Positions 1 through 64,000 of a stretch of DNA of 64,000 bases are shown here, piece after piece. The stretch lies in contig CP079699.1 of assembly GCA_021383565.1 (NCBI GenBank), forward strand, positions 1,364,001-1,428,000, in the 5' to 3' direction. The position numbers were made by a program, and so were the translations under genes. The notes under the pieces were generated by a model. That model ran no database searches and was not told the origin of the DNA. It saw only the letters and a program-made list of their open reading frames with translations. How positions within the stretch are numbered: position 1 is the stretch's first letter; each line of letters opens with the position of its first letter. Source of the DNA: Levilactobacillus brevis (GTDB taxonomy: Bacteria > Bacillota > Bacilli > Lactobacillales > Lactobacillaceae).

Positions 1-477
1 GCCAACAATCACGTTGTTTCCAATCGTCACGCCAGGCACAATCACCGCGTCGCCGCCGATCCAGCAGTTATTGCCGATCTTAACCGGTGCGCCGTTCCCC
101 AGCCACGAGGTCCGTGCGGCGATATTAAAGGGATGGCCGGCCGTATAGATCTGAACCCGCGGCGCCAAGAGCACATTGTCACCAATCGTAATTTCATTGG
201 TGTCCAACAGGATACAGTCGAAGTTTGCGAAGAAATTATCACCCACGTGAATGTTGTAACCGTAGTCACAGACGAACCGCGGCCGAATTTCAACGTTCTT
301 ACCCACCGTACCAAATAGCTTCTGGACCACGGCTGTCACCCGGTCCTTCTCGCGGAAGGGAATGTGATCCAATGATTCATAGAGGTCGCGCGCGGCAAAC
401 CGGTCGTGCACTAACTTTTCGTCATTTACATCGTAGAGTTCTTGGTCCATCATCTTTTGAAATTCACTTTTCGCCAT
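1..477 (-). CDS. sugar O-acetyltransferase (maltose/galactoside acetyltransferase type), partial
   Basis: Only the N-terminal 159 codons are present; the gene runs off the left edge of the window. The product begins MAKSEFQKMMDQELYDVNDE, the usual maltose acetyltransferase N-terminal helix region, followed by hexapeptide-repeat (left-handed beta-helix) sequence with the motifs NIHVGDNFFANFDCILLD, APRVQIYTAGHPF and GNNCWIGGDAVIVPGVTIG. The family transfers an acetyl group from acetyl-CoA to a sugar hydroxyl in the cytoplasm. The catalytic histidine is expected in the TAGHP segment, which is present. The ATG at 477-475 is preceded by AAGGA about 14 bases upstream. The in vivo substrate cannot be read from the sequence. 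Confidence 0.9.
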   Translation of the reverse strand, partial: MAKSEFQKMMDQELYDVNDEKLVHDRFAARDLYESLDHIPFREKDRVTAVVQKLFGTVGKNVEIRPRFVCDYGYNIHVGDNFFANFDCILLDTNEITIGDNVLLAPRVQIYTAGHPFNIAARTSWLGNGAPVKIGNNCWIGGDAVIVPGVTIGNNVIVG

Positions 478-599
478 TTTGTCGTCAATCCTTCACCATA
501 ATTTATGAGGATAATGGTAGCACACGATGTAAGCGATTACAACATATTTATCTGTTTTCTAGCAATATTTTACGATTCATCCGGATAAATAAAACGTGC

Positions 600-635
600 C
601 AAAAAGCGGCGCCACCAGCAATTGGTGACGCCGCT
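600..635 (-). terminator. intrinsic terminator, minus strand
   Basis: A 13-bp near-perfect stem (605-617 with 623-635, loop 5 nt) is followed on the minus strand by a run of five T. It lies about 360 bases downstream of the recQ stop, so it may end either recQ readthrough or a separate RNA in the gap. Confidence 0.75.
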
Positions 636-930
636 AAATTTATTTGGTTATTTGATCTCCAGCCCCGATAGACGCTAGACCGCAGTTTCTTAAAGGCCGA
701 CGCTGCTTTCCGTTCGACAGCTCACCGGATCAATTATGTCAATTGACCCCAGCAGACCGATAACCTTTTTGTTATGATCTGCCATTTCACCCCCGTTTCC
801 GGTTACCACTAAATCATTGATTCTTTAGATGGTTAGCAGAATGGGGAAAATGAGTGGTCAATCATTAACATGACCAGTCGCTCAGCTGTATCGGTCCGGC
901 TAATTCACCATTTAAGCCCATCACGACGGT
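636..930 (-). ncRNA. structured intergenic region, candidate small RNA between recQ and the acetyltransferase gene
   Basis: No believable ORF lies in the 515 bases between recQ and the acetyltransferase. On the minus strand the stretch holds successive hairpins: a GCAGA..TCTGC stem enclosing ATAAC/GTTAT (about 754-784), a GGTCAATT/AATTGATCC hairpin (about 728-750), and a CTG/CAG hairpin near 700-723. An intrinsic terminator follows at 600-635. A TTGACC box is seen near 875 but has no good -10 partner. In some lactobacilli 6S RNA lies beside a recQ gene, but the multi-hairpin fold here does not give the single rod with a central bubble, so a 6S assignment is not made. RNA status is inference. 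Confidence 0.3.
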
Positions 931-993
931 GGTCCCACTGAAGAATAGCCACCATTCGTCAAGCCAACTAACATACTAGAATGTCCCTAGCGA

Positions 994-2778
994 CTAATCA
1001 GCGACTGCCGCCTGATCGTCACGAATGATGGCCATGAAGGCTTCACCGTACTTCGCCAGCTTACTCTGGCCGACCCCCTTGACTTCCAGGAACGCGGCCG
1101 CACTTTGGGGTAGTACGTCACACATGTCGTGGAGCGACCTGTCGGAGAAGATGACGAATGGTGGCACGTGTTGCTCCTCGGCCAGCTGTCGGCGTAGCTC
1201 GCGTAGTTTGCCAAAGAGCGCGTCGTCCACTGGGGCCAACCGCTTGGCCTGCCGTGCCATCTTCCGAAAGACCTGTTGTTCCCCCTTCAAGACGGCGGCC
1301 CCCTGCTGGGTAATCGACAACGTCGGGTACTGACCGCCCACGCTCTGCAGATAACCGGCCGCCGTCAGGAAATCAATCAGTTCGCCGACGCTCTTCTGCC
1401 GCTGACCGTTCAACAGGCCATAGGTGGACAAGGTCTCTAGGTGATTGTCGCGAATCCGTTGATTATGTGCGCCCGTTAAAACCTGGGCCACGACACCCTT
1501 GCCGAAGCGCGATCGGAGTCGAACCACGCACGACAGAACCTTTTGCGCCGTTACGGTAATGTCCTGGGCCTCGCGATCGTCACGGCAATTGCTGCACCGA
1601 CCACACGGCGCCGAATCCTCACCAAAGTAGGCCAAAATAAACTGTTGCAGGCAGCCCTGCGTATTGGCGTACTGGCTCATCACCTGAAGCTTCTGGTACT
1701 CGCGCTGTTTATTGGCCTCGTCACGTTCCGACTGGTCAATGAAGAAATGTTGAATCTGCAGGTCTTGGGCCCGGTAGAGCAGAATGGCTTCACTGGGGAG
1801 ACCGTCTCGACCGGCCCGCCCCGCTTCCTGGTAGTAGGCTTCTAGCGTCCCCGGAACCTGCGCGTGAATGACGAACCGGACATTACTCTTATCGATCCCC
1901 ATCCCAAAGGCGTTGGTCGCGACCATCACCTGAATTCGGTCATACAGAAAGTCTTCTTGATTCTGACGGCGTTCATCATCACTCAATCCCGCGTGATAGG
2001 CGGCCGCCTGGACGTGGTGCCGGGTCAATAAGGTTGTGAGGCGCATGACCTCCTTCCGTGTGCTGGCGTAAATGATCCCCGTTTCCCCTTGATTGACTTT
2101 CAGATAATCGAGGATAAAGCGGTCGGTATCCTGGTCCTTGACCACCGTTAAGTCGAGATTGTCCCGGGCAAACCCGGTGTTCACCTCGTTTTGTGGGTCG
2201 ATCTGCAACTGCTGACAGATGTCGGCGGCCACCTGCGTCGTCGCCGTGGCCGTCAGCGCCAGAACTTGGGGCTGCGTCGGTAATTGCTCAATCGCCGTAC
2301 TCAACGCCAGATAACTCGGGCGAAAGTCGTGTCCCCATTGGGAAATACAGTGGGCTTCGTCGACCGCTAATAAGTCAATCGGCAGCTGACCCAGTGCCTG
2401 GAGAAAGGCTGCCGAATCCAGCCGTTCGGGCGCCACGTACAGTAATTTATACGCCCCGTTATGCAGACCAGCTAGGCGTTCCTGGATGTCCGGCCAGTCC
2501 AACGAGCTATTAATAAACGTTGCGGGGATGCCGCTATCGTTGAGCGCATCCACCTGATCCTTCATCAGAGAAATCAGCGGTGAGACCACGACGGTAATGC
2601 CGTCAAACATTAAGGCGGGAATCTGATAACACAGAGACTTCCCTCCACCCGTTGGCATGATGGCCAGACTGTTCTCCCCCGCCATCACGTGTTCAATGAC
2701 GGCGCGCTGACCCGGACGAAACTCATCGTAGCCAAACGTTGTTTTTAAAATTTTCTGTGCTGCCGTTAAATCCATCAC
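994..2778 (-). CDS. recQ: ATP-dependent DNA helicase RecQ
   Basis: 594 residues, the size of a full RecQ. It unwinds DNA 3'-5' in recombination and fork repair in the cytoplasm. Visible motifs in order: Walker A MPTGGGKSLCYQIP near residue 41, the DEAH box with the RecQ-specific VDEAHCISQWGHDFRP near 140, motif VI QEAGRAGRDGLPSEA, the zinc-binding cysteine cluster (CLQQF..CGRCSNC) and a C-terminal HRDC-type segment ending about 20 residues before the stop. The ATG at 2778 has AAAAAGGAG upstream. It is transcribed away from the divergent ohrR-type gene. Lactobacilli often carry two recQ paralogues; which one this is cannot be told. Confidence 0.95.
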   Translation of the reverse strand: MMDLTAAQKILKTTFGYDEFRPGQRAVIEHVMAGENSLAIMPTGGGKSLCYQIPALMFDGITVVVSPLISLMKDQVDALNDSGIPATFINSSLDWPDIQERLAGLHNGAYKLLYVAPERLDSAAFLQALGQLPIDLLAVDEAHCISQWGHDFRPSYLALSTAIEQLPTQPQVLALTATATTQVAADICQQLQIDPQNEVNTGFARDNLDLTVVKDQDTDRFILDYLKVNQGETGIIYASTRKEVMRLTTLLTRHHVQAAAYHAGLSDDERRQNQEDFLYDRIQVMVATNAFGMGIDKSNVRFVIHAQVPGTLEAYYQEAGRAGRDGLPSEAILLYRAQDLQIQHFFIDQSERDEANKQREYQKLQVMSQYANTQGCLQQFILAYFGEDSAPCGRCSNCRDDREAQDITVTAQKVLSCVVRLRSRFGKGVVAQVLTGAHNQRIRDNHLETLSTYGLLNGQRQKSVGELIDFLTAAGYLQSVGGQYPTLSITQQGAAVLKGEQQVFRKMARQAKRLAPVDDALFGKLRELRRQLAEEQHVPPFVIFSDRSLHDMCDVLPQSAAAFLEVKGVGQSKLAKYGEAFMAIIRDDQAAVAD

Positions 2779-2882
2779 TGTTTACTCCTTTTTCTCAATG
2801 TGTCCATTCTACTGGCAAACTCTAGTGGATACAACCGAACGGCATGGCGAACAAGCTTTTTTCACAAAATACCCTGAAATAG

Positions 2883-2911
2883 TTGACAGCTCGCACATAT
2901 TAGATTATAGT
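2883..2911 (+). promoter_or_regulatory. sigma-A promoter of the ohrR-type gene
   Basis: TTGACA (2883-2888), exactly 17 bases, then TATAGT (2906-2911): a near-consensus vegetative promoter 40 bases upstream of the start codon. Confidence 0.8.
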
Positions 2912-2938
2912 AAATTAAATCGTACGCAATTGAAATTG
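2909..2938 (+). promoter_or_regulatory. possible OhrR-type operator overlapping the -10 and start site
   Basis: An A/T-rich imperfect inverted sequence centred on CGTACG (AATTAAATCGTACGCAATTG) lies directly after the -10 box. It resembles the AATTAAATTGTA half-sites bound by Bacillus OhrR. Its position would allow autorepression of the gene downstream. This is inferred from resemblance only. Confidence 0.4.
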
Positions 2939-2950
2939 GAGGAACCAATC

Positions 2951-3391
2951 ATGAAAGATTCAGACATGACGCTGGCGAACCAACTTTGCTTTTCGATGTA
3001 CCACGCAAGCCGTCTTTTTATCAAGTTTTACCAGCAGGCCTTACAACCGTTTGGCCTGACCTATCCGCAATACTTGGTTCTTTTGACGCTGTGGGAAGAG
3101 GATCGCCAGCCCCTCCATGCACTTGGTGAGCAGCTGGACTTTGGGAGTAACACCCTGACCCCATTACTGAAAAGAATGGAGAATAAAGGGTGGATTACCC
3201 GGGAGTTAGCAAGCTCCGATCACCGGCAGTTAATTATCCAACTAACCGAAACCGGGAGAACGAGTAAAACTGAGATTTTTAAGTCGATTCGCGTCTGCGT
3301 TCGCCAGCAAGATATTGACCCCGCGGATTACCAGGGCATGCTCGCTCAGAATCACGCGTTAATTGCCACTTTGGAAAAAATGCTGAACTAG
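2951..3391 (+). CDS. ohrR: MarR-family organic-peroxide sensor, OhrR type
   Basis: 146 residues. The winged-helix segment (LTYPQYLVLLTLWEE, NTLTPLLKRMENKGWITRE) is typical of OhrR. A single N-terminal cysteine, Cys13 in QLCFSMYHASR, matches the peroxidatic cysteine of one-Cys OhrR. Tyr27 and Tyr38 fall at Cys+14 and Cys+25, as do the tyrosines that contact the reactive cysteine in Bacillus OhrR. In that family, oxidation of the cysteine releases DNA. The frame is open upstream to 2798, but the ATG at 2951 is chosen because TTGGAGGA lies eight bases before it and the promoter at 2883-2911 lies inside the longer frame. No ohr gene is adjacent; the neighbour 72 bases downstream is a disulfide-reductase-like flavoprotein, the likely co-regulated target. 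Confidence 0.85.
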   Translation: MKDSDMTLANQLCFSMYHASRLFIKFYQQALQPFGLTYPQYLVLLTLWEEDRQPLHALGEQLDFGSNTLTPLLKRMENKGWITRELASSDHRQLIIQLTETGRTSKTEIFKSIRVCVRQQDIDPADYQGMLAQNHALIATLEKMLN

Positions 3392-3463
3392 CATTTTTAG
3401 TTTGATAGATTAGTCGCACACGACCGTTTTTATTGGTCTCACAAGAAAGAGGTATTTTATTTA

Positions 3464-4846
3464 ATGATTCAATATGATGTCGCATTTATCGGTAGTGGCC
3501 ACGCCACTTGGCACGCCGCAGTCGCTCTTCGTCAAGCCGGCAAGTCGGTGGTCCTGATTGAAAAGGATCTCGTCGCCGGCACTTGCACCAACTATGGCTG
3601 TGATGCCAAAATTTTACTGGATGGCCCTTCCGAACTAATCGCCCAACTGAAGCAGTACCGTGGCGTTGGCGTTGACCAGACCCCCGCCTTTAACTGGGAA
3701 GACTTTATGGCCTACAAGCACCAAGTCATCGATGCCCTGCCCACTAAAATGACGGCGCTCTTCGATCAACTGGGCATCGACATCATTCACGGTACCGGGA
3801 TTCTGATGGGGAACCACATGATCCAGGTCGGCAAGCAAAAGATTTTGGCCGACAACATCGTCTTGGGAACCGGCCAGCATGCGACCAAACCGGAGATCCC
3901 CGGCAAGGAATTTCTCCATGACAGCCGTGAGTTCTTGAACCTGGAACACCTCCCGGCCGACATGACCATTATCGGCGCCGGCGTGATTGCCTTGGAATTT
4001 GCCGCGCTGGTTCTTCAACTCGGGACGCACGTGACGATTCTGGCCCATGGTAGTCGCGCAGCCAAGGGCTTTGCCCCCCGCTACGTGACCAAATTACTGG
4101 TTCAATTACAGGCCGCTGGCGCCGACATCCGGTTCAACGAGCCAGTCACCTCGGTGGTTAGCACGGATGCTGGCTACGACGTGACCACCGAAAGTGGCCT
4201 AGTCGTGTCGACCGATTACGTTCTCGCCGCCACTGGTCGCCAACCCAACATCAACCTGCTTGGTCTGGAAAACGCCGGCATTCACTCCAGCAAGCGGGGC
4301 ATCGTCGTGGACGATCATCTGCGTGCTAACGGCGACAACATCTATGCCAGCGGCGATGTCCTCGACAAGTCCGTAGCAAAGTTAACCCCCACAGCAACTT
4401 TTGAATCAAATTATATCGCCGGTCAAATTTTAGGTGAAACCGCACCAATCAGTTATCCCGCCATCCCCAGCGTGCTCTTCTCCCTGCCCCGGATTGCCCG
4501 GGTCGGTCTCAGCGCCGCCGAAGCTGCCGGAAATACCGACTACCACATCGTTCACTTACCTTATGGGAAGCTATTCAACTTCGAATACAAGAACGAAAAC
4601 GATGCCGAGATGACGGTCGTCTTAGATGCGACGAATCACTTGGTCGGAGCCGACATCTATGGGATGGACGCGCCAGACCTCGTGAACGTTTTGGTACTGG
4701 TGATCGACCAGCGCCTGACCGCGGCGGAATTGTCGAAAATGATTTTCGCCTTTCCCACCCCGGTACAGGGCATTATCGACGCGCTCCTACCAGCCCTGAC
4801 TCCGGCTACACCAGACTCAGCCGTAAAGATGCGCCTAGACGCTTAG
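3464..4846 (+). CDS. FAD-dependent pyridine nucleotide-disulfide oxidoreductase (dihydrolipoyl dehydrogenase/glutathione reductase superfamily)
   Basis: 460 residues. An N-terminal FAD-binding GxGxxG-like motif (FIGSGHATWHAAV), the redox-active CX4C pair in AGTCTNYGCDAK (about residues 45-50), a second Rossmann motif for NAD(P)H (IIGAGVIALEFAALVLQLG, about 168) and the ASGDVLD flavin motif near 305 define the superfamily. The C-terminal HPTxxE motif that supplies the catalytic His-Glu pair of dihydrolipoyl dehydrogenase and glutathione reductase reads FPTPVQ here, so both residues are missing. Substrate is therefore uncertain: a low-molecular-weight disulfide or another acceptor. It follows the peroxide sensor gene in the same direction and is closed by a terminator at 4902-4931, which suggests an oxidative-stress role (inference). 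Confidence 0.8.
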   Translation: MIQYDVAFIGSGHATWHAAVALRQAGKSVVLIEKDLVAGTCTNYGCDAKILLDGPSELIAQLKQYRGVGVDQTPAFNWEDFMAYKHQVIDALPTKMTALFDQLGIDIIHGTGILMGNHMIQVGKQKILADNIVLGTGQHATKPEIPGKEFLHDSREFLNLEHLPADMTIIGAGVIALEFAALVLQLGTHVTILAHGSRAAKGFAPRYVTKLLVQLQAAGADIRFNEPVTSVVSTDAGYDVTTESGLVVSTDYVLAATGRQPNINLLGLENAGIHSSKRGIVVDDHLRANGDNIYASGDVLDKSVAKLTPTATFESNYIAGQILGETAPISYPAIPSVLFSLPRIARVGLSAAEAAGNTDYHIVHLPYGKLFNFEYKNENDAEMTVVLDATNHLVGADIYGMDAPDLVNVLVLVIDQRLTAAELSKMIFAFPTPVQGIIDALLPALTPATPDSAVKMRLDA

Positions 4847-4901
4847 ACAGGTCGTCTTCTCTCTAGGGACGTTATCCCCACAATTCAACAGTCTTCATAA
4901 G

Positions 4902-4931
4902 AAAAGTCGAGAGTCCGCTTTCGACTTTTTC
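4902..4931 (+). terminator. intrinsic terminator of the ohrR-oxidoreductase unit
   Basis: A 12-bp stem (AAAAGTCGAGAG with CTTTCGACTTTT, loop TCCG) runs into a T-rich tract ending at 4931, one base before the first ATG of the next frame. Confidence 0.85.
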
Positions 4932-4932
4932 T

Positions 4933-5799
4933 ATGTTCTTGACCAAGTTAAGCCACCTGCGCTACCAAGCGGCCCTACACCGTTTGGCCCCGAAAACATG
5001 GGATACTGAACTTAAACAGGTGTTTCACAATTGGGGGGTGTGGCGCATGGCCTGGCAACGAAAATTCTATAACGGGATAATTATTCTCTTGGCGTTAGCG
5101 GCGATTGGCTTGACCATTCTCGACTTCTCCAGCGTGCTCAACCTGACGTCACGGCCGTGGTCGTGGCTAGATGATAGTATTCTCGCCGTGTTTACCGTGG
5201 ACTACGTGGTTCGGTTCTGGCGGGCACCACGGAAATGGGTCTTCTTCTGCCACAACCTCTGCGACCTCATCGCCATCCTTCCGCTGACCAGTCTCTTTAG
5301 TTTCTTCCGGTTGGCACGCCTGACGCGACTGCTCCAACTCACCAAACTCTTTCGTCTGGTTCGACTGGCGGGATTCATCGGTCGTTTGCGTAAGCCTCTG
5401 CGCACCTTTCTGCGGACTAACGGCTTCATTTACCTGGTCTGGGCCAGTCTCGCCATCCTCATCTTGGCGGCGACCCTCTATGCTTACGCCGAACACGTCT
5501 CGTGGAGCGAGGCCCTCTGGTGGGCGATCGCCACGGCCTCGACCGTGGGTTACGGCGATGTCGCACCGCAGACCACGATTGGTAAATGGGCAGCGACCCT
5601 GCTAATGATTGTCGGCATCGGCTTTATCGGTGCCCTGACCAGCACCATCACCACCTACTTCGCCCACCGCGGGGAAACCAACCAGTATCAGCAATTACGC
5701 GACCAACTGACGACCATTGAGAAACAGAACGCGGAGCTCCACCGGTTACTCTCCCAACAGTCGCCTCCACAAGACGACCCGAAGTCCCCACACGACTAA
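4933..5799 (+). CDS. voltage-gated-type potassium channel (ion transporter family)
   Basis: 288 residues from the first ATG. Hydrophobic segments S1-S3 ([56 protein letters not shown]) precede a classic S4 with basic residues every third position ([20 protein letters not shown]). After S5 comes the pore helix with the K+ selectivity filter TVGYGD (about residues 203-208), S6, and a short C-terminal coiled-coil-like stretch ([20 protein letters not shown]). The protein would conduct K+ across the membrane. The first ATG touches the preceding terminator and lacks a ribosome site; the in-frame ATG at 5047, with GGGGGG upstream, may be the real start and would remove 38 soluble residues. Confidence 0.85.
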
Positions 5800-5830
5800 T
5801 CAACCACTTCAACGCACCCACTTTCAATGC

Positions 5831-5850
5831 TATAATGTGGGAAAAAGGAG
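5831..5850 (+). promoter_or_regulatory. -10 box and ribosome site of pepD
   Basis: A consensus TATAAT (5831-5836) and AAAAAGGAG (5842-5850) lie just before the ATG at 5861. The -35 region (TTCAAC at 5808, 17 bases up) is weak. The signals mark the dipeptidase start well inside a longer open frame. Confidence 0.55.
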
Positions 5851-5860
5851 TGCTGTATTC

Positions 5861-7264
5861 ATGACGAAGAGAATTAAAGGTTCATGTACCACCATTTTAG
5901 TAGGAAAAAAGGCGTCCTTAGACGGTTCCACCATCATTTCACGAAACGATGATGGCCACGAGGCCTTAGATCCAGAACGGTTTGTCGTGGTTAACCCCGA
6001 CGACCAGCCCCGCGATTACCAAGCGGTTATCAGCGGTGTTAAGATCAGCTTGCCTGACAATCCCTTACGCTACACGTCCATTCCCAACTCCATTTTGACC
6101 AATGGAATCTGGCCCGCTGCCGGGATTAACAGTGAAAATGTGGCAATGTCCGCGACGGAAACCATCACCACGAATTCCCGTGTTCTGGGTATCGATCCGT
6201 ACGTTGCCGGCGGAATTGGCGAAGAAGACCTCGTCACTTTGGTTCTGCCATACATTCACAGTGCCCGCGATGGGGTTAAGCGTTTGGGCAGTCTGCTCGA
6301 AGAATTCGGGACTTATGAACCAAACGGGATCGCCTTCTCCGACAACAACGAAATCTGGTGGTTAGAAACCATTGGTGGCCACCACTGGGCAGCCAAGCGG
6401 ATTCCGGACGACGCCTATGTAGTTGCGCCCAACCGCATGAACATTGACGACTTTGATTTCAGCGCCGAAGACACCCTGTCCTCTGACGACTTAGAAGACC
6501 TGATCGCCAAGTACAACTTGAACCCCGACTTCGACCACGTGAACTTGCGGCACATCTTCGGTAGTGCCACGATCAAGGACACGGTCTACAATAACCCGCG
6601 GGCCTGGTTCGGTCAGAAGTACTTCAATCCTGAAATTGAACACGATCCCCAAGACCAAGACCTGCCTTTCATCTGCCACGCCAACCGGAAAATTTCCATT
6701 GATGACGTGAAGTTCGTGCTGAGCTCCCACTACGAAAACACGAAGTACGACGTCTACGGTCACGGCTCCGAAGATGACAAGACCCTCTTCCGGCCAATCG
6801 GTATCAACCGGAATCACGACGTCCACATCTTACAAATCAGAAACAACGTGCCCGACAGCATCGCCGGGATTCACTGGTTAGCCTTTGGCGCCAACACGTT
6901 CAACACGGTCGTACCGTTCTACGCCAACGTTAACGATACGCCGGCTGCTTACAAAGATGCCGATGGTACGTTTAACATGAACCACATGTACTGGTTGAGT
7001 TGTACCACTGCTTTATTGGGTGACACGGACTACAGCCTGTACGAAGACTTCCGAAACACTTTCGCCTTGGAAGCCATGTCCGCTTACCGTCAGATTCAAC
7101 ACGAGACGGATGCCGCTATTGTCGATGGTGCCAACACGGATATTTTGAAGGAAGCCAACGAAAAGCTGTCTGACGAATCCTTCAAACGGCAAACCAAGTT
7201 ACTCGGTGACATGGTGACGTTTGGTTCCGAACACATGAAGTTACGGTACAATTTGAACGACTAA
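5861..7264 (+). CDS. pepD: C69-family dipeptidase (PepD type)
   Basis: 467 residues, start [21 protein letters not shown]69 peptidases are Ntn hydrolases that free a nucleophilic N-terminal cysteine; here that is Cys9 in [20 protein letters not shown], so only eight residues would need to be removed. Further family sequence follows: [28 protein letters not shown], the [14 protein letters not shown] block and [13 protein letters not shown]. It cleaves dipeptides in the cytoplasm, the last steps of peptide use fed by Opp. The frame is open upstream to 5717, but the TATAAT/ribosome site pair places the start at 5861. Single-gene unit closed by the terminator at 7274-7312. Confidence 0.92.
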
Positions 7265-7273
7265 TTTTAATCG

Positions 7274-7312
7274 CAGGTTACCGGTTGAACGACTGGCAAC
7301 CTGTTTTCTTTT
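7274..7312 (+). terminator. intrinsic terminator of pepD
   Basis: Stem CAGGTTACCGGT (7274-7285) with ACTGGCAACCTG (7292-7303), then TTTTCTTTT. Confidence 0.85.
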
Positions 7313-7317
7313 GCTAA

Positions 7318-7907
7318 CTAAAGGTTGAAAGCTAGAAAACAGCTAGAATCCGTAGTATGACAAAGGTACCAGCCACTATAATATGTTAGTCGCGTACTGG
7401 CCGCCTTGCCGTTCGCCAAATTTGGTCTGGATCGCGGTGGGAAGGACGGGCCAAGCCAAAGAACGGTCTTGTCCCTCGCTTTGAGCCGTCAGCCGCGTCT
7501 CAAAGACGCCATTTTCCAAGCAAAACACTTGGAAAATCCCACGGCTGAGACCAAATTTGACTCACTCACGGCTACCTGAGGGGTATTCAATTAAGCTACA
7601 TTGCCACTCCAGCGGTGTCACCACGCGTTCAACGGTTTTCATCCAGCGTAACTGGAGGCAGCCAGAGATGGAGGTAGCCGTGATAGCGGTGTTAGCTGTG
7701 CATCAGCTTACACCGCGGGACGTGTTTGGAGACTGGCGAATTTTGCCAGGCTCCAAACCGAGCCGGAGGACCGCTTCCCGGGCCGCAGGCGGTCCCCACA
7801 GCGCCGGAATCTCTGGCAGCCGCAGGTGGTGTTAATGGCTTGTTTAATGGCGATAAGCCTTGCCAGCTGGGGCTGGAATGTGTTCGCAAACTCTCAACCT
7901 TTAGTTG
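7318..7907 (+). repeat. large structured intergenic element, family 1, copy A
   Basis: Conserved core about 7401-7830 (plus orientation) with homologues at 41349-41791 (minus), 57193-57655 (plus) and a deleted remnant at 51629-51760. Outer flanks form imperfect inverted ends (ACTAAAGGTTGAAAG near 7318; CTCAACCTTTAGT near 7895). Predicted helices: P1 7417-7427/7549-7559 (11 bp); P2 7448-7455/7468-7475; P3 7479-7485/7499-7505; P4 7511-7520/7528-7537 (10 bp perfect); long-range P5 7566-7576/7673-7683 (11 bp perfect); then an AGCTG hairpin, a GTTTGGAG..CTCCAAAC double hairpin and a GGACCGC/GCGGTCC hairpin. Open frames here are short, differ between copies and are read as chance. Fold-preserving changes between copies suggest an RNA gene or a folded mobile DNA element. 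Confidence 0.8.
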
Positions 7908-7914
7908 CTAATCC

Positions 7915-7950
7915 AAAAGGGCCCTGGAAGAAAACTTCCGGGTCCCTTTT
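7915..7950. terminator. bidirectional terminator between element A and the 7953-9029 gene
   Basis: A 16-bp stem (7915-7930 with 7935-7950, loop AAAA) begins with AAAA and ends with TTTT, so it can stop transcription from both sides. Confidence 0.85.
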
Positions 7951-7952
7951 CG

Positions 7953-9029
7953 TTAGAATTTCAATTCATACTCAAACTTTAACTTCTTGTAGTAATCCTG
8001 CTCAATAAAATCCGTGGGGCGTACCTCGCCGGGTTTCATCTCAAAGTAGGCCACTCCCGCTCGTTGGAGCATCGTGTAGACGAACTGGGAACAAAACATG
8101 ATGTTGGGCTTGGCCGAATGCTTCGACACCAACCCAATCATGTTGTAGGCGCTACCCTCACGGTTGATTTCGGCAATCTTGTCGATCACGAAGCGCTTCT
8201 GCACCACCGTCACCGGGAGACTGTAGACCAAAATCGAAGCCCCCGCTTTTTGGTGGAAGAACTCCAGCGTTTCCGCATTCATGCCGGGCGGATAGACGTT
8301 GTCGCCGCCGTTGTAGCTGATAATGGTTTCTAAGTCGCGATCAAAGGATAGCGAGACGTGGTTGAATTGTTTGCGCGTAAAGACCGAGATCATCTCGCTG
8401 GCCGCACTCCCCGTGTTGGACACGGCGAGGTACAGGTTGGTGTCGGGTAACGTGGCAGTCGCCGCCTCAAAATAGGCCGGCGTTAACGTCCCGTGATTGA
8501 TATAGTGCACGGCGCTATGCCGCGGGAGATCCTCGATAATCATTTTCACGTGAGCCACGGACACCTTATCCTTGGCCGCGGCCGCTCCGTTCAGCAGGTC
8601 GCTAAGCTTGTCGGCGCTTTGCCGGAGTTCATCGAAGCTCACCGTCGCCGCCTCTTCCACCGTGGGGAGGTAAAAGACCGTCTGATTATTGGTGGTCACG
8701 AAGCGCTCGACCCACAGCGGCAAGACGACCAGCATCACCCCAACCAATTTGCCGACGAAATACATCAGCGATGCACCGCGCAACGGAAAGACCGCTACCG
8801 AAATGAAGATGATCTGAATCACCATCAGTAACGTGTAGGCCACGGTCAGTCCAACCTTGGCGGCGTGAGGAAATTGGGCCAACCAGGTCCGCAAGACCAT
8901 TACCGCCGCCACGTACAGATACACAATAATCAGAATCGGTTGGTTGGCGAATAAATACAGACAGACCAGTAGAATCCAACCCATCCCCCGAATCTTGATG
9001 GATTGAAAATAAGCAATAACTTCGTTCAT
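7953..9029 (-). CDS. membrane protein with C-terminal permuted papain-like (YiiX/NlpC-P60-related) domain
   Basis: 358 residues. The first about 130 residues hold four to five hydrophobic segments (GMGWILLVCLYLFANQPILI, YLYVAAVMVLRTWL, VGLTVAYTLLMVIQIIFISV, FVGKLVGVMLVVLPLW). The C-terminal half carries the order seen in circularly permuted papain-like enzymes: a histidine in KQFNHVSLSFDRDL, then a cysteine in IMFCSQFVYTMLQRAGV. Such enzymes hydrolyse amide or ester bonds; the substrate here is unknown and could be cell-envelope linked because of the membrane anchor. The frame is open to 9062, but the ATG at 9029 has GGGAG at a proper distance. Single gene, closed by the terminator at 7915-7950. 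Confidence 0.7.
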   Translation of the reverse strand: MNEVIAYFQSIKIRGMGWILLVCLYLFANQPILIIVYLYVAAVMVLRTWLAQFPHAAKVGLTVAYTLLMVIQIIFISVAVFPLRGASLMYFVGKLVGVMLVVLPLWVERFVTTNNQTVFYLPTVEEAATVSFDELRQSADKLSDLLNGAAAAKDKVSVAHVKMIIEDLPRHSAVHYINHGTLTPAYFEAATATLPDTNLYLAVSNTGSAASEMISVFTRKQFNHVSLSFDRDLETIISYNGGDNVYPPGMNAETLEFFHQKAGASILVYSLPVTVVQKRFVIDKIAEINREGSAYNMIGLVSKHSAKPNIMFCSQFVYTMLQRAGVAYFEMKPGEVRPTDFIEQDYYKKLKFEYELKF

Positions 9030-9216
9030 GAAAAGTGGGTCTCCCATCTCGACCGATCCCATCCTGGCGGGGATACGGCTGATTTTGTCATGAAATTAGT
9101 ATACCATAGACGGCTCATTTGGTGCGGGGACTAAAAGCTGTTGCCCCCTGACCTTTCTCGGGCCTATTCGAAACTTCAACTTTTTTGGTAAAATCCTGCA
9201 ACAAATCCGTCAGAAA

Positions 9217-9376
9217 TTACATTAGTAGTAAGTGAGGGCAACAAAAAGAGTTTGAGAAAAATATTCCCAAACTCTTGTGTTTCCAATTTAGATAACCGAA
9301 ACGTGCGCCAAAAGGCAGCCGGTTCCGCCTAAAACTCTTAATGCCCACCGACTAATCGCCTATTATCCCACTCTGT
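9217..9376 (+). repeat. short intergenic repeat, family 2, copy 1
   Basis: Starts with TTACATTAGTAGTAAGT (9217-9233), then a CAAACTC hairpin and the conserved block CCGAAACGTGCGCCAAAAGG, CAGCCGGTTCCGCCTAAAAC, and CACCGACTAATCGCC. Related copies lie at 44686-44840 (core inverted) and 44950-45070. It occupies most of the pepN downstream gap; the rest of 9030-9216 holds only the weak promoter region of the membrane protein gene (TATACT on the minus strand near 9107-9102). Confidence 0.75.
9243..9276 (-). terminator. intrinsic terminator inside repeat copy 1, downstream of pepN
   Basis: Stem 9246-9254/9268-9276 (AAGAGTTTG/CAAACTCTT) followed on the minus strand by TTTTTGTTG. It is the first terminator met after the pepN stop at 9409. 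Confidence 0.75.
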
Positions 9377-9408
9377 TTCATGTATAGCTCTAAATTAACG
9401 ATACAGTC

Positions 9409-11943
9409 TTATTTCACCGCCGCAGCAATCGCAGCGTTGACGGCTGCCTGTTCGTCTCTAATCAGGTTCACGCGGGTGGTAATCACCTTGATGTCCATCG
9501 TGATTTCCCGGGTTAAGCCTGGGGTGTTGACCTTAGGTTCGAAGAAGGCCTTGAACTCGGCCAGACGTTCCGGTGTCCGGAAGACCCGCGAGATGACGGT
9601 GATGTAGGTTGTAAATTCCATGTCCCCACCAACCGTGTCTTCGAGCCATTGCCAGTCGTTTCTGATCCAGTCCCAAGCGGCTTGTTCGCCCTTGCTGTTG
9701 GCAAGAACGTCGCGGAACCAGGCCCGCAAGTCTTGTGGTTTGACCGTATCAGCGTCTTCGAAGGCCACGATTAATTTGGCAATTAAATCCGCGTCCGTGG
9801 TACTGGTCAAAGCGGCACACAGGTCGGCCTTGTAGCTGGCATCGGTGGAGTCCCGGTAAGCAGCCAATAAACGGTCGAACAATTCGGCACTGCCGTAATT
9901 CTTCACCTCGTTGGCGAGGATTAAGGGCCGCGTGGCTGCCGGTAAGTTGACCAAGTCATCGGCGTTGGCCGTGAACTGGTCGTGAGCGGCGGCGATGGCC
10001 TTCGTATTGTGCGCAAAGAGCGCGGCACTCAACACCGTCGGCCGGGATAATTCATCGTCGATGTCGTCATTTTCACGTGGCGTCCAGCCTAAACGGGCAA
10101 CTTGTTGGGCACTCAGTTGGTCATAGTAGGCCTTAATCTGCTGTTCTTCCGTGGAGTCTGGCGTCACGAATTTCCGCAGGTTGCCGGCGACCGTGTAGAG
10201 TGCGCTGGTAACCACCGTGTACTTACTGTCGGCAAATTGGTGAAGTAACGGAACGACGTCGGCGTAGGAAATCCGGCGTCCCTCGGCCAATAGGCGCAAA
10301 TCTTGTAGGAGTTGCAGTTGCGAAATCTCATCGAGCGCGTTGACATTGGCTAAGATATCCTGTAACAACGTCTCGTCGTACTGGACGATGAAGTGGGAGT
10401 TGTTCCCCACGTTCAGCCGGAAAGGTTCCCCGCTGGCCTGACGTAGTGTCTGGTAGTCACCGAGGTTGAGTCGCTCGTTCTTAAGAAGCGTTGGTGCAGC
10501 AGCGTAATTGCTGTTCAACGGAATTTGCCATTGCCGACCGGCGTCCTGACCGTCACCTACGAAGAACTGCTGCTGGGTGAGAATCAACTGACCGTCGACA
10601 ACCTTGGCCGTCACGACCGGATAACCGGGCTGTTCGAGCCAGGAGTTCATGATGGCACCGACGTCTAGGCCGGAAGCCTTCCCCAACGCGGACCAGAGAT
10701 CGGCACCGCGGGCATTGCCGTATTTGTGGGCGGCGAAGTACGCCTTTAGGCCGGCACGTAAAGCATCGTCGCCGATTAAAGCGCGCACCATCACCAGCAT
10801 CCGTGCCCCCTTGGCGTAGACGATGGCGCTGTCGAAGAGTGCATCGATTTCGGCCGGGTCCTCGACCTGTACGTGAACGGACTGCACGCCATCGGTGGCG
10901 TCGCGTTGTAGGGCCATCGGTACATCGCCGGACTGGAAGGCGTCCCAGGCGCCCCAGGTTGGTTCGATGGCGTCGATAGCGACGTATTCCATCATGTTGG
11001 CGAAACTTTCGTTCAACCATAGATCATCCCACCACTTCATGGTGACCAGATCCCCGAACCATTGGTGAGCTAATTCATGGGCAACCACCGTGGCAACCCG
11101 TAGCTTCAGGTCAAAGGCGGTATTGTCGGGATCAATTAACAGGTAGGCTTCCCGGTACGTGACCAGGCCCCAATTCTCCATGGCGCCGGCGGAAAAGTCG
11201 GGTAAGGCCATCTGCCAGGAATGTGGGAGCGGATATGGTGTCTGGTAGAAATCTTCATAGAACTCGATGGACCGTTTGGCGATGTCGAGAGCGAAGTCGA
11301 GTTCCTTGGCCTGGTGGGCCTTGGTGGCGAAGACGCCGACTTGTACCCCACTCTTGGTGGTGGTCAATTTGCTCTGCATGTCCCCAAAGGCAAATGCAAT
11401 CAAGTAGGAGGACATCCGGACCGTGGTGTCGAAGTAGTGGACGCCGTTTTCGGTCTTCACTTCGGGCATGTTGCTGATGATGGTCTCGCCGGGTTGTTCG
11501 TCGAACTTAATGGCCAGGTCAAACGTGGCCTTGGCTTCGGGTTCGTCGACACATGGGAAGGCTTGGCGCGCCGCGGTCGTTTCAAACTGCGTGCCGATAA
11601 TCTGCTTCTTCTCGCCGTTGAGTTCGTAGTAAGATGGGTAAATTCCCATCATGCTGTCGGTTAAGGGTGTTGTGAAGTCGATGGTCAGGGTAGTGTCACC
11701 GGTCTGGCTCAGGTCGATGTGAATGCCTTCGGACTTGTCATCAAAGGTAAATGGGACGTCTTGCCCATCGGCCTTGACGGCAGTGATGGTCATGTATTTT
11801 TGGTGAATTGCGACCTTAGATTCGCTGGCGTTCCCCGTGATGGTGGACGTCCCACTAATCTGTTTGGTGGCACGATTAATGTCTAAGTAGATGTTGTAAT
11901 GCTTAGGTTGGAATAATTCATAGAAATGTGTGGATTTTGCCAT
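9409..11943 (-). CDS. pepN: aminopeptidase N (M1 family, lysyl aminopeptidase)
   Basis: 844 residues, the standard size of lactococcal/lactobacillar PepN. It removes N-terminal residues from peptides in the cytoplasm and is the main general aminopeptidase of these bacteria. The exopeptidase motif GAMENWGLVTY (about residue 255) recognises the free N-terminus; the zinc site is HELAH near residue 288, with the distal glutamate in NESFANMMEY. The ERAP1-like C-terminal helical domain is complete. Start ATG 11943 with TAGGAGGCAATC upstream; a TATAAT lies at 12038-12033. Works with Opp and PepD in peptide use. Confidence 0.97.
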   Translation of the reverse strand: MAKSTHFYELFQPKHYNIYLDINRATKQISGTSTITGNASESKVAIHQKYMTITAVKADGQDVPFTFDDKSEGIHIDLSQTGDTTLTIDFTTPLTDSMMGIYPSYYELNGEKKQIIGTQFETTAARQAFPCVDEPEAKATFDLAIKFDEQPGETIISNMPEVKTENGVHYFDTTVRMSSYLIAFAFGDMQSKLTTTKSGVQVGVFATKAHQAKELDFALDIAKRSIEFYEDFYQTPYPLPHSWQMALPDFSAGAMENWGLVTYREAYLLIDPDNTAFDLKLRVATVVAHELAHQWFGDLVTMKWWDDLWLNESFANMMEYVAIDAIEPTWGAWDAFQSGDVPMALQRDATDGVQSVHVQVEDPAEIDALFDSAIVYAKGARMLVMVRALIGDDALRAGLKAYFAAHKYGNARGADLWSALGKASGLDVGAIMNSWLEQPGYPVVTAKVVDGQLILTQQQFFVGDGQDAGRQWQIPLNSNYAAAPTLLKNERLNLGDYQTLRQASGEPFRLNVGNNSHFIVQYDETLLQDILANVNALDEISQLQLLQDLRLLAEGRRISYADVVPLLHQFADSKYTVVTSALYTVAGNLRKFVTPDSTEEQQIKAYYDQLSAQQVARLGWTPRENDDIDDELSRPTVLSAALFAHNTKAIAAAHDQFTANADDLVNLPAATRPLILANEVKNYGSAELFDRLLAAYRDSTDASYKADLCAALTSTTDADLIAKLIVAFEDADTVKPQDLRAWFRDVLANSKGEQAAWDWIRNDWQWLEDTVGGDMEFTTYITVISRVFRTPERLAEFKAFFEPKVNTPGLTREITMDIKVITTRVNLIRDEQAAVNAAIAAAVK

Positions 11944-12079
11944 GATTGCCTCCTAATAGGATAATGTCGCGCCATGAACCGGTCATGTGTGAGACGTTAA
12001 GCGGTTGTGGACGCTAACATTAGAATATTCTCATTATACACTATTATGGGTGGGATGCCGCGTCATTTGTCAGTGTGAG

Positions 12080-12400
12080 TTAACCCTTCGCGCCTTGCTC
12101 CGCCACTAACTTTTGCAGGTACGCGCGGGCCTTATAACGATTAGCCGCGTCGAGCTGTTCATACAGTTCGGCAATTTCCATATCATGCAAGCCTAACAAA
12201 TCACTGACCTGCACGTTTAGCGCGGTCGCAAAACGATCCACGTAATTTAATGGAAAAGTCCGCGACTTATTTTCGTAGCGTGATAGCGTAGATTTAGCAA
12301 TTCCAGTTTTTCGGGCCAACTCGGAAAGTGAGATCGCCCGATCCATTCTAATTTTGATAATCAAGTCGATAACTTCTTCACTTGTTCTAACGATCCTCAC
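12080..12400 (-). CDS. XRE-family helix-turn-helix regulator
   Basis: 106 residues. An N-terminal Cro/CI-type HTH (about residues 8-70: ISLSELARKTGIAKSTLSRYENKSRTFPLNYVDRFATALNVQVSDLL) is followed by a short helical tail that may dimerise. It is divergent from a second, smaller XRE gene at 12532; the pair and the intervening repeats look like a phage-type repressor switch. The GTG at 12400 directly abuts the GGGAGG sequence, so the exact start is doubtful; the ATG at 12346 lies within the HTH and is too late. Target genes unknown. Confidence 0.75.
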   Translation of the reverse strand: MRIVRTSEEVIDLIIKIRMDRAISLSELARKTGIAKSTLSRYENKSRTFPLNYVDRFATALNVQVSDLLGLHDMEIAELYEQLDAANRYKARAYLQKLVAEQGAKG

Positions 12401-12429
12401 CTCCCGACTGATTGACTGAAGTATATCAA

Positions 12430-12504
12430 AAAAGTTCCCACATATAAACTTTTGATGCGAAGCCGGAACACTTCGTTGACAATTGGGAACGATAACGGTA
12501 TTGT
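12430..12504 (+). promoter_or_regulatory. divergent promoter/operator region between the two XRE genes
   Basis: A strong plus-strand promoter TTGACA (12476-12481), 17 bases, TATTGT (12499-12504) serves the 12532 gene. Two half-sites GTTCCCA (12434-12440) and TGGGAAC (12484-12490) are inverted around it, and AAAAGTT..AACTTTT (12430-12453) forms another inverted pair. These are good candidates for repressor binding. Confidence 0.6.
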
Positions 12505-12531
12505 TTATTGGTGAAAAGGAGGCTGGATACT

Positions 12532-12738
12532 TTGGATTTTGACTTAAGGCGAATCAAGGCAGAGCGCATAGCATCAGGTATTACCCAGACCAAAATGGCA
12601 CAACGCTTGGGGATGAGTCGGAGTTCTTACTGGAAGCGTGAAGCTGGGACGGTTCCTATTGACGTCAAAGAATTTGCATCCATCCTCACTGTCATTGGGA
12701 TCGATCGCGACCAAATCTCGATATTCTTTAAGCCGTGA
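12532..12738 (+). CDS. small XRE-family HTH protein (Cro-like)
   Basis: 68 residues, essentially a single HTH: LRRIKAERIASGITQTKMAQ, then RLGMSRSSYWKREAGTVPID and a short C-terminus. Start is TTG at 12532, chosen because AAAGGAGG lies ten bases before it; the frame is open to 12508 but that start overlaps the ribosome site. It probably binds the same inverted sites as the divergent regulator. It is followed after 42 bases by the membrane/coiled-coil protein gene, with which it may be co-transcribed. Confidence 0.75.
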   Translation: MDFDLRRIKAERIASGITQTKMAQRLGMSRSSYWKREAGTVPIDVKEFASILTVIGIDRDQISIFFKP

Positions 12739-12780
12739 TTGCTTCTATTTGACAACTTTTACATATTTCGGAGGTGGAGA

Positions 12781-13471
12781 CATGGATGACATTCAAACAA
12801 TGTCTAAAGAATCATTATTGGATACGCTTTCCGTTCTTGATAAGGCGGAAAGAATTTACGAGACGGCACTCGCCAAGAAAAATGCGATTAATCGTCAATG
12901 GCAACAACAGACCAACGATGCTGCGGATAGTCAGTATCGAAAGCGTGTCCTAGAAATCACGGGAATTTTCACCCTTCCCTCAATTGGCTCACTACTAGGC
13001 GCTGAAAATCTCTTCGTTCTATTGGTCGGCTTTATCTTTGTGTGGTGGATTAACTGGTTGGTCTACAAGTTAATTGATAGAATTTTTAAGATTAAGCCGT
13101 GGTACCACAATCGCTATTTGCAAAAACACAATACGGCTAGTCCCAGTGTAATCAATCAACTGCGGACGCTTCAGGGCGACATAGCTTACAATCAAAATGG
13201 TTTACAAAAACTAGCAGCAACCGTTAACTACCCCGACCGCTATCTTTACAACTACGATCCTGCACGATTGTTTGATATCGTATCCGTTGGACGAGCAGAC
13301 AGTTTCAAAGAGGCACTGAATGTGCTGGAAACCGACAAGTACCATGATCAAATGAAGAAGACTTCCGATCTGACCTACCAGTCGGCACGCCAAGCTGAAA
13401 TGGAAGCTCGGGCCGCCAAGGGATGGGCCATGGCGGCTACCTTCTACGCAGCCAACGCCAATCGTCGCTGA
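12781..13471 (+). CDS. uncharacterised protein with two central membrane segments
   Basis: 229 residues; family not recognised. An N-terminal charged helix (SVLDKAERIYETALAKKNAINRQ) is followed by hydrophobic segments around residues 63-100 (ITGIFTLPSIGSLLGAENLF, VLLVGFIFVWWINWLVYKLI), then a long soluble C-terminal region with helix-rich, Q/A-rich sequence. TCGGAGGTGGAGAC precedes the ATG. It lies 42 bases after the small XRE gene and ahead of a group of secreted proteins. No function is proposed. Confidence 0.7.
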
Positions 13472-13587
13472 TTCATTGATACCCGCATCACATCTTTAGC
13501 AAGTTTACACCTATAATCAATCATAATTTAGACGATTGGTTTGACGCCTTTTAACGACGATCAAGACTTTCTCGAAGGAAGACACTT

Positions 13588-14007
13588 ATGCCACATAAAA
13601 TACAAAAGTTCGCTTTACTTATCGTACTCACAATAACAACGATTCTAGTCGTATCTGCTCCTGCCAAGGCTCAAGCCGCTAAATGGCACCACATCACCTT
13701 TCAGGGCAAGACTTATCGTTCAAAATACACAATTAAACAGATGCGTAAAAAATATCATTTGAAGTATCGTAAAACTTATCATGGCCACGGCGTTTTGCGC
13801 TACTCGACGACCTTCAATGCCTTCGAAGGTATCCTCCACAACGCTCATACCGGTCACTGGGAAAGTGGCCGCTGGCAGAGTGGTAGGAAAATCAAAGGCT
13901 ATTATGCGCAATTCGTCAGTCAGCCAACCGGAGACGGAAGCATTGTCGATTACAGCAGTCTGATTAACTTAAAGACTGGCCATTTATACAAGTCACACAA
14001 TAATTAA
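13588..14007 (+). CDS. small secreted protein
   Basis: 139 residues. A clear Sec signal peptide (KFALLIVLTITTILVVSAPA, cleavage near AKA-QAA at about residue 30) precedes a basic, tyrosine- and histidine-rich mature domain (KTYRSKYTIKQMRKKYHLKY). No family recognised. The mature part is weakly similar in style (basic, HY-rich) to the two larger secreted proteins downstream. Ends 34 bases before the next gene, same strand. Confidence 0.7.
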   Translation: MPHKIQKFALLIVLTITTILVVSAPAKAQAAKWHHITFQGKTYRSKYTIKQMRKKYHLKYRKTYHGHGVLRYSTTFNAFEGILHNAHTGHWESGRWQSGRKIKGYYAQFVSQPTGDGSIVDYSSLINLKTGHLYKSHNN

Positions 14008-14040
14008 AGCTTATTAACAACTGAATCAGAGGAGACTATC

Positions 14041-15180
14041 ATGAATAAAATTGTTAAACGAGTTGCACTGACAGCATTAACCCTCGTTAGTTTTGTTGGC
14101 CTAGCTGCCGCTCAACCAACCACTGCCAATGCATCAAAAGTTCACTATGTCAAATGGAATAAACCCATGAAACATCACCAAGTAGCCGTCAATGGGCGCA
14201 AGTCCTCTTGGAAGGGCTACACGCTGAAGAAAGTTTCTAAGAAGCATTATCGATTCAGAACTGCCGCCAAACTCAATAGTCAGAGGTATCAAACGCATTC
14301 CCTGACGACTCTGCGCCATGCCAAGATTGATCACAGCATCTATTATGCAGTTCGCATCGGTAAGAAGGGCAAGACCGTTTGGGTTAACCGTAAGTACTTA
14401 ACCAGCTGGGTGAAGAAGGCTTCTACCAACAAGAAGGCGCGTGCAAAGGCAGCTTCTAAAACAACCTCATCCAATGCTAAGTCTAAGAATACCGTCAAAA
14501 AGGCCAACTCCAAGACAACGAACACCGGAAAAATGTACGTCAAATCTACTAAGCACATCACTTGGACCCAATGGCTTAATCTGCCGGCATTTGGCGCAGA
14601 TGGCAACGGCATTCCCCTCTACAATGTAGACAATGTGCCCTACGACGAAGACGGCTTCCCGTACGTCTCCAACAAGATGGGCAGCGCTTCACCAATTGAG
14701 GTCACTCAGATCAAGAGTGAGTTCACAGCGGCAGCCTATGCGGCAATTCCGGACAAGACCAATACGTACTACTTGAGTGATAAGAACGCCCTCTACCACC
14801 CAACAAATCCAGAGGTTGGCCAAGCGATTCGGGATAAGATTCCCAGTGACACATCTATCGCTAATGCTAAGCAGACACAAGCACAAGCCGGAAATCGTGT
14901 CGCAGAAATCTCATCTAATTTCACATTAGCTAATATGTCAGTTGGTCAATCGAAAACTGCGCAAATGTGGAGTTCTGTTTACGGAAACTTAAAACTAAGT
15001 GAAGCAGCTCGAAATACATTTACCATTCAACCTGCAGATAGCTCAATCGTATCTGTACCTAGTAAAACAACTACCGGCAAGTTTACTATTACGGCCAGAC
15101 GTACTGGGAGTACAACCATTAAAGTAATTAGCGTAAACAACCCTAACCTTTTTGAAACGTTCACTATCAACGTTAAATAA
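14041..15180 (+). CDS. secreted surface protein, first tandem paralogue
   Basis: 379 residues. Signal peptide to about residue 31 (cleavage around ANA-SKV). Mature N-terminus is basic (KVHYVKWNKPMKHHQVAVNG) with two repeats of a K/Y-rich module, reminiscent of non-covalent wall-binding modules of lactobacilli. A Lys/Ala/Ser/Thr linker (about 135-165) leads to a central acidic domain (NLPAFGADGNGIPLYNVDNV), and the last about 95 residues look like a bacterial Ig-like beta domain (TGSTTIKVISVNNPN). No sortase motif. Ribosome site GAGGAG. Nearly identical at the DNA level to the next gene except for the signal start and this C-terminal tail. Confidence 0.75.
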   Translation: MNKIVKRVALTALTLVSFVGLAAAQPTTANASKVHYVKWNKPMKHHQVAVNGRKSSWKGYTLKKVSKKHYRFRTAAKLNSQRYQTHSLTTLRHAKIDHSIYYAVRIGKKGKTVWVNRKYLTSWVKKASTNKKARAKAASKTTSSNAKSKNTVKKANSKTTNTGKMYVKSTKHITWTQWLNLPAFGADGNGIPLYNVDNVPYDEDGFPYVSNKMGSASPIEVTQIKSEFTAAAYAAIPDKTNTYYLSDKNALYHPTNPEVGQAIRDKIPSDTSIANAKQTQAQAGNRVAEISSNFTLANMSVGQSKTAQMWSSVYGNLKLSEAARNTFTIQPADSSIVSVPSKTTTGKFTITARRTGSTTIKVISVNNPNLFETFTINVK

Positions 15181-15236
15181 GGTGTTCAAGTTCACGATGA
15201 GTTAAAATTTGGATTAATTGAATGTAGGAGAAAATT

Positions 15237-16379
15237 ATGAATAAGATTACTAAACAACTTACAATTGGCATACTGGCCCTTGCTAGTTTTGTTGGCCTAG
15301 CTGCCGCTCAACCAACCACTGCCAATGCATCAAAAGTTCACTATGTCAAATGGAATAAACCCATGAAACATCACCAAGTGGCCGTCAATGGGCGCAAGTC
15401 CTCTTGGAAGGGCTACACGCTGAAGAAAGTTTCTAAGAAGCATTATCGATTCAGAACTGCCGCCAAACTCAATAGTCAGAAGTATCAAACGCATTCCCTG
15501 ACGACTCTGCGCCATGCCAAGATTGATCACAGCATCTATTATGCAGTTCGCATCGGTAAGAAGGGCAAGACCGTTTGGGTTAACCGTAAGTACTTAACCA
15601 GCTGGGTGAAGAAGGCTTCTACCAACAAGAAGGCGCGTGCAAAGGCAGCTTCTAAAACAACGTCTTCGTCTAATGTCAAGACTAAGAACGCCGTCAAAAG
15701 GGCCAACTCCAAGACAACGAACACCGGAAAAATGTACGTCAAATCTACTAAGCACATCACTTGGACCCAATGGCTTAACTTGCCGGCATTTGGCGCAGAT
15801 GGCAACGGCATTCCCCTCTACAATGTAGACAATGTGCCCTACGACGAAGATGGCTTCCCGTACGTCTCCAACAAGATGGGTAGTGCCTCACCAATTGAGG
15901 TCACTCAGATCAAGAGTGAGTTCACAGCGGCAGCCTATGCAGCAATTCCAGACAAGTCCAACACTTACTACTTGAGTGATAAGAACGCCCTCTACCACCC
16001 AACGAATCCAGAGGTTGGCCAAGCGATTCGGGACAGCATCCCCGACACAACCAACTTTGATAATGCAAAAGAGAGTCAGGCAGCAGCTGGCCACCGTGTA
16101 GCAGATATTTCCTCCAACGTTTACATCGTTTATCTGGAACCCGGCCAGAGTAAGCAAATCACTATGTGGGCCGGCACCTACAATAACATCAAGCTAAGCG
16201 ATGTCCAGTTAAATTCCTACACGATCACGAGTGCTAACTCAGCCATCGCAACTGCTCCTACAAAAATCAGCAATGGAAAATTCGATATTACAGCTTTACG
16301 CGCTGGCGACACCAGTCTCACGGTTCGTAGCGTGAATAACCCTGATCTATCTGAACGAATCGATGTTCATGTGAAGTAA
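15237..16379 (+). CDS. secreted surface protein, second tandem paralogue
   Basis: 380 residues, same plan as the gene before it: signal peptide, basic K/Y-rich modules, linker, central acidic domain and an Ig-like C-terminal domain (RAGDTSLTVRSVNNPD). From about residue 17 to 265 the two proteins are almost identical, and most codons are too. From about residue 266 on they diverge strongly (DTTNFDNAKESQAAAGHRVA versus SDTSIANAKQTQAQAGNRVA, then further apart). AATGTAGGAG precedes the ATG. Function unknown; likely surface adhesion or wall interaction (inference). Transcription ends at the terminator at 16383-16422. Confidence 0.75.
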   Translation: MNKITKQLTIGILALASFVGLAAAQPTTANASKVHYVKWNKPMKHHQVAVNGRKSSWKGYTLKKVSKKHYRFRTAAKLNSQKYQTHSLTTLRHAKIDHSIYYAVRIGKKGKTVWVNRKYLTSWVKKASTNKKARAKAASKTTSSSNVKTKNAVKRANSKTTNTGKMYVKSTKHITWTQWLNLPAFGADGNGIPLYNVDNVPYDEDGFPYVSNKMGSASPIEVTQIKSEFTAAAYAAIPDKSNTYYLSDKNALYHPTNPEVGQAIRDSIPDTTNFDNAKESQAAAGHRVADISSNVYIVYLEPGQSKQITMWAGTYNNIKLSDVQLNSYTITSANSAIATAPTKISNGKFDITALRAGDTSLTVRSVNNPDLSERIDVHVK

Positions 16380-16382
16380 GCT

Positions 16383-16422
16383 AAAAAATAGCCTTACAGC
16401 CAATCGGCTGGGGCTATTTTTT
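16383..16422. terminator. bidirectional terminator after the secreted-protein genes
   Basis: Stem AAAAAATAGCC (16383-16393) with GGCTATTTTTT (16412-16422) plus an inner CAGCC/GGCTG stem. It can serve the plus-strand genes and the converging restriction gene. Confidence 0.9.
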
Positions 16423-16495
16423 ATAAGAAAATTCGTTAATGACAAACATCGCTCATGCTTAAAAAGATTATCAGCGAAAAAAGACAGCGTTAACC

Positions 16496-17434
16496 TCAAT
16501 CCACGTCCTTAAAGAAATCATCGAGTTCAAACGTCACGACCGGCTTCACGTACAGCTGGTATTTAGCGACCAAATCAGCCAATCGTTCACCATTAATCAG
16601 TGTAATCACCCGCGTCCCAGTCCGTGCCGCTTTAATAGCCGCCCGCGAAAAATCAGAAGTGGTGACGAAAATGCCAAATTCGGCGTTGTATTTATCCATA
16701 GCCCCACGAAATTTGTCGATCTCGGGTGAAGGCACCGGTGATGTCCAACGCTTAGCCTGAATCGCCACTCTTGCCGTTCGAAAGTCGTCGCTGGTCAGAT
16801 AGCCGAATCCATCGAGGCCTTCATCCCCACTGAGCTTGACCCCAATCTTTTCATCCAGATCGACGCCCATTGCCTTCACTAACCTGCGGGCAAAGAGTTC
16901 AAATTTCGCCGGGCTAATCTTTAAAAGCGCATCCTGTAACTCGGTTCGCCAAGTATCAATCGGATCATCGTCAGGGGCGATTCCCTCCTCAGTTGTCAGG
17001 GATTCTTCCGTTGGCACTGCCTTATTATGGCGGCTCGCCGCCTTTCTGTCATGTTGCTTTTGCCATTCTGGATCGGCCTTAGCATAAATGTCGCGCTGCA
17101 CATCCAACGTCTCTAGATCGACCTCTCGTCCCAATTTCGTGAGTTCAACTTCTCCCCGCTTCGGACGCGTTAAAAAATCAGAAAATTCCAAGTTTTTAAC
17201 ACTGAAGTTAAAGATAAAAGCAAATGGTCGATACTTATGTCCGGACTGCTGACTCACGACCTCTCGCGTAATAAATGCTTCTGGAATCACATTGTCCCGC
17301 GTTAAGATATCTTCTCGAATACTCTTCGTGAGCGCTCGTCCACCAAGTTTGCGCAAAGATTTGATAATTTCTGGCATCACCAGTATCTCTTGTTTCCGTC
17401 GCGATAAATCTTCAAATTTATCATCCCGATTCAT
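16496..17434 (-). CDS. mrr: Mrr-family type IV restriction endonuclease
   Basis: 312 residues. An N-terminal winged-helix Mrr_N region (MPEIIKSLRKLGGRALTKSI, LTKLGREVDL) precedes a linker and a C-terminal PD-(D/E)XK nuclease fold: FELFARRLVKAMG, then DEGLDGFGYL (catalytic Asp) and RVAIQAKRW (the QxK of Mrr). Mrr-type enzymes cut DNA carrying foreign methylation. The frame is open to a GTG at 17449, but the ATG at 17434 is used because GAGGAGA lies at the correct distance. Lone gene between two terminators; not linked to a methylase, as expected for type IV. Confidence 0.88.
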   Translation of the reverse strand: MNRDDKFEDLSRRKQEILVMPEIIKSLRKLGGRALTKSIREDILTRDNVIPEAFITREVVSQQSGHKYRPFAFIFNFSVKNLEFSDFLTRPKRGEVELTKLGREVDLETLDVQRDIYAKADPEWQKQHDRKAASRHNKAVPTEESLTTEEGIAPDDDPIDTWRTELQDALLKISPAKFELFARRLVKAMGVDLDEKIGVKLSGDEGLDGFGYLTSDDFRTARVAIQAKRWTSPVPSPEIDKFRGAMDKYNAEFGIFVTTSDFSRAAIKAARTGTRVITLINGERLADLVAKYQLYVKPVVTFELDDFFKDVD

Positions 17435-17549
17435 ACAGTCTCTCCTCACCTTCGCTGAATTTAACTAACCTCATTAGTTTTAAGCATACCACAACGTCAC
17501 TCCAAGACTTTCTTTGAAGTACCACCAAGGCACCGTTTTCTTCGCAAAC

Positions 17550-17582
17550 AAAAAGCACTATTCGATCATCCGAATAGCACTC
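17550..17582 (-). terminator. terminator of the LPQTN wall-protein gene
   Basis: An 11-bp stem with two G-U pairs (17554-17564/17571-17581, loop 6) is followed on the minus strand by CTTTTTGTTTG. Confidence 0.8.
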
Positions 17583-17601
17583 TCCTAACTATCTAACTGA
17601 T

Positions 17602-20600
17602 TTAATCCTCGCGTTTCTTCCAACCAAACACGCCAGCAACAGCGCCCAACAAGGCCAATCCAACAATTGCCAGCATATTGCCCTGTCGTTCGTTAGTCTG
17701 TGGTAAGGTCTGCCGTTCAGTCTTCGTGGCTGACTTATCCAGCGTGACTGGGTGGTGAACCGTGGTCTTCGAGGCAGCTACTGGCTGTACCTTCGCCGCT
17801 TGACCACTTACCGTGACCATTGCGCCAGGCTTGGCAATTGTTTTTTGACTATCAGTGGTGACATCGTCTGGGACCTCGCCGCTCGGCTTCTGCCCGTTCT
17901 CTTGGTCATCGATCTGGGCACTATCACCATCCGTGTCCGGTACTTCTGGTGTTTCCGGCGTCGTGGTTGGTGGCGTCACATCACCACCGCCGTTGTTGCC
18001 ACCGTCACCGCCACCACCGGTCGTGTTGTCTGCCGCATAGGTCACTACAATCGCTAAGTCGGCGCTGTCCGGCGTCACCGGTTGAGCCGTCGTCTGCGTC
18101 AAATCGTTAGCCGGATCGGTAGTGGCCACCACGTGCATCCCCGTGACCGTTGGATTCTTCACACTAGCCAGCGCTAATGCGTCTCCGCCTTGATAAATGA
18201 TCCAGTTTGCATCGGTTGGCTTACCCGTGACGTCTAACTCTGGCGTCTCTGCCGACGTGGCATTACTGTAGGTTGTCACGTCCTGCGTCACCTGATCCGT
18301 GACGGTCGCAAACGCCATAGTCTGGGCAACCGGTGCGACGACTTGCTTCTGCTGTTGATTTTGATAGCTAATCTGCTCTTGAACCGTTTTCACGGCCGTT
18401 TGAAAACCATGGGCCAACGTAATCGTGTAGGCGCCACTACCATCCTTAGTAAAGACAATCGCACTACTACCATCGGCGTTCTTGGTGGTATCGCTGACCA
18501 GCTGATAGCCCTTGGCCAGTTCAGGCGTAATGATAGCACTGGAATCAAAGGCACTCGTCGTTCCAATGGCCCCTTTTAATTCTGGATTGGTCGTCGCGTC
18601 CAACACCTGAATCGTCTGGCCAGTCGTGGCGTCCGTAACCGTGACCGTGGCTTTCTTAGCTTGGGCATAAACCATCCGCACCGCTTGCGTATCGCTAACG
18701 TAAGGAATATCGGCCGTTTGACTGATATCGCTCCAGGTTTTACCAGCGGCACTCGTCTCGGCACCAACGTAGACGTAATCGTCAAAGTCCTTTTCGTAAT
18801 CGGTCAGCGCCAGCTTGTCAGTCGACGTTCCCTTGTAATTGGCTGTTACGGGCGTCCCGTCCGTGTTCGTAATCGGCGCATAGTTGCCAGCGTCATCCTT
18901 CACCCCATAGCCAACCGAGACTGTCCACGGCATAACATCTTTATAGAACAGGATCGTCCAGTTCCGGGAGTCATCGCCCAATGTCGCAACCCAAGAGCTC
19001 TGCGCATTGGCTTTCCCGTTACCGGCTAGATAGTCTGAGTAAAGACCCGTGCCATCTAAAATTAATCCGGAGAACGTGTACCCCTTCGAGAGCTGTTGAT
19101 CCAATAACGTCATTACCGTCGCATTTTGTTGGACGTTGACGTTTGACCCAACTTCACCAGAAATCAAGGTAGCCGGCCCCAGACTCAACTGTTGCCCGTC
19201 AGCCTGTAAGAGTTGGATGTTAACGTTTAAATCGCTCACATTTTCGGCTAAATCGTACGGTTGGATGATGTACCCGCCGAAGTTGCTATTGGTATCAGCC
19301 CAGGTCGTCGACAGACTCCCGTAGCCCTCACTCGTTCCGGCCAGTAAGTTATACCAGGATAACGTATTACTATTGACGTTCCCGGCATCGGCGCTAGATG
19401 GGAAGAGGTGGGGGTAAAGTATTTCTTCGGCGTTGTCGAAGGCCTTGACTGGCAAATTATTAGCCGTTAAGTCCTTAACGATAAAGGATGGGGTCGTATA
19501 GGTCAACACACCATCGTCCAAAGTACTCTGGCCCTTCGCCAGTTTGGTGTTAACCGTGATCGGTGCGAGTAAGATATGCTGATTAGCCAGGTTAGTCCCC
19601 GTCTGAACATTCAAGCTCTTATCTGTGGCCAGCGGCGAAATATCAGAGATCTGGTTGTACGGCATGTCAACCTCGGTCAATTTATCCTTATTACCCAACG
19701 CCGAAATATCATTTACAGAAAACAAAGTAATATTGACACTTTGTAGATTGGTCAAAGCCCCCAAGGCCCGAATATCCCAGAGGTTACCAGACTGCATGAC
19801 ATTGCCAAAAGCATTTGAACTGACAATCTCATCCGGAGAGAGTGTGAGTCTCTGCAAATTCGTCGCGTTCTGTAGGCCCTCCAAGGTGGTCATTGACATG
19901 AGCGCCATAAAGTAATCAGTATATTTTAACTGTGCACCGTTAACGGATTGCAACGTCTGACTGGATAAAATGCTCGTAACGGTCGCCAATTCTGCCTTCG
20001 TGAAGTTGTTTCTAAAGTCCGTAAACGTCGCATATTTTTTAGAAAAGTTACTCTGCCAAATGAAATATTGGAGCCCAGAATCAGGCATCCATTCATCAAT
20101 ATACAGTGGATGGGTCTCATCTGCATAATGTAATGGAGAATTCATATCCATTCCCTTGGCGTCCTGTGCAATATTAGTCGCGTAGGTTTCACCTAACCAA
20201 GTGCGCGCCCCCTGCGCTTGATACTTCGTGCTATAGTCATCATAGGCCCGCAAGTCAGTACTTACGCCTTCATCATCCGTGTGATCATAAGTATACTGAA
20301 GCCGCTGGGTCTTGCTGACATTAAATGCTGGCTGTCCCGTGACCTTGTTCGTTAAGTTATCCGGATTCTGAACCGTAATCCCAGTGGAAACGGGCGGCAT
20401 TGTAGCGGTCCGATCAGTCGGTGCCGATTTCTCCAGTTGATCGCCAGTCGGCCCATCTGTGGTCCCGTCGTTCTGAGCTGACGGCGCATTATCACCACTG
20501 CCAGTACCCTCGGGGTCTTGCTCATCAGCAGCCACGTCACCTTTAGCGGCTGATGCCTGTGGCGTACCAGGCTCTTCATTACTCCCCTCATTAGCATCAT

Positions 20601-20955
20601 TTCCAAGATTGCCAGAGCTAACACCACCTGCACCAGCGTCCCCGGACTTCTCACCAGAATCATTCCCAGGCGTTGGTAGCGCCTCAGGATTATTTGTGCC
20701 AGCGCTTTCATCATTGCCAGGCGTGTCACTGTCGCTCTTTGACGATTGTAAGACGACCTGTTGTGACTGGTTCTCTGCAGCCCCATCGCCGGCCTTTTCT
20801 GTCACCGGTGTGTTATCGGCCGCTTGAGCGGTTGGCATCGCCTGTGGGCTTGCAATGATCCCGACAGCCATACTGGTTACTGTAATCCCGGCTACCAGCC
20901 ACCCCCGGTGTGACTTGTACATCTTATAATGTGTTTTACGTTCAATATTCCTCAT
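17602..20955 (-). CDS. LPQTN cell-wall-anchored surface protein with LRR-like and MucBP-type regions
   Basis: 1117 residues. The N-terminus (HYKMYKSHRGWLVAGITVTS) is a long KxYKxGKxW-like signal peptide with cleavage near AQA-ADN (residue about 46). Then come about 170 residues of Ser/Gly/Asn/Glu-rich spacer, an internalin-like leucine-rich stretch (LTNLQSVNITLFSVNDISAL, LTEVDMPYNQISDISPLATD, roughly 390-450), beta-rich modules with a MucBP-like segment (ATVTVTDATTGQTIQVLDAT), a Gly/Pro/Thr wall-spanning region, and the sortase signal LPQTN at 1084-1088 with hydrophobic tail and KKRED. It would be covalently linked to peptidoglycan and may bind host or matrix glycans (family knowledge). AAAGAGGGGG precedes the ATG. 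Shares architecture with the protein at 23145-25727. Confidence 0.9.
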   Translation of the reverse strand: MRNIERKTHYKMYKSHRGWLVAGITVTSMAVGIIASPQAMPTAQAADNTPVTEKAGDGAAENQSQQVVLQSSKSDSDTPGNDESAGTNNPEALPTPGNDSGEKSGDAGAGGVSSGNLGNDANEGSNEEPGTPQASAAKGDVAADEQDPEGTGSGDNAPSAQNDGTTDGPTGDQLEKSAPTDRTATMPPVSTGITVQNPDNLTNKVTGQPAFNVSKTQRLQYTYDHTDDEGVSTDLRAYDDYSTKYQAQGARTWLGETYATNIAQDAKGMDMNSPLHYADETHPLYIDEWMPDSGLQYFIWQSNFSKKYATFTDFRNNFTKAELATVTSILSSQTLQSVNGAQLKYTDYFMALMSMTTLEGLQNATNLQRLTLSPDEIVSSNAFGNVMQSGNLWDIRALGALTNLQSVNITLFSVNDISALGNKDKLTEVDMPYNQISDISPLATDKSLNVQTGTNLANQHILLAPITVNTKLAKGQSTLDDGVLTYTTPSFIVKDLTANNLPVKAFDNAEEILYPHLFPSSADAGNVNSNTLSWYNLLAGTSEGYGSLSTTWADTNSNFGGYIIQPYDLAENVSDLNVNIQLLQADGQQLSLGPATLISGEVGSNVNVQQNATVMTLLDQQLSKGYTFSGLILDGTGLYSDYLAGNGKANAQSSWVATLGDDSRNWTILFYKDVMPWTVSVGYGVKDDAGNYAPITNTDGTPVTANYKGTSTDKLALTDYEKDFDDYVYVGAETSAAGKTWSDISQTADIPYVSDTQAVRMVYAQAKKATVTVTDATTGQTIQVLDATTNPELKGAIGTTSAFDSSAIITPELAKGYQLVSDTTKNADGSSAIVFTKDGSGAYTITLAHGFQTAVKTVQEQISYQNQQQKQVVAPVAQTMAFATVTDQVTQDVTTYSNATSAETPELDVTGKPTDANWIIYQGGDALALASVKNPTVTGMHVVATTDPANDLTQTTAQPVTPDSADLAIVVTYAADNTTGGGGDGGNNGGGDVTPPTTTPETPEVPDTDGDSAQIDDQENGQKPSGEVPDDVTTDSQKTIAKPGAMVTVSGQAAKVQPVAASKTTVHHPVTLDKSATKTERQTLPQTNERQGNMLAIVGLALLGAVAGVFGWKKRED

Positions 20956-21253
20956 GATTGGTCCCCCTCTTTAACTATGACCAAAATCAGGCGAAACAGC
21001 AGCAAAATCATTATTTTTATCGTTGTCACTATCCATTATAGCCACAGTGTGAGAAACAATCAATACGATGAAGTTTTACGGTGCAAAAACGTTCCCCCGA
21101 GTTACTGTTGTCCCCGGTAGAAAAGGCTTTTGCGAATTTACAAGTACGCGTGATTTTTTAAGCACAGCTTATTAACTAATAACATATATCCATTAATTGG
21201 TACGGTCTTATAAACCGTTTAGGGGACTTTAAATTTACTGGATTTGATATTCA
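20956..21253. other. intergenic gap, no gene seen
   Basis: AT-rich upstream region of the LPQTN gene. No convincing ORF or structured RNA was found. Confidence 0.5.
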
Positions 21254-21293
21254 ACACAAAAGTCCTCAAAACCATATTGGCGGCTTGAGGACT
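21254..21293 (-). terminator. terminator of the 21353-21886 gene
   Basis: Stem AGTCCTCAA (21261-21269) with TTGAGGACT (21285-21293); the minus-strand continuation is TTTTGTGTT. Confidence 0.75.
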
Positions 21294-21352
21294 AGACCAT
21301 GTCACATTAAATTATTCATTTGCTAATAATCACGCTCAACTAAATCACAGTT

Positions 21353-21886
21353 TTACCGCTCCGCTGTCGGTCTTACTTTTAACTTGTGAAAATTTCCGAC
21401 GGTATAACGATGCCCCTTTACATACCCCGGGCGTTTAATCTTGGCATACCGGTAAACCTTCATCGAACGGTGATTCTTAGATAAATAGACCTGATATCCT
21501 GATTTATATTCGCCAGACATCGCTGAATAGTCGCCAGTAATCACATAATGCCGGTTACTAATCTTCCTAAAGGCTAATTTATGATGCTTTCTAGCGAACG
21601 AACCATAGGGCCCACTGTTGAATAAATTCTCTTTATGCTTGTCCATCGTAAAATCTTCTAAATGAAATTCCTTATTCGTTACATAAAGATCCGTAACAAC
21701 GTAATGAATGCGCGGATCACTATGTACTTTCAACTTGCGATCATTAGTTTCCCAACCGCCCTTAAGCACTTTAGGCGCCCGGTTAAAATGAATTGCTTGT
21801 GCTTGTGCACGCTCATTGACTGAAAAAGATAGACTAAATACCCCCACCAACACGGACCCTATGGCGATAACGCTTTCTTTCTTCAT
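21353..21886 (-). CDS. small secreted basic protein
   Basis: 177 residues. Signal peptide MKKESVIAIGSVLVGVFSLS with cleavage near AQA-QAI (about residue 31). The mature part is basic and rich in H, K, Y and R (GSFARKHHKLAFRKISNRHY). No conserved domain recognised; the style resembles the small secreted protein at 13588-14007. GGAGGAGGCATACGG precedes the ATG. Lies alone between the wall-protein gene and a gap with a predicted small RNA. Confidence 0.7.
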   Translation of the reverse strand: MKKESVIAIGSVLVGVFSLSFSVNERAQAQAIHFNRAPKVLKGGWETNDRKLKVHSDPRIHYVVTDLYVTNKEFHLEDFTMDKHKENLFNSGPYGSFARKHHKLAFRKISNRHYVITGDYSAMSGEYKSGYQVYLSKNHRSMKVYRYAKIKRPGYVKGHRYTVGNFHKLKVRPTAER

Positions 21887-22156
21887 CCGTATGCCTCCTC
21901 CGATGAAAACGGCTGACGAGTTAACGACATTCTAAGAATATGAATAGGTAAAAGCTTGAACGAAAGATGCAATCCGCTAGATTATATCTCGTTCCATCAA
22001 CCTACCCAAGTCAGCATACTAGAAAAGGGAATATTATTCAACACGTAAAACGTTAACATTACACAATAAACATCAGCATGATTTTCTTAATACATTCCTA
22101 CTATTTCTGTCATATTTCCCGCCAGTCGCTTAATCGTCATTAAATCCAACTAACAG

Positions 22157-22184
22157 TTGAACGATAGACTAAAAGTTCTAGAAT
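22157..22184 (+). promoter_or_regulatory. orphan promoter ahead of a terminator with no gene
   Basis: TTGAAC (22157-22162), 16 bases, TAGAAT (22179-22184). The only downstream signal is the strong terminator at 22217-22283. Confidence 0.45.
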
Positions 22185-22190
22185 GCTTTC

Positions 22191-22283
22191 CCATTCATTC
22201 ACAATAAGATGGTAATAGCTCATAGTGGGGCTTCCTTTGCTTTTCTTGGTCGTTAAGGAATTGTCCCCACTATGGCTCTTTTT
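22191..22283 (+). ncRNA. candidate small RNA ending in a strong terminator
   Basis: About 90 bases between the promoter at 22157-22184 and a terminator whose stem AGC(T)CATAGTGGGG (22217-22230) pairs with CCCCACTATGGCT (22265-22277), followed by CTTTTT. The loop is 34 nt, long for a plain terminator, and contains a CTTCC/GGAA helper pair. No plus-strand gene lies upstream to need this terminator. RNA status is inferred. Confidence 0.4.
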
Positions 22284-22385
22284 AATCAATTAGTATTGCA
22301 CTTGGTTTGACAATTCATTGTTGAGAAGAAGGTTATTCAACAATCGCAAAGGTACTGGCGCACCACAACGACTTTACGATGGCAG

Positions 22386-22997
22386 TTACTGCGCCTTGAT
22401 ACCCAGCACATCATACGGTGACAGATACAATGTTCGCATGATTACTTTTGAAAGTTCGCTTTGCGTTAATGAATCCTCATTGGACAGCCAGGTCAGAATG
22501 ACTGACATGATGGCGTTAGTGACTATGCACAACGCATATTTTTGCGGCAAGTCATTTCTAAATTTTGCAGCCCCCTTGACGCGCTTTAGTTCGCTTAAAA
22601 TTGATTTCTGAAGCAAAGCTGTAATTGCGCCGGCGAAAGCCGGATCACCATTGGAACCAAAAAGAAAGCTAAGAATTGCTTTGTTCTCAGCCGCAAAAGC
22701 AACAATATCTTCTACCACAGGATACGGTTGACCGGAACTCAAATCTTGATAGTTCATCGTCCCGTCAATGCCAGTATCTAACATCAACTGAAACTTGGAA
22801 GAAAGACTATTTTCAACATTTGTTACCAAATCATCCTTATCAAGGTAGTGCAAATAAAAGGTTCCGCGACTAATCCTACTAAGACGGGTTAAATCACTCA
22901 CCGTAATTTGGTTTAGTGATTTCGTTTTCCCCGCGGTAACCAATGCATTCAAGATCTCTGCATCAGTCTGCGCAATTTGTTCTTGTTGATCAGGAGG
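22386..22997 (-). pseudogene. TetR-family regulator lacking a normal start (probable 5' rearrangement)
   Basis: The frame encodes a TetR-type HTH (ITVSDLTRLSRISRGTFYLH YLDKDDLV) and a C-terminal ligand domain, ending IKAQ. The frame is open from 22997, reading PPDQQEQIAQTDAEILNALV, but holds no start codon before a TTG at 22952, which is inside the first HTH helix and has no ribosome site. Just upstream on the opposite strand, AGGAGGTCAATACC and ATG AGT AGA ACG CGA AGT (MSRTRS, a typical TetR N-terminus) point away from the gene, followed by the palindrome CGAATGTTCATTCG. This fits a short inversion that separated the start and operator from the body. A functional product from the TTG is possible but would lack part of the DNA-binding domain. 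Confidence 0.55.
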
Positions 22998-23144
22998 TCA
23001 ATACCATGAGTAGAACGCGAAGTCTCTCGAATGTTCATTCGATACATGCAACAAGTTCTTCGCAATGAAAGAATTAACCATCATCGTAAACATGTGCATG
23101 GCGGTTATAAAATTGAACCGCTATTGACGCCTCGCTACTATGAT

Positions 23145-25727
23145 TTACTCATTTCTAAACCGGTCCATCCATTTGAACCCGAAAAAAATACTAGTCACAG
23201 TCAAGAGGACTTCTCCCCACCATGAAGATGTCTGCTGGTCATTCGTTTGCGGTAAAACCGAAGTCTTGGTAGACATAGCTTCGACCTGCTTTGGACTTTT
23301 GGTTACTAATTTTAAAGCTCTCCCACCCTGCAACTTATGAATTGCCTGTTTCTTAATCGGTTGAGTTAGATTGACCTGATTATCCCCATTGCCACCTTCT
23401 GCCAAATGAGAAGGTGATTCTGGCCTAGTTGGTGTGCCTGGAACTTCCATTGCTGGTTTCCCACCACTTTCAACTATTTGATACGTATAGTTAACGTCCT
23501 GATTAACCGATGTGTAAACGCCCCTTGCATTAATTGGCATCATAGCGAGCTTATATCCTTTAAAAGGCTTAGGAATCGTTGCGTAATATTGACCTACCTT
23601 TCCAACCAGCCTATCATTGGGTGCTAACTCTTCGCCGGTCGCTGTTTGATAGTGAACGACCACCGTTCCGACTGCGGCAGGTTTTCCAGGAACAACTGGT
23701 GTTACAGGTGGCATTATGGGTTTACCATTGGCTTTATAGTAAAGATAGATATCCTGATTAACGTCCCGAATGGTCCCACTAAGGATTCGGTCAGTCACTG
23801 TACCGTTCCCCTCAACGCGGTCAAAATCATAGCCATTAATCTCAGGCAGATTAAGCTTCCAGGACGAATCCATTTGTCCAGATTTCTTGATAAGCTTATC
23901 ACCAATTGCATTTCCCATTTCATCGACCAAATAAATTTTCTGTAATGGATTGAAAATCAACACAATGCTTTGCGCATCACTATCATAGATCACCTTCGAG
24001 CTTTCAACCACATTTGTAAGATTGTGATTATGCTTTCTGGAATTTTCATATGCAAATCCGCGATTTTCAAGATTGGCTATTGTCTTCTGAACAGAAGCAT
24101 CATTCAATACGTCAAATGTATCACCAGTTTTACCGCTTAAGATGACAAACGGTGCAATATTAACCACACCATTGAGCTGAAAAGCAACCGTAACTGCGCC
24201 TACGCTAGGAGCTAGCGTATACGGTACAGTAATAATTCCACTGAACATTAAGCCATTAGGTGCTACTGGCTTAGTAAGATCGTTGTGTCGATCAACACCC
24301 CAGTGCAATTTCAATTGTCCGTGTGTAGCGTCTAACATTTTCAACTCGCTCCACGTTGACCAATTTCCACCACCAATCATATGTTCCTCTCCGGTCGAAT
24401 TTGGATCTCCCTCCATGAACTCATTAAAATGTAAATTATCGTAAGCAAATGACCAAGTTGATAATTTTGTTGTCGCTGAATTTAGAGTGGCTTGAGCTGT
24501 CGTCCAAGTTTGTCCGTCCGCCGAAATCGAATACCTAATTTCAGCTCCAGGGAAAAATGGCTTCCAGTCTAGTGCCAACAGGGGCGTAATGTCAAAAATA
24601 TGATTGCCACCAAAACTCATCATTTCTGGTGAGGTGATATGTTTGAGTGGCGTAAGGTCCGAAATATCATTATTTGAGAATGAAACATGTGTTAAGTTGA
24701 TTAATGCCGTCAACGGCTTCAGACTTGTAATCTTATATTTACTATCTGCAGACTGGGAGAAATTAATCGTTTTTAAATTGACTAAGTTGGATATAGCCGA
24801 TAAATCTGTGATTCTATTATTTGATAAATTCAATGAAGTCAGGCCCTTTAAGCTACTGATCACGGACATACTTTCATCCGCAATTTGGTTCCAACTTAAA
24901 TTTAAGCTAGCTAACTTTGTAAGGCCTTTGAGAGCAGAAATGTCCGATAATTGGCCATGCTGGCCAGCCTTCCCAATCTCTTTACTAACCGACCTATCAG
25001 GTAGTATGGCCAATGTTGTCAAATTTTTTGCATACTGAAGGCCGTTCAGCGATTTAATATTAATTACAGCATTGTAGAAAGATCGATCAATTCTCTGTTT
25101 TTTTCCTTTATCATTCCAAAGATCAATTTCTGTCAATTCACCTAAAAGGTCCGTGGTGATCTGAGAAGCATCCGTAACCTCAGGGTGCGTCTGCTGAATC
25201 GCATACAAGACTACCCGTTGGAGATTCTTGTCCGGTATGATATTGTTCACTGTTGGTAGGGATTTTTTTACACTTGCCACGGGAGTCACCTGGTTAATAA
25301 CACTATTGGAATTGGGTTGGGACGGCGTATTTGGTACTACTGACTCAGTCTTATCAGGTTTGGGAACGGGATCAGTTGGCGGCGCAACTATCCCCTTTTC
25401 CGGTTTAGTAGTTTTATGGCCTTCACCATCTTGAGAATCCACTTTATCCTCATGTTGTTGCAAATCAACTTCAGATTCAGACTTATCTGATCTATCTGTA
25501 TCCATCTCGGCATTAGCCTCCGATTTAGATACTTCAAGCGACTCCTCATCTTGGTGATTGTGGCTGGTCATCGTACTTTCAGTCGCATTGCCAATCTCTG
25601 TGATGGTATCTGCGTACGCTGATCCAGTCGGTACCAGTCCTGTCGTTCCCAATGTAAAAGCCACCACACCTGCAAATAACCAATAATTTTGATGGTGTTT
25701 GTCCACGCTTTTCCAATCAATTTTCAT
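23145..25727 (-). CDS. LPQTN cell-wall-anchored internalin-like protein with MucBP modules
   Basis: 860 residues. Signal peptide with the HHQNYWLFAGVVAFTLGTTG segment, cleavage near AYA-DTI (about residue 40). An acidic, Ser/Glu/Asp-rich spacer leads to an LRR domain (LTKLASLNLSWNQIADES, LTSLNLSNNRITDLSAISNL, LTHVSFSNNDISDLTPLKHI; roughly 195-390). After a beta-rich interrepeat region comes a MucBP module (GTVVVHYQTATGEELAPNDR) and LPQTN at 825-829 with hydrophobic tail. Sortase-anchored adhesin by family. The frame is open to 25832, but the ATG at 25727 has GGGGAT at proper spacing and starts the signal peptide. Lower GC than the paralogue at 17602-20955; adjoins the mobile region. Confidence 0.9.
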   Translation of the reverse strand: MKIDWKSVDKHHQNYWLFAGVVAFTLGTTGLVPTGSAYADTITEIGNATESTMTSHNHQDEESLEVSKSEANAEMDTDRSDKSESEVDLQQHEDKVDSQDGEGHKTTKPEKGIVAPPTDPVPKPDKTESVVPNTPSQPNSNSVINQVTPVASVKKSLPTVNNIIPDKNLQRVVLYAIQQTHPEVTDASQITTDLLGELTEIDLWNDKGKKQRIDRSFYNAVINIKSLNGLQYAKNLTTLAILPDRSVSKEIGKAGQHGQLSDISALKGLTKLASLNLSWNQIADESMSVISSLKGLTSLNLSNNRITDLSAISNLVNLKTINFSQSADSKYKITSLKPLTALINLTHVSFSNNDISDLTPLKHITSPEMMSFGGNHIFDITPLLALDWKPFFPGAEIRYSISADGQTWTTAQATLNSATTKLSTWSFAYDNLHFNEFMEGDPNSTGEEHMIGGGNWSTWSELKMLDATHGQLKLHWGVDRHNDLTKPVAPNGLMFSGIITVPYTLAPSVGAVTVAFQLNGVVNIAPFVILSGKTGDTFDVLNDASVQKTIANLENRGFAYENSRKHNHNLTNVVESSKVIYDSDAQSIVLIFNPLQKIYLVDEMGNAIGDKLIKKSGQMDSSWKLNLPEINGYDFDRVEGNGTVTDRILSGTIRDVNQDIYLYYKANGKPIMPPVTPVVPGKPAAVGTVVVHYQTATGEELAPNDRLVGKVGQYYATIPKPFKGYKLAMMPINARGVYTSVNQDVNYTYQIVESGGKPAMEVPGTPTRPESPSHLAEGGNGDNQVNLTQPIKKQAIHKLQGGRALKLVTKSPKQVEAMSTKTSVLPQTNDQQTSSWWGEVLLTVTSIFFGFKWMDRFRNE

Positions 25728-25832
25728 TTTCAATCCCCTATCATTGACGAAAAAAACAGCTATCGATGTCCAATGTATGTAATTTTTCTTGTTAAGAAAT
25801 AATATATCATCAGCAACAAATCCAATCAACAC

Positions 25833-26277
25833 CTTAAACTTTATTTTTAAATAGTTTTTTGAGAGTCAATTTTAAAATAGCAGTCAAATCAATACATTCC
25901 ACAGGTATCAATAAAATAATATAATTAATAGAAATGTTCTTATCAGAATTCGTTTCATTACTCATATATCAATATTTATCCAGTAATAATCAATGCAACC
26001 ATGGATGCTAAATATACATTTTTTCAATGATTTTCGTTAGTCAACATTCCAATTAACCGAATAAAGCTTTAAATATGGAAAGAATTCGTATCTTATATTT
26101 TTTTATGTATAACTTTGCTAAATATGTGTAAATTCCCTCGTTCAATGCATAATAGACCCCAAAGAGAGTTCTGCACATTTCCAAACATATCTAATTACGT
26201 GTAACCCCATTAATCCGTCCAACATCAAACTAATATAACGTAGACAACCTAAAAAAAAGACAGACACCAACTATAAT
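25833..26277. other. AT-rich intergenic gap, no gene seen
   Basis: Very AT-rich, only short unsupported frames. Probably the upstream region of the wall-protein gene plus island boundary sequence. Confidence 0.5.
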
Positions 26278-26308
26278 TGAAGTGAACCCCATAAATTGGA
26301 GTGAATTT

Positions 26309-27136
26309 CTAAGCTACTAATTGGCTGGCATGTTCCCGGTATTTTACCGGGGACATGCCGGCCAATTTTGTTTTTATCCGGTGGTAATTGTAATAATCTA
26401 CGTATTCGGTTATTGCTGCCGCAAGCTCTTGATAACTGCTATAACTGTGATTATGAACAGTCTCTACCTTGAGAATGTGGAAAATACTCTCTGCTACGGC
26501 GTTATCAAGGCATGTGGCCTTGCGGCTCATGCTTTGAAAGACTCGAGCTTCTTTGAGAATACTGATATATCGACAGTTCTGGTACTGGAATCCTTGATCC
26601 GAGTGAATAGTCATTCGATAAGGCACTTTGGGTCTTCTTACTATAAGGCGTTCTAAGGGATCAGTGACGAATTTAACTGTTGGATGCTGACTAATTGCCC
26701 ACTCAAGAATTTCTCCGTTATAAAGATCAATGTAGGCAGTGAAGTATGCACGTTCATTGACGGTCTGATGACCCCAACGCACTTCGGTGACATCAGTCAC
26801 GATTTTTTGAAAAGGGCGATTGGTCTTAAAGTTGCGGTTTAGACGGTTTCTAGCGATTTTACCGACAGTACCTTTATACGAGTTGTACTTCTTTGTTTGC
26901 CGTTTAAAGGCAGTGCACAATAAATTATTTTCGCGCATGATTCTCAAAACCGCCTTATGATTGACCAGTATGCCTTTATTCCTAAGTGCTAAGGTTACAG
27001 TGCGATAACCATAGTCTGGATTGTTTTGTCGAATCTTTTTGACCTCTTCAACTAACGTTGAAGAGGTGTTTTGATACTTACGATGACAAGCATCATGATA
27101 GCTACTGCTCGACATCTTGGCCGCTTTCAATACCAC
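26309..27136 (-). CDS. IS3-family transposase OrfB (DDE integrase domain)
   Basis: About 275 residues as an independent frame; the same frame continues upstream in phase (QLITELRCKFNVKLVVVLKA) to overlap the end of orfA, so the true product is an OrfAB fusion made by -1 frameshifting. The HTH_21 segment (NNPDYGYRTVTLALRNKGIL) and the rve catalytic core are intact: first Asp in IVTDVTEVRWG, second in TIHSDQGFQYQ, Glu in NAVAESIFHILK. C-terminus YNYHRIKTKLAGMSPVKYRE is typical. A-runs near 27204-27212 and 27185-27190 are candidate slippery sites. Confidence 0.88.
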   Translation of the reverse strand: MVLKAAKMSSSSYHDACHRKYQNTSSTLVEEVKKIRQNNPDYGYRTVTLALRNKGILVNHKAVLRIMRENNLLCTAFKRQTKKYNSYKGTVGKIARNRLNRNFKTNRPFQKIVTDVTEVRWGHQTVNERAYFTAYIDLYNGEILEWAISQHPTVKFVTDPLERLIVRRPKVPYRMTIHSDQGFQYQNCRYISILKEARVFQSMSRKATCLDNAVAESIFHILKVETVHNHSYSSYQELAAAITEYVDYYNYHRIKTKLAGMSPVKYREHASQLVA

Positions 27137-27174
27137 AACTAATTTGACGTTGAATTTACACCTTAGCTCAGTGA

Positions 27175-27657
27175 TTAGCTGGGCTTTTTCTTGGTTTGAG
27201 ATTTTTTCTGTGCTAAGGCTTCGAGTTTTTCCAAGTAGGCTACCCGAATGCGTAAAATTTCATTCTCTTCTTGAAGTTGTTTGAGTGTTTTAGAATCCTT
27301 TGATTTGTCTGTCACTTTTAAAGACCGTCCTTTGAATGGCTTCAAACGTCCTTCAATCAGCTTTCGCTCCCAATCCCATATTGTAACTGGGTTCTTTAGG
27401 CGGAAGTGGCTTGCTGTAGCTGGATATGAGGCATGATGAGTCTGTCGCCATTTGATGACTTTAATTTTAAAGGAATAGTCGTAAAAAGTCTTCTCTGAAT
27501 GGTTCTCCAAGCCCGGAATACCAAACAATTTAAAATTGGCTAACCATTGATAAATGGTCGCGGAGCCTTTGATCCCATACTCTTGCATTAATTTTTGTGG
27601 CGATTTTCCTTGAAGATATTTAGTTAAGACTTGTTGTTTTATTTTAGCTGAAAACAT
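27175..27657 (-). CDS. IS3-family transposase OrfA (HTH and leucine zipper)
   Basis: 160 residues from the ATG at 27657, which has GAGGGG upstream; the frame is open to 27702 into the terminal repeat. Two HTH segments (KYLQGKSPQKLMQEYGIKGS; SYPATASHFRLKNPVTIWDW) bind the IS ends, and a C-terminal coiled coil (KTLKQLQEENEILRIRVAYL) mediates dimerisation, as in IS150-type OrfA. Ends KKKPS just after an A-rich run where frameshifting into orfB could occur. Confidence 0.85.
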   Translation of the reverse strand: MFSAKIKQQVLTKYLQGKSPQKLMQEYGIKGSATIYQWLANFKLFGIPGLENHSEKTFYDYSFKIKVIKWRQTHHASYPATASHFRLKNPVTIWDWERKLIEGRLKPFKGRSLKVTDKSKDSKTLKQLQEENEILRIRVAYLEKLEALAQKKSQTKKKPS

Positions 27658-27771
27658 AGTAAAACCCCTCGAGTTGGATTTACTCCAATTCGAGGGGTTC
27701 ACTTCAAACCCAAATGAAGGCTCGGTTTTTTTATTTTTTAGACAATTTCATTCTTTATAGTCTGAAAACAT

Positions 27772-30417
27772 TTAATTATCAGCTAGCAATCCTTTTTCTC
27801 GTAATTCAGGAAACATTCGGTGAATATCTTGCTTCCCCTTATCCTCAACGTAAAATTTAACACCAAAGAGCTTTACGTCATCATTATCCTCTAGAATCAT
27901 TACGTTCTTTGGATCAATTCGTTCAAGTAAATCTTCTTTCCATCTGTCTCTTTCGACAAATGCAGTTCCTTTGGGCTCCATATAAATCTGATAAATATAA
28001 TCTTCGTTTTTAAGGTACATGATAAAGTCTGGCATGTATCCTTCATAACGATAAACACTTTCACCAAAGTCATGAAGCTTAAAGTCAGTATTTCGCTCAT
28101 CAATACGTAATAGATAAATTTGATCGTATTTCTTTCGGAAATTTGGGATTTCTGCGCCAATTCGATCAATAAAGTCCATCTCAAGTTGATCTACAATCGC
28201 GTAATCATAAGCGTACCAATCCTTACCTTTCATCTCATAAGGGCCGATTTTAGCTGCCTTAGGATCGTTAAAGTTATCCCCCACACGTTTCTCATAGTCT
28301 CTAATTACTTCATTAACAGCGAACTTCTCAAATCGGTTAGTCCCTTTAGAGCGCTGGAAATTGTTTACTAAAGCATTCTGAACGCGAAGTAGATACCTTT
28401 CAACAGCAGTTAATCGCTCCTGAGGAGTTAATTGATGTCCATTAGCAACTCGCACCCTTACAACTGAATGTCCTAACCAACTGTCACTTGTAAGAAATTC
28501 TCTTACACTTGTTATAGTTGGGCATTGTTGTTTTAGGGATTCAAATCGAAAGAATGGGTTAAATGATACGGCAGTCCTAACTAAAGCCTTATCTGCTGGA
28601 TTACTAAATAGGGCAGCATTTACTATTGGAAATAATGAACGATTATCCTTATCTGCTCCGGTATCGAATTTACGCTCAGTAGTCGCACTAATCATATCAA
28701 TAGGCTCTGTCGTTTCTGGATCAAACCCGTACTTCAAAATTGAATTGTAGTGTTCTGCTGGTACTACCTCTACTTTGTTGTAGTAAACATTTCCATGTTT
28801 ATAAGCATCCGTTCGCTTGAATGAGCTCTTAACATTCGCTGTATAAATTTTATACTTAGTGTCCTCATTAACAGGGAGATTAATAGCATCCAATGATTTA
28901 CGAAGATTCTCCAGATACTGAGGATTATTAATTGTGTGGTAGTAAAGTCGTTCCAGTAACTGAATTTCTGATCTCCGGTCATCAAACCGGCGAGTGTAGA
29001 CTTTCTGGCCTTTATAGATAAAAGGATTATATCTGGCTCCACGACCGATTAATTGTGCTTCCGCATTGGTATCATTTGGCTTGATATTCTTTTCGCCGAT
29101 ACGGACAATATCATAAAGGTTTAGAACGTCCCAACCCTCACTTAATTTAGCAACGGCAAAAACTGACCTAATCGGGTTTGATGGACTTTCTAGATTATTT
29201 AACTTTTGAGCAACATCGTTATTATCAAGAATATCTTTTTTACTAGAATCGTTAGCATTAACCGTCGTGAACTCTTGAAAATCACGTTTTAATTCCGCAA
29301 CAGTCTCACCAAAGTCTTGGTTTAACCAGTATTTGTACGCTAAACTAAGAGCTTCACTTTGCGTTGAACGGTTTTGGGATTGGACAAAGCTTTGCAATGA
29401 CTCAGCTGTTAAATTAGCAATCATTGTTAAGAAGCGCGCTTTAATGTCCTTAGATACCTTGATAGTATTGGACTTAAAAAGAATAACAGGCTTGAAGTCT
29501 GGAATCTCCATGTTTTGTGCAATTCGCTTTCGGTATTGAGATAGTAAGACAGCGTTTAGCATCTTATCTTCATCACTGTTATTAGCTTGAAGTCGATATA
29601 CCTGTTTGGAATAGCCGTCGTTAATGAACTTGCTTAAATCATACTGAGCAATAATCTTATTCTGGTATTTATGGTAAATTTCTGGATTATGAAGGTCGAT
29701 AGTTGCTGTAAATTCAAGCTGCTGGTTGTCAGGGTTCAGGCCCCTAATTCTATCTAGTAACGCTTCCCAACTTTTATTATTAGCATCGTCTTTTTTACTT
29801 CTAGTTCCAACGTTAAAGTGGTGAGCTTCATCAGCTAAAATCACAAGTTTATGATTCTTTAGTGATTCTTCAGTAATGCCATTTTCACGTGGAGAATTGA
29901 TATCATTTGAGAGTTGCTGAATACCAGAAAATTTTAAATAGATTGTATTTTTCTCCAGTGTTATAGGAAACTCTGGCACAGCTTTAATAGATACTCTTTT
30001 GCTATCAATAACTAATGGATCCTGATACAGATACTTAGGAGATGCTGGATTAGTTAAATTATCGATAGTCTTGTTAACGACAGCAGTTGTGTTGGTAGTA
30101 AATAAGAAGCATTGATAATTATAGTTCTGATACATGTATAAGATAATTGCTGCCATGATATCGGTCTTACCTGACCCAGTAGCCATATAAAACATTAACT
30201 GGTTATAAGAGTCCTCTTTATTATCTAATTTTTCAACAGCATCCAGATTATGAATTGCTGAGAATTGGTAATCTCTTAAACTATGCTTCAGGTTCTGCTT
30301 AATGTAGAGAGGTAACCTTTGAAGCCCCTGATCCTGATTAAATAAAGAAGTATCATTTAGCCAATTTAGCAGCTTCAGATCAATTTTTTCTTCTGGGATT
30401 GTTTTTGAACGAGCCAT
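27772..30417 (-). CDS. res: type III restriction enzyme, Res subunit (helicase-nuclease)
   Basis: 881 residues. SF2 helicase motifs: Walker A MATGSGKTDIMAAIILYMYQ near residue 82, DEAH in LVILADEAHHFN near 196, and motif VI-like sequence around AQLIGRGARYNPF. The C-terminal PD-(D/E)XK nuclease is visible as GYMPDFIMYL then YQIYMEPKGT. With Mod it would translocate on DNA and cut between two inverted recognition sites. The ATG at 30417 overlaps the mod stop as TAATG, so translation is coupled. The gene itself appears intact, but mod is interrupted, so Res should be inactive. AT-rich compared with the core genome. Confidence 0.92.
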   Translation of the reverse strand: MARSKTIPEEKIDLKLLNWLNDTSLFNQDQGLQRLPLYIKQNLKHSLRDYQFSAIHNLDAVEKLDNKEDSYNQLMFYMATGSGKTDIMAAIILYMYQNYNYQCFLFTTNTTAVVNKTIDNLTNPASPKYLYQDPLVIDSKRVSIKAVPEFPITLEKNTIYLKFSGIQQLSNDINSPRENGITEESLKNHKLVILADEAHHFNVGTRSKKDDANNKSWEALLDRIRGLNPDNQQLEFTATIDLHNPEIYHKYQNKIIAQYDLSKFINDGYSKQVYRLQANNSDEDKMLNAVLLSQYRKRIAQNMEIPDFKPVILFKSNTIKVSKDIKARFLTMIANLTAESLQSFVQSQNRSTQSEALSLAYKYWLNQDFGETVAELKRDFQEFTTVNANDSSKKDILDNNDVAQKLNNLESPSNPIRSVFAVAKLSEGWDVLNLYDIVRIGEKNIKPNDTNAEAQLIGRGARYNPFIYKGQKVYTRRFDDRRSEIQLLERLYYHTINNPQYLENLRKSLDAINLPVNEDTKYKIYTANVKSSFKRTDAYKHGNVYYNKVEVVPAEHYNSILKYGFDPETTEPIDMISATTERKFDTGADKDNRSLFPIVNAALFSNPADKALVRTAVSFNPFFRFESLKQQCPTITSVREFLTSDSWLGHSVVRVRVANGHQLTPQERLTAVERYLLRVQNALVNNFQRSKGTNRFEKFAVNEVIRDYEKRVGDNFNDPKAAKIGPYEMKGKDWYAYDYAIVDQLEMDFIDRIGAEIPNFRKKYDQIYLLRIDERNTDFKLHDFGESVYRYEGYMPDFIMYLKNEDYIYQIYMEPKGTAFVERDRWKEDLLERIDPKNVMILEDNDDVKLFGVKFYVEDKGKQDIHRMFPELREKGLLADN

Positions 30418-30957
30418 TATTCTGACTCCTTCCCATAGAAGCTCTTATTGAACTTATAGTCGGTGTCTGAGACTAAGTCACGAACATCAGCATCATCAAT
30501 ATTTGCTTCGTTGTAGTAAAGTTGGTTTTTATCCAGCATCTTAATTAAAAGCTTTTTTTGATCGTCAAAGGATAAGTTTTTACGACCAGGATCACTTTCG
30601 TATTTTGCAAGATCAACCCGAAAGTCAAGATCCGCCCCTTTTTTCATTCGTTGATAAACTTTATTCAGTTCGTCAACGTTTGTAGCTTTTTGTAAATCTC
30701 GCAGGAATCCTTGATTTTTCTCCATTAATTCAGCATAAACAAAAGATCCACCACCATGCCAATCAACATCTTTTGAAATACCACCTTGTTCTCCTTCAAT
30801 TACCTTTTGTAATCTGGGAACGGTAATAGTATTAACGTAATCCATCTGTTCAATTCCTATAAACCGTCGATGCATTTTCATAGTTGCTGAAGCCGTAGTA
30901 CCCGATCCAGAAAAGAAATCCAAAACAATATCATTTTTATTAGGGTCCGTCTGAAAA

Positions 30958-31389
30958 CTACTTAAGTAAGATGCAAATTGAGGCAATGTAGACCGTAGCC
31001 AGATAAACATGAGCGAGCTTATCATAACGCGTTGCAATCCTACGAAAGTTCTTCAACTGATTAAAGAAGTTCTCAATCAAATGGCGCTCACAATAAACGT
31101 GGTAATCACAGGTCCACTTGTCTTTGGTATTTTCCTTTGGCGGAATGGTATAGACGCCTGCTTTATCTTCAATATACTGGCGAAGTTTCGCGGTGCCATA
31201 GGTTTTGTCCGCGATAATATTTGATTGAGAAATATCGAAGCCTTCCAGCAACTCACTGGCAACTTGGCTATCATGTACTTGACCACCTGTTAGGCGAAAA
31301 CCCAAGGGATTCCCTAATCCGTCAACGAGTGCGTGAATCTTGGTCGTTCGGCCACCTCGACTTAGTCCAATAGCTTGATTTTCGACCAT
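30958..31389 (-). CDS. IS5-family transposase, second frame (catalytic DDE part)
   Basis: About 143 residues: KIHALVDGLGNPLGFRLTGG (first Asp), SNIIADKTYGTAKLRQYIED (second Asp) and HLIENFFNQLKNFRRIATRY (Glu in the Y/F-rich helix). The N-terminal domain is in the preceding frame, 31362-31733, with which it overlaps by 28 bases; a frameshift would fuse them. The element looks complete and possibly active. Confidence 0.88.
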   Translation of the reverse strand: MVENQAIGLSRGGRTTKIHALVDGLGNPLGFRLTGGQVHDSQVASELLEGFDISQSNIIADKTYGTAKLRQYIEDKAGVYTIPPKENTKDKWTCDYHVYCERHLIENFFNQLKNFRRIATRYDKLAHVYLATVYIASICILLK

Positions 31390-31733
31390 ACATTCGGCGT
31401 TTTTTTTGCCCCAGTGGCCTTTTGATGCGCTCGAACGATCGTTGAATCTAAGCTCAAGTTTTCCATGTCGGGATCGTCAATCAATTCGAGAAAAACCTGT
31501 TCGAACAAGCCTGAACTTACCCAGGCTCGGAAGCGACTATACACCGTTTTCCAAGAGCCATAGCGTTCAGGTAGATCACGCCAAGGAGCCCCGCTGCGCA
31601 TGAGCCAGAGGATAGCGTTGAGGGCGGTACGGTTGTCTAGGCTTGATGGACGGCCAGTCCGGTATGGCGGGAAGTATCCTTTGATTCGGTCCCACTGAGC
31701 ATCTTCCAGTTCGTATCGTTTAGGTGTTGTCAT
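31362..31733 (-). CDS. IS5-family transposase, first frame (N-terminal domain)
   Basis: 123 residues beginning MTTPKRYELEDAQWDRIKGY, with the conserved WLMRSGAPWRDLPERYGSW segment of the IS427-group N-terminal domain and SLDSTIVRAHQKATGAKK, which leads into the catalytic domain of the overlapping frame. Start ATG at 31733. Confidence 0.88.
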   Translation of the reverse strand: MTTPKRYELEDAQWDRIKGYFPPYRTGRPSSLDNRTALNAILWLMRSGAPWRDLPERYGSWKTVYSRFRAWVSSGLFEQVFLELIDDPDMENLSLDSTIVRAHQKATGAKKTPNVWSKIKLLD

Positions 31734-33159
31734 CGGAATGCCTCGATTCGTTTTTCCTCAGATTGTACCTGAATTTTAAGTTTTCAGACAGTCCCTAGTA
31801 ACCATAGTAATAATTCTTTGGATTAATTCCTCTGGCTTTTGGCCACTTGAAAAATCTGAAATTCTTTCCTTAGACATAGGATTAATCACATATATATCAT
31901 CCCAAAGAGAGTTTATAGGCTGCCCCTTATACTCGTCTAAAAATATCTTTCGATTTATATTTTTATCCTTAGAGTCCGGAAATGCTAAGCGTCCCTCCTT
32001 ATCCCATTGTTCAAGTACTTTTTTCGATACTGAGTATCCTTTTTTAGGAGTCTTATATCCTTTATAATCATAAATTAAGTTTGGACGATAATTAGGACTT
32101 TGTATTGGGGACTTCATAAATTTACGACCATTAGCATCAACATTAGTGAAACGTTCCTTAATATACTTTTGAGTATTTGAATTATTTTTTGTAAATACAG
32201 GATTATATTGCATAAGTTCAACATTTTTTGAATACCACAATATATATTCCACAACATTGTTGAGTTGTTTTGCAGGATTGGCACTTCCACCTCTTCGCTT
32301 CCAATTAATTTTGTTTCTAAAATTGTCTCTACCAAATATTTCATCCATTAATACTTTTAAGTATGAGTCTTCAAATGAGTCAATTTCAATAAATATACTT
32401 CCATTATCACTTAATAAATCATGTGCAATTTCTAATCGGCTCTTCATAAAAGTAAGCCATGTTGAATGGTTAAAACGATCATTGTATATGAATGAATCGG
32501 ATCCCGTATTATAAGATGGATCTAAATAAATTAAGCTAATCTTTCCTGCATATTTTTTCTTTAATGAGTATAAGGCTATTAAGTTGTTTCCTTTGATAAT
32601 TAAGTTATCATCCTCATTAAATTCATCAGCTAATTTAACACCATCTCTGTCATACTTTTTAGCATTAATCAGAATTTTAGGTTCAAATAATTCGCTAATT
32701 TCAGAATGCGCTAGCGTTTCATTAAGAAACGGCTCATCAGCTCCCACATCAGGATCAGCATCTTCTTTGTCCATACCGGCTTTTAATACTGTATCCTTAT
32801 ATGGAAAATTGAGTACAACATCTGAAGAATCAGAAATAAACTTATTATCACTTGCAAGGCCTATTCTATTTGCATACTTTGTAAAGCTATCTTCCCAGAA
32901 TTCTTTGTACTCAAACATATTAATAAATTGATTAAGTTTAAAGACTTCAGTATTAGCAATTATTTCCGTATATTCATCATGAATTAACTGATTTGAAAGT
33001 AACGCCGTCATTAAGTCATGATCATATTTATCAAGGTCACTAATTACGGTACTTCGTTTTAATGCCCCACCCTCTGTTATATATTTTGTACCAAATTGGC
33101 GTAAAACATTTTTTACTTGCTTCATTATCTTAGTTTCTATTTGCATAACTGTTCTCCCA

Positions 33160-33327
33160 TTAACTAATTCCCTTTTTCTTAAGTAACTGCTGGACTCGAT
33201 AATTTCTTTGCAGTAGTACATTACAATAAATTTTAGTATAAACAGTTTTTGCCCAACTATTAGCACCATCAATTTTATAATAAGAAGCCATTCTTATAAA
33301 CATCATATTAAGTTCTGATTCCAGCAT
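33160..33327 (-). CDS. small ORF between the DUF5677 gene and mod
   Basis: 55 residues: MLESELNMMFIRMASYYKID, then a helical basic segment ending LLKKKGIS. It starts two bases after the stop of the DUF5677 frame and stops 13 bases before the mod ATG, so it fits the operon. Ribosome site is weak; translation may be coupled. No family recognised. It may be a chance frame in AT-rich DNA. Confidence 0.45.
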   Translation of the reverse strand: MLESELNMMFIRMASYYKIDGANSWAKTVYTKIYCNVLLQRNYRVQQLLKKKGIS

Positions 33328-33560
33328 CGTTAATTCAGATTTTTATCATACATTTCTATTATCATATTAAATTCATCATTATGAGGCTTTACTTTAAAGT
33401 TAGCGATCCCATTTACACCATGAGTATTATCGGAATAAGGGGCATACATGCCTAAGTAAAGATCCTTAATTCCAAGATTTTTACATAGTTGATTGAAACT
33501 TGTATTTTTGTAATCCGGTTCAGCATTATACCAATGTTGTTTAATCTTATTCCTGACGAA

Positions 33561-34663
33561 TTGTCAAGTCAAGCGCAACTTTATTCCAAAGAAAATTTCT
33601 GATGGACTCTTCCAGCCTAAGACCTTACGTGGTCGGTTATTTAATGTTTCAATGAACTGACAGATATCTTGGTCAGTGAGTTGATCTAAATCAGTTCCTT
33701 TTGGGAAATACTCACGAATAAGACCATTTGTATTCTCGTTAGTTCCCCGTTGCTGTGGTGCGTGTGGATCTGGAAAATAGACCGGAATACCTAGCTCTTG
33801 ACTAACTTCACGATATCTTGCGAATTCAGTCCCACGATCCGGCGTAAGCGTACGAACTCGTTTGGGCGTCACAGTATGCAATAAGTCAATCATAGCTTGT
33901 GTAACGTTCTTGGCGTTTACTTTGGAAACTCGTTGAGATAGTAAGTAACGTGATTTACGGTCCACCAACGTAACTAAAGCTGAACGTCCAGTCTTACCTC
34001 GAACGGTGTCACCTTCCCAATGGCCAAACCAGCTCCGGTTATCACACGACACTGGCCGCTCATGGACTGAAGGAACATCATTAAACCGCCCCCGTCGTTC
34101 ATTGATTGTTCCTTTGACCTTGCGAGTTTTGCCACGATGGCGGAGTTTACGGGCAAAACCACGAGCGCCACGACTCTTACGTTTAATTCCCAAATTATCA
34201 CGTTCAATTCCGCGATAAATGGTGTTGTAACTAATTCGCCATCCACTATTTTCGTGAAGTAAACGCCCTGAGATTTGTTCGGGAGACCATTGGTATTGAA
34301 CGATGCAGCGAAGGACAAAATCTCGTAATTTCAGGTCAGTTAGGAGTCTAGGACGGCGGCTCTTCAGTCGGCGCCTTTGGTAGCTCTCTTGTGCTTTGAC
34401 AGCTGAGTATGCATCACGACCGCCATTGCGTGTAACTTCACGTGATACAGTGGCTTTAGAACAGCCAATTTTCTCCGCAATAACTTGATAGCTATCGTTT
34501 AAAGTGACGCCTAACAGTATGCATTCTCGGTCTTTTAAGGTAAGATGTTTGTACGAACTCATAGCCTAAAATCTCCTTTAAATGATTGTTGTGGTGACTT
34601 CATTTTACAGGACTCAGGCTATGAGTTCCTTTTTTATCTTCTTACTTGTTGCACTTCAATTGT
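33561..34663 (-). mobile_element. IS30-family insertion sequence inside the DUF5677-like gene
   Basis: About 1.1 kb. One transposase gene flanked by imperfect inverted ends (TTGTCAAGTCAAGCGCAAC at 33561; complement ACAATTGAAGTGCAAC near 34663). The insertion site is flanked by AATTCG-like sequence on both sides, consistent with the palindromic preference of IS30. Confidence 0.88.
33564..34562 (-). CDS. IS30-family transposase
   Basis: 332 residues. N-terminal HTH (HLTLKDRECILLGVTLNDSY, EKIGCSKATVSREVTRNGG), a second DNA-binding stretch (WSPEQISGRLLHENSGWRIS) and the DDE core: GHWEGDTVRGK, RTLTPDRGTEFARY, and NTNGLIREYFPKGTD with the catalytic Glu. Ends NNRPRKVLGWKSPSEIFFG, the family signature. 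The stop codon lies inside the terminal repeat. Complete and probably functional. Confidence 0.95.
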   Translation of the reverse strand: MSSYKHLTLKDRECILLGVTLNDSYQVIAEKIGCSKATVSREVTRNGGRDAYSAVKAQESYQRRRLKSRRPRLLTDLKLRDFVLRCIVQYQWSPEQISGRLLHENSGWRISYNTIYRGIERDNLGIKRKSRGARGFARKLRHRGKTRKVKGTINERRGRFNDVPSVHERPVSCDNRSWFGHWEGDTVRGKTGRSALVTLVDRKSRYLLSQRVSKVNAKNVTQAMIDLLHTVTPKRVRTLTPDRGTEFARYREVSQELGIPVYFPDPHAPQQRGTNENTNGLIREYFPKGTDLDQLTDQDICQFIETLNNRPRKVLGWKSPSEIFFGIKLRLT

Positions 34664-35165
34664 AAATTCGTCCTATTAGGAATATTTTGAGGAAATAGTG
34701 TATCGTACTTTTTTCTAAAGTATTTGGTTGATTCTTCAAGGCTAGATGCTTCTGAAGGATCATTTTTTATTTGATTATCTATTTGTTGCTGCATATTTTT
34801 GGCTAACTCTTTATCAGTTAGTCCTTTTACTATGCTTAATGCCTTAGTATGTGAATTCATTTTTTCATAAAAGAATAATAACTCAGCCCTGGCCTCAGTA
34901 TTTTTCTGAAATATATATGTCAGATAAACCGATTGTTCTATAAATGCCCTTAATAATGTATCGGTCACATTAGTTAGACCATTATCTGTAAGAATTTTTA
35001 TTGCCTTGGCATTTGATAATGCAGAATAATACAAAGAAATAATCGCTACATCACTCAGTGTTAATTTTTGCTTTGAAAATACAGAATTATCCTCAAATAA
35101 TTTGTCAATTAATTTTTCGTTATCATCTATTGTTACTTCTAAACTCATATATTCTCCTCTAACTT

Positions 35166-35197
35166 CAAAAAGCACCCAGCTTTAATACTGGATGCTT
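35166..35197 (-). terminator. terminator downstream of guaA at the island border
   Basis: Stem AAGCACCCAG/CTGGATGCTT (35170-35179/35188-35197) followed on the minus strand by TTTTTG. It sits 118 bases past the guaA stop and 18 bases before the DUF5677 start, so it separates core from island. Confidence 0.75.
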
Positions 35198-35314
35198 TCA
35201 TCATATGGCAAACATTTTGGCAAACAAACATGTAGTTTTTAATGAGTTGGTCACCTTTTAACACTGCCAAAATGCTGATACACCGCGATTCCAACTCTAA
35301 GTTACATTACCATC

Positions 35315-36871
35315 CTATTCCCATTCAATAGTCGAAGGCGGCTTACTCGTCACATCATAAAGTATGCGGTTCACGTGATCCACTTCGTTAACGATCCGCA
35401 CGGAAATCGCCTGTAAGACGTCCCACGGAATGCGGGCGAAGTCGGCGGTCATGCCATCGATGGAAGTCACGGCGCGGATACCGACTGCATAGTCGTACGT
35501 CCGGCCATCCCCCATGACACCGACACTCTTGATGTTTGGTAAGACCGTAAAGTATTGCCAAATATCGCGGTCGAGGCCGGCCTTCTTGATTTCTTCACGC
35601 AAGATGAGGTCACTATCGCGGACGATTTGTAGCTTCTCCGGCGTGATTTCGCCTAAGACCCGAATCCCTAAACCAGGACCTGGGAATGGCTGACGCCACA
35701 CGAGGGCACTCGGCATGCCGAGCTTTTCACCCAATTCACGGGCTTCATCCTTGAATAGCGAACGCAAGGGTTCAATCAACTGGAAGTGCATGTCTTCCGG
35801 TAAACCGCCCACGTTGTGGTGAGACTTGATGGTTTGCGCCGTATCCGTCCCACTTTCGATGACGTCGGTGTACAACGTCCCTTGGGCCAGGAAGTCGATC
35901 CCATCGAGCTTCTGGGCCTCGTCGTTAAAGACTTGGATGAACTCGTTACCGATGATCTTCCGTTTCTTTTCGGGTTCGGTGACGCCGGCCAGCTTACTCA
36001 AGAAGCGGTCCTGCGCGTCGACCTTAACGATGTTCAAGCCGAACTTGCCTTCCAGGCTATCCATAACTTGCTGGGCTTCACCCTTCCGCAGCAGACCGTG
36101 ATCCACGAAAATACTGGTCAGTTGCGTGCCGATAGCCTTGTGCAACAGCACCCCGACCACGGAGGAGTCAACCCCACCGGACAAGCCGAGCAGGACGCGC
36201 TTATCGCCGACCGTCTCGCGGATGTGTTCGATTTGCAAGTCAATAAAGTCATCCATCGACCAGTTAGCTTCCGCGTGGCAGACATCAAAAGCAAAGTGCT
36301 TCAAGATTTCATTACCGTATTCCGTGTTCCGAACTTCTGCGTGCAATTGAATGCCGTAGAAGTTCCGGTCAACGTCTTGCATGGCAGAAATCGGGCAGTT
36401 TTCACTCGTTGCCACCCGTTCGAAGCCATCCGGCACTTGGGTCACCAAGTCGCCGTGGCTCATCCACACCGTTTGTTGCTTAGGCGTACCCGCAAATAGC
36501 TTGGCATCATCACTTAACACGGTGATTTCCGCCCGCCCGTATTCCCGGTTGTCGGCGGCTTCAACTTTCCCGCCATCCAAGTCGTAGGCCATCAGTTGCA
36601 TGCCGTAGCAGATTCCCAAGATGGGAATGCCCAACTTATAAATCTCAGGATCGACGTTAAAGGCACTACTATCGTACACACTATTCGGTCCACCAGAGAA
36701 GATGATTCCCTTGGCGCCCCAAGCTTTAATCTCGACCGCACTCATCGTATGGGCCTTCAGTTCGGAGTAAACGCCCATGTCACGAATCCGGCGCGTAATC
36801 AATTGATTGTATTGACTTCCGAAGTCCAAGACGATAATCTTATCGAATTTGGACATATCCACGTTTGCCAA
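35315..36871 (-). CDS. guaA: GMP synthase (glutamine-hydrolysing)
   Basis: 518 residues. Converts XMP to GMP using glutamine and ATP. The class I amidotransferase domain has Cys in [12 protein letters not shown] and the His/Glu pair in [14 protein letters not shown]; the PPi-loop ATP domain reads [20 protein letters not shown]; the C-terminal dimerisation domain ends PPSTIEWE as usual. The frame is open to a GTG at 36880, but the ribosome site GAAAGGG abuts that codon; the TTG at 36871 gives [20 protein letters not shown], matching the family start. Promoter TTGACC-17-TATGAT at 36936-36908. The 3' end borders the mobile island. Confidence 0.97.
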
Positions 36872-36907
36872 GCCATTCACCCTTTCTTCTTTCTCAACAT
36901 TGTATCT

Positions 36908-36936
36908 ATCATACCGATTTCTGAAACGCGGGTCAA
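36908..36936 (-). promoter_or_regulatory. guaA promoter
   Basis: TTGACC (36936-36931), 17 bases, TATGAT (36913-36908), about 40 bases before the guaA start. Confidence 0.8.
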
Positions 36937-36950
36937 TCTAAATCTAACAG

Positions 36951-36977
36951 AAAAGCGGGAGAATTACTTCACCCGTT
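36951..36977 (-). terminator. terminator of the coaA-GNAT operon
   Basis: Minus-strand stem ACGGGTGAAG/TTCTCCCGCT followed by TTTCTGTT, 20 bases past the GNAT gene stop. Confidence 0.65.
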
Positions 36978-36998
36978 AATCGGTTGTGGGACTCCCTG

Positions 36999-37589
36999 CT
37001 ACCAACGATTCCCCTGTAAATTCAGTCGGAGATGAAAGGTCGTCTGGCGGTCGATTCGCCGACGTTCCACCGCAACAAAGCCGTACTGGGCCGCCAATTT
37101 GGCCAACGCACTGCCCGGCCGGACATCGACGCCCATCGCTTGGGCGCCACTCAACCGAGCCCGATGAATCGCGTCACCCATCAGCCACTCATCGAACCAT
37201 TTCTGCTGGTAGGTCTTCCCCCGATAGCGTCCGCGGACCGTCAACAGGTCCAAATACCACTCGTCCGGTCGCGCCCGCGGCGTCACCACCAGTTGCTGGG
37301 GCGGGGCCACCTGCAACCGGGCAAACAGCGCCGACCACTGATTATCCAGTGTCTGCTCTACCGCCGCTGGGTAGCCATACGCCACGCCCACGGCCACACC
37401 TTGATTCTGGTAAACGCGTGCCTGCGGGTAGCCATAGCGAAACTGCGGCTGGTGGTAGCCAACAAAGAGCAATTGCGACAACTGTTCCTTGCTCAGTCGC
37501 CGCAAGCGCCGTAGTTGCCGACGTTCCAGCTCGTGGAGCACCAGCATCGCCACCGAGTCGGCATCCACGATTGTTGCATCCCGTAACAT
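36999..37589 (-). CDS. GNAT-family N-acetyltransferase-like protein
   Basis: 196 residues. The C-terminal half shows the GNAT plan: DEWYLDLLTVRGRYRGKTYQ (strand 4 and the acetyl-CoA loop), then IHRARLSGAQAMGVDVRPGS and AKLAAQYGFVAVERRRI. The acetyl-CoA loop (VRGRYRGKTY) departs from the usual Q/RxxGxG/A. Substrate unknown. AGGAGG precedes the ATG; the gene starts 11 bases after the coaA stop and so forms an operon with it. Confidence 0.75.
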   Translation of the reverse strand: MLRDATIVDADSVAMLVLHELERRQLRRLRRLSKEQLSQLLFVGYHQPQFRYGYPQARVYQNQGVAVGVAYGYPAAVEQTLDNQWSALFARLQVAPPQQLVVTPRARPDEWYLDLLTVRGRYRGKTYQQKWFDEWLMGDAIHRARLSGAQAMGVDVRPGSALAKLAAQYGFVAVERRRIDRQTTFHLRLNLQGNRW

Positions 37590-37600
37590 GCCGCCACCTC

Positions 37601-38524
37601 CTAGTATTTCCGCAGTAACAAGCGATCCACCCGGTGATGGAACGTCTTGTGAATAATCATATCCGCCCGATTCCGCGTAGGCAGGATATACTCCTCTAGA
37701 TTCTTCAAATCAATATCGTGCCACACCTGCTTGGCCTTAGCAATCGCCTGGTCATGCCCGCCAATCGCATACGGATAATAATAGTTCGTCGGGTCCTGAA
37801 AGGCCGTGTTCAGCAGCAAGTCGAAGCGCTCCAAGAACCAATCCTCGATTAGCCCCGGATCTGCGTCCACGTAGAGGGAGAAGTCCGTGAAATCACTGAC
37901 ATAAATCTGTTCATTGGTCGGCAACTGCAGGGTATTAATTCCCTCGACAATCAGCACGTCGGGGTGCACGATATAATCAAATTGTTCCGGCACAATATCG
38001 TAAATCTTATGCGAATATACCGGCGCCTTAATCAGCGGTTTACCAGCCTTGACGTCATTTAAAAATTGAATCAGTCCGGCCATATCGTAGCTCTCCGGGA
38101 ACCCCTTGCGCGCCATGAGATTGCGCTTCTTCAGTTCCTCATTACTATACAGAAAGCCATCGGTCGTAATCAGTTGGATACGTTGTCCCTGAAAATAGTG
38201 ATTCAGGAGAACTTCAAGCAACCGTGCCGTGGTACTCTTGCCCACGGCCACACTCCCCGCAATCCCAATGATAAAGGGCACCCGGTGAGGCTGACGCTGC
38301 AGGAACCGCGCCTTGTCCTGCTGGAGTTGTTGATAGTGGTCGAACTCCAGCCGCAGCAAGTGAATTAGTGGAATATAAATATCCTGCACATCTTGTAGCG
38401 AGATACGGTCATTAAACGCCTTAATCTGCCGCAAACTCTCCTGAGTCAACGGTAACGTCGCGTCATCGGAAAACGCTCGCCACTGCGCACGCGTAAAGGC
38501 ATTGTAATTGATGGGATCTGACAT
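37601..38524 (-). CDS. coaA: pantothenate kinase, type I
   Basis: 307 residues, the standard length of the prokaryotic type I enzyme, which phosphorylates pantothenate as the first, regulated step of coenzyme A synthesis. Walker A GIAGSVAVGKSTTARLL near residue 92; further family blocks LITTDGFLYSNEELKKRNLM, GFPESYDMAGLIQFLNDVKA and ILPTRNRADMIIHKTFHHRV. TTGAGGTG precedes the ATG and a TATAAT lies at 38569-38564 with a weak -35. Followed directly by the GNAT gene. Confidence 0.97.
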   Translation of the reverse strand: MSDPINYNAFTRAQWRAFSDDATLPLTQESLRQIKAFNDRISLQDVQDIYIPLIHLLRLEFDHYQQLQQDKARFLQRQPHRVPFIIGIAGSVAVGKSTTARLLEVLLNHYFQGQRIQLITTDGFLYSNEELKKRNLMARKGFPESYDMAGLIQFLNDVKAGKPLIKAPVYSHKIYDIVPEQFDYIVHPDVLIVEGINTLQLPTNEQIYVSDFTDFSLYVDADPGLIEDWFLERFDLLLNTAFQDPTNYYYPYAIGGHDQAIAKAKQVWHDIDLKNLEEYILPTRNRADMIIHKTFHHRVDRLLLRKY

Positions 38525-38636
38525 GGGGACACCTCAACTTTTTCAGAAATAATTAGCCCCATTATACCGCAGATACGTCCCAATTCCTTATGCTTCGGTG
38601 ATAAAAATGGTGGAATTCTTCCGCTTAAGAAATAGC

Positions 38637-38671
38637 AAAAGGGCTACCCGCCATAACTGGAAAGTAGCCCT
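38637..38671 (-). terminator. helD terminator
   Basis: Stem GGGCTAC (38641-38647) with GTAGCCC (38664-38670); minus-strand continuation TTTTGCTATTTC. It lies 140 bases past the helD stop. Confidence 0.75.
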
Positions 38672-38811
38672 CGTCATTGCAATCACGATTGACGCTGAGT
38701 CAACGTGATCACAAACACCCTGATGGAAATTTTTTATTTAAATTGTCATGGTCACCCAAACCGTTTGAGCGACACAGCATATCGAGGCTTGCGGACTCAA
38801 CTAGGGCAAGC

Positions 38812-41109
38812 TTAACGCAACACCTCATACTCATCGGTCGGCACATCGCTCAGCAGCGGTGACATCTCGCCAACCGCCACCAGACTCAGCCGGTGCATCG
38901 CCCGCGAACAGATGGTGTAGAGCAATTGCCGCTCATCATCCGCCCCGTAGCGACTAGCTGAAGCGTGCCAAACGATGACGGCATCGAACTCCAACCCTTT
39001 GGCTAAGAACGATGGCACTACGATCACGCCGGGTGCCAGCCGTTGATTTTCCGACTGGATCAACGTGACCGCGACGTCCTGCGCCCGCAATTGCTCGGTC
39101 AGTGCTCGGCAATCTGCCAAGTCCTTACCAATGATCGCAGTCGTCTCGTCCTCGGCATTGTTCTGCTTGACCTGCGCGATGACGCGTTGCAGGGCTGCCT
39201 GCTCATCCGGTGCCACCGTGAGCGTCGGCAGTTCGCCTTCCCGATCAAAGGCCGTGACCGCCTCACCGTTTTTCAAAATATGCTTGGTGAAGTCGGTGAC
39301 CTGTTGCGTGGACCGGTACGACTGCGTCAGCTGAACGACCTTGGTCTTATCCGGATCAAACATCGTACTGAGCTCCTGTAGCAGCGTGCGGCTATTTTCC
39401 TTGGTGAAAATGGCCTGATTCAGGTCCCCGAGCATCGTGAACCGTGCTCGTGGGAAACTGTACTTCAGAAAGGCCAGTTGGAAGGCGTTGTAGTCCTGAA
39501 TTTCATCCAAGAAGACGTAACGCATGTCCCGTTCACCGGTCTTACCGGTCATCTTGTCGTAGAGGTACAGGTACGGCGTGGTATCGACCAGCTGCATGGT
39601 ATGATCTCTGAGCTTGTCGATGGTCTCCTCCACACTCGCCTGCCAATCGGCCACGGTGATGTGATAATCCTGCAGATCGAGGCGGTTCGGCATGTCCCGC
39701 AGCATGTGCACGTACTGATTGTTAATGCTCAGGAACCGCGCCCGCACGATCGCCTTACGAATCGGGCTAAAGGCCTGCATGACCACCTTCCGCGCCAAGA
39801 ACTGGAATTCCTTGTCGGCGGATTCAAATTCTCGCGGATCGTCCCCGTACAACGCATTCAACTGTTCACGGTCGAGGTCCTGAATTTTTTCTTCGACCCA
39901 TTTTGTCCGCATTTCACTAGAGATCCGGCGATTCAGAATCCGAATCAGGGCTTCCTTGGTCGCCTGCAAGCGGTTGGCCAAGTGGTAGTTGCGGTTGAAG
40001 CTGTAGTAAATCTCTTGAATCTTTTCTTTCGGGATAAAGACTTTCCCGTTAAATTTAATATTGCGAAAGACCATATCGATACTTTCCAGGTGATCGGCGT
40101 ATCCAGTCACGGCGTCGAAGAAGTCGAGGCTCCCCTTCAACCGGCTGATTCGGCGCTGGGCTGGCGTATTGACCTCGCCGAAGCGTTGCGCCAACGTCTC
40201 CACGTCAATCTTCGGTAGCCGGCGGCCCGCGTACTGGTAGTAGGTCATCTGGACCATGTTGTGCTCACCCAGTTCGGGCAAGACCTGGTCGATATAGTCG
40301 TTGAACAACTGGTTGGGCGAGAACAGCATGACCTGTCCGGCCGTCAAATGCCCCCGGTACCGGTATAGCAAGTAGGCTACCCGTTGTAAGATAGCCGCCG
40401 TCTTCCCGGACCCCGCGGCTCCCTGCACGAACAGCAAGTCGGACCCGGTGTCTCGGATAATCCGGTTCTGTTCCTTTTGGATGGTCGTCACGATACTCTT
40501 CATCTTGGTATCGGAGTGTTCACTCAGCGCCGACAACAACATCTGGTCGGTCACCGTCTGATCGGCATCGTACAGGGTGATGATCGTGCCATCCTCGATC
40601 TGAAATTGCCGCTTTAATTGAACGTCGACGGTCTGTTCCCCATCTGGCGTCTGATAGCTGACATTTCCCAGCTCACCATCGTAATAGATGCTCGAGATGG
40701 GCGCCCGCCAATCGTAGATGAGAAAATGATCGGGTGAATCGGAGAACGATCCCAGACCGATATAAATGGTCTCGGGCTTCGCCTTAACGCCTTCCTGAAA
40801 ATCGATCCGGGCAAAGTACGCCTTCTTCTCCAAGCGTTTCAAGGTGCTCAACTCGGTCGTGGCGTGTTGCCAGCTATTCTGCCGTTCAGCCAACATCTGT
40901 TGTTGCTGCCGCACGGAGAGCGCCGTTTCCAGGATGCCTTCGTAACTGTCTGTCTTGATTCGTAAGTCATTGACAAAGTTCTTGCGAATGCCCGCCTCGT
41001 CATTTTCGGCAGAATCGATCCGCTTCTTGGATTCGGTTTGTGCGACCTTAATCTTCGCGACCACCGCATCTAAATGTTTTTGTTCATGAGCCTTAATTGA
41101 ATCTGGCAA
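38812..41109 (-). CDS. helD: HelD, RNA polymerase recycling ATPase (UvrD/Rep-like)
   Basis: 765 residues. The N-terminal charged coiled-coil arm (residues 1-75), then an SF1 ATPase core: Walker A VQGAAGSGKTAAILQRVAYL near residue 230, Walker B region RYVFLDEIQDYNAFQLAFLK, TMLGDLNQAIF and QSYRSTQQVTDF, and C-terminal SSRYGADDERQLLYTICSRA. Firmicute HelD inserts into stalled RNA polymerase and releases DNA and RNA. Start is TTG at 41109, with GAGGAGGG eight bases upstream; no ATG fits better. Preceded by the large intergenic element B in the same direction. A UvrD/PcrA identity is unlikely because of the N-terminal arm. Confidence 0.93.
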   Translation of the reverse strand: MPDSIKAHEQKHLDAVVAKIKVAQTESKKRIDSAENDEAGIRKNFVNDLRIKTDSYEGILETALSVRQQQQMLAERQNSWQHATTELSTLKRLEKKAYFARIDFQEGVKAKPETIYIGLGSFSDSPDHFLIYDWRAPISSIYYDGELGNVSYQTPDGEQTVDVQLKRQFQIEDGTIITLYDADQTVTDQMLLSALSEHSDTKMKSIVTTIQKEQNRIIRDTGSDLLFVQGAAGSGKTAAILQRVAYLLYRYRGHLTAGQVMLFSPNQLFNDYIDQVLPELGEHNMVQMTYYQYAGRRLPKIDVETLAQRFGEVNTPAQRRISRLKGSLDFFDAVTGYADHLESIDMVFRNIKFNGKVFIPKEKIQEIYYSFNRNYHLANRLQATKEALIRILNRRISSEMRTKWVEEKIQDLDREQLNALYGDDPREFESADKEFQFLARKVVMQAFSPIRKAIVRARFLSINNQYVHMLRDMPNRLDLQDYHITVADWQASVEETIDKLRDHTMQLVDTTPYLYLYDKMTGKTGERDMRYVFLDEIQDYNAFQLAFLKYSFPRARFTMLGDLNQAIFTKENSRTLLQELSTMFDPDKTKVVQLTQSYRSTQQVTDFTKHILKNGEAVTAFDREGELPTLTVAPDEQAALQRVIAQVKQNNAEDETTAIIGKDLADCRALTEQLRAQDVAVTLIQSENQRLAPGVIVVPSFLAKGLEFDAVIVWHASASRYGADDERQLLYTICSRAMHRLSLVAVGEMSPLLSDVPTDEYEVLR

Positions 41110-41348
41110 GCCAATCCCTCCTCGAATTAATGGGCTAATCAGTCATCCAAATCAGCAATCACTATGGCGTTCCGAGTTCCCGTACTCCCCCGTGGTGACC
41201 CGGATTAACCATAATAATTCGACTTTCAATTCTACACTTAATCCCCTTATAAATAAAGAAATGTGACCGGCTAAAGATTGAAAACTTGAAAACGCTGACT
41301 CATTCTCAACTGGTACAGTTTTGGGGGTATTAAATCACCTATTATGAT

Positions 41349-41791
41349 CCACCTACGGCAGTCAGAAATTCCGGGGCTGTGGGGACCGCCTGCGGCCTAA
41401 GAAGCGGTCCTCCGGCTCGGTTTGAAACCTAGCAAAATTCGCCAGTCTCCAAACACGTCCCGCGCTGTAAGCTGACTTAAGACGTCAGCTAACACCGCTG
41501 TCACGGCTACCGCCATCTCTGGCTGCCCCCGGTTACGCCGAGTGAAAGCCACTGAATGTGTGGAGTCATCGCTGGTGTGGCAACGTTTGGTCAGTTTAAT
41601 TGGATACATCCTCATGTAGCCGTGAGTGAATCAAATTTGGTCTCAGCCGTGGGATTTTCCAAGGGTTCTGCTTGGAAAATGGCGTCTTTGAGACGCGGGC
41701 TGACGGCTCAAAGCGAGGAACAAGACCGTTCTTTGGCTTGTCCCGTCCTGCCCACCGCGATCCAGACCAAATTTGGCGAACGGTAAGGCGG
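41349..41791 (-). repeat. large structured intergenic element, family 1, copy B
   Basis: Read on the minus strand this copy matches element A (7401-7830) throughout. The outer stem CAAATTTGGTC/GACCAAATTTG, the CTTTGAG/CTCAAAG hairpin, the ATTTTCCAAG hairpin (here opened by one base), the long-range TCACGGCTAC/GTAGCCGTGA stem and the GGACCGC/GCGGTCC hairpin are kept. The AGCTG hairpin is longer here: AGCTGAC/GTCAGCT. It lies between divergent helD and the antiporter gene. The remaining 240 bases to helD carry a CTAAAGATTGAAAAC end sequence near 41273 similar to the 3' end of element A. Confidence 0.8.
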
Positions 41792-41938
41792 ACGGCAACG
41801 ACCACATATGATTGAGACTGACTATGCCTTGATCCACCAGGGCTACCAGTCACCTTTTGACTTTAGCGGCGGCTTAATTCCAGTTATCTGCCAATAACTT
41901 TGGTATACTTGAGGGGAAATTTTTTCGGGGGTGACTCT

Positions 41939-43795
41939 ATGGATCAAGTTTCTCTATTAATTATCTTAACTGCCGCATTGGTGACGCCGCTCGTGATGGC
42001 GAAATTCAAGCTCACCGTCCTGCCGACCGCTGTCGTGGAAATCCTGGTCGGTATCATGCTGGGGCCCAGTCTCTTCAACGTGGTACACACCAACGCCACG
42101 TTGACTCTGCTCTCCAACACCGGGGTTATTTTTCTGATGTTTCTCAGTGGGATGGAGATTGACTTCAGTCTCTTCAATCGCCGCAAACAACCGCAGACAC
42201 CACTAGCCGCCAAGGCCGCCGGCAACGCGCCCAAGTATTCGCCGGTCTTTATCGCGGTTAGTAGCTATGTGGCCATCGCCGCTAGCGCGCTACTACTGGG
42301 CTTTATCTGCCAGTGGACCGGTCTATTCAAGGACCCGTGGCTAGCTGCCATCATCTTCATGACCATTTCGCTGGGCATCGTCATCGCGACGCTCAAGGAA
42401 AAGGAACTCCTGAGTAAGCCCTTTGGTCAAACGGTGCTCCTAATTGCTGCTCTGGGGGAAATCGTGCCTCTCTTCGCCCTGACCATCTACGCCTCCATCT
42501 TCGGCAAGGGTGGCAAATCTCTATGGCTATTATTGTTGGTCTTCCTGGCGGCCGGGATTCTCTTCCGCCGGTTCAAACCGTTCTTCACCTTCTTCGAACG
42601 CATCAACAAGTCCACCACGCAATTGGACATTCGGCTCGCCTTCTTTCTGATCTTTAGCATGGTGGTCATCGCCGAATCCGTGGGCGCCGAAGGAATCCTC
42701 GGTGCATTCGTGGCCGGGATTGTGATGAAGCTTCTCCAACCCCAAGAGGACACGCGCACGCGACTAGACGGAATCGGCTACGGTTTCTTCATCCCGATGT
42801 TCTTCATGATGAGTGGAGTCGACTTAAACTTACGGACATTACTAGCCGATTCGGCGACGTTACTGCTGATTCCCGCCTTTCTGGTGGCTTACCTGCTGGC
42901 CAAGGCCGCGGTCTACTTCATCCTGCGGCTCCGTTTCAAGCGTGGCAATGCCTTCGCCGGTATGGCGATTACGTCCGCCACGATTACCATGGTTCTGGCC
43001 GTCTTGCAGGTCGCGAAGACCATGAATGTGGTCACTAGTCAACAGTCCGGCGCCTTCCTGCTGGCCGCCATTCTGACCTGCGTGCTGGGCCCGTTGCTGT
43101 TCAACACGGGCTACTCCGCCGAGGCCGAGGATCTGAAGAAATCCACGGTCCACTTCATCGGTACCAATTTACTCACGGTTCCCGTGGCTCAGCAGTTGGC
43201 CGATAGCTGGTATGACATCAGCATGTACACCGACAAGCCCGCGAACTACAAGACTTACAACTCCGAAGTCAACGTTTCTCTACTGGACTCACTGGACACC
43301 GACTACGTGACCAATCAGGACGTCTTCGATGCTGACATCGTGGTACTGGGGCACTTCAACGCCAACAAGAACTACGAGCTGGCCAAGGCGGCCAAGGCTT
43401 ACGGGGTCAAACGCGTGATTGTCCGCTTCGAGGACCGCAACGTGCTGGACGAACGTGAAGACGAGCTGACCGACCTGGGTATCGAAGTCTACAACACGCC
43501 CAACGTCAACATCGCCATGTTGCGTAGCCTAATCGAAGCGCCAACCACACTCCGGCTGATGACGGCTTCAACCTCCGCCGTGTACGAAGTTGCCCTGCGC
43601 AACCGGCGCTACACCGACCAGCAGATTCGTAACCTGGACTTTGTGGGGGACGTCACCATCAGTCAAATCTTCCGCAACGGCCACTTTGTGCGGCCCACTG
43701 GGAGCACGCTGTTAAAATTCAACGACCGGATCATCTTTACCAGTACGCCAGAAAAAGCTCGTGAAATTCGGCGCGAACTAGGCATTCTGAACTAA
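41939..43795 (+). CDS. CPA2-type monovalent cation/proton antiporter with C-terminal RCK (TrkA-N/TrkA-C) domains
   Basis: 618 residues. About 12 hydrophobic segments from residue 3 to 405, including ILVGIMLGPSLFNVV and ESVGAEGILGAFVAGIVMKL, a core motif of Na+/H+ and KefB-type exchangers. A Rossmann-like TrkA-N segment (about 440-540: VVLGHFNANKNYELAKAAKA, VKRVIVRFEDRNVLDEREDE) and a TrkA-C segment at the end (FNDRIIFTSTPEKAREIRRE) would gate transport in response to a nucleotide. Likely K+ or Na+ efflux coupled to H+. The ATG at 41939 has GGGGGTGA upstream; the frame is open to 41900 without a ribosome site. TATACT lies at 41904. Confidence 0.88.
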   Translation: MDQVSLLIILTAALVTPLVMAKFKLTVLPTAVVEILVGIMLGPSLFNVVHTNATLTLLSNTGVIFLMFLSGMEIDFSLFNRRKQPQTPLAAKAAGNAPKYSPVFIAVSSYVAIAASALLLGFICQWTGLFKDPWLAAIIFMTISLGIVIATLKEKELLSKPFGQTVLLIAALGEIVPLFALTIYASIFGKGGKSLWLLLLVFLAAGILFRRFKPFFTFFERINKSTTQLDIRLAFFLIFSMVVIAESVGAEGILGAFVAGIVMKLLQPQEDTRTRLDGIGYGFFIPMFFMMSGVDLNLRTLLADSATLLLIPAFLVAYLLAKAAVYFILRLRFKRGNAFAGMAITSATITMVLAVLQVAKTMNVVTSQQSGAFLLAAILTCVLGPLLFNTGYSAEAEDLKKSTVHFIGTNLLTVPVAQQLADSWYDISMYTDKPANYKTYNSEVNVSLLDSLDTDYVTNQDVFDADIVVLGHFNANKNYELAKAAKAYGVKRVIVRFEDRNVLDEREDELTDLGIEVYNTPNVNIAMLRSLIEAPTTLRLMTASTSAVYEVALRNRRYTDQQIRNLDFVGDVTISQIFRNGHFVRPTGSTLLKFNDRIIFTSTPEKAREIRRELGILN

Positions 43796-43892
43796 AACTG
43801 TTACAATGAGACCCGCACCGTTGCTATTGGTCTGGACCTGATTTTCCTAACGACCAAGCACGTTGATTTAACACTTAAAAGGAGCGAATGAC

Positions 43893-44549
43893 ATGGCGAC
43901 AGTTGAACTTTATTTGGTGCGTCACGGCCAAACCTTTTTGAACAAGTATTTCCGTATTCAGGGCTGGATTGATGCCCCACTAACCGACAAGGGCCTCGCC
44001 GATGCCAAACGTGCCGGCGAACGGCTGGCGAACATCCCCTTCGCCGCGGCCTACACCAGTGACATGTCACGGGCCAAAAAGACCGCCGAGATTATTCTGG
44101 CGGCTAACCAGCTTGATTCCCAATCCCTGCAAGTTGACCCCGCTTTCCGTGAAGAAAGCTTCGGGTTCTTCGAAGGCATGGACGAGGGCGAAACTTGGCA
44201 CACCGTGGGTAGTCCTAAGGGTTTCCACACCTTTGATGACATGATCGCCGGGTTAACCATCGAGAAGACCAAAGACATGTTCCACGCCCAAGACCCGTAC
44301 GGCGATGCCGAAGACAATGCCGCCTTCTGGGCACGTCTGCAACCGGGATTCGACCGCGCCATTGCGGCGGCCAACGACGGCGACAAGGTGCTTATCGCTA
44401 CCCACAGCACCACCATCCGCAGTACGGTGTCGAAGTTCTCCAACATCGACGTGTCAATTCCCGTCGATAACGGCAGTATCACCAAGATTACCGTCACAGA
44501 TGGCCAGTATCACGTGGACTATTACAATAATTCTGAAGGCACGCTTTAA
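43893..44549 (+). CDS. histidine phosphatase family protein (phosphoglycerate mutase-like)
   Basis: 218 residues. The catalytic RHG motif is LYLVRHGQTFLNKYFRIQGW near residue 8; the second histidine is in VLIATHSTTIRSTVSKF near 165, with an acidic residue in FREESFGFFEGMDEG. Members are cofactor-dependent mutases or broad phosphatases; the divergent insert favours a phosphatase. AAAAGGAG precedes the ATG. It follows the antiporter after 97 bases and is closed by a strong terminator. Cytoplasmic; substrate unknown. Confidence 0.88.
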   Translation: MATVELYLVRHGQTFLNKYFRIQGWIDAPLTDKGLADAKRAGERLANIPFAAAYTSDMSRAKKTAEIILAANQLDSQSLQVDPAFREESFGFFEGMDEGETWHTVGSPKGFHTFDDMIAGLTIEKTKDMFHAQDPYGDAEDNAAFWARLQPGFDRAIAAANDGDKVLIATHSTTIRSTVSKFSNIDVSIPVDNGSITKITVTDGQYHVDYYNNSEGTL

Positions 44550-44566
44550 TGGCCTGCTACTAAACG

Positions 44567-44604
44567 AAGGACGCGCAACCAGCGAATGGTGGCGCGTCCT
44601 TTTT
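44567..44604 (+). terminator. terminator of the histidine phosphatase gene
   Basis: Stem AAGGACGCGC (44567-44576) with GCGCGTCCTT (44592-44601), then TTT. An inner ACC/GGT pair extends the hairpin. Confidence 0.9.
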
Positions 44605-44685
44605 GCATGGGACGAATTGAAGATATGGACAAAAGTTAAGAAAGTTTAAATCTGGAGAGATTCAGTGCAACAAAAAATGGAAAAT

Positions 44686-44840
44686 TTACATTAGTAGTAA
44701 GTAGAGCGTGGGACAAAAGGCGCTTAGTCGATGAGCATTTAGTTATTAGTTTTAAGCGGAACCGGCTGCCTTTTGGCGCACGTTTCGGCTATCTAAATTG
44801 GAACGCAAGGGTTTGGAAAGTTTTATCCCAAACTCTGGGG
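44686..44840 (-). repeat. short intergenic repeat, family 2, copy 2 (inverted core)
   Basis: Begins at the left with TTACATTAGTAGTAAGT (44686-44702) in the same orientation as copy 1, but the rest matches copy 1 only on the minus strand (TTCCAATTTAGATAGCCGAA, ACGTGCGCCAAAAGGCAGCC, GGTTCCGCTTAAAACT, ATCGACTAAGCGCC). So the core is inverted relative to the left flank. Confidence 0.75.
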
Positions 44841-44891
44841 GCCTTGACTTGGCGGTGGATTTGAATGAAGCCACCAAACCCAGGAGTGCAC

Positions 44892-44926
44892 AAAAAGCCC
44901 GAGAACCACACTGGCTCCCGGGCTTT
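44892..44926 (-). terminator. terminator of the opp operon
   Basis: Minus-strand stem AAAGCCCGGGAGCC..TCTCGGGCTTTTT, located about 150 bases past the oppF stop, with TTTTTGTG following. Confidence 0.8.
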
Positions 44927-44949
44927 ACTTAAGGCGTGCTTTTCATTTA

Positions 44950-45070
44950 TGGTGCCGAAACGTGTTCCGCGAGGCAGCCGGTTCCGCTTAACCCCATTCA
45001 GGCCAAAATCCAAAACCGGGATTTTAACCTGAATAACGTTAATGCTCGCCGACTCCCAGCCTCGCTCCAC
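44950..45070 (+). repeat. short intergenic repeat, family 2, copy 3
   Basis: Carries GCCGAAACGTG, AGGCAGCCGGTTCCGCTTAA and, after an inserted hairpin (ATTCAGG..AAAATC/GGATTTT..CCTGAAT), AATGCTCGCCGACT. More diverged than copies 1 and 2. It ends at the oppF stop. Confidence 0.65.
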
Positions 45071-45074
45071 ACTC

Positions 45075-46034
45075 TTATGACTTAATCAACGACGCTTCTT
45101 CCGCGCGTTGTCTGTACAACGACACCTCATCCTTCGCGGCGCGGACCCAGTGACGTGGGGAAATTTCGACTAAATGCCGTTCCTTACCGTCATTTTCACC
45201 ACTCCCGTCGTAGGCAATCTCTTCCCGTGTCCGTTCGAACTCTGGATCGGGCACTGGGACGGCCGACAGTAGACTCTTGGTGTAGTCGTGTAACGGATGG
45301 GCGTAAATTTCGTCAGCGTCAGCGATTTCTAACATCCGGCCGTAGTGCATCACCCCAATACGATCGGAGATGTACTTCACCATCGACAAGTCATGGGCGA
45401 TGAACAGGTACGTTAAGCCCTGTTCCCGTTGTAACTTCTTCATCAAGTTGACCACTTGGGCCTGAATCGACACGTCCAACGCGGAGATCGGTTCATCGGC
45501 AATCACGAACTTGGGGTTCACGGCTAACGCCCGGGCAATCCCGATCCGTTGCCGTTGCCCACCGGAGAACTCGTGAGGGTACCGGCTGGAGTGGTCCTTG
45601 TTCAGACCTACCGTTTCCAGCAAGTCCTCGACGCGTTTCGTCCGGTCGGCATCATCTTTGGCAAGGTGGTTGATATCAATCCCCTCGGCCACGATGTCCT
45701 TAACCTTCATCCGCGGATTCAGTGAAGCATACGGATCTTGGAAGATCATCTGCATCTCTTGACGAAAGTCATGTTGGTCCTGCTTACTGGTAAAGGAATC
45801 GACGTTCTTACCGTCAAACAAAATTTCACCAGAGGTTGGCTCGTACAGGTGAATAATCGCCCGGCCCGTCGTGGTTTTCCCTGACCCGGATTCACCAACT
45901 AAGCCAAAGGTTTCTCCCTTGTAGATGTCAAATGAAATGTCATCAACGGCGCGAACTTCATCAGCCTTGCCCACGTTGAAGTATTGCTTGAGGTGCTTGA
46001 CCTCGAGGATTTTTTCGGCATTTTCGTAATCCAT
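45075..46034 (-). CDS. oppF: oligopeptide ABC transporter ATP-binding protein OppF
   Basis: 319 residues. Walker A LVGESGSGKTTTGRAII, Q-loop region QMIFQDPYASLNPRM, signature FSGGQRQRIGIARAL, Walker B KFVIADEPISALDVSIQ and the H-loop YLFIAHDLSMV are all intact. With OppD it powers peptide import through OppBC. The N-terminal extension and the C-terminal oligopeptide/dipeptide domain (PHPYT-like HPLHDYTKSLLSAVPVPDP) assign it to OppF. The ATG at 46034 overlaps the oppD stop as TAATG. Last gene of the operon. Confidence 0.96.
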   Translation of the reverse strand: MDYENAEKILEVKHLKQYFNVGKADEVRAVDDISFDIYKGETFGLVGESGSGKTTTGRAIIHLYEPTSGEILFDGKNVDSFTSKQDQHDFRQEMQMIFQDPYASLNPRMKVKDIVAEGIDINHLAKDDADRTKRVEDLLETVGLNKDHSSRYPHEFSGGQRQRIGIARALAVNPKFVIADEPISALDVSIQAQVVNLMKKLQREQGLTYLFIAHDLSMVKYISDRIGVMHYGRMLEIADADEIYAHPLHDYTKSLLSAVPVPDPEFERTREEIAYDGSGENDGKERHLVEISPRHWVRAAKDEVSLYRQRAEEASLIKS

Positions 46035-47134
46035 TATTGCTGTTCCTCCTCTTCTTCAATCGGCGTGGCTGACTTCTGAGCAGCTAGCCAGTCCTGCTGC
46101 ATCTTGGCATACTTCTTCTGCCGTTCAACAATCTGTGCGGGTGGCGTCACCTTGGGCGCATTCGGATGCAGCAACCAAGTGGCCGCGTAGTGCGTATCGG
46201 AAACCTTGAAGAACGGTGGTTCCTTTTCGGTATCGATCTTCAGGGCGTACGCATTCCGAGCGGCAAAGGCATCCCCGGCCGGCGGATCCAGTAAATCCGG
46301 TGGCGTCCCAGGAATCGATGGCAAGGAATCACCACTCGAATCCAGCGTCGGCATCGAACTCAGCAAACCCCACGTGTACGGGTGCTTCGGGTTGTAGAAG
46401 ATTTCATCGACGGTTCCGTACTCCACGATCTTACCCGCGTACATGACGGCAACCCGGTCGGCCATTCCGGCCACCACCCCTAAGTCATGGGTGATGAAGA
46501 TGATCGACGTTGAAATCTTGTTTTGTAATTCCTTCATTAGGTTCAGAATCTGTGCTTGAATCGTGACATCCAGGGCCGTGGTTGGTTCGTCGGCAATCAG
46601 CACTTCGGGATAGTTAATCAACGCAATCGCAATCACGATCCGTTGCCGCATCCCACCGGAGAATTGGTGTGGATAGTCGTTGATCCGGTTTTCAGCATCC
46701 GTAATTCCGACTAACTTCATCATTTCCAAGGCTTGGGCCAACGCCTTTTCCTTCTTCATGCCCTTGTGAACCATCAGTGGTTCGGCGATCTGCCGACCAA
46801 TCTTCATGGTGGGATCAAGCGAGGTCATCGGATCCTGGAAGATTTCGGCAATGTCTTGGCCCCGAATGGCTTGCATTTCCTTCTCGCTCTTCTTTAGTAA
46901 GTCCTGACCCTTGTAGAGAATCGAGCCACTGACAATGTCCGCGTTCGTCGCGTTCAGACCCATGATGGTCCGCGTGGTTACAGATTTACCGGAACCAGAT
47001 TCCCCCACAATTGCTAAGGTTTCACCCTTCCGTAAATCCAAGTTAACGTCTCTGATTGCCTTAACGTCACCGGCATAGGTCTTGAAGTTAACTTGTAGAT
47101 TCCGGACCTCTAAAATATCTTTTTCATTATCCAT
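46034..47134 (-). CDS. oppD: oligopeptide ABC transporter ATP-binding protein OppD
   Basis: 366 residues. Walker A IVGESGSGKSVTTRTIMGL, Q-loop AEIFQDPMTSLDPTMK, signature FSGGMRQRIVIAIALINYP, Walker B VLIADEPTTALDVTIQ, H-loop IIFITHDLGVVAGMADR. The C-terminal oligo_HPY region (NPKHPYTWGLLSSMPTLDSS) is followed by an extension typical of OppD. Second ATPase of the pair; overlaps oppF by one base at TAATG and begins 13 bases after oppC. Confidence 0.96.
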   Translation of the reverse strand: MDNEKDILEVRNLQVNFKTYAGDVKAIRDVNLDLRKGETLAIVGESGSGKSVTTRTIMGLNATNADIVSGSILYKGQDLLKKSEKEMQAIRGQDIAEIFQDPMTSLDPTMKIGRQIAEPLMVHKGMKKEKALAQALEMMKLVGITDAENRINDYPHQFSGGMRQRIVIAIALINYPEVLIADEPTTALDVTIQAQILNLMKELQNKISTSIIFITHDLGVVAGMADRVAVMYAGKIVEYGTVDEIFYNPKHPYTWGLLSSMPTLDSSGDSLPSIPGTPPDLLDPPAGDAFAARNAYALKIDTEKEPPFFKVSDTHYAATWLLHPNAPKVTPPAQIVERQKKYAKMQQDWLAAQKSATPIEEEEEQQ

Positions 47135-47147
47135 GACGTTATTTCAC

Positions 47148-48173
47148 CTACTCTTTCGTCCGCGGATCGAATGCATCCCGTAGCCCATCACCCAAGAGGT
47201 TAAAGGCTAACATGATGATACACAAGATCAGTGCCGGCCACCACATCTGGTAAGGCAGGAACTGGAAGTTCTTTTGTCCATCATTCAGCAGGGTCCCCAA
47301 GGAAGCCTGTGGTGAGGAGATCCCGATCCCGATGTAAGACAGCGTGGCTTCGAAGAAGATCGCACTGGGGATGGTGAACATCGTGTTGATGATGATGACA
47401 CTCGATAAGTTCGGTAAGAGATGCTTAAACGCAATCTTCCACGAACTCTCCCCCAACGTGCGGGCCGCTAAGACGTACTCTTGTTCCTTAATCTCCAAGG
47501 TTTGCGCTCGGACTAGCCGGGCCATGTTGACCCACGACGTTAACGCAATGGCGATGATGATTGAGGTCATCCCGGGTTTCAGAATCAAAATCAACAGGAC
47601 GATAACAACCAAGTTAGGGATCGACAAGATGATTTCAATGATCCGTTGCATGATCGTATCCACCCGACCACCTTTCCAACCGGAGAACAACCCGTAGGTC
47701 ACCCCGATGGTCAGGTCAAACAACGTCGCTACCAGAGCGATGATTAGAGAAATCCGCGTCCCGTACAAGACCCGGGAGAAGAGGTCCCGACCTAAGTAGT
47801 CGGTTCCCATGATGTAGTGCAAGCTGGAAGCCCCGGCTTGCTTGTAGGCGTCCACCCGTTCACCAGCCTGAACCAACGTTCCATTGAACCCGTTGATGTT
47901 CACGCCAGGAATCTTAGAAGGTAGGTTGGCGTATGAAGGATTCACGGCGTTGGGATTGTGCGGTGAGAAGAAGAGTGAACCAAAAGCCATAATGAAGATA
48001 ATGCCCAAGATAATTAATGAGATCCAGGCGCCCCGGTTTTTCTTTAACCGCCGCCATGCATCCTGTGTAAAGGTTAGTGACGGTGCCGCAATCTTTTCAC
48101 TATCTAAAGCCGCCCGGTCATCGGCCGTAATCGGCTTAAAGCTATCTTCTGGGAGTTTTACTGTATCTGCCAT
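47148..48173 (-). CDS. oppC: oligopeptide ABC transporter permease OppC
   Basis: 341 residues. An N-terminal cytoplasmic tail (FTQDAWRRLKKNRGAWISLI), a first membrane segment, a large outer loop, then five membrane segments with the BPD-transport EAA loop (ARTLGESSWKIAFKHLLPNL). Forms the membrane pore with OppB. TAGGAGG precedes the ATG; 11 bases separate it from the oppB stop. Confidence 0.95.
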   Translation of the reverse strand: MADTVKLPEDSFKPITADDRAALDSEKIAAPSLTFTQDAWRRLKKNRGAWISLIILGIIFIMAFGSLFFSPHNPNAVNPSYANLPSKIPGVNINGFNGTLVQAGERVDAYKQAGASSLHYIMGTDYLGRDLFSRVLYGTRISLIIALVATLFDLTIGVTYGLFSGWKGGRVDTIMQRIIEIILSIPNLVVIVLLILILKPGMTSIIIAIALTSWVNMARLVRAQTLEIKEQEYVLAARTLGESSWKIAFKHLLPNLSSVIIINTMFTIPSAIFFEATLSYIGIGISSPQASLGTLLNDGQKNFQFLPYQMWWPALILCIIMLAFNLLGDGLRDAFDPRTKE

Positions 48174-48184
48174 TTATTTACCTC

Positions 48185-49114
48185 CTAGTTAGCCTTTCCT
48201 GTGATCCGAATCCGTGGGTCAACGATTCCGTAGAGGATATCGGTGATCAACAGAACGACACATAACATGAATGAGTAGATGATCGTCAAGCCCATGATGG
48301 TTGGGTAATCGTTCGTCAAGACGGACTTCACGAATTGTTCCCCAATCCCGGGAATCGAGAAGATGTTTTCAACAACCATCGACCCGGTCATGATGTTAAC
48401 CGCTAAGGGACCGACAATCGTAATCAGCGGAATCAAACTGTTCCGCAGCGCATGGTGGTAAATAACCCCCATCCGACTCAGTCCTTTAGCCTTGGCCAAC
48501 TCAATGTAATCTGAACTCAACACGTCGACCATTTCCGTTCGGACGAACCGCGCCGACTCGGCTAACGGCGTCGCCCCTAACGCTAAGGTTGGCAATACCG
48601 TGTAGATAAAGCCGCCCCATTCGGCGATTGGGAACCAACCCAACTTCAGTCCTAAGTAGTACTGTAACAGCACGGCCAAGACGAAGGAAGGAATGGAAAT
48701 CCCTAAGATTGAAACAACAGTTGTGGTGGTGTCGACCCATGTATTCTGTCGCATCGCGCCTAAAGCACCAATGATGATGCCGACAATGACCCCCAAGACC
48801 ATGGCTTGCAGCCCAATCTGTAAGGAAGGTCCAATCCGACTCGAAAGCAGGTAGGACACGGGTTGGTCACTGAATTGGAATGATGTTCCGAAGTTACCTT
48901 TGACGGCACCTGCGAGGTACAGCAGGTATTGTTGCCAAACGGGCTTATCCAAGCCATATTGCTGGTAAATTAAGGCAATCTGACTCTTGGAAAGCTTGGC
49001 TTGGTTGGTCAATGGCGTCCCTGGTAACAACTTCATCAGGAAAAAGGTGACGGTAATCACGATGAATAAGGTCAGGATCAGGTAGAAGATCCGTTTTGCT
49101 AGGTACTTTGCCAT
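48185..49114 (-). CDS. oppB: oligopeptide ABC transporter permease OppB
   Basis: 309 residues. N-terminal MAKYLAKRIFYLILTLFIVI membrane segment with the FxxKxLPGTP motif (FFLMKLLPGTPLTNQAK), six membrane segments in all and the EAA loop (LAKAKGLSRMGVIYHHALRN). The frame is open to 49129, but the ATG at 49114 has GAGAGG upstream. First gene of the oppBCDF part; a hairpin at 49217-49252 separates it from oppA. Confidence 0.95.
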   Translation of the reverse strand: MAKYLAKRIFYLILTLFIVITVTFFLMKLLPGTPLTNQAKLSKSQIALIYQQYGLDKPVWQQYLLYLAGAVKGNFGTSFQFSDQPVSYLLSSRIGPSLQIGLQAMVLGVIVGIIIGALGAMRQNTWVDTTTTVVSILGISIPSFVLAVLLQYYLGLKLGWFPIAEWGGFIYTVLPTLALGATPLAESARFVRTEMVDVLSSDYIELAKAKGLSRMGVIYHHALRNSLIPLITIVGPLAVNIMTGSMVVENIFSIPGIGEQFVKSVLTNDYPTIMGLTIIYSFMLCVVLLITDILYGIVDPRIRITGKAN

Positions 49115-49216
49115 TTGTTTACCTCTCAATCAGTAGACTTATTCGTTACCGTTAAGTTGTTAAGCTTAACAAGAATTATATGAAAACAACAAGACGATAA
49201 ATGATTGCTAAATATC

Positions 49217-49252
49217 GAAAAGTAAGGACTAACTGCCTCGTTAATCCTTACT
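49217..49252 (-). terminator. attenuating hairpin between oppA and oppBCDF
   Basis: Stem AGTAAGGATTAAC/GTTAGTCCTTACT (13 bp, one G-U or mismatch, loop 6) followed on the minus strand by TTTTCG. It would limit readthrough so that more OppA than permease and ATPase is made. Confidence 0.85.
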
Positions 49253-49308
49253 CCCCGATGTGACTATAAGGTTTGACTCTAACGCGTTATGCCGAATTTT
49301 AAATGCTG

Positions 49309-50937
49309 TTATTTGGCAATGTATGCCTTACTGAAGTCCCAGTTAGCGCCGGTTGGGAAGTAAATTACACCCTTAACCTTGGACTTAACCAGTTGTGACT
49401 TCCCTTGTTGGTAAAGTGGGATGATCCCTTGTTCCTTCATCAACGTCTTTTCAGCGTTTACCATGTCATTCCACCGTGCGCTCTGGTTGTTGGCATCCTT
49501 GCCATCAGCAGCGGCGATGTCCTTGTCATAGGAACTGTTCTTCCATTGACCACGGTTGTATGAGTTGGTTGATGTGAACATTTCGAGGAAGGAAATAGCA
49601 TCTGGGTAATCAGCACCCCAGCCAGAAACTACGGCTTGGAATTGACCATTTTCAGAACGGCTCAACCGCGTCTTGAATGGTAAGTTGGAGTTGGTTACCT
49701 TGATGTTGCCCAGCTTAGACCATTGACTCTGTACGAATTCAGTGGCGTTCTTACCAGCTGGCGTGTCATCGGCCATCAAGGTTAAGTTGTAACTTGAACG
49801 ACCCGTTTCCTTCAAGGCTTCCTTCCACAGCTTCTTAGCCTTGGTTAAGTTCTGTGAGTAAGCTGAAGGTACAGCGGCTGCCGTCGTGAAGTCTTGACCC
49901 TTGTAGGTCGCTAATCCGGTGGAAACCAGACCCTTAGCTTGGGAAGAGCCATCGGCTAAGACCTTGTTAACGAATTGCTTCCGGTCAATGGCCAGTGATA
50001 AGGCTTGACGGGCCTTCTTGTTCTTCATCATACTGTCTTTCCGTTGGTTCAGTTCAATGTAGAAAGTCGAGGCCCCCTTACGTTCAACGTATTGCTTACT
50101 GTTCTTGTAGTTCTTTGGTTGTTGACCACTCAAGTAAGTTGCGTCCAGTTTACCACTCTGGTATTGACTCAGGGCAGTTTGTGGTTCCTTTATCGTCTTG
50201 AAGTTAATCTTCTTCAGTTTAACATTTTTGGCGTTCCAGTACTTAGTGTTTTTACTCAACGTCCAGTTATCAGAAGTCCCGGTCCAGTAAGTCAGCTTGA
50301 AGGGTCCGTTGTAAACGTTACTCTTGGCGTTCGTCGCGTACTTCTTACCGTACTTCTGAACGACTGATTGATCTTGTGGGAAGAACATTGGGCTGGCCGC
50401 TAAGGATGGGAAGTAGCTCGTAGCTTGTGTTAACGTGACGACTAACTTGTAGTTACCCTCTGCCTTAACCCCTAAGCTAGATACCGGCTTCTTACTCTTC
50501 ATGATTTCGTTGGCGTTCTTAACGGGCGCGTACATGTAAGCGTATTGTGAAGCGGTCTTAGGGTTGACGGTCCGTTGCCAGGCATACACGAAGTCTTTGG
50601 CAGTAACTTTATCACCGTTACTCCAGTTGGACTTCCGTAAGTTAAAGGTATAGGTCTTCCCGTCTTTAGAAACTTTATAGCTCTTGGCAACCCCAGGGTG
50701 AATGCTACTCTTCTTACCGAAGCGTAACAGACCTTCACCGGTGTTGTTTAAAGTTTCACCGGAAACCACGTCGGTTGCGGTGGAAGAATCCATGGATGGT
50801 AAGGCGGAACTTTCCATCCAGTTCAACGTTTGTTTACTTGCTTGACTGGAACTGCTCGACGATGACCCACACGCTGCGAGCAAGACTGCCGCGAACGTAG
50901 CCACCGTCCCGAGTTTGACTGCCGAATTGATTTTCAT
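49309..50937 (-). CDS. oppA: oligopeptide-binding lipoprotein OppA (operon copy)
   Basis: 542 residues. A lipoprotein signal ends in LLAACG with the lipidated Cys23. The SBP_bac_5 fold is evident (ATDVVSGETLNNTGEGLLRF, TYTFNLRKSNWSNGDKVTAK DFVYAW, LTLMADDTPAGKNATEFVQS). It captures peptides outside the membrane and delivers them to OppBC. First gene of oppABCDF. Promoter at 51003-51031. About 60-70% alike by eye to the two paralogues upstream, especially the N- and C-terminal blocks (KSKVKGVIYFPTGANWDFSK). Confidence 0.95.
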   Translation of the reverse strand: MKINSAVKLGTVATFAAVLLAACGSSSSSSSQASKQTLNWMESSALPSMDSSTATDVVSGETLNNTGEGLLRFGKKSSIHPGVAKSYKVSKDGKTYTFNLRKSNWSNGDKVTAKDFVYAWQRTVNPKTASQYAYMYAPVKNANEIMKSKKPVSSLGVKAEGNYKLVVTLTQATSYFPSLAASPMFFPQDQSVVQKYGKKYATNAKSNVYNGPFKLTYWTGTSDNWTLSKNTKYWNAKNVKLKKINFKTIKEPQTALSQYQSGKLDATYLSGQQPKNYKNSKQYVERKGASTFYIELNQRKDSMMKNKKARQALSLAIDRKQFVNKVLADGSSQAKGLVSTGLATYKGQDFTTAAAVPSAYSQNLTKAKKLWKEALKETGRSSYNLTLMADDTPAGKNATEFVQSQWSKLGNIKVTNSNLPFKTRLSRSENGQFQAVVSGWGADYPDAISFLEMFTSTNSYNRGQWKNSSYDKDIAAADGKDANNQSARWNDMVNAEKTLMKEQGIIPLYQQGKSQLVKSKVKGVIYFPTGANWDFSKAYIAK

Positions 50938-51002
50938 TAATATCCAACCCCTCTATGTGTTGTATGTGAAATAAATTGACATCCTCAAATTTGATGTTTC
51001 CA

Positions 51003-51031
51003 ATTGTATATTAGAAAACCATTAAAATCAA
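51003..51031 (-). promoter_or_regulatory. oppA promoter
   Basis: TTGATT (51031-51026), 17 bases, TACAAT (51008-51003). The ATTGATTTTAAT block around the -35 recurs before both other oppA genes. Confidence 0.75.
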
Positions 51032-51263
51032 TGGTAAAAACTAATAAAATTTAAATATGCAATTACAAATGCCGTTAAATCAACGTTTGTCGTGTAAAAA
51101 TAAAATTAAAAATCGTATTTTTTCTCATTTTGATGATAAATTTAAGATAACGCTTACATAAATATTTACCTATTATACATTCACTACGCAATTATCCCCC
51201 TGCCGAAATCGTTCGCTAATCCTAGACCGCCTCGCCAGTCCCTTACTCATGAACTTGCACGCT

Positions 51264-51279
51264 CTAGTCGATCGACTAG
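51264..51279. repeat. 16-bp perfect palindrome in the oppA1-oppA2 gap
   Basis: CTAGTCGATCGACTAG at 51264-51279, directly followed by GGTAGC which is inversely repeated as GCTACC near 51324-51331. The gap 51032-51628 has no other recognisable content and no ORF. Confidence 0.5.
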
Positions 51280-51628
51280 GGTAGCAATGGCCACAGAGAT
51301 TAGTCCCTTTTTTTAATCGGGAAACTGGCTACCCTAACCCCCTCTAAATCATCGTCGACCTCAGCCTTTGTCACGCCACTAGCGACTACATCTCCTCTTA
51401 ATTCCAAACTGAAGTGGCGGCTAATATACAATTTATGACGCCAGCGGCTTTATGAGAAAACTGCCACCACTTTTTCCCGAGACCGCCATCGCTACACTGC
51501 GACTTAAACCGGTTTAAAATCAGCTAAACGCCCTTTATCGCGTTTGTCCGTCTTGCGATGCCTAACTATTATTAAATGACGTACACAGCCATTCACTGCC
51601 GTTCACGACTTTCTTGCTAATAACTTCA

Positions 51629-51760
51629 AGGTTGAAAGCTCGCGAACACGTGCCAGCCTCCCCACAGTAGTCCAGACCAAATTTGGCGAACAGTAAGGCG
51701 GTCAGTCTTATCACACTATGGATTCTAGCTATTTCCTAGTTTTTACCCTTCAGCAAATAA
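51629..51760 (-). repeat. large structured element, family 1, deletion remnant D
   Basis: Both ends of the family are kept on the minus strand: the 5' part GCTAGAATCCATAGTGTGAT..CCGCCTTACTGTTCGCC and CAAATTTGGTCTGGA, and the 3' end GTGTTCGCGAGCTTTCAACC. The roughly 430-base middle is missing. It confirms the outer limits of the element as seen around copy A. Confidence 0.75.
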
Positions 51761-51763
51761 GCA

Positions 51764-51802
51764 TAAAAAGGTCCCCAGTAGGCAGGGACACCTTCTGGGG
51801 AC
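51764..51802 (-). terminator. terminator of oppA2
   Basis: Stem GTCCCCAG (51771-51778) with CTGGGGAC (51795-51802); minus-strand continuation CTTTTTATG. Confidence 0.85.
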
Positions 51803-51863
51803 ACATCGTTGACTCGGCTTTACTTCGCCAACGTTAGGACTAATTTACTTTTTAGAATGCGGC

Positions 51864-53489
51864 TTACTTCGCAACGTAAGCGCGGCTGTAATCCCAGTTC
51901 GCACCGACTGGAAAATAAACGACGCCCTTGACTTTAGACTTGACCAGCTGCGGCATCCCCGTTTGGTAAACTGGAATGATCCCTTGGTCCTTCAACAGAA
52001 CTTTCTGGGCATCCACCAGATTCTGCCACCGCGCACTTGGCCGGTTAGCATTCTTAATCGTGGCTTGGTCGATCAACTTGTCATAACTCTTGGAAGACCA
52101 TCTTCCGTTGTTGTAAGTATTGCCGGTCGTGAACAAGGACAGATCGGTGATTGGGTCTGGGAAGTCGGCACTCCAGCCACTGACGACAGCCTGGAATTGA
52201 CCATTCTGTGACCGAGACAACCGGGTCTTGTACGGAATATTCGAGTTCGTAACCTTGAAATTATCCAGCTTACTCCACTGGCTTTGAATGTACTCGGTCG
52301 CTGACTTACCGGCTGGCGTGTCATCGGCCAACAAGGTTAGGCTGTAACTCGTCCGCCCAGTCTCCTTCAGCGCCTGATTCCAAAGCTTTTGCGCCTTGGC
52401 TAGATTGTAAGAGGTTGCTGACGGAACGGTTGCTTCCTTGGCAAAGTCCTTACCATCACGAATAGCTAGCCCGGTCGACACAATCCCGGTAGCAGGCGTA
52501 GAGCCATCTTGTAAGACCTTATTGACGTATTGCTTTCTGTTCAGCACCATGGATAACGCCTGGCGAGCCTTAGTATTCTTCAGCATGGTATCCTTGCGCT
52601 GGTTCAGCTCAACGTAATTAATCCGGGAACTCTTACGTGAATGGAATTCCTTATCGTTCTTGTAGTTTTTCGGTTGTTGCCCACTCAGTGAGATAATATC
52701 CAGCTTACCACTCTGGTATTGACTGAGAGCGGTCTGGGGATCCTTAACGGCACTGTACTTGACGTGCTGAAGCTTAACAACCTTTGCGTTCCAGTACTTC
52801 TTATTCTTGGTCAGCGTCCAGTTGTCAGAGGTCCCGGACCAGGACGTCAACTTGAATGGCCCGTTGTAAACATTCTTCTGGGCGTTGCTGGCAAACTTAC
52901 TGCCATATTTCTCAACGGCCCCCTGATTAACGGGGTAGAAACATTGCTGCGCCACCAACGTCGGGAAGTAGCTGACGGGGTGGGCCAAAGTTACGACCAA
53001 CTTGTAGTCGCCATCCTGCTTGACGCCTAACGTCGACGGGGCTTTCTTCCCGTTCATAATCGCATTAGCATTTTGAATGTCAGCGTACAGGTAGGCGTAC
53101 TGGGAACTGGTCTTTGGCGCAATGGTTCGCCGCCAAGAGTAGACGAAGTCATGTGCCGTCAGCTTTTCACCATTACTCCACTGAGATTTACGCAGGTTAA
53201 ACGTGTAGGTCAACCCGTCCTTAGACTTGTGGTAGCTCTTTGCCAACCCCGGTAAGGTTTTGCTATTTTTACCGAAACGCAACAAGCCCTCACCCGTATT
53301 GTTTAGTGTCTCACCGGAAATAATATCCGTCGCCTTGGCATTATCCATCGAAGATAGCGCCGAGGTCTCCATCACGTGAATCGTTTGATCCTTGGCCTCG
53401 TTGGTCTTTGAGCTGGTTCCGCACGCTGCTAACGCTAGCGTCGCGATGCCGGCCACCGCACCTAATTTGGCAATTGATTTAATCCTCAT
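51864..53489 (-). CDS. oligopeptide-binding lipoprotein, OppA paralogue 2
   Basis: 541 residues. Lipobox LALAACG with Cys23, full SBP_bac_5 domain (TDIISGETLNNTGEGLLRFG, LTYTFNLRKSQWSNGEKLTA, LTLLADDTPAGKSATEYIQS). No permease or ATPase genes follow it; it probably shares the OppBCDF channel with a different peptide preference (inference from family). Own promoter at 53543-53571 and own terminator at 51764-51802. More basic and with a different central part from oppA1. Confidence 0.93.
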   Translation of the reverse strand: MRIKSIAKLGAVAGIATLALAACGTSSKTNEAKDQTIHVMETSALSSMDNAKATDIISGETLNNTGEGLLRFGKNSKTLPGLAKSYHKSKDGLTYTFNLRKSQWSNGEKLTAHDFVYSWRRTIAPKTSSQYAYLYADIQNANAIMNGKKAPSTLGVKQDGDYKLVVTLAHPVSYFPTLVAQQCFYPVNQGAVEKYGSKFASNAQKNVYNGPFKLTSWSGTSDNWTLTKNKKYWNAKVVKLQHVKYSAVKDPQTALSQYQSGKLDIISLSGQQPKNYKNDKEFHSRKSSRINYVELNQRKDTMLKNTKARQALSMVLNRKQYVNKVLQDGSTPATGIVSTGLAIRDGKDFAKEATVPSATSYNLAKAQKLWNQALKETGRTSYSLTLLADDTPAGKSATEYIQSQWSKLDNFKVTNSNIPYKTRLSRSQNGQFQAVVSGWSADFPDPITDLSLFTTGNTYNNGRWSSKSYDKLIDQATIKNANRPSARWQNLVDAQKVLLKDQGIIPVYQTGMPQLVKSKVKGVVYFPVGANWDYSRAYVAK

Positions 53490-53542
53490 ATAAATTCCGA
53501 CCCCTTCACAAATTAACCGCTAGTAACATAACGTTGAATAAC

Positions 53543-53571
53543 ATGTTAAATTACAAAACGATTAGAATCAA
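53543..53571 (-). promoter_or_regulatory. promoter of oppA2
   Basis: TTGATT (53571-53566), 17 bases, TAACAT (53548-53543), in the shared ATTGATTCTAAT context. Confidence 0.7.
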
Positions 53572-53680
53572 TAGTGAATTTTAATATTAGTGATTAACCC
53601 CGCTCACAAATACCGCAAACATGGGGAGCCAGAGTTGAAAAATAATTTATTATCACCCAATTCATTCGGAAATGTCGCCC

Positions 53681-53720
53681 AAAAAGCGCCTAGAAGTCGT
53701 GCACAACTTCTAGGCGCTTT
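53681..53720 (-). terminator. terminator of oppA3
   Basis: A perfect 15-bp stem AAAGCGCCTAGAAGT/ACTTCTAGGCGCTTT (53683-53697/53706-53720) continuing on the minus strand as TTGGGC. Confidence 0.9.
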
Positions 53721-53762
53721 AAAGACTAGGCCACGGTGGACCCGATTTAATTCAACGCTTCA

Positions 53763-55391
53763 TTATTTACCAATGTAAGCCCGGCTGAAGTCCCAGTTCG
53801 AGCTGACAGGGAAGTAAATGACCCCTTTAACCTTAGACTTCACCAGTTGTGGCTTCCCACTTTGAGAAACCGGAATGATCCCTTGGTCTTTCAATAAGAT
53901 CTTTTGGGCATCAATCAGGTTTTGCCAACGGGCAGCTGGCTTATTGGCATTCGTGGTCGTGGCCTCGTTAATCAGCTTGTCGTAAGTCTTGTTCGACCAC
54001 TTCCCGTTGTTGTAGGAGTTATCGGACGTGAACAACGACAGATCGGTGATTGGGTCTGGGAAGTCGGCGCCCCAGAGCGTGACGACAGCATCAAATTGGC
54101 CAGACGCAGACCGTGACAACCGGGTCTTGTATGGCAAATTAGAGTTGGTGACCTTGAAGTTATCCAGCTTGGACCACTGACTCTGAACGTATTCGGTCGT
54201 ACTCTTCCCTTGCGCCGTATCATCGGCCATCAAGGTCAGCGAGTAGCTCTTCCGGCCCGTTTCCTTCAAAGCTTCCTTCCACAACTTCTGTGCCTTGGCG
54301 ACGTTGTGTTCCGTTGCGGCTGGGATCGTGCCTTCCTTGGCAAAGTCCTTACCGTTACGGATGGCTAAGCCGCTGGTGACGATTCCCGTAGCAACCTTAG
54401 AACCATCGTCCATCACCTTGTTGACGAATTGCTTCCGGTTCAAGACCAGAGACAAGGCTTGCCGGGCCTTTCGGTTCCGCATCATTGAATCTTTCTTTTC
54501 GTTTAATTCGATGTACGTTACCCGAGAGCTGTTCCGGGCATGGTAATCCTTATTGTTCTTGTAGTTCTTCGGCTGTTGGCCACTCAGGTAAATCGCGTCG
54601 AGCTTGCCACTCTGGTATTGGCTCAAAGCCGTCTGTGGGTCCTTGACCGCACTGAACTTAATTTGATGGAGCTTAACCTTCTTGGCATCCCAGTACTTGC
54701 TGTTCTTCGTCAGCGTCCAGTTGTCAGACGTCCCCGTCCAGTACGTCAGCTTGAAGGCCCCGTTGTAGACGTTGTTCTTGGCATTCGTGGCGTACTTCTT
54801 GCCGTACTTCTTCACAACCGTTTCATTTTGAGGGAAGAAGGCCGTTTGGGCCACTAAGGTTGGGAAGTAGCTGACAGGATGAACCAAGGTGACTTTGACC
54901 TTGTAATCCCCAACTGCCTTGATCCCCAGCGTGGAGACGGGCTTCTTCCCCTTCATAATGGCGTTGGCGTTCTGGACATCCGCGTACAGGTAGGCGTATT
55001 GAGACCCCGTCTTCGGGTTGACCGTGCGTTGCCAGCCGTAAACAAAGTCTTGAGCGGTCACTTTATCGCCGTTACTCCAGTTGGACTTCCGCAGGTTAAA
55101 CGTGTACGTCTTCCCGTCTTTAGATTTGGTGTAGCTCTTGGCTACGCCGGGATGGGTGCTACTATTTTTTCCAAACTTCAGTAACCCTTCACCCGTATTG
55201 TTCAACGTTTCACCGGAAACCACATCGGTGGCCAACGAATTATCCATCGTTGGTAAGGTAGAACTTTCCATCCAATTCAAAGTTTGGTTCTTAGCTTGCT
55301 TGTTACTACTTGAAGACGTGCCACATGCGGCTAACGAAATCGCTGCTAGCGTGGCCACCGTCCCTAATTTGACGATTGACTTAACCTTCAT
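53763..55391 (-). CDS. oligopeptide-binding lipoprotein, OppA paralogue 3
   Basis: 542 residues. Lipobox ISLAACG with Cys23 and full SBP_bac_5 domain (ATDVVSGETLNNTGEGLLKF, LTLMADDTAQGKSTTEYVQS, KSKVKGVIYFPVSSNWDFSR). Closest in the N-terminus to oppA1 (LNWMESSTLPTMDNSLATDV) and in the C-terminus to oppA2 (ADFPDPITDLSLFT), a mosaic pattern. Own promoter (55510-55538) and terminator. Expected to serve the same OppBCDF. Confidence 0.93.
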   Translation of the reverse strand: MKVKSIVKLGTVATLAAISLAACGTSSSSNKQAKNQTLNWMESSTLPTMDNSLATDVVSGETLNNTGEGLLKFGKNSSTHPGVAKSYTKSKDGKTYTFNLRKSNWSNGDKVTAQDFVYGWQRTVNPKTGSQYAYLYADVQNANAIMKGKKPVSTLGIKAVGDYKVKVTLVHPVSYFPTLVAQTAFFPQNETVVKKYGKKYATNAKNNVYNGAFKLTYWTGTSDNWTLTKNSKYWDAKKVKLHQIKFSAVKDPQTALSQYQSGKLDAIYLSGQQPKNYKNNKDYHARNSSRVTYIELNEKKDSMMRNRKARQALSLVLNRKQFVNKVMDDGSKVATGIVTSGLAIRNGKDFAKEGTIPAATEHNVAKAQKLWKEALKETGRKSYSLTLMADDTAQGKSTTEYVQSQWSKLDNFKVTNSNLPYKTRLSRSASGQFDAVVTLWGADFPDPITDLSLFTSDNSYNNGKWSNKTYDKLINEATTTNANKPAARWQNLIDAQKILLKDQGIIPVSQSGKPQLVKSKVKGVIYFPVSSNWDFSRAYIGK

Positions 55392-55509
55392 AAAATTCCG
55401 ACCCCTCTAAATATGTATTTCTACCGCTGTGTACCTTAAAGCTGACCTCTCTTGTGCCAACCCTCAAGGCCCACAACGGATGACCCACGTTGCCATCGCA
55501 ACAGCAACT

Positions 55510-55538
55510 ATTTTAGATTAAAATTAGATTAGAATCAA
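55510..55538 (-). promoter_or_regulatory. promoter of oppA3
   Basis: TTGATT (55538-55533), 17 bases, TAAAAT (55515-55510), again within ATTGATTCTAAT. Confidence 0.75.
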
Positions 55539-55811
55539 TACCATTTCTTAATTTATCAACATTTTTTTGCTAACCAGGTAACCAAATGAACTTGATTTAG
55601 CTTTCTAAGTAATCGTAAAAAGCAGCGTCAACCACTGTAAGATCAGCGTTTATAGATCATAGATCCTATCTCTCCCACAACTAACTCTGAATATTAAATT
55701 ATACTCATCTCTAACTGAATGTCTTACTTGCTTCCCCTCATCGTTGACGCAATCACTTCGTTCATTTACGCCCAGTTCCCCAGCTAATCTTTATTCGCTC
55801 CTGAGCAAACA

Positions 55812-55820
55812 TGTTATACT
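55812..55820 (+). promoter_or_regulatory. extended -10 promoter of hflX
   Basis: TGTTATACT at 55812-55820 has the TGn extension that compensates for the missing -35 box. AAAGGAGGGTG and the TTG start follow. Confidence 0.6.
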
Positions 55821-55851
55821 CAAGTCATAGACTTTAAAGGAGGGTGATCTT

Positions 55852-57129
55852 TTGGAAGAAACCCCACGAACACCCGTCATTACCATTGGGCTAAACGCTG
55901 GTCAATCCACGTTTAACTATTCCATGACGGAGCTGAGAAACTTGGTGGAGGCCAACAACATGACCGTGGCTGAGGAGATTCAACAGTCTCTGACGAAGCC
56001 CAACCCTGGGACTTATTTCGGAACGGGAAAGGTCGAGGAATTGGCGACAATCGTGGCCGACGACGGTGTCAACATCATCGTAGTCAACGACGAGCTGACC
56101 CCGAGTCAGATTCGGAATCTGGAGAACGGCACCAAGGCCAGAATCATCGACCGGACCGGCTTGATTCTAGAAATCTTTGCGAACCGTGCCCAGTCACGTG
56201 AAGCCAAGTTGCAGGTGCAATTGGCCATGCTCCAATACCAACTGCCCCGCCTACACACCAGCGCGTCTCAACGGTTGGACCAACAGACTGGTAGCGGTGG
56301 CGGCGGTGGCTTCACCAACCGTGGTTCCGGTGAGTCACAGACTGAAATGAGTCGGCGGACCATCCAACGGTCGATCAACCACGTCAATCATGAATTAAAG
56401 GAAATCAATCAGGCGGCGGCCACCCAGCGGCAACAACGAGAACGCAATCAGCTTCCTTCCGTTGCGCTGGTCGGCTACACCAACGCCGGAAAATCAACCT
56501 TGATGAACGCCCTCGTCCGCGAATTTGGCAAGAGCGAGGACAAGCAAGTCTTCGTTAAGGACATGCTCTTTGCCACGCTGGACACCAGCGTTCGCCAACT
56601 GGTCTTTCCCGATCAAAAGAAACTGTTGCTCAGCGATACGGTCGGCTTCGTCAGCCAGCTGCCAACCCAACTGGTCAAGGCCTTCCGTTCCACGTTGGCC
56701 GAGGCAGCTAGTGCCGATCTGCTGGTTCAGGTCGTGGACTACGCCGACCCAAACCGCGAAGCCATGATGGCCACCACGGAGAAGACCTTGGAAGAGATTG
56801 GCGTGACCGATGTGCCAATGATTACCGTCTTCAACAAGGCCGATTTGACCGAAGCCAGCTACCCTAGCCGCGTGGGTGATCAACTCATCTTGTCGGCCAA
56901 GGACCCCGACTCTGTCGCATTGTTGGTCAAGGCCATGAAGGAAAAGGTCTTCCACGACTACGTGACGGCTAACTTCCTGGTGCCCTTCTCAGACGGTGAA
57001 ATCGTGTCGTACTTAAACGAAAACGCTAACGTCCTCGACACCAGCTACGAAGCGGAGGGAACCGCATTGAAAGTTGAGCTCCAGCAGGCCGACTTCGATC
57101 GTTTCCAGAAGTTCGTGGTCACGGACTAG
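55852..57129 (+). CDS. hflX: ribosome-associated GTPase HflX
   Basis: 425 residues. N-terminal HflX domain (FGTGKVEELATIVADDGVNI, NDELTPSQIRNLENGTKARI, FANRAQSREAKLQVQLAML), a glycine-rich loop (TGSGGGGGFTNRGSGESQTE), then the G domain: G1 ALVGYTNAGKSTLMNAL, G3 LSDTVGFVSQLP, G4 FNKADL. It splits stalled 70S ribosomes after heat or antibiotic stress. Start is TTG at 55852 because AAAGGAGGGTG lies nine bases before it. Single gene with extended -10 promoter and its own terminator. Confidence 0.96.
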   Translation: MEETPRTPVITIGLNAGQSTFNYSMTELRNLVEANNMTVAEEIQQSLTKPNPGTYFGTGKVEELATIVADDGVNIIVVNDELTPSQIRNLENGTKARIIDRTGLILEIFANRAQSREAKLQVQLAMLQYQLPRLHTSASQRLDQQTGSGGGGGFTNRGSGESQTEMSRRTIQRSINHVNHELKEINQAAATQRQQRERNQLPSVALVGYTNAGKSTLMNALVREFGKSEDKQVFVKDMLFATLDTSVRQLVFPDQKKLLLSDTVGFVSQLPTQLVKAFRSTLAEAASADLLVQVVDYADPNREAMMATTEKTLEEIGVTDVPMITVFNKADLTEASYPSRVGDQLILSAKDPDSVALLVKAMKEKVFHDYVTANFLVPFSDGEIVSYLNENANVLDTSYEAEGTALKVELQQADFDRFQKFVVTD

Positions 57130-57149
57130 CGCCTAAATAACCCATCATC

Positions 57150-57189
57150 AGCCACCAAGACACATGTGCTTGGCGGCTTTTTGTTTTTT
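57150..57189 (+). terminator. hflX terminator
   Basis: Stem AGCCACCAAG (57150-57159) with CTTGGCGGCT (57169-57178), then TTTTGTTTTTT. Element C begins four bases further on. Confidence 0.9.
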
Positions 57190-57192
57190 CAT

Positions 57193-57655
57193 CCGCCTTC
57201 CGTTCGCAAAATATGAGCTGGATCGCGGTGGGGAGGACGCCCCGAGCCTGAGGAGCGGTCTCGGGACTCGCTTGGAACCGCCAAAGACCGGCGTTTCCAA
57301 GTCGCCATTCCCTAACCGGCTTGACCCGCCGCTAAGGGAATCCCACGGCTGAGCTCATATTTTGCTTCACTCACGGCTACGATAGCTTTTACCACGGATT
57401 TGGGTGCTGTAGCTCGCCAGCTCGTAACGTGCTTCCAGCTTATCTGACGTTCAGTGCCCTCACCGTCAATGCCGGAGGAGGCCAGTAATGGAGCCAGCCG
57501 TGACAACGGTGTTAGCTGGCGTATTCTGCCAGCTTAGACCGTGGGACGCCTTGAGAGACTGTCGGGCTTTGACAGGCTTTCAAGCGAGCTGGAAGACCGC
57601 TCTTTGTCTGGAAGCGGTCCCCACAGCAGGCGGAATTGCTGGCAGCCGCAGGCAT
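57193..57655 (+). repeat. large structured intergenic element, family 1, copy C (diverged)
   Basis: Same order of helices as copies A and B but with different paired bases: P1 GCAAAATATGAGC/GCTCATATTTTGC (57206-57218/57353-57365, 13 bp perfect); P2 CCCGAG/CTCGGG (57241-57246/57260-57265); P3 CTTGGAA/TTCCAAG (57271-57277/57295-57301); P4 ATTCCCT/AGGGAAT (57307-57313/57335-57341); long-range TCACGGCT/AGCCGTGA (57371-57378/57496-57503); AGCTGGC/GCCAGCT; CTTGAGAG..CTGTC/GACAG..CTTTCAAG (57550-57584). The joining segments TGGATCGCGGTGG, ATCCCACGGCTGAG, ACTCACGGCTAC and GCGGTCCCCACAGC are conserved. Confidence 0.85.
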
Positions 57656-57710
57656 AGTGGCATGGGGACGCTGAACGGCAGGCGGAATGCTTAGGACTAC
57701 CGTAAAAGGA

Positions 57711-57764
57711 AACAAAAAACAGCGACTGACAGCTCCCCCATTTCAGGGAACCATCAGTCGCTGT
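57711..57764 (-). terminator. terminator of the amino-acid ABC operon
   Basis: Perfect stem ACAGCGACTGA (57719-57729) with TCAGTCGCTGT (57754-57764); minus-strand continuation TTTTTTGTTT. Confidence 0.88.
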
Positions 57765-57779
57765 ATGATTTAAGCCATT

Positions 57780-58436
57780 TTAAGCCTGCCGTTTCTCCAA
57801 GTACCGTGACAGCAAGGATAGTAAGTAGCAGACGATGAAGTACATGAGCGCAATCGCCACGAACATCGGAATAATGTAGTTGGTGTTTTGCCCGTAAATA
57901 ATCTGGGAGCGGAACAGCATTTCTGGCAATAGAATAATCGTCGCCAGTGACGTGTCCTTGACCAGTGAGATGAATTGACTAACGATGGCTGGAATCATCT
58001 TGACCAGCGCTTGCGGTAAGACGATGTGCCACAGGCCTTGCCAGTATGTCAGCCCGTTGGCCCGCGCCCCTTCCATCTGACCGGGATCGACCGCTTGAAT
58101 CCCCGAGCGCACAATTTCAGCGAGCATCGTGGATTCGAAGATGGTCATGGCCAAAATGGCCGCCGGAATCACTTCGGGTTTGACCCCTAAATTGGGTAAA
58201 CCGAAGTAGGTGAAGAAGAGAATCAACAGCAGTGGCAAGTTCCGAATCACATCGATGACGAAACCCACAACCGCCGACACGTATTTAATCTTAACGTAGC
58301 GAATGACCCCCAGCACCGACCCGATAATAAAACTACCGATGATGGAAATCACCGAAACCAAAATCGTTATCCATAAGCCCCCGAGCAGGTAGTGTAAGTT
58401 TTCGGGAGAATAGGCATCAATAAAGTTCTGCAACAT
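57780..58436 (-). CDS. polar amino acid ABC transporter permease (GlnP/HisM type), second
   Basis: 218 residues, about five membrane segments. HisM-type motifs: YSPENLHYLLGGLWITILVS at the N-terminus, VIRNLPLLLILFFTYFGLP and the EAA loop GARANGLTYWQGLWHIVLPQ. One of two permeases forming the heterodimeric pore with the protein of 58453-59091. Last gene of the operon; 16 bases separate it from the other permease. Confidence 0.92.
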   Translation of the reverse strand: MLQNFIDAYSPENLHYLLGGLWITILVSVISIIGSFIIGSVLGVIRYVKIKYVSAVVGFVIDVIRNLPLLLILFFTYFGLPNLGVKPEVIPAAILAMTIFESTMLAEIVRSGIQAVDPGQMEGARANGLTYWQGLWHIVLPQALVKMIPAIVSQFISLVKDTSLATIILLPEMLFRSQIIYGQNTNYIIPMFVAIALMYFIVCYLLSLLSRYLEKRQA

Positions 58437-58452
58437 AATTATTCTCCTCCCC

Positions 58453-59091
58453 TTAAGCTAACCGCTTTTCCAAATAGCGCATGTAATAACTGATTGGCAT
58501 GGTGATAATCAGATAGAGAACCCCCACGGCGGAATAGGCCGCCATGGTCTCCAGAGAACTTGAGGCAATCACGTTACCTTGATACATCAGATCAAAACCG
58601 CCGACAAAGGCCAGCGTCGATGAGTTCTTGACCAAGTTGACGAATTGGTTACCCAGCGGTGGAATCACATAACGGAACGCTTGGGGCAAGACAATGTAGC
58701 GCATCGCCTGCCAGAAGGTGAGCCCGTTGGCCCGTGACCCTTCCATTTGGCCAGGGTCCACGGACTGAATGCCCGCCCGAACCGTTTCGGCGATAAATGA
58801 CGAGGTGTACAGTGTCAACCCAATCGTTCCGGCGGTGAACCCGTTCATCTTGACCACGTACAACGGGAAAACCACGTAGAAGAACATCGTGATAACCAGC
58901 AAGGGAATATTCCGGAAAAGTTCAATGTAGGCCCGCGCAATCCGCCGGGCAATCTTACTCGGCGATTCCTCGAGCAAAGCAAAGAACGTCCCAATAATCA
59001 AACTGAAGACTAATGCAATTAAACTACAGAGCAACGTTTGGCCAAGGCCGTATAGGAGTGTGCCTCCGTATGCTTGAAAAATATGAATCAT
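58453..59091 (-). CDS. polar amino acid ABC transporter permease (GlnP/HisM type), first
   Basis: 212 residues. LLYGLGQTLLCSLIALVFSL start, IELFRNIPLLVITMFFYVVF, and EAA loop GSRANGLTFWQAMRYIVLPQ. Partner of the permease downstream. The ATG overlaps the substrate-binding protein stop by four bases, so translation is coupled. Confidence 0.92.
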   Translation of the reverse strand: MIHIFQAYGGTLLYGLGQTLLCSLIALVFSLIIGTFFALLEESPSKIARRIARAYIELFRNIPLLVITMFFYVVFPLYVVKMNGFTAGTIGLTLYTSSFIAETVRAGIQSVDPGQMEGSRANGLTFWQAMRYIVLPQAFRYVIPPLGNQFVNLVKNSSTLAFVGGFDLMYQGNVIASSSLETMAAYSAVGVLYLIITMPISYYMRYLEKRLA

Positions 59092-59924
59092 TCTTTAGCC
59101 GCCTCCTCGTAGTCAAAGCCCTTCACGTTGTGGAACCATTTGTGAAGAATCTTGTTATATTCACCATTTGCCCGTAACTCAGCCAGGGCCTGGTTCACGG
59201 AATTCTTAAATGGCGTTTGGTTTTTATCGATCGCAATTCCGTAAGGCTCCGAGACAAACGTTCCCCCCGTGACTTCATAGCCCGGGTTCTGAACGGACAT
59301 CCCATAAAGAATCCCGTTATCGGTGGTTAACGCTTGGCCCTGCCCAGACTTCAAGGCCGTCATCGCTTGGGCGTAATCCGTCAGCTGTAAGACCTTGGCA
59401 TTCGGGGCCACCTTCGCCACGTTTTCCACTGAATCGGACCCCACAACGCCGAGGACGGTTCCCTTCTGCTTGTTGAGATCCTTCACGTTCTTAATACTAC
59501 TGCCGCGTTTAACCAGCAGCGATTGGCCGGCGAAGAAGTAGGTGTTCGAAAAGGCAACCTGCTTGCGCCGCTCCGGCGTATTCGTCATCGTGGCGATAAT
59601 GGCGTCAATGTTGCCGTTCTTTAACATCGGCATCCGCGTTGAACTCGTCACCTGAATGAATTTAGCTTTGGCGTCCTTCCCCAACATCTGCTTAGTCAGT
59701 GCCGTTGCGAGGTCGACTTCAAACCCCTTGATCTTACCGTCCTTCGTGTCTAGTAATCCGAAGAGGCGGGTATCCGCCTTAACTCCCCAGGTAATCGTCT
59801 TGTCTTGTTGATCCGTCTTCAACACGTTTCGTTGCGACAGAGGCTTACTACCACAGGCGCTGACCACAACCGTCAGCGTTAACAGGGTCAGGACTAAGCC
59901 CAGAATTCGAATAAACTTTTTCAT
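59088..59924 (-). CDS. glutamine/polar amino acid-binding lipoprotein
   Basis: 278 residues. Lipoprotein signal with lipobox VVSACGS (Cys near residue 25). SBP_bac_3 fold: GFEVDLATALTKQMLG, SSTRMPMLKNGNIDAIIATM TNTPER, and GIAIDKNQTPFKNSVNQALA. Binds an amino acid such as glutamine, glutamate or aspartate at the cell surface; the exact ligand cannot be read. 21 bases after the ATPase gene. RBS GGGAGGAAC. Confidence 0.9.
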   Translation of the reverse strand: MKKFIRILGLVLTLLTLTVVVSACGSKPLSQRNVLKTDQQDKTITWGVKADTRLFGLLDTKDGKIKGFEVDLATALTKQMLGKDAKAKFIQVTSSTRMPMLKNGNIDAIIATMTNTPERRKQVAFSNTYFFAGQSLLVKRGSSIKNVKDLNKQKGTVLGVVGSDSVENVAKVAPNAKVLQLTDYAQAMTALKSGQGQALTTDNGILYGMSVQNPGYEVTGGTFVSEPYGIAIDKNQTPFKNSVNQALAELRANGEYNKILHKWFHNVKGFDYEEAAKE

Positions 59925-59945
59925 ACTGCGCGTTCCTCCCCCATT

Positions 59946-60686
59946 TTAGTGTGTAATAATCTTGCTTAAGAATTGACGCGCCCGTTCGTTGGTTGGTTGG
60001 CCATCGAAGAAGGTTTCCTTGGAATCATCTTCCAGAATCCGACCGTCAGCCATGAAGATGACCCGGTTGGCCACCTCACGAGCGAACCCCATTTCGTGGG
60101 TCACAACCAGCGTCGTCATACTGGAGTCCCGGGCGATGGTCTTCATAACGTTTAGCACATCGTCAATCATTTCGGGATCCAAGGCACTGGTGGGTTCGTC
60201 AAATAATAAACACTTGGGCTTCATCGCCAGTGAACGGGCGATCGCGATCCGTTGTTGCTGCCCCCCAGAAAGCTGCGAGGGCATCTTCGGTGCTTGGTCG
60301 GCCAGACCCACTCGGTCGAGCATCTCCATGGCGACCTTCTTGTTTTCGTCTTCGTTGCGGTGCAACACAATCCGCGGGGCCAACATGATGTTTTCAAGAA
60401 TTGTTTTGTTCGCATAAAGGTTAAAGTGCTGGAAGACCATCCCCACGTTCTTGCGGATGCGGTTCATATCCGTCTTCGGGTTGGCCAGGTCCTGGCCGTT
60501 CACAATCAGTTGGCCGTGGCGAATGGATTCAAGACCATTGATCGTCCGAATTAGCGTTGACTTCCCCGACCCGGAAGGCCCAATCAGCACCACGGTTTCC
60601 CCATCTTCAATCGTTAAATTAATGTTGTGTAATGCGTGAAAACTACCGTAGTATTTTTCAACGTTGTGAAATTCAATCATTGACAT
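59946..60686 (-). CDS. glnQ: polar amino acid ABC transporter ATP-binding protein (GlnQ type)
   Basis: 246 residues. Walker A LIGPSGSGKSTLIRTINGL, Q-loop GMVFQHFNLYANKTILENIM, signature LSGGQQQRIAIARSLAMKP, Walker B LLFDEPTSALDPEMI, H-loop TLVVTHEMGFAREVANR. Energises the importer encoded by the next three genes. The frame is open to 60704, but the ATG at 60686 has GGAGGG at correct spacing; the ATG two codons later is also possible. First gene of the operon. Confidence 0.94.
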   Translation of the reverse strand: MSMIEFHNVEKYYGSFHALHNINLTIEDGETVVLIGPSGSGKSTLIRTINGLESIRHGQLIVNGQDLANPKTDMNRIRKNVGMVFQHFNLYANKTILENIMLAPRIVLHRNEDENKKVAMEMLDRVGLADQAPKMPSQLSGGQQQRIAIARSLAMKPKCLLFDEPTSALDPEMIDDVLNVMKTIARDSSMTTLVVTHEMGFAREVANRVIFMADGRILEDDSKETFFDGQPTNERARQFLSKIITH

Positions 60687-60770
60687 AAGTCTTTCCCTCC
60701 ACATAACTAAAGTAGTTGCCTGGTCGGTGTTTTTAACGTCCGTACCTCTGATTTTTTGTGTCTATGATAG

Positions 60771-60799
60771 AGTCTAAACCAAAAAAATATCGCGGTCAA
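60771..60799 (-). promoter_or_regulatory. promoter of the glnQ operon
   Basis: TTGACC (60799-60794), 17 bases, TAGACT (60776-60771), about 85 bases before the glnQ start. Confidence 0.7.
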
Positions 60800-60844
60800 A
60801 ACAAACACTCCCGGTGTCACCACCCCCGCTAAAGATTCAGGGAT

Positions 60845-60882
60845 AAAAAGATTAGGCATACCATGGATTGTGCACGCCTAAT
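60845..60882 (-). terminator. orphan terminator upstream of the glnQ promoter
   Basis: Stem ATTAGGCGTGC/GTATGCCTAAT (60872-60882/60851-60861, with G-U pairs) followed on the minus strand by CTTTTT. The previous gene already has a terminator at 61105-61138, so this one implies a short transcript from the 220-base gap between. That gap also has an AGCGTGA/TCACGCT stem (about 60984-61033) and an ATATGT/ACATAT inverted pair (60914-60936). Confidence 0.6.
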
Positions 60883-61104
60883 GACCACCAAAAAAAATTC
60901 TGTTAAGTAGCACAGATATGTTAGAAAATATGACATATAGACCGTTATTTTCCGAACATCCCCCCCGGATTTAACCAATTCAGCGTGACTGACGGCTTCA
61001 ACATGGAGGTTCCCCAGCCTCACCTTCACGCTACCATTGATCACGTTTTCCAATCTTTTTCTACTTCTAGTCGTCATGTTGACGTCCACGTGTGACCTGG
61101 CCAT

Positions 61105-61138
61105 AAAAAAGGCACGCGGCTAGTCTTATCCGCGTGCC
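61105..61138 (-). terminator. terminator of the 61153-62094 gene
   Basis: Stem GGCACGCGG (61111-61119) with CCGCGTGCC (61130-61138); minus-strand continuation TTTTTTATGG. Confidence 0.88.
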
Positions 61139-61152
61139 CTCGTTTGTTCAAT

Positions 61153-62094
61153 TTAGTGATGATACCGTGATGTCCGCGTCATTGGTTCCGAGTCGGTATC
61201 CGTCTGCGGTGCCTGATCGTAACGTGCCCGCCGTGAAGTCGTCGTAGCTTCCCGCGTTGCTGGCGTGTCTCGTGACCGATCACGACTGCCCTGATGCTTG
61301 TAGGCCAGTTGGACGGCAACCTGAAAATCATTCGCCTGTTCAATCACTGAGGTCCGCCCCAAAACCTTAAAGGGCCCGCCGACCAGCGTCGCATTGGCCA
61401 AGTACAATTCGAATTGATCCCGCACGTCGGCTACGTTCTGAAGACCTACCGTGCTGACCACACCGACTCGTTGCTTTTCGGCCTGATTCATCCCCGCATA
61501 CACGACCAACTGATTATCCTCGGTCTGCATGTCGAAGTACGGAATCAAGGCCCCGGGGCCAGAGGCGTAGACAGGTTTGCCCGTCTGCCGCGTCTGTTCC
61601 GTAATCTCCCGATCGCCTAAGCCGGAGTAATCCAGCTGGAGCAATTGATTCTGCTGAAGCCGAGTTGCCAGATTCTGGATATTATCTTGCTCCAAAGGCG
61701 TCGACGATAATTTCCCGGGTAATATCTTCTTCTCATCGAAGTATCCGTTAGCCGGGATGTTCCGCCCGCCGATGGTCCGCTTGGGCTGATCCATTTCGGC
61801 CTCCTTAGGCTTCATGTGGAGAAGTTTTTCAATCTTCGGCGAGATATCAAACGGGGCCTTTTTATTGGTGAAATAGTAAACCGTATTCAAATAAGCAAAA
61901 TACAGTAAAATAATGGCAACCAACAGAATCAAGAGGCCCCAGAATGGGTGGCCATTTTGGAGATAACGAACCCCGATGTAGAACAGGTAAAGGTCCCCTA
62001 ACGCACCCAAAATCACATAAATGCGGTTTTTAATCTTAACACTCACATTGATGTAGCCCAGGTAATGGTTGACCATATCAAGAAAACTAAGCAT
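61153..62094 (-). CDS. uncharacterised lactobacillar membrane protein
   Basis: 313 residues. Two hydrophobic segments near the N-terminus (IYVILGALGDLYLFYIGVRY, FWGLLILLVAIILLYFAYLN), then a soluble cytoplasmic or external part with a conserved-looking GRNIPANGYFDE segment and a basic, Arg/Thr/Ser-rich tail (GSRDRSRDTPATREATTTSR). It resembles a family present across lactobacilli with no assigned function. GAAAGGGGG precedes the ATG; it lies 20 bases after the Ser/Asp-rich protein gene and is probably co-transcribed. Confidence 0.7.
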   Translation of the reverse strand: MLSFLDMVNHYLGYINVSVKIKNRIYVILGALGDLYLFYIGVRYLQNGHPFWGLLILLVAIILLYFAYLNTVYYFTNKKAPFDISPKIEKLLHMKPKEAEMDQPKRTIGGRNIPANGYFDEKKILPGKLSSTPLEQDNIQNLATRLQQNQLLQLDYSGLGDREITEQTRQTGKPVYASGPGALIPYFDMQTEDNQLVVYAGMNQAEKQRVGVVSTVGLQNVADVRDQFELYLANATLVGGPFKVLGRTSVIEQANDFQVAVQLAYKHQGSRDRSRDTPATREATTTSRRARYDQAPQTDTDSEPMTRTSRYHH

Positions 62095-62114
62095 TGTCGG
62101 TCCCCCTTTCTTCG

Positions 62115-62654
62115 TTATTGACCCGTGGTGTTGGTGTCATTCGTCGTGTTATAAGTGTTCGCGTGACTGTAAGTGCCCGCACCAGTGTCATCCGTCGTGG
62201 TGTCATCACTGGTTGAACCGGTGTCGTCACTAGTCGTACCACTATCATCGGTCGTGGCAGAACTCGTCGTACTGGATGACGTCTTCTTCTTAGACGTCGA
62301 ACCCGTGTTACCTGTCGAGCCCGTTGTGCCGGCCGTACTGTTTTCCGTTTCAGACGTGGAATTAGCCGACGAACTTTCCGTATCCGTCGATGAACTGCTA
62401 CTACTGCTGTCCTTATCGGATGACTCACTGCTGTCTTTCTTTGAAGAATCGGAATCCTTCTTCTTGCTGTCGTCACTGGCCTTTTTCTTCGAATCATTGG
62501 ATTGGTTCACGACTAGCGACGAACTGGTCGACGTCCGTGAAGCCCCTTCGTTGGTCTTCGTGACGGAATTGGTCACCACGTTGGTGGCCCCGAGTGCCAA
62601 TGCCATCGAGACGATGGCAAACGGCGTGATAAAGGGTGGTGTCCGGTACGCCAT
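62115..62654 (-). CDS. Ser/Thr/Asp-rich low-complexity secreted or membrane-anchored protein
   Basis: 179 residues. One N-terminal hydrophobic segment (FITPFAIVSMALALGATNVV) serves as signal or anchor; the rest is a low-complexity Ser/Asp/Lys/Thr tract (SSESSDKDSSSSSSSTDTES) reminiscent of wall-spanning spacers, without a sortase motif. Length of such tracts often varies between strains. AGGAGGAATGTC precedes the ATG. Function unknown. Confidence 0.7.
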   Translation of the reverse strand: MAYRTPPFITPFAIVSMALALGATNVVTNSVTKTNEGASRTSTSSSLVVNQSNDSKKKASDDSKKKDSDSSKKDSSESSDKDSSSSSSSTDTESSSANSTSETENSTAGTTGSTGNTGSTSKKKTSSSTTSSATTDDSGTTSDDTGSTSDDTTTDDTGAGTYSHANTYNTTNDTNTTGQ

Positions 62655-62754
62655 ATGACATTCCTCCTTCTACGTTAAATCAATGCCTCTTATTATCGCA
62701 CGTTCGTTTCAAAATTTTCTCAAGTTTCTGTTAATTTTTAACTAAGTTCGGCCG

Positions 62755-63219
62755 TTAATTTTTCACCAACGACTGCGGTGCCGCCGTTACCCCGGCCGCC
62801 TTGCATTCCGCACAAATACCATACAATTCAAAGCTGTGGCCGGTGATGTCGTAACCCGGTAGCTGGTCGGTGAAAAAGTCCATGGGGCACATCTGGAGTT
62901 CGGTGACCTTGCCACAATTTTGGCAAATGAAGTGGTGATGGTGCTGATGGTGGAAGTCACACTGGTACTTCACCCGCGTCCGCTCCTGTTCCGTGTTCTG
63001 CTCCACGATGCCGACTTCCTCGAATTCCTTGAGGTTCCGGTAGACCGTGTTATGGCTCATCCCCGGAAATTCGGTCCGCATGTAGGCGTCAACCGTTACC
63101 ACATCCGTGTAGTGACCCTGGTTGGTCACCAAAAATTCCAGCAACGCGTGACGTTGCTTGGTCAACTTGTACTTATTCTTTCTTAAAATCGCCACGGCGG
63201 CGGTCAACGTGTCTGCCAT
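62755..63219 (-). CDS. Fur-family transcriptional regulator (PerR/Zur/Fur)
   Basis: 154 residues. Winged helix LTKQRHALLEFLVTNQGHYT, HNTVYRNLKEFEEVGIVEQN; metal-binding segment CDFHHQHHHHFICQNCG; and two CxxC pairs (CQNCG, CAECK) for structural zinc. It represses target genes when loaded with Fe, Mn or Zn; which metal cannot be decided from sequence. The frame is open to 63294, but the ATG at 63219 has GAGGAGG ten bases before it. Lies between the envelope genes and the kinase gene, all on the same strand. Confidence 0.92.
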   Translation of the reverse strand: MADTLTAAVAILRKNKYKLTKQRHALLEFLVTNQGHYTDVVTVDAYMRTEFPGMSHNTVYRNLKEFEEVGIVEQNTEQERTRVKYQCDFHHQHHHHFICQNCGKVTELQMCPMDFFTDQLPGYDITGHSFELYGICAECKAAGVTAAPQSLVKN

Positions 63220-63302
63220 GATGGGCGGCCTCCTCTTAAAATTTAGTCCGAAATCCTCATTAGTTTCGCACACTTTCAGTCGAAACTCAACCAATGCGCC
63301 AC

Positions 63303-63863
63303 TTATTTCGCCTGTAAGCGGTTCATCAGCGCATCTAACTTAATCTGGGTCTGTTGCCAGTTATCATTGTTGAGCTGAATCGCCTTGCCGCGTAACGCCA
63401 GTGGCATGGTCAAGTCGCGACGATACTCGGGACTGGCAAAGCGTTGCCGCAACATCTCCCGGTCGTCACCTCGCCGCGTCACCCGCGTTAGCAGGTCATC
63501 GGGCTGGCTAACCGTCAAGAAGATGATGACGGCCTGATCGCCCAGCTCCTGCGCGTAGGTGATGGCGCCCTTCGTATCTAAGACGATGGCGACGAACGGT
63601 TCCCGCTCGAATCCAGCCGCCAGCCCTTCACGTGACGAGCCGTAATGGTAGCCCGAATAGAAGACGGACTCCAAGTAATGGTTCTTGGGAAAGCTCTCGT
63701 CGGTCTCGAAGTAGTAGTCACGACCGTTGACTTCTCCCTGCCGCGGTGGCCGCGTGGTATGGGTGATGACCTTGGTCACGGGGTATTGGCGCACCAAATA
63801 ATCCTGCACCGTCGTCTTGCCCGTCCCGGTGGCGCCAGTGATGACCAACACTTTATTTGTCAT
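63303..63863 (-). CDS. guanylate kinase-like protein
   Basis: 186 residues. P-loop VITGATGTGKTTVQDYLV at the start, then the GMP-binding pattern THTTRPPRQGEVNGRDYYFE and YHYGSSREGLAAGF, followed by VAIVLDTKGAITYAQELG and a lid region. Typical guanylate kinase is about 205 residues with S-x-TTR-x-PR-x-GE; the order here is similar but shorter, so it is likely a paralogue, not the housekeeping Gmk. The ATG overlaps the upstream NUDIX stop by 11 bases. Confidence 0.8.
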   Translation of the reverse strand: MTNKVLVITGATGTGKTTVQDYLVRQYPVTKVITHTTRPPRQGEVNGRDYYFETDESFPKNHYLESVFYSGYHYGSSREGLAAGFEREPFVAIVLDTKGAITYAQELGDQAVIIFLTVSQPDDLLTRVTRRGDDREMLRQRFASPEYRRDLTMPLALRGKAIQLNNDNWQQTQIKLDALMNRLQAK

Positions 63864-64000
63864 GCTGGTCCCCCACTAAGAAGGTATTGGCCTGCGTCAG
63901 TAAGTCCTGCAAGTTGGGATAGCTCAGGCGCTCGTGGGCCGTCTCAAAGTCAAACCAACCGTAGTCGCTAATCTCTTCAACCTGCCGTTCAATCGTGACG
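63853..64000 (-). CDS. NUDIX hydrolase, C-terminal fragment (cut by window edge)
   Basis: The last 48 residues are visible (VTIERQVEEISDYGWFDFET, AHERLSYPNLQDLLTQANTF, LVGDQHDK). The W-F-D-F-E-T-A-x-x-R-L-S-Y pattern is the usual C-terminal strand and helix of small MutT/NUDIX hydrolases. The Nudix box itself is outside the window. Overlaps the kinase gene by 11 bases, so the two are co-translated; both would act on nucleotides. Confidence 0.75.
   Translation of the reverse strand, partial: VTIERQVEEISDYGWFDFETAHERLSYPNLQDLLTQANTFLVGDQHDK

Follow-up and report, generated by a model that had tools for sequence, protein, structure and literature searches.

A MITE-like repeat of Levilactobacillus brevis with an interior fold kept by compensatory change

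The window analysed here, a stretch of 64,000 nt from Levilactobacillus brevis (CP079699.1, positions 1,364,001 to 1,428,000), carries three copies, A, B and C, of a structured intergenic repeat. All three lie where a first-pass annotation had placed them, and the ordered helices that it described are common to all, with stems that vary in step. The boundaries that it gave for copy A (7401-7830) proved too narrow. Copy A is 587 bp long (7318-7904) and is bounded by the terminal inverted repeats CTAAAGGTTGAAAG/CTTTCAACCTTTAG, the left one (7318-7331, + strand) recognised by flank comparison and the right one (7891-7904, - strand) bearing one mismatch; TTGCTAA stands on both sides as a target-site duplication (7311-7317 and 7905-7911), which brings the whole to 7311-7911. 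Inside are a 5' module (7401-7578; covariance model R1 on the + strand, outward-reading strand -), a variable spacer (7579-7645) and a 3' module (7646-7830; model R2, outward-reading strand +); the latter is a homologue of the 5' module in reverse complement. A weak candidate promoter hexamer, TATAAT (7377-7382, + strand), is found about 20 nt ahead of the 5' module. An ORF of 92 aa within the copy (7557-7835) has no Pfam match and full-length copies vary from 396 to 469 nt, so that a protein, which the first-pass annotation had ruled out, is an unlikely explanation. The gene adjoining copy A encodes 369 aa (7953-9062, - strand), likewise without a Pfam match, and its DNA sits beside a peptidase C69 gene in several congeners.

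Copy B is placed in the other orientation, with its 3' module at 41348-41538 (- strand; genome positions 1405348-1405538) and its 5' module at 41613-41791 (R1 on the - strand, outward strand +). The terminal repeat at its 3' end (41271-41284, + strand) is decayed and, with two mismatches, is not above chance when taken alone; its position agrees with the alignment of the copies. Copy C has its 5' module at 57192-57383 (R1 on the + strand, outward strand -) and its 3' module at 57466-57656 (+ strand), and the outer CTAAAGG repeats are absent. The start of this copy, CCGCCTTCCGTTCGC (57193-57207, + strand), recurs inverted at the other end as GCTGAACGGCAGGCGG (57670-57685, + strand), an arrangement that is shared by the C-type copies (57193-57685 here, and loci L090 and L091) and that could possibly represent a second set of terminal repeats. 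Elsewhere in the window, three tandem oligopeptide-binding paralogues (SBP_bac_5; 49309-50937, 51864-53489 and 53763-55391, - strand) are adjoined by an ABC-transporter ATPase gene with an oligopeptide-transporter C-terminal domain (45075-46034).

The repeat is far more abundant than the three copies first counted. One covariance model was made of the 5' half (R1) and another of the 3' half (R2), and they find 173 modules in the host genome, mostly paired, which together make up 30.7 kb or 1.2% of the main contig. With copy A as query, the same genome gave 44 matches, 40 of them long copies (76-94% identity) or copy A itself. A sequence search detected the element in 27 of 59 relatives, all Levilactobacillus. 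R1 matches 34 of 36 Levilactobacillus genomes, and R2 matches 67 of 350 Lactobacillaceae genomes and 8 of 40 genera; modules are thus present in seven genera of the family besides Levilactobacillus, in numbers per genome that range from a few to at least 128 (genome G109). Across the order, R2 matched 16 of 395 genomes. Two marginal single matches (G483 and G615, E about 1e-7) fall outside the Lactobacillaceae.

When the 5' half is aligned with the reverse complement of the 3' half, 75-80% of the aligned positions are identical and the alignment exceeds dinucleotide shuffles by z scores of 3.6-9.6, whereas the direct orientation does no better than shuffles. In other genera, R1 and R2 match identical stretches on opposite strands. 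The two halves are therefore homologous once either is reverse-complemented, and comparison of the sequences supports well an element made of two homologous modules of about 185-190 nt set back to back in inverted orientation, in place of the single ordered set of helices on one strand that had been described. Module pairs with a spacer below 500 nt are all divergent, bar one overlapping double match. Spacers in the pairs of the host genome are mostly 54-104 nt, and one divergent pair (C1:406152-406526) has a spacer of 5 nt. Genome G109 of genus g32 has spacers of about 333 nt, each with its own central inverted repeat, and the outer stems of its pairs are unrelated by sequence yet fully paired. 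One locus of this genome (L371, G109:C53:44600-47200) carries a direct tandem of three modules (45427, 45788 and 46147) spaced by about 360 bp, which differs from the divergent arrangement; the same spacing recurs on contig C61. Genera g21 and g37 frequently have solitary modules.

Each module folds into a cross-shaped structure with a long outer stem, a GTGGG/CCCAC stem and three arms, and several results support well that this fold is under selection. In Levilactobacillus sets of 19 and 20 non-redundant sequences for the two halves, 96% of cells are paired and both sides have changed in 23 of 47 and 26 of 58 pairs, values reached by none of 500 shuffles; shifting the partner by one column lowers pairing to 38-51%. 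Within the host genome, paired sites change at 0.29 (5') and 0.56 (3') times the rate of unpaired ones, and 29 (5') and 95 (3') double changes keep the pair, where independent change of the two sides would lead one to expect 2.0 and 12.4 double changes. Covariation was assessed with a tree-aware test of our own design, modelled on R-scape, in which mutations are re-placed on the tree and pairs are scored by an APC-corrected G-test. The in-step changes first noticed among three copies are borne out with this larger sample: 88 modules from other genera gave 44 significant covarying pairs, of which 37 lie inside the structure of 58 pairs and the other 7 lengthen its helices. When the same modules were aligned by sequence only, 20 pairs remained significant, 11 of which belong to a computed consensus; by column position, the remaining 9 fall within those same helices or next to them. 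The 89 full-length Levilactobacillus copies alone yielded one significant pair, in the outer stem, since the test has little power on this set. In at least eight genera of lactic acid bacteria, matching mutations have thus preserved the fold. Of the original observation, the covariation stands, and the boundaries, the copy count and the single-strand helix set have had to be replaced.

Which strand folds was addressed by computing structures without G.U pairs, so that neither strand was favoured beforehand, and then counting G.U against A.C cells. Read in the outward sense, the modules have 118 G.U to 47 A.C cells, and the direction is the same in all eight groups. The 3' modules of the host (30:9) and the modules of g37 (18:2) are each significant alone; the 5' modules alone (21:15 and 16:9) have no significant strand preference. 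Because cells are not phylogenetically independent, the p-value of the G.U excess overstates the evidence, and the agreement of the eight groups is the sturdier fact. Counts on Infernal-fitted alignments, in which G.U was favoured in both senses, were dropped. The excess argues that selection acts on the outward strand as it folds single-stranded, and against a role confined to double-stranded DNA; this is clear for the 3' and solitary modules and weak for the 5' modules. It fits RNA and single-stranded DNA alike.

The flanks show that what moved was the whole unit enclosed by terminal repeats, and mobility is well supported. In the flanks of different copies CTAAAGGTTGAAAG recurs on one side and its inverse on the opposite side, and target duplications of 7-8 nt border 16 of 21 clean copies bounded by terminal repeats, versus 3.1% in a swapped-flank control. 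At the locus of copy A, the intergenic region of one relative (L464) is empty, two others (L463 and L467) carry other insertions, and the closest (L462) holds a decayed remnant in opposite orientation. Tracts of at least five T adjoin 12 of the 28 listed boundary pairs, a number that includes a few double countings, where the T5 frequency of the whole window is 4.7% per 30 nt; all are directed into the element and none the opposite way, as if elements often land directly behind intrinsic terminators. By approximate, ORF-based counts, 121 of 374 elements lie between convergent ORFs, versus 302 of 1457 for consecutive ORFs generally, and positions between divergent ORFs are rarer than for consecutive ORFs generally. 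The first-pass annotation had set a mobile repeat against a structured RNA. Half of that opposition holds: the element does have terminal repeats and target duplications, but its covariation is genuine all the same.

No autonomous relative with the same ends was found among the terminal-repeat-bearing loci of the genome or the ORFs beside 497 elements, nor was a transposase-like ORF family seen beside the elements, the adjoining ORFs being ordinary host genes. Solitary terminal repeats, considered as a possible autonomous form, led only to genes of the host, to remnants or to an IS3-type element inserted later. The latter, a transposon with two overlapping ORFs, sits inside one copy near its position 129 (L038 724-2861; C1:812023-814160), and as a later insertion it does not count as a transposase gene of the repeat.

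Solitary modules suggest a further role. In genus g37, where copies are few, five species have such a module downstream of a yhgE-like gene and three have one downstream of an adhE-like gene, the names being our reading of the sequences. The yhgE-like neighbour is 78-91% identical across the five species, and in its set of modules 20 of 68 pairs vary while 326 of 338 cells are still paired. Gene conversion could imitate such compensation in place, and the low copy number in g37 makes it less likely. Since solitary modules are retained in low-copy genera, the module probably also acts where it stands, the simplest possibility being a structured RNA at the 3' ends of genes.

Searches for a promoter and for known relatives add the following. 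Copies in the host genome retain the TATAAT ahead of the 5' module; it has no good -35 element and is absent from the module flanks of the other species examined, and no conserved promoter for the modules was found. Divergent promoters within the spacer are unlikely, because spacers of just 5-25 nt in some pairs leave no room for two of them, and this weakens the RNA reading. The comparison with large RNAs proposed by the first-pass annotation gave no Rfam match at gathering threshold (GOLLD, ROOL, OLE, raiA and other families), and the sole match in the most permissive scan, SNORA84, is a chance one. The element has no match in the phage, plasmid and viral-contig collections, in line with the earlier remark that it is not linked to phages or tRNAs, and no description of it was found in the literature searched.

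Taken together, A, B and C are probably copies of a non-autonomous, MITE-like DNA transposon whose interior, two inverted homologous modules of about 185 nt, is highly unusual. The 7-8 bp target duplications suggest a DDE-type enzyme. We infer that a transposase supplied in trans would cut at the terminal repeats and that the folded outward strand would make a copy successful, RNA being a likelier form for it than single-stranded DNA; in low-copy genera, where solitary modules have been retained, the module probably has a role in place as well. The element itself is classed as a MITE-like repeat with a conserved interior that has no match in the collections searched. Several facts count against the transposon reading: the compensation in place in g37 is unexpected of a purely selfish, decaying MITE, the 5' modules alone show no significant strand preference, and the autonomous relative was not found. 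A bolder proposal, which we put forward tentatively and hold to be somewhat doubtful, is a new class of structured RNA or single-stranded DNA in the Lactobacillaceae, in which the transposon ends would each encode an outward-folding junction molecule of about 190 nt needed for movement, in trans or in cis, and single modules would have been domesticated at gene 3' ends.

Other explanations were weighed against the MITE-like transposon. It seems rather unlikely that the modules are transposon ends recognised by the transposase as folded single-stranded DNA or extruded cruciforms, with no RNA involved. The inverted pair does resemble complex ends and the outward strands have their 3' ends facing the ends of the element; DNA hairpins also tolerate G.T better than A.C. 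Solitary modules conserved in place and terminal repeats 60-80 nt outside the modules speak against such folded ends. Also unlikely is a functional noncoding RNA, structured and about 190 nt long in each module, that the host maintains; its spread through genomes would then be secondary, and the high-copy forms would descend from an RNA gene as mobile derivatives. Such an RNA would accord with the covariation across genera, the G.U excess of the outward strand, and the compensated changes behind the same gene in five g37 species, but it is hard to reconcile with the lack of a conserved promoter, the highly variable copy number and the insertion polymorphism at the locus of copy A.

The one large RNA of 430-460 nt that was originally proposed we consider very improbable. 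The + strand of copy A gives a much better fold than its shuffles do (z -7.4) and the TATAAT lies upstream in the copies of the host genome, but the - strand folds equally well (z -6.2), the halves are inverted homologues, modules stand singly in other genera, and wobble pairs favour the outward strand of each module, that is, opposite strands for the two halves, with no preference for the + strand in the 5' modules. A structured nucleic acid under selection is thus the part of the initial interpretation that survives. An RNA-guided element (TnpB/IscB omega-RNA or bridge-RNA-like) is exceedingly improbable, for although a TnpB-type guide scaffold would fit an outward structured RNA at a transposon end, modules occur at 2 of 26 TnpB loci only, G109 with its modules has no TnpB match, so that linkage to TnpB is rejected, and the absence of excess matches between the interior of the element and its own flanks means that there is no guide signature.

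A fold of about 60 pairs, kept by compensatory change over many genera and without a match in the collections or literature searched, makes this element a natural test of how selection maintains structure in mobile DNA. If the folded strand is RNA, it would constitute a new high-copy RNA family; if it is DNA, a new kind of structured transposon end. The models also allow the annotation of noncoding DNA in many food and probiotic bacteria.

Among known systems, the pneumococcal BOX, RUP and SPRITE repeats are likewise structured, intergenic, of high copy number and found in Firmicutes; they differ in size and architecture. IS200/IS605 elements insert without target duplication, unlike the element described here, and the linked gene that marks HEARO and TnpB omega-RNAs is missing as far as TnpB is concerned. 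Like GOLLD, ROOL, OLE and HEARO, the element is large, structured and covarying, and some of these RNAs also occur in Lactobacillales (GOLLD, ROOL and OLE: PMC12286853); unlike them, it has no Rfam match at gathering threshold. REP, BIME and REPIN sequences (PMC3733652, PMC3116915) are intergenic and palindromic, often in inverted pairs and enriched between convergent genes, and our element shares these features. PMC3733652 gives REPs a length of 20-40 bp, and a palindrome of that size is not what is seen here: the modules are of about 185 nt with a junction, and target duplications and terminal repeats are present. The enzyme that mobilises REP and REPIN palindromes is a RAYT (Y1) transposase. 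MITEs provide the closest likeness. They lack a transposase gene, have terminal inverted repeats and short target duplications, and are intergenic, present in many copies and able to form stable stem-loops (PMC10969869), a review that makes no mention of lactobacilli, covariation or compensatory change. The element agrees in all of these features (copy A contains no gene, and copy C lacks the outer pair of repeats). It departs from MITEs in its interior of two inverted modules of about 185 nt, with a multi-helix covarying fold that extends over at least eight genera.

Follow-up and report, generated by a model that had tools for sequence, protein, structure and literature searches.

REP/BIME palindromes are marked by spread without target duplication and by a Y1 transposase, and the large RNAs GOLLD, ROOL and OLE reach several hundred nucleotides. 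REP sequences also serve as targets for insertion sequences, ISPpu9 and ISPa11 being examples (PMC1525189). Bacterial MITEs are described as typically AT-rich, this not being a requirement (PMC10969869). For the ISPepr1 subgroup of IS4-family insertion sequences, the published account gives a length of 1500-1600 bp, a target duplication of 7-8 bp, AT-rich targets and a YREK motif in the transposase (PMC2266710). Here we analyse a short remnant within a 64-kb stretch of a Levilactobacillus chromosome (the window, G000:C1:1364001-1428000, meaning the whole stretch at its full length), and conclude with high confidence that it derives by internal deletion from a MITE with 14-bp inverted ends, which an ISPepr1-like transposase of the IS4 family would move in trans.

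Results

An internally deleted copy between oppA-like genes

The original prediction had placed a remnant at 51629-51760, where the minus strand runs from the 5' part of a repeat (CTGAAGGGTAAAAACTAGGAAATAGCTAGAATCC...CGCCAAATTTGGTCTGGACTACTGTGGGGAGG) straight into the 3' part (CTGGCACGTGTTCGCGAGCTTTCAACCTTGAAG). A split alignment against the family consensus bore out this junction and, together with a profile match, shifted the limits to 51624-51753 (130 bp, minus strand). The alignment to the consensus of full-length copies scored 72.5, the highest score among 30 shuffled remnants, searched on a coarser grid, being 9.0, and the profile search recovered the remnant independently (58.5 bits, E 1.2e-17). 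It covers approximately the first 128 and the last 32 bases of the 601-base consensus, about 441 consensus bases being absent between the two parts, and its 5' outer zone is short of a further ~31 bases. Both breakpoints carry TGGGnA. The 5' terminal inverted repeat of the remnant, CTGAAGGGTAAAAA (51740-51753, minus strand), differs at three positions from the family end CTRAAGGTTGAAAG, and the 3' repeat, CTTTCAACCTTGAAG (51624-51638, minus strand), has one base extra. Outside these ends lie the two copies of the target-site duplication, CTAATAA (51617-51623) and CAAATAA (51754-51760) in the plus-strand reading, which are identical at 6/7 positions and differ at one.

The remnant is intergenic and is located between two oppA-like genes (SBP_bac_5). 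The intrinsic terminator of the upstream gene (51765-51802, minus strand; hairpin -21.1 kcal/mol) turns its T-tract towards the remnant, some 15 nt away. Three oppA-like genes of 541-542 aa stand in tandem here (49309-55391), the two that were checked being SBP_bac_5.

A high-copy family with defined ends

The window holds four members of the family: the remnant and copies A, B and C. Copy A (7318-7904, plus strand) is full-length, with both inverted ends, a core at 7401-7828 (plus strand) and a perfect 7-bp duplication, TTGCTAA, at 7311-7317 and 7905-7911. The predicted unit of about 590 bp with ends AACTAAAGGTTGAAAG / CTCAACCTTTAGT is right for this copy, which measures 587 bp between its TTGCTAA flanks; the terminal inverted repeats can now be drawn more sharply, as the 14-bp CTRAAGGTTGAAAG and its complement. 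Copy B (41271-41866, minus strand) has an intact core, a decayed 5' inverted end (5 mismatches) and a 3' end with 2 mismatches, and copy C (57192-57654, plus strand) belongs to a diverged subfamily and consists of the core alone, with no recognisable inverted ends. The full-length element, of ~590-640 bp, is non-coding: the open reading frames overlapping copies A and B are short (92 and 85 aa; their conservation among copies was judged from alignments), and the 587-bp unit contains no transposase gene. The protein adjoining copy A is 92% identical to that of Lactobacillus sp. HBUAS51381, the nearest named relative.

Two other repeats were noticed in the window. A second family of short palindromes, TTAAGCGGAACCGGCTGCC...GCACGTTTCGGCTAT, occurs at 9281-9341, 44743-44803 and 44945-44991, and similar sequence adjoins some copies of the element. 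A near-identical tandem gene pair lies at 14081-14380/15277-15576 and 14460-14759/15659-15958, in blocks that are 93-99% identical and ~1.2 kb apart.

We counted at least 67 family copies or fragments in the window's genome, grouped from fetched parts; this is a lower bound, the first look having given up to 170 candidates, with 40 of them scored per search. Relatives of copy A were found in 25 of the 35 Levilactobacillus genomes, and matches to its core in 16 of 301 genomes of the family sample, from 3 of 40 genera. Spread on plasmids or phages was rejected, since a 641-base copy A query had no match in either collection; an exact 22-mer had none in viral contigs. The repeat was not described in the literature searched, which included a text search for the end sequences.

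With up to one mismatch allowed, CTRAAGGTTGAAAG has 74 matches in the window's genome, against 2 for the reversed control, and the motif is present in 24 of the 35 genus genomes, where the reversed control gave 2 matches in total. When as many as 3 mismatches are allowed per end, 23 units of the window's genome have both ends, a count that still includes a 175-bp unit at 632832 whose right end is false, being a match in a core stem. The full-length set likewise retains a member at 1337790 despite its poor ends. Five of the 23 have perfect 7-bp and four perfect 8-bp flanking repeats, where swapped partners lead one to expect 0.0 and 0.045, respectively, and none has flanking repeats of 9-12 bp. 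Perfect duplications of 7-9 bp flank 11/17, 7/10 and 4/9 units in three sister species, and the 31 perfect duplications are AT-rich.

Deletion derivatives that keep their ends are common in the family, as the spread of unit lengths shows: end-bearing units range from 129 to 601 bp in the window's genome, where the other deletion derivatives measure 129-503 bp, and in genome G003 they span 281-644 bp, some of the derivatives there being flanked by perfect duplications. The proposal that the unit is a mobile, non-autonomous element with end-keeping deletion derivatives thus finds support in the inverted ends, in 7-8 bp duplications in four genomes, in these derivatives and in an IS4-type element with the same ends.

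A candidate autonomous partner of IS4 type

A search for end motifs facing each other found this element, which is apparently intact and 1559 bp long, in the genome of a sister species, G013 (contig C114, 14610-16168; L363:311-1869). It has two perfect 14-bp ends, an 8-bp duplication, CTGATTAA, and one 450-aa transposase gene product, and it too sits directly behind a terminator. The transposase matches the NCBIfam IS4 model with E 5.6e-141 (next-best model 3.8e-30), has the YREK motif YARRWQIEGYFKVAK at residues 329-343, spaced Y(2)R(3)E(6)K, and shows a DDE arrangement of D114/115, D221 and E336; its comparison with PDB sequences gave none at E <= 0.1. The ends agree with 7 of the 8 letters of the ISPepr1 subgroup pattern YT-AA-YTT---A, and by length, end letters, duplication and motifs the predicted partner fits this IS4 subgroup. 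Two further candidates from G003, C61 (3.9 kb) and C56 (5.9 kb), had been picked for their facing inverted ends and were rejected as autonomous elements, being ordinary chromosomal genes between separate ends.

The same perfect end accompanies transposase homologues or fragments in genomes G005, G003, G019, G029 and G016, and a 69.5% homologue on a plasmid of L. plantarum. Matches to the transposase at E <= 1e-10 occur in 14 of the 35 genus genomes, several of them fragments or relatives of ~50% identity with another end. These ~50%-identical relatives carry a slightly altered end, CTGAAACTTGAAAG, so transposase and ends vary together. No intact transposase gene was found in the window's genome (0 matches at E <= 1e-10); a looser search recovered a 31-residue relic inside a 263-bp, internally deleted insertion sequence (L402:1420-1682) matching bases 1-143 (76%) and 1440-1559 (88%) of the IS. 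Since only this relic of the partner is present there, the copies in the window's genome are probably orphaned. Outside the 14-bp ends no similarity between the MITE and the IS is visible by eye, so the MITE did not arise from the G013 element simply by loss of its interior.

Insertion sites

Intrinsic terminators face 29 of the 74 ends in the window's genome, some false ends being among the 74, compared with 225 of 3000 noncoding control positions. For three sister species the corresponding counts are 11/34, 4/20 and 8/18 ends, against 81 of 2094 flanking positions. This proximity may reflect a target preference or selection for harmless sites.

Related genomes were examined for empty sites at two kinds of locus. 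Among the 19 loci listed for the gene pair of copy A, four with the pepD neighbour are element-free (L116, L118, L119, L120), and at L109, L111, L112 and L124 sequence of the element is present but differs in form or orientation, although base-exact joints could not be read across flanks that are too diverged. The exact limits of the element rest on the duplications, because no relative was close enough for a base-exact empty site. Of 29 loci that follow oppA-like genes, 8 contain element matches and 21 contain none, a comparison in which oppA paralogy makes orthology uncertain. Element relatives recur in this position in several sister species and in varied orientations (L193-L195, L199-L202, L204), as if the region downstream of oppA-like genes were a repeated landing place.

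A separate IS3-type element has 7 copies in the window's genome, six of which lie within the repeat core at one fixed site, GGTGGGnAGGA, the seventh (L248) being elsewhere. The six are found at 45037-46544, 812344-813843, 1049073-1050572, 1331856-1333363, 1805226-1806725 and 2530339-2531838 of G000:C1 (L233, L095, L245, L219, L241 and L025), three in each orientation, one of them judged from a single junction. Related IS3-type copies in other species are mostly outside the element.

A conserved, covarying core

The core of the element measures ~440 bp. We aligned 46 core sequences from several species, a subset of the 64 located, with that of copy A as row 1, and found the 87 proposed pairs to be 95.0% paired. 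Both sides have changed in 32 of the 87 pairs, against 16.3 (sd 2.1) in shuffles, and covariation cells number 191 against 57.5. None of 500 shuffles was as high on any of five measures, counts that differ from probabilities in that the 46 cores are related; slid structures scored far lower, a comparison in which the proposed structure has the advantage of having been drawn from one of the 46 sequences. A G-U wobble inside a stem is retained in 43 of the 46. The core is thus under constraint beyond the ends, since it covaries and is retained in copies that have no detectable ends.

Copies without detectable ends occur in one other species (G010). In 12 copies from G010 and G005 the core is near-invariant and sharply limited, and the flanks are unrelated. 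Among 11 copies from G010, shared flank words did not exceed the level of shuffles, as they did among copies from G022, G030 and G032, and a search for duplications around the core-only copies of G010 gave no consistent offset. Some end-bearing copies are present in G010 as well, where the end motif has 14 exact matches. Of all the observations this pattern points most strongly to a core maintained in its own right, but it could also stem from the decay of old ends or from gene conversion.

The ~440-bp core could be a structured RNA, or a DNA that forms hairpins, which functions independently of the transposon, the IS4-type ends being just one vehicle of its spread. We consider this possible, though on the weaker side of even: the doubling of covarying pairs, the end-less copies and the retained wobble all favour it, but the promoter evidence does not. 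In helices predicted on both strands, counts of G-U against A-C (18 vs 25, and 8 vs 14) single out no strand, owing to the symmetry of the core. A TATAAT box stands upstream of the core in 21 of 53 copies in the window's genome and 6 of 14 in G022, but in 0/18 in G030, 0/9 in G032 and 0/15 in G010/G005, so that a conserved promoter is unsupported outside the first two. No Rfam family matches the window at the gathering threshold; a known Rfam RNA was rejected, the permissive search having given two sub-threshold, unrelated matches (SNORA84 and rpsB).

The symmetry itself suggests another source of constraint. When the right half of the core is reverse-complemented, it matches the left half at 196 identities over 333 columns, above all 200 shuffles, and cores from four species score 69-93 against their own reverse complements, with shuffle maxima of 21-33; owing to this two-fold inverted symmetry both strands fold alike. 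The core might then be conserved solely for its own transposition or homogenisation, as a symmetric foldback that aligns the ends or promotes gene conversion between copies. We entertain this reading without thinking it probable, given that the core is retained in copies without ends, and that each half is mostly at least as similar to the same half in other species as to the opposite half from its own species, which gives scant indication that the halves have recently converted one another.

It is also conceivable, though we hold this rather doubtful, that the core represents a large, structured nucleic acid of a class not yet described (~440 nt, with ~12 mostly covarying helices, one pseudoknot-like pair and two-fold inverted symmetry). 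It would be maintained by selection, would occur both as cargo of IS4-type MITEs and in copies without detectable ends, and would be common to many species of Levilactobacillus and to two or more further genera of the family.

Discussion

For the element as a whole, a REP/BIME-like origin, in which a Y1/RAYT transposase spreads palindromes as single strands and leaves no duplication, would account for its extragenic position, palindromic character and high copy number and, as is described for REPs (PMC1525189), its use as an IS target. Clear inverted ends, 7-8 bp duplications and a DDE partner whose ends are identical make that reading very improbable; the absence of duplications that marks REP/BIME does not hold here. 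Chance similarity, or common terminator hairpins mistaken for one family, could draw on the ends that adjoin terminators and is refuted by end-to-end profile matches and by the 74 end motifs against 2 in the control.

We therefore return to the MITE as the preferred reading. An autonomous IS with the same ends would supply an ISPepr1-like, IS4-family transposase in trans, which would bind the ends of the element and excise or copy it; insertion would then duplicate 7-8 bp at AT-rich sites, often right behind intrinsic terminators. From the shared ends we infer that a transposase of the G013 type mobilises the MITE, and the middle of the remnant was presumably lost once the copy was in place, short repeats such as the TGGGnA found at both breakpoints having allowed slippage. 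Against this model stand the lack of visible similarity between MITE and IS outside the ends, the limited reach of the transposase (matched in 14 of the 35 genus genomes), the single mismatch in the remnant's duplication and the extra base in its 3' end, as well as the many G010 copies without ends or duplication, for which it accounts only as old, decayed insertions.

A high-copy bacterial MITE present in several species, with known ends, a known duplication length and a probable transposase, makes cross-mobilisation directly testable. A conserved, covarying, symmetric core is unexpected in a decaying MITE and offers a test case for whether structured RNA or DNA with a function is spread by non-autonomous bacterial elements. 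Copies near terminators may in addition affect read-through in food lactobacilli.

Comparison with known systems

The many conserved stems of the core recall the large ornate RNAs GOLLD, ROOL and OLE, of which GOLLD is named after Lactobacillales; the core differs from these RNAs (PMC12286853) in having no Rfam match at the gathering threshold and in being carried by a transposon that is present many times in each genome. The IS3-type element resembles the insertion sequences that target REPs, 6 of its 7 copies sharing a single insertion point in an extragenic, palindromic repeat; the target is a 600-bp MITE here and a short REP there (PMC1525189). To the ISPepr1 subgroup as characterised in the literature (PMC2266710) the partner is alike in its 1559 bp, 8-bp duplication, 7 of 8 end letters, AT-rich targets and YREK motif, whereas the MITE is without a transposase and has the ends alone in common with such elements. 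Closest among bacterial MITEs is QMITE2 of Coxiella burnetii, which, according to the review (PMC10969869), likewise has no transposase gene, inverted ends, strong predicted folding and a mostly intergenic location, with direct repeats of 7-9 bp where the Levilactobacillus element has 7-8 bp. The core of the latter is longer, at ~440 bp where QMITE2 has 113-145 bp, and the element is G+C-rich (54.3% in copy A, against 48.0% for the window), unlike the typically AT-rich MITEs of that review. The element is of a known kind, a MITE probably driven by an IS4-type transposase, and its unusual part is a symmetric core that, unlike QMITE2 and other MITEs, covaries and is conserved across species.
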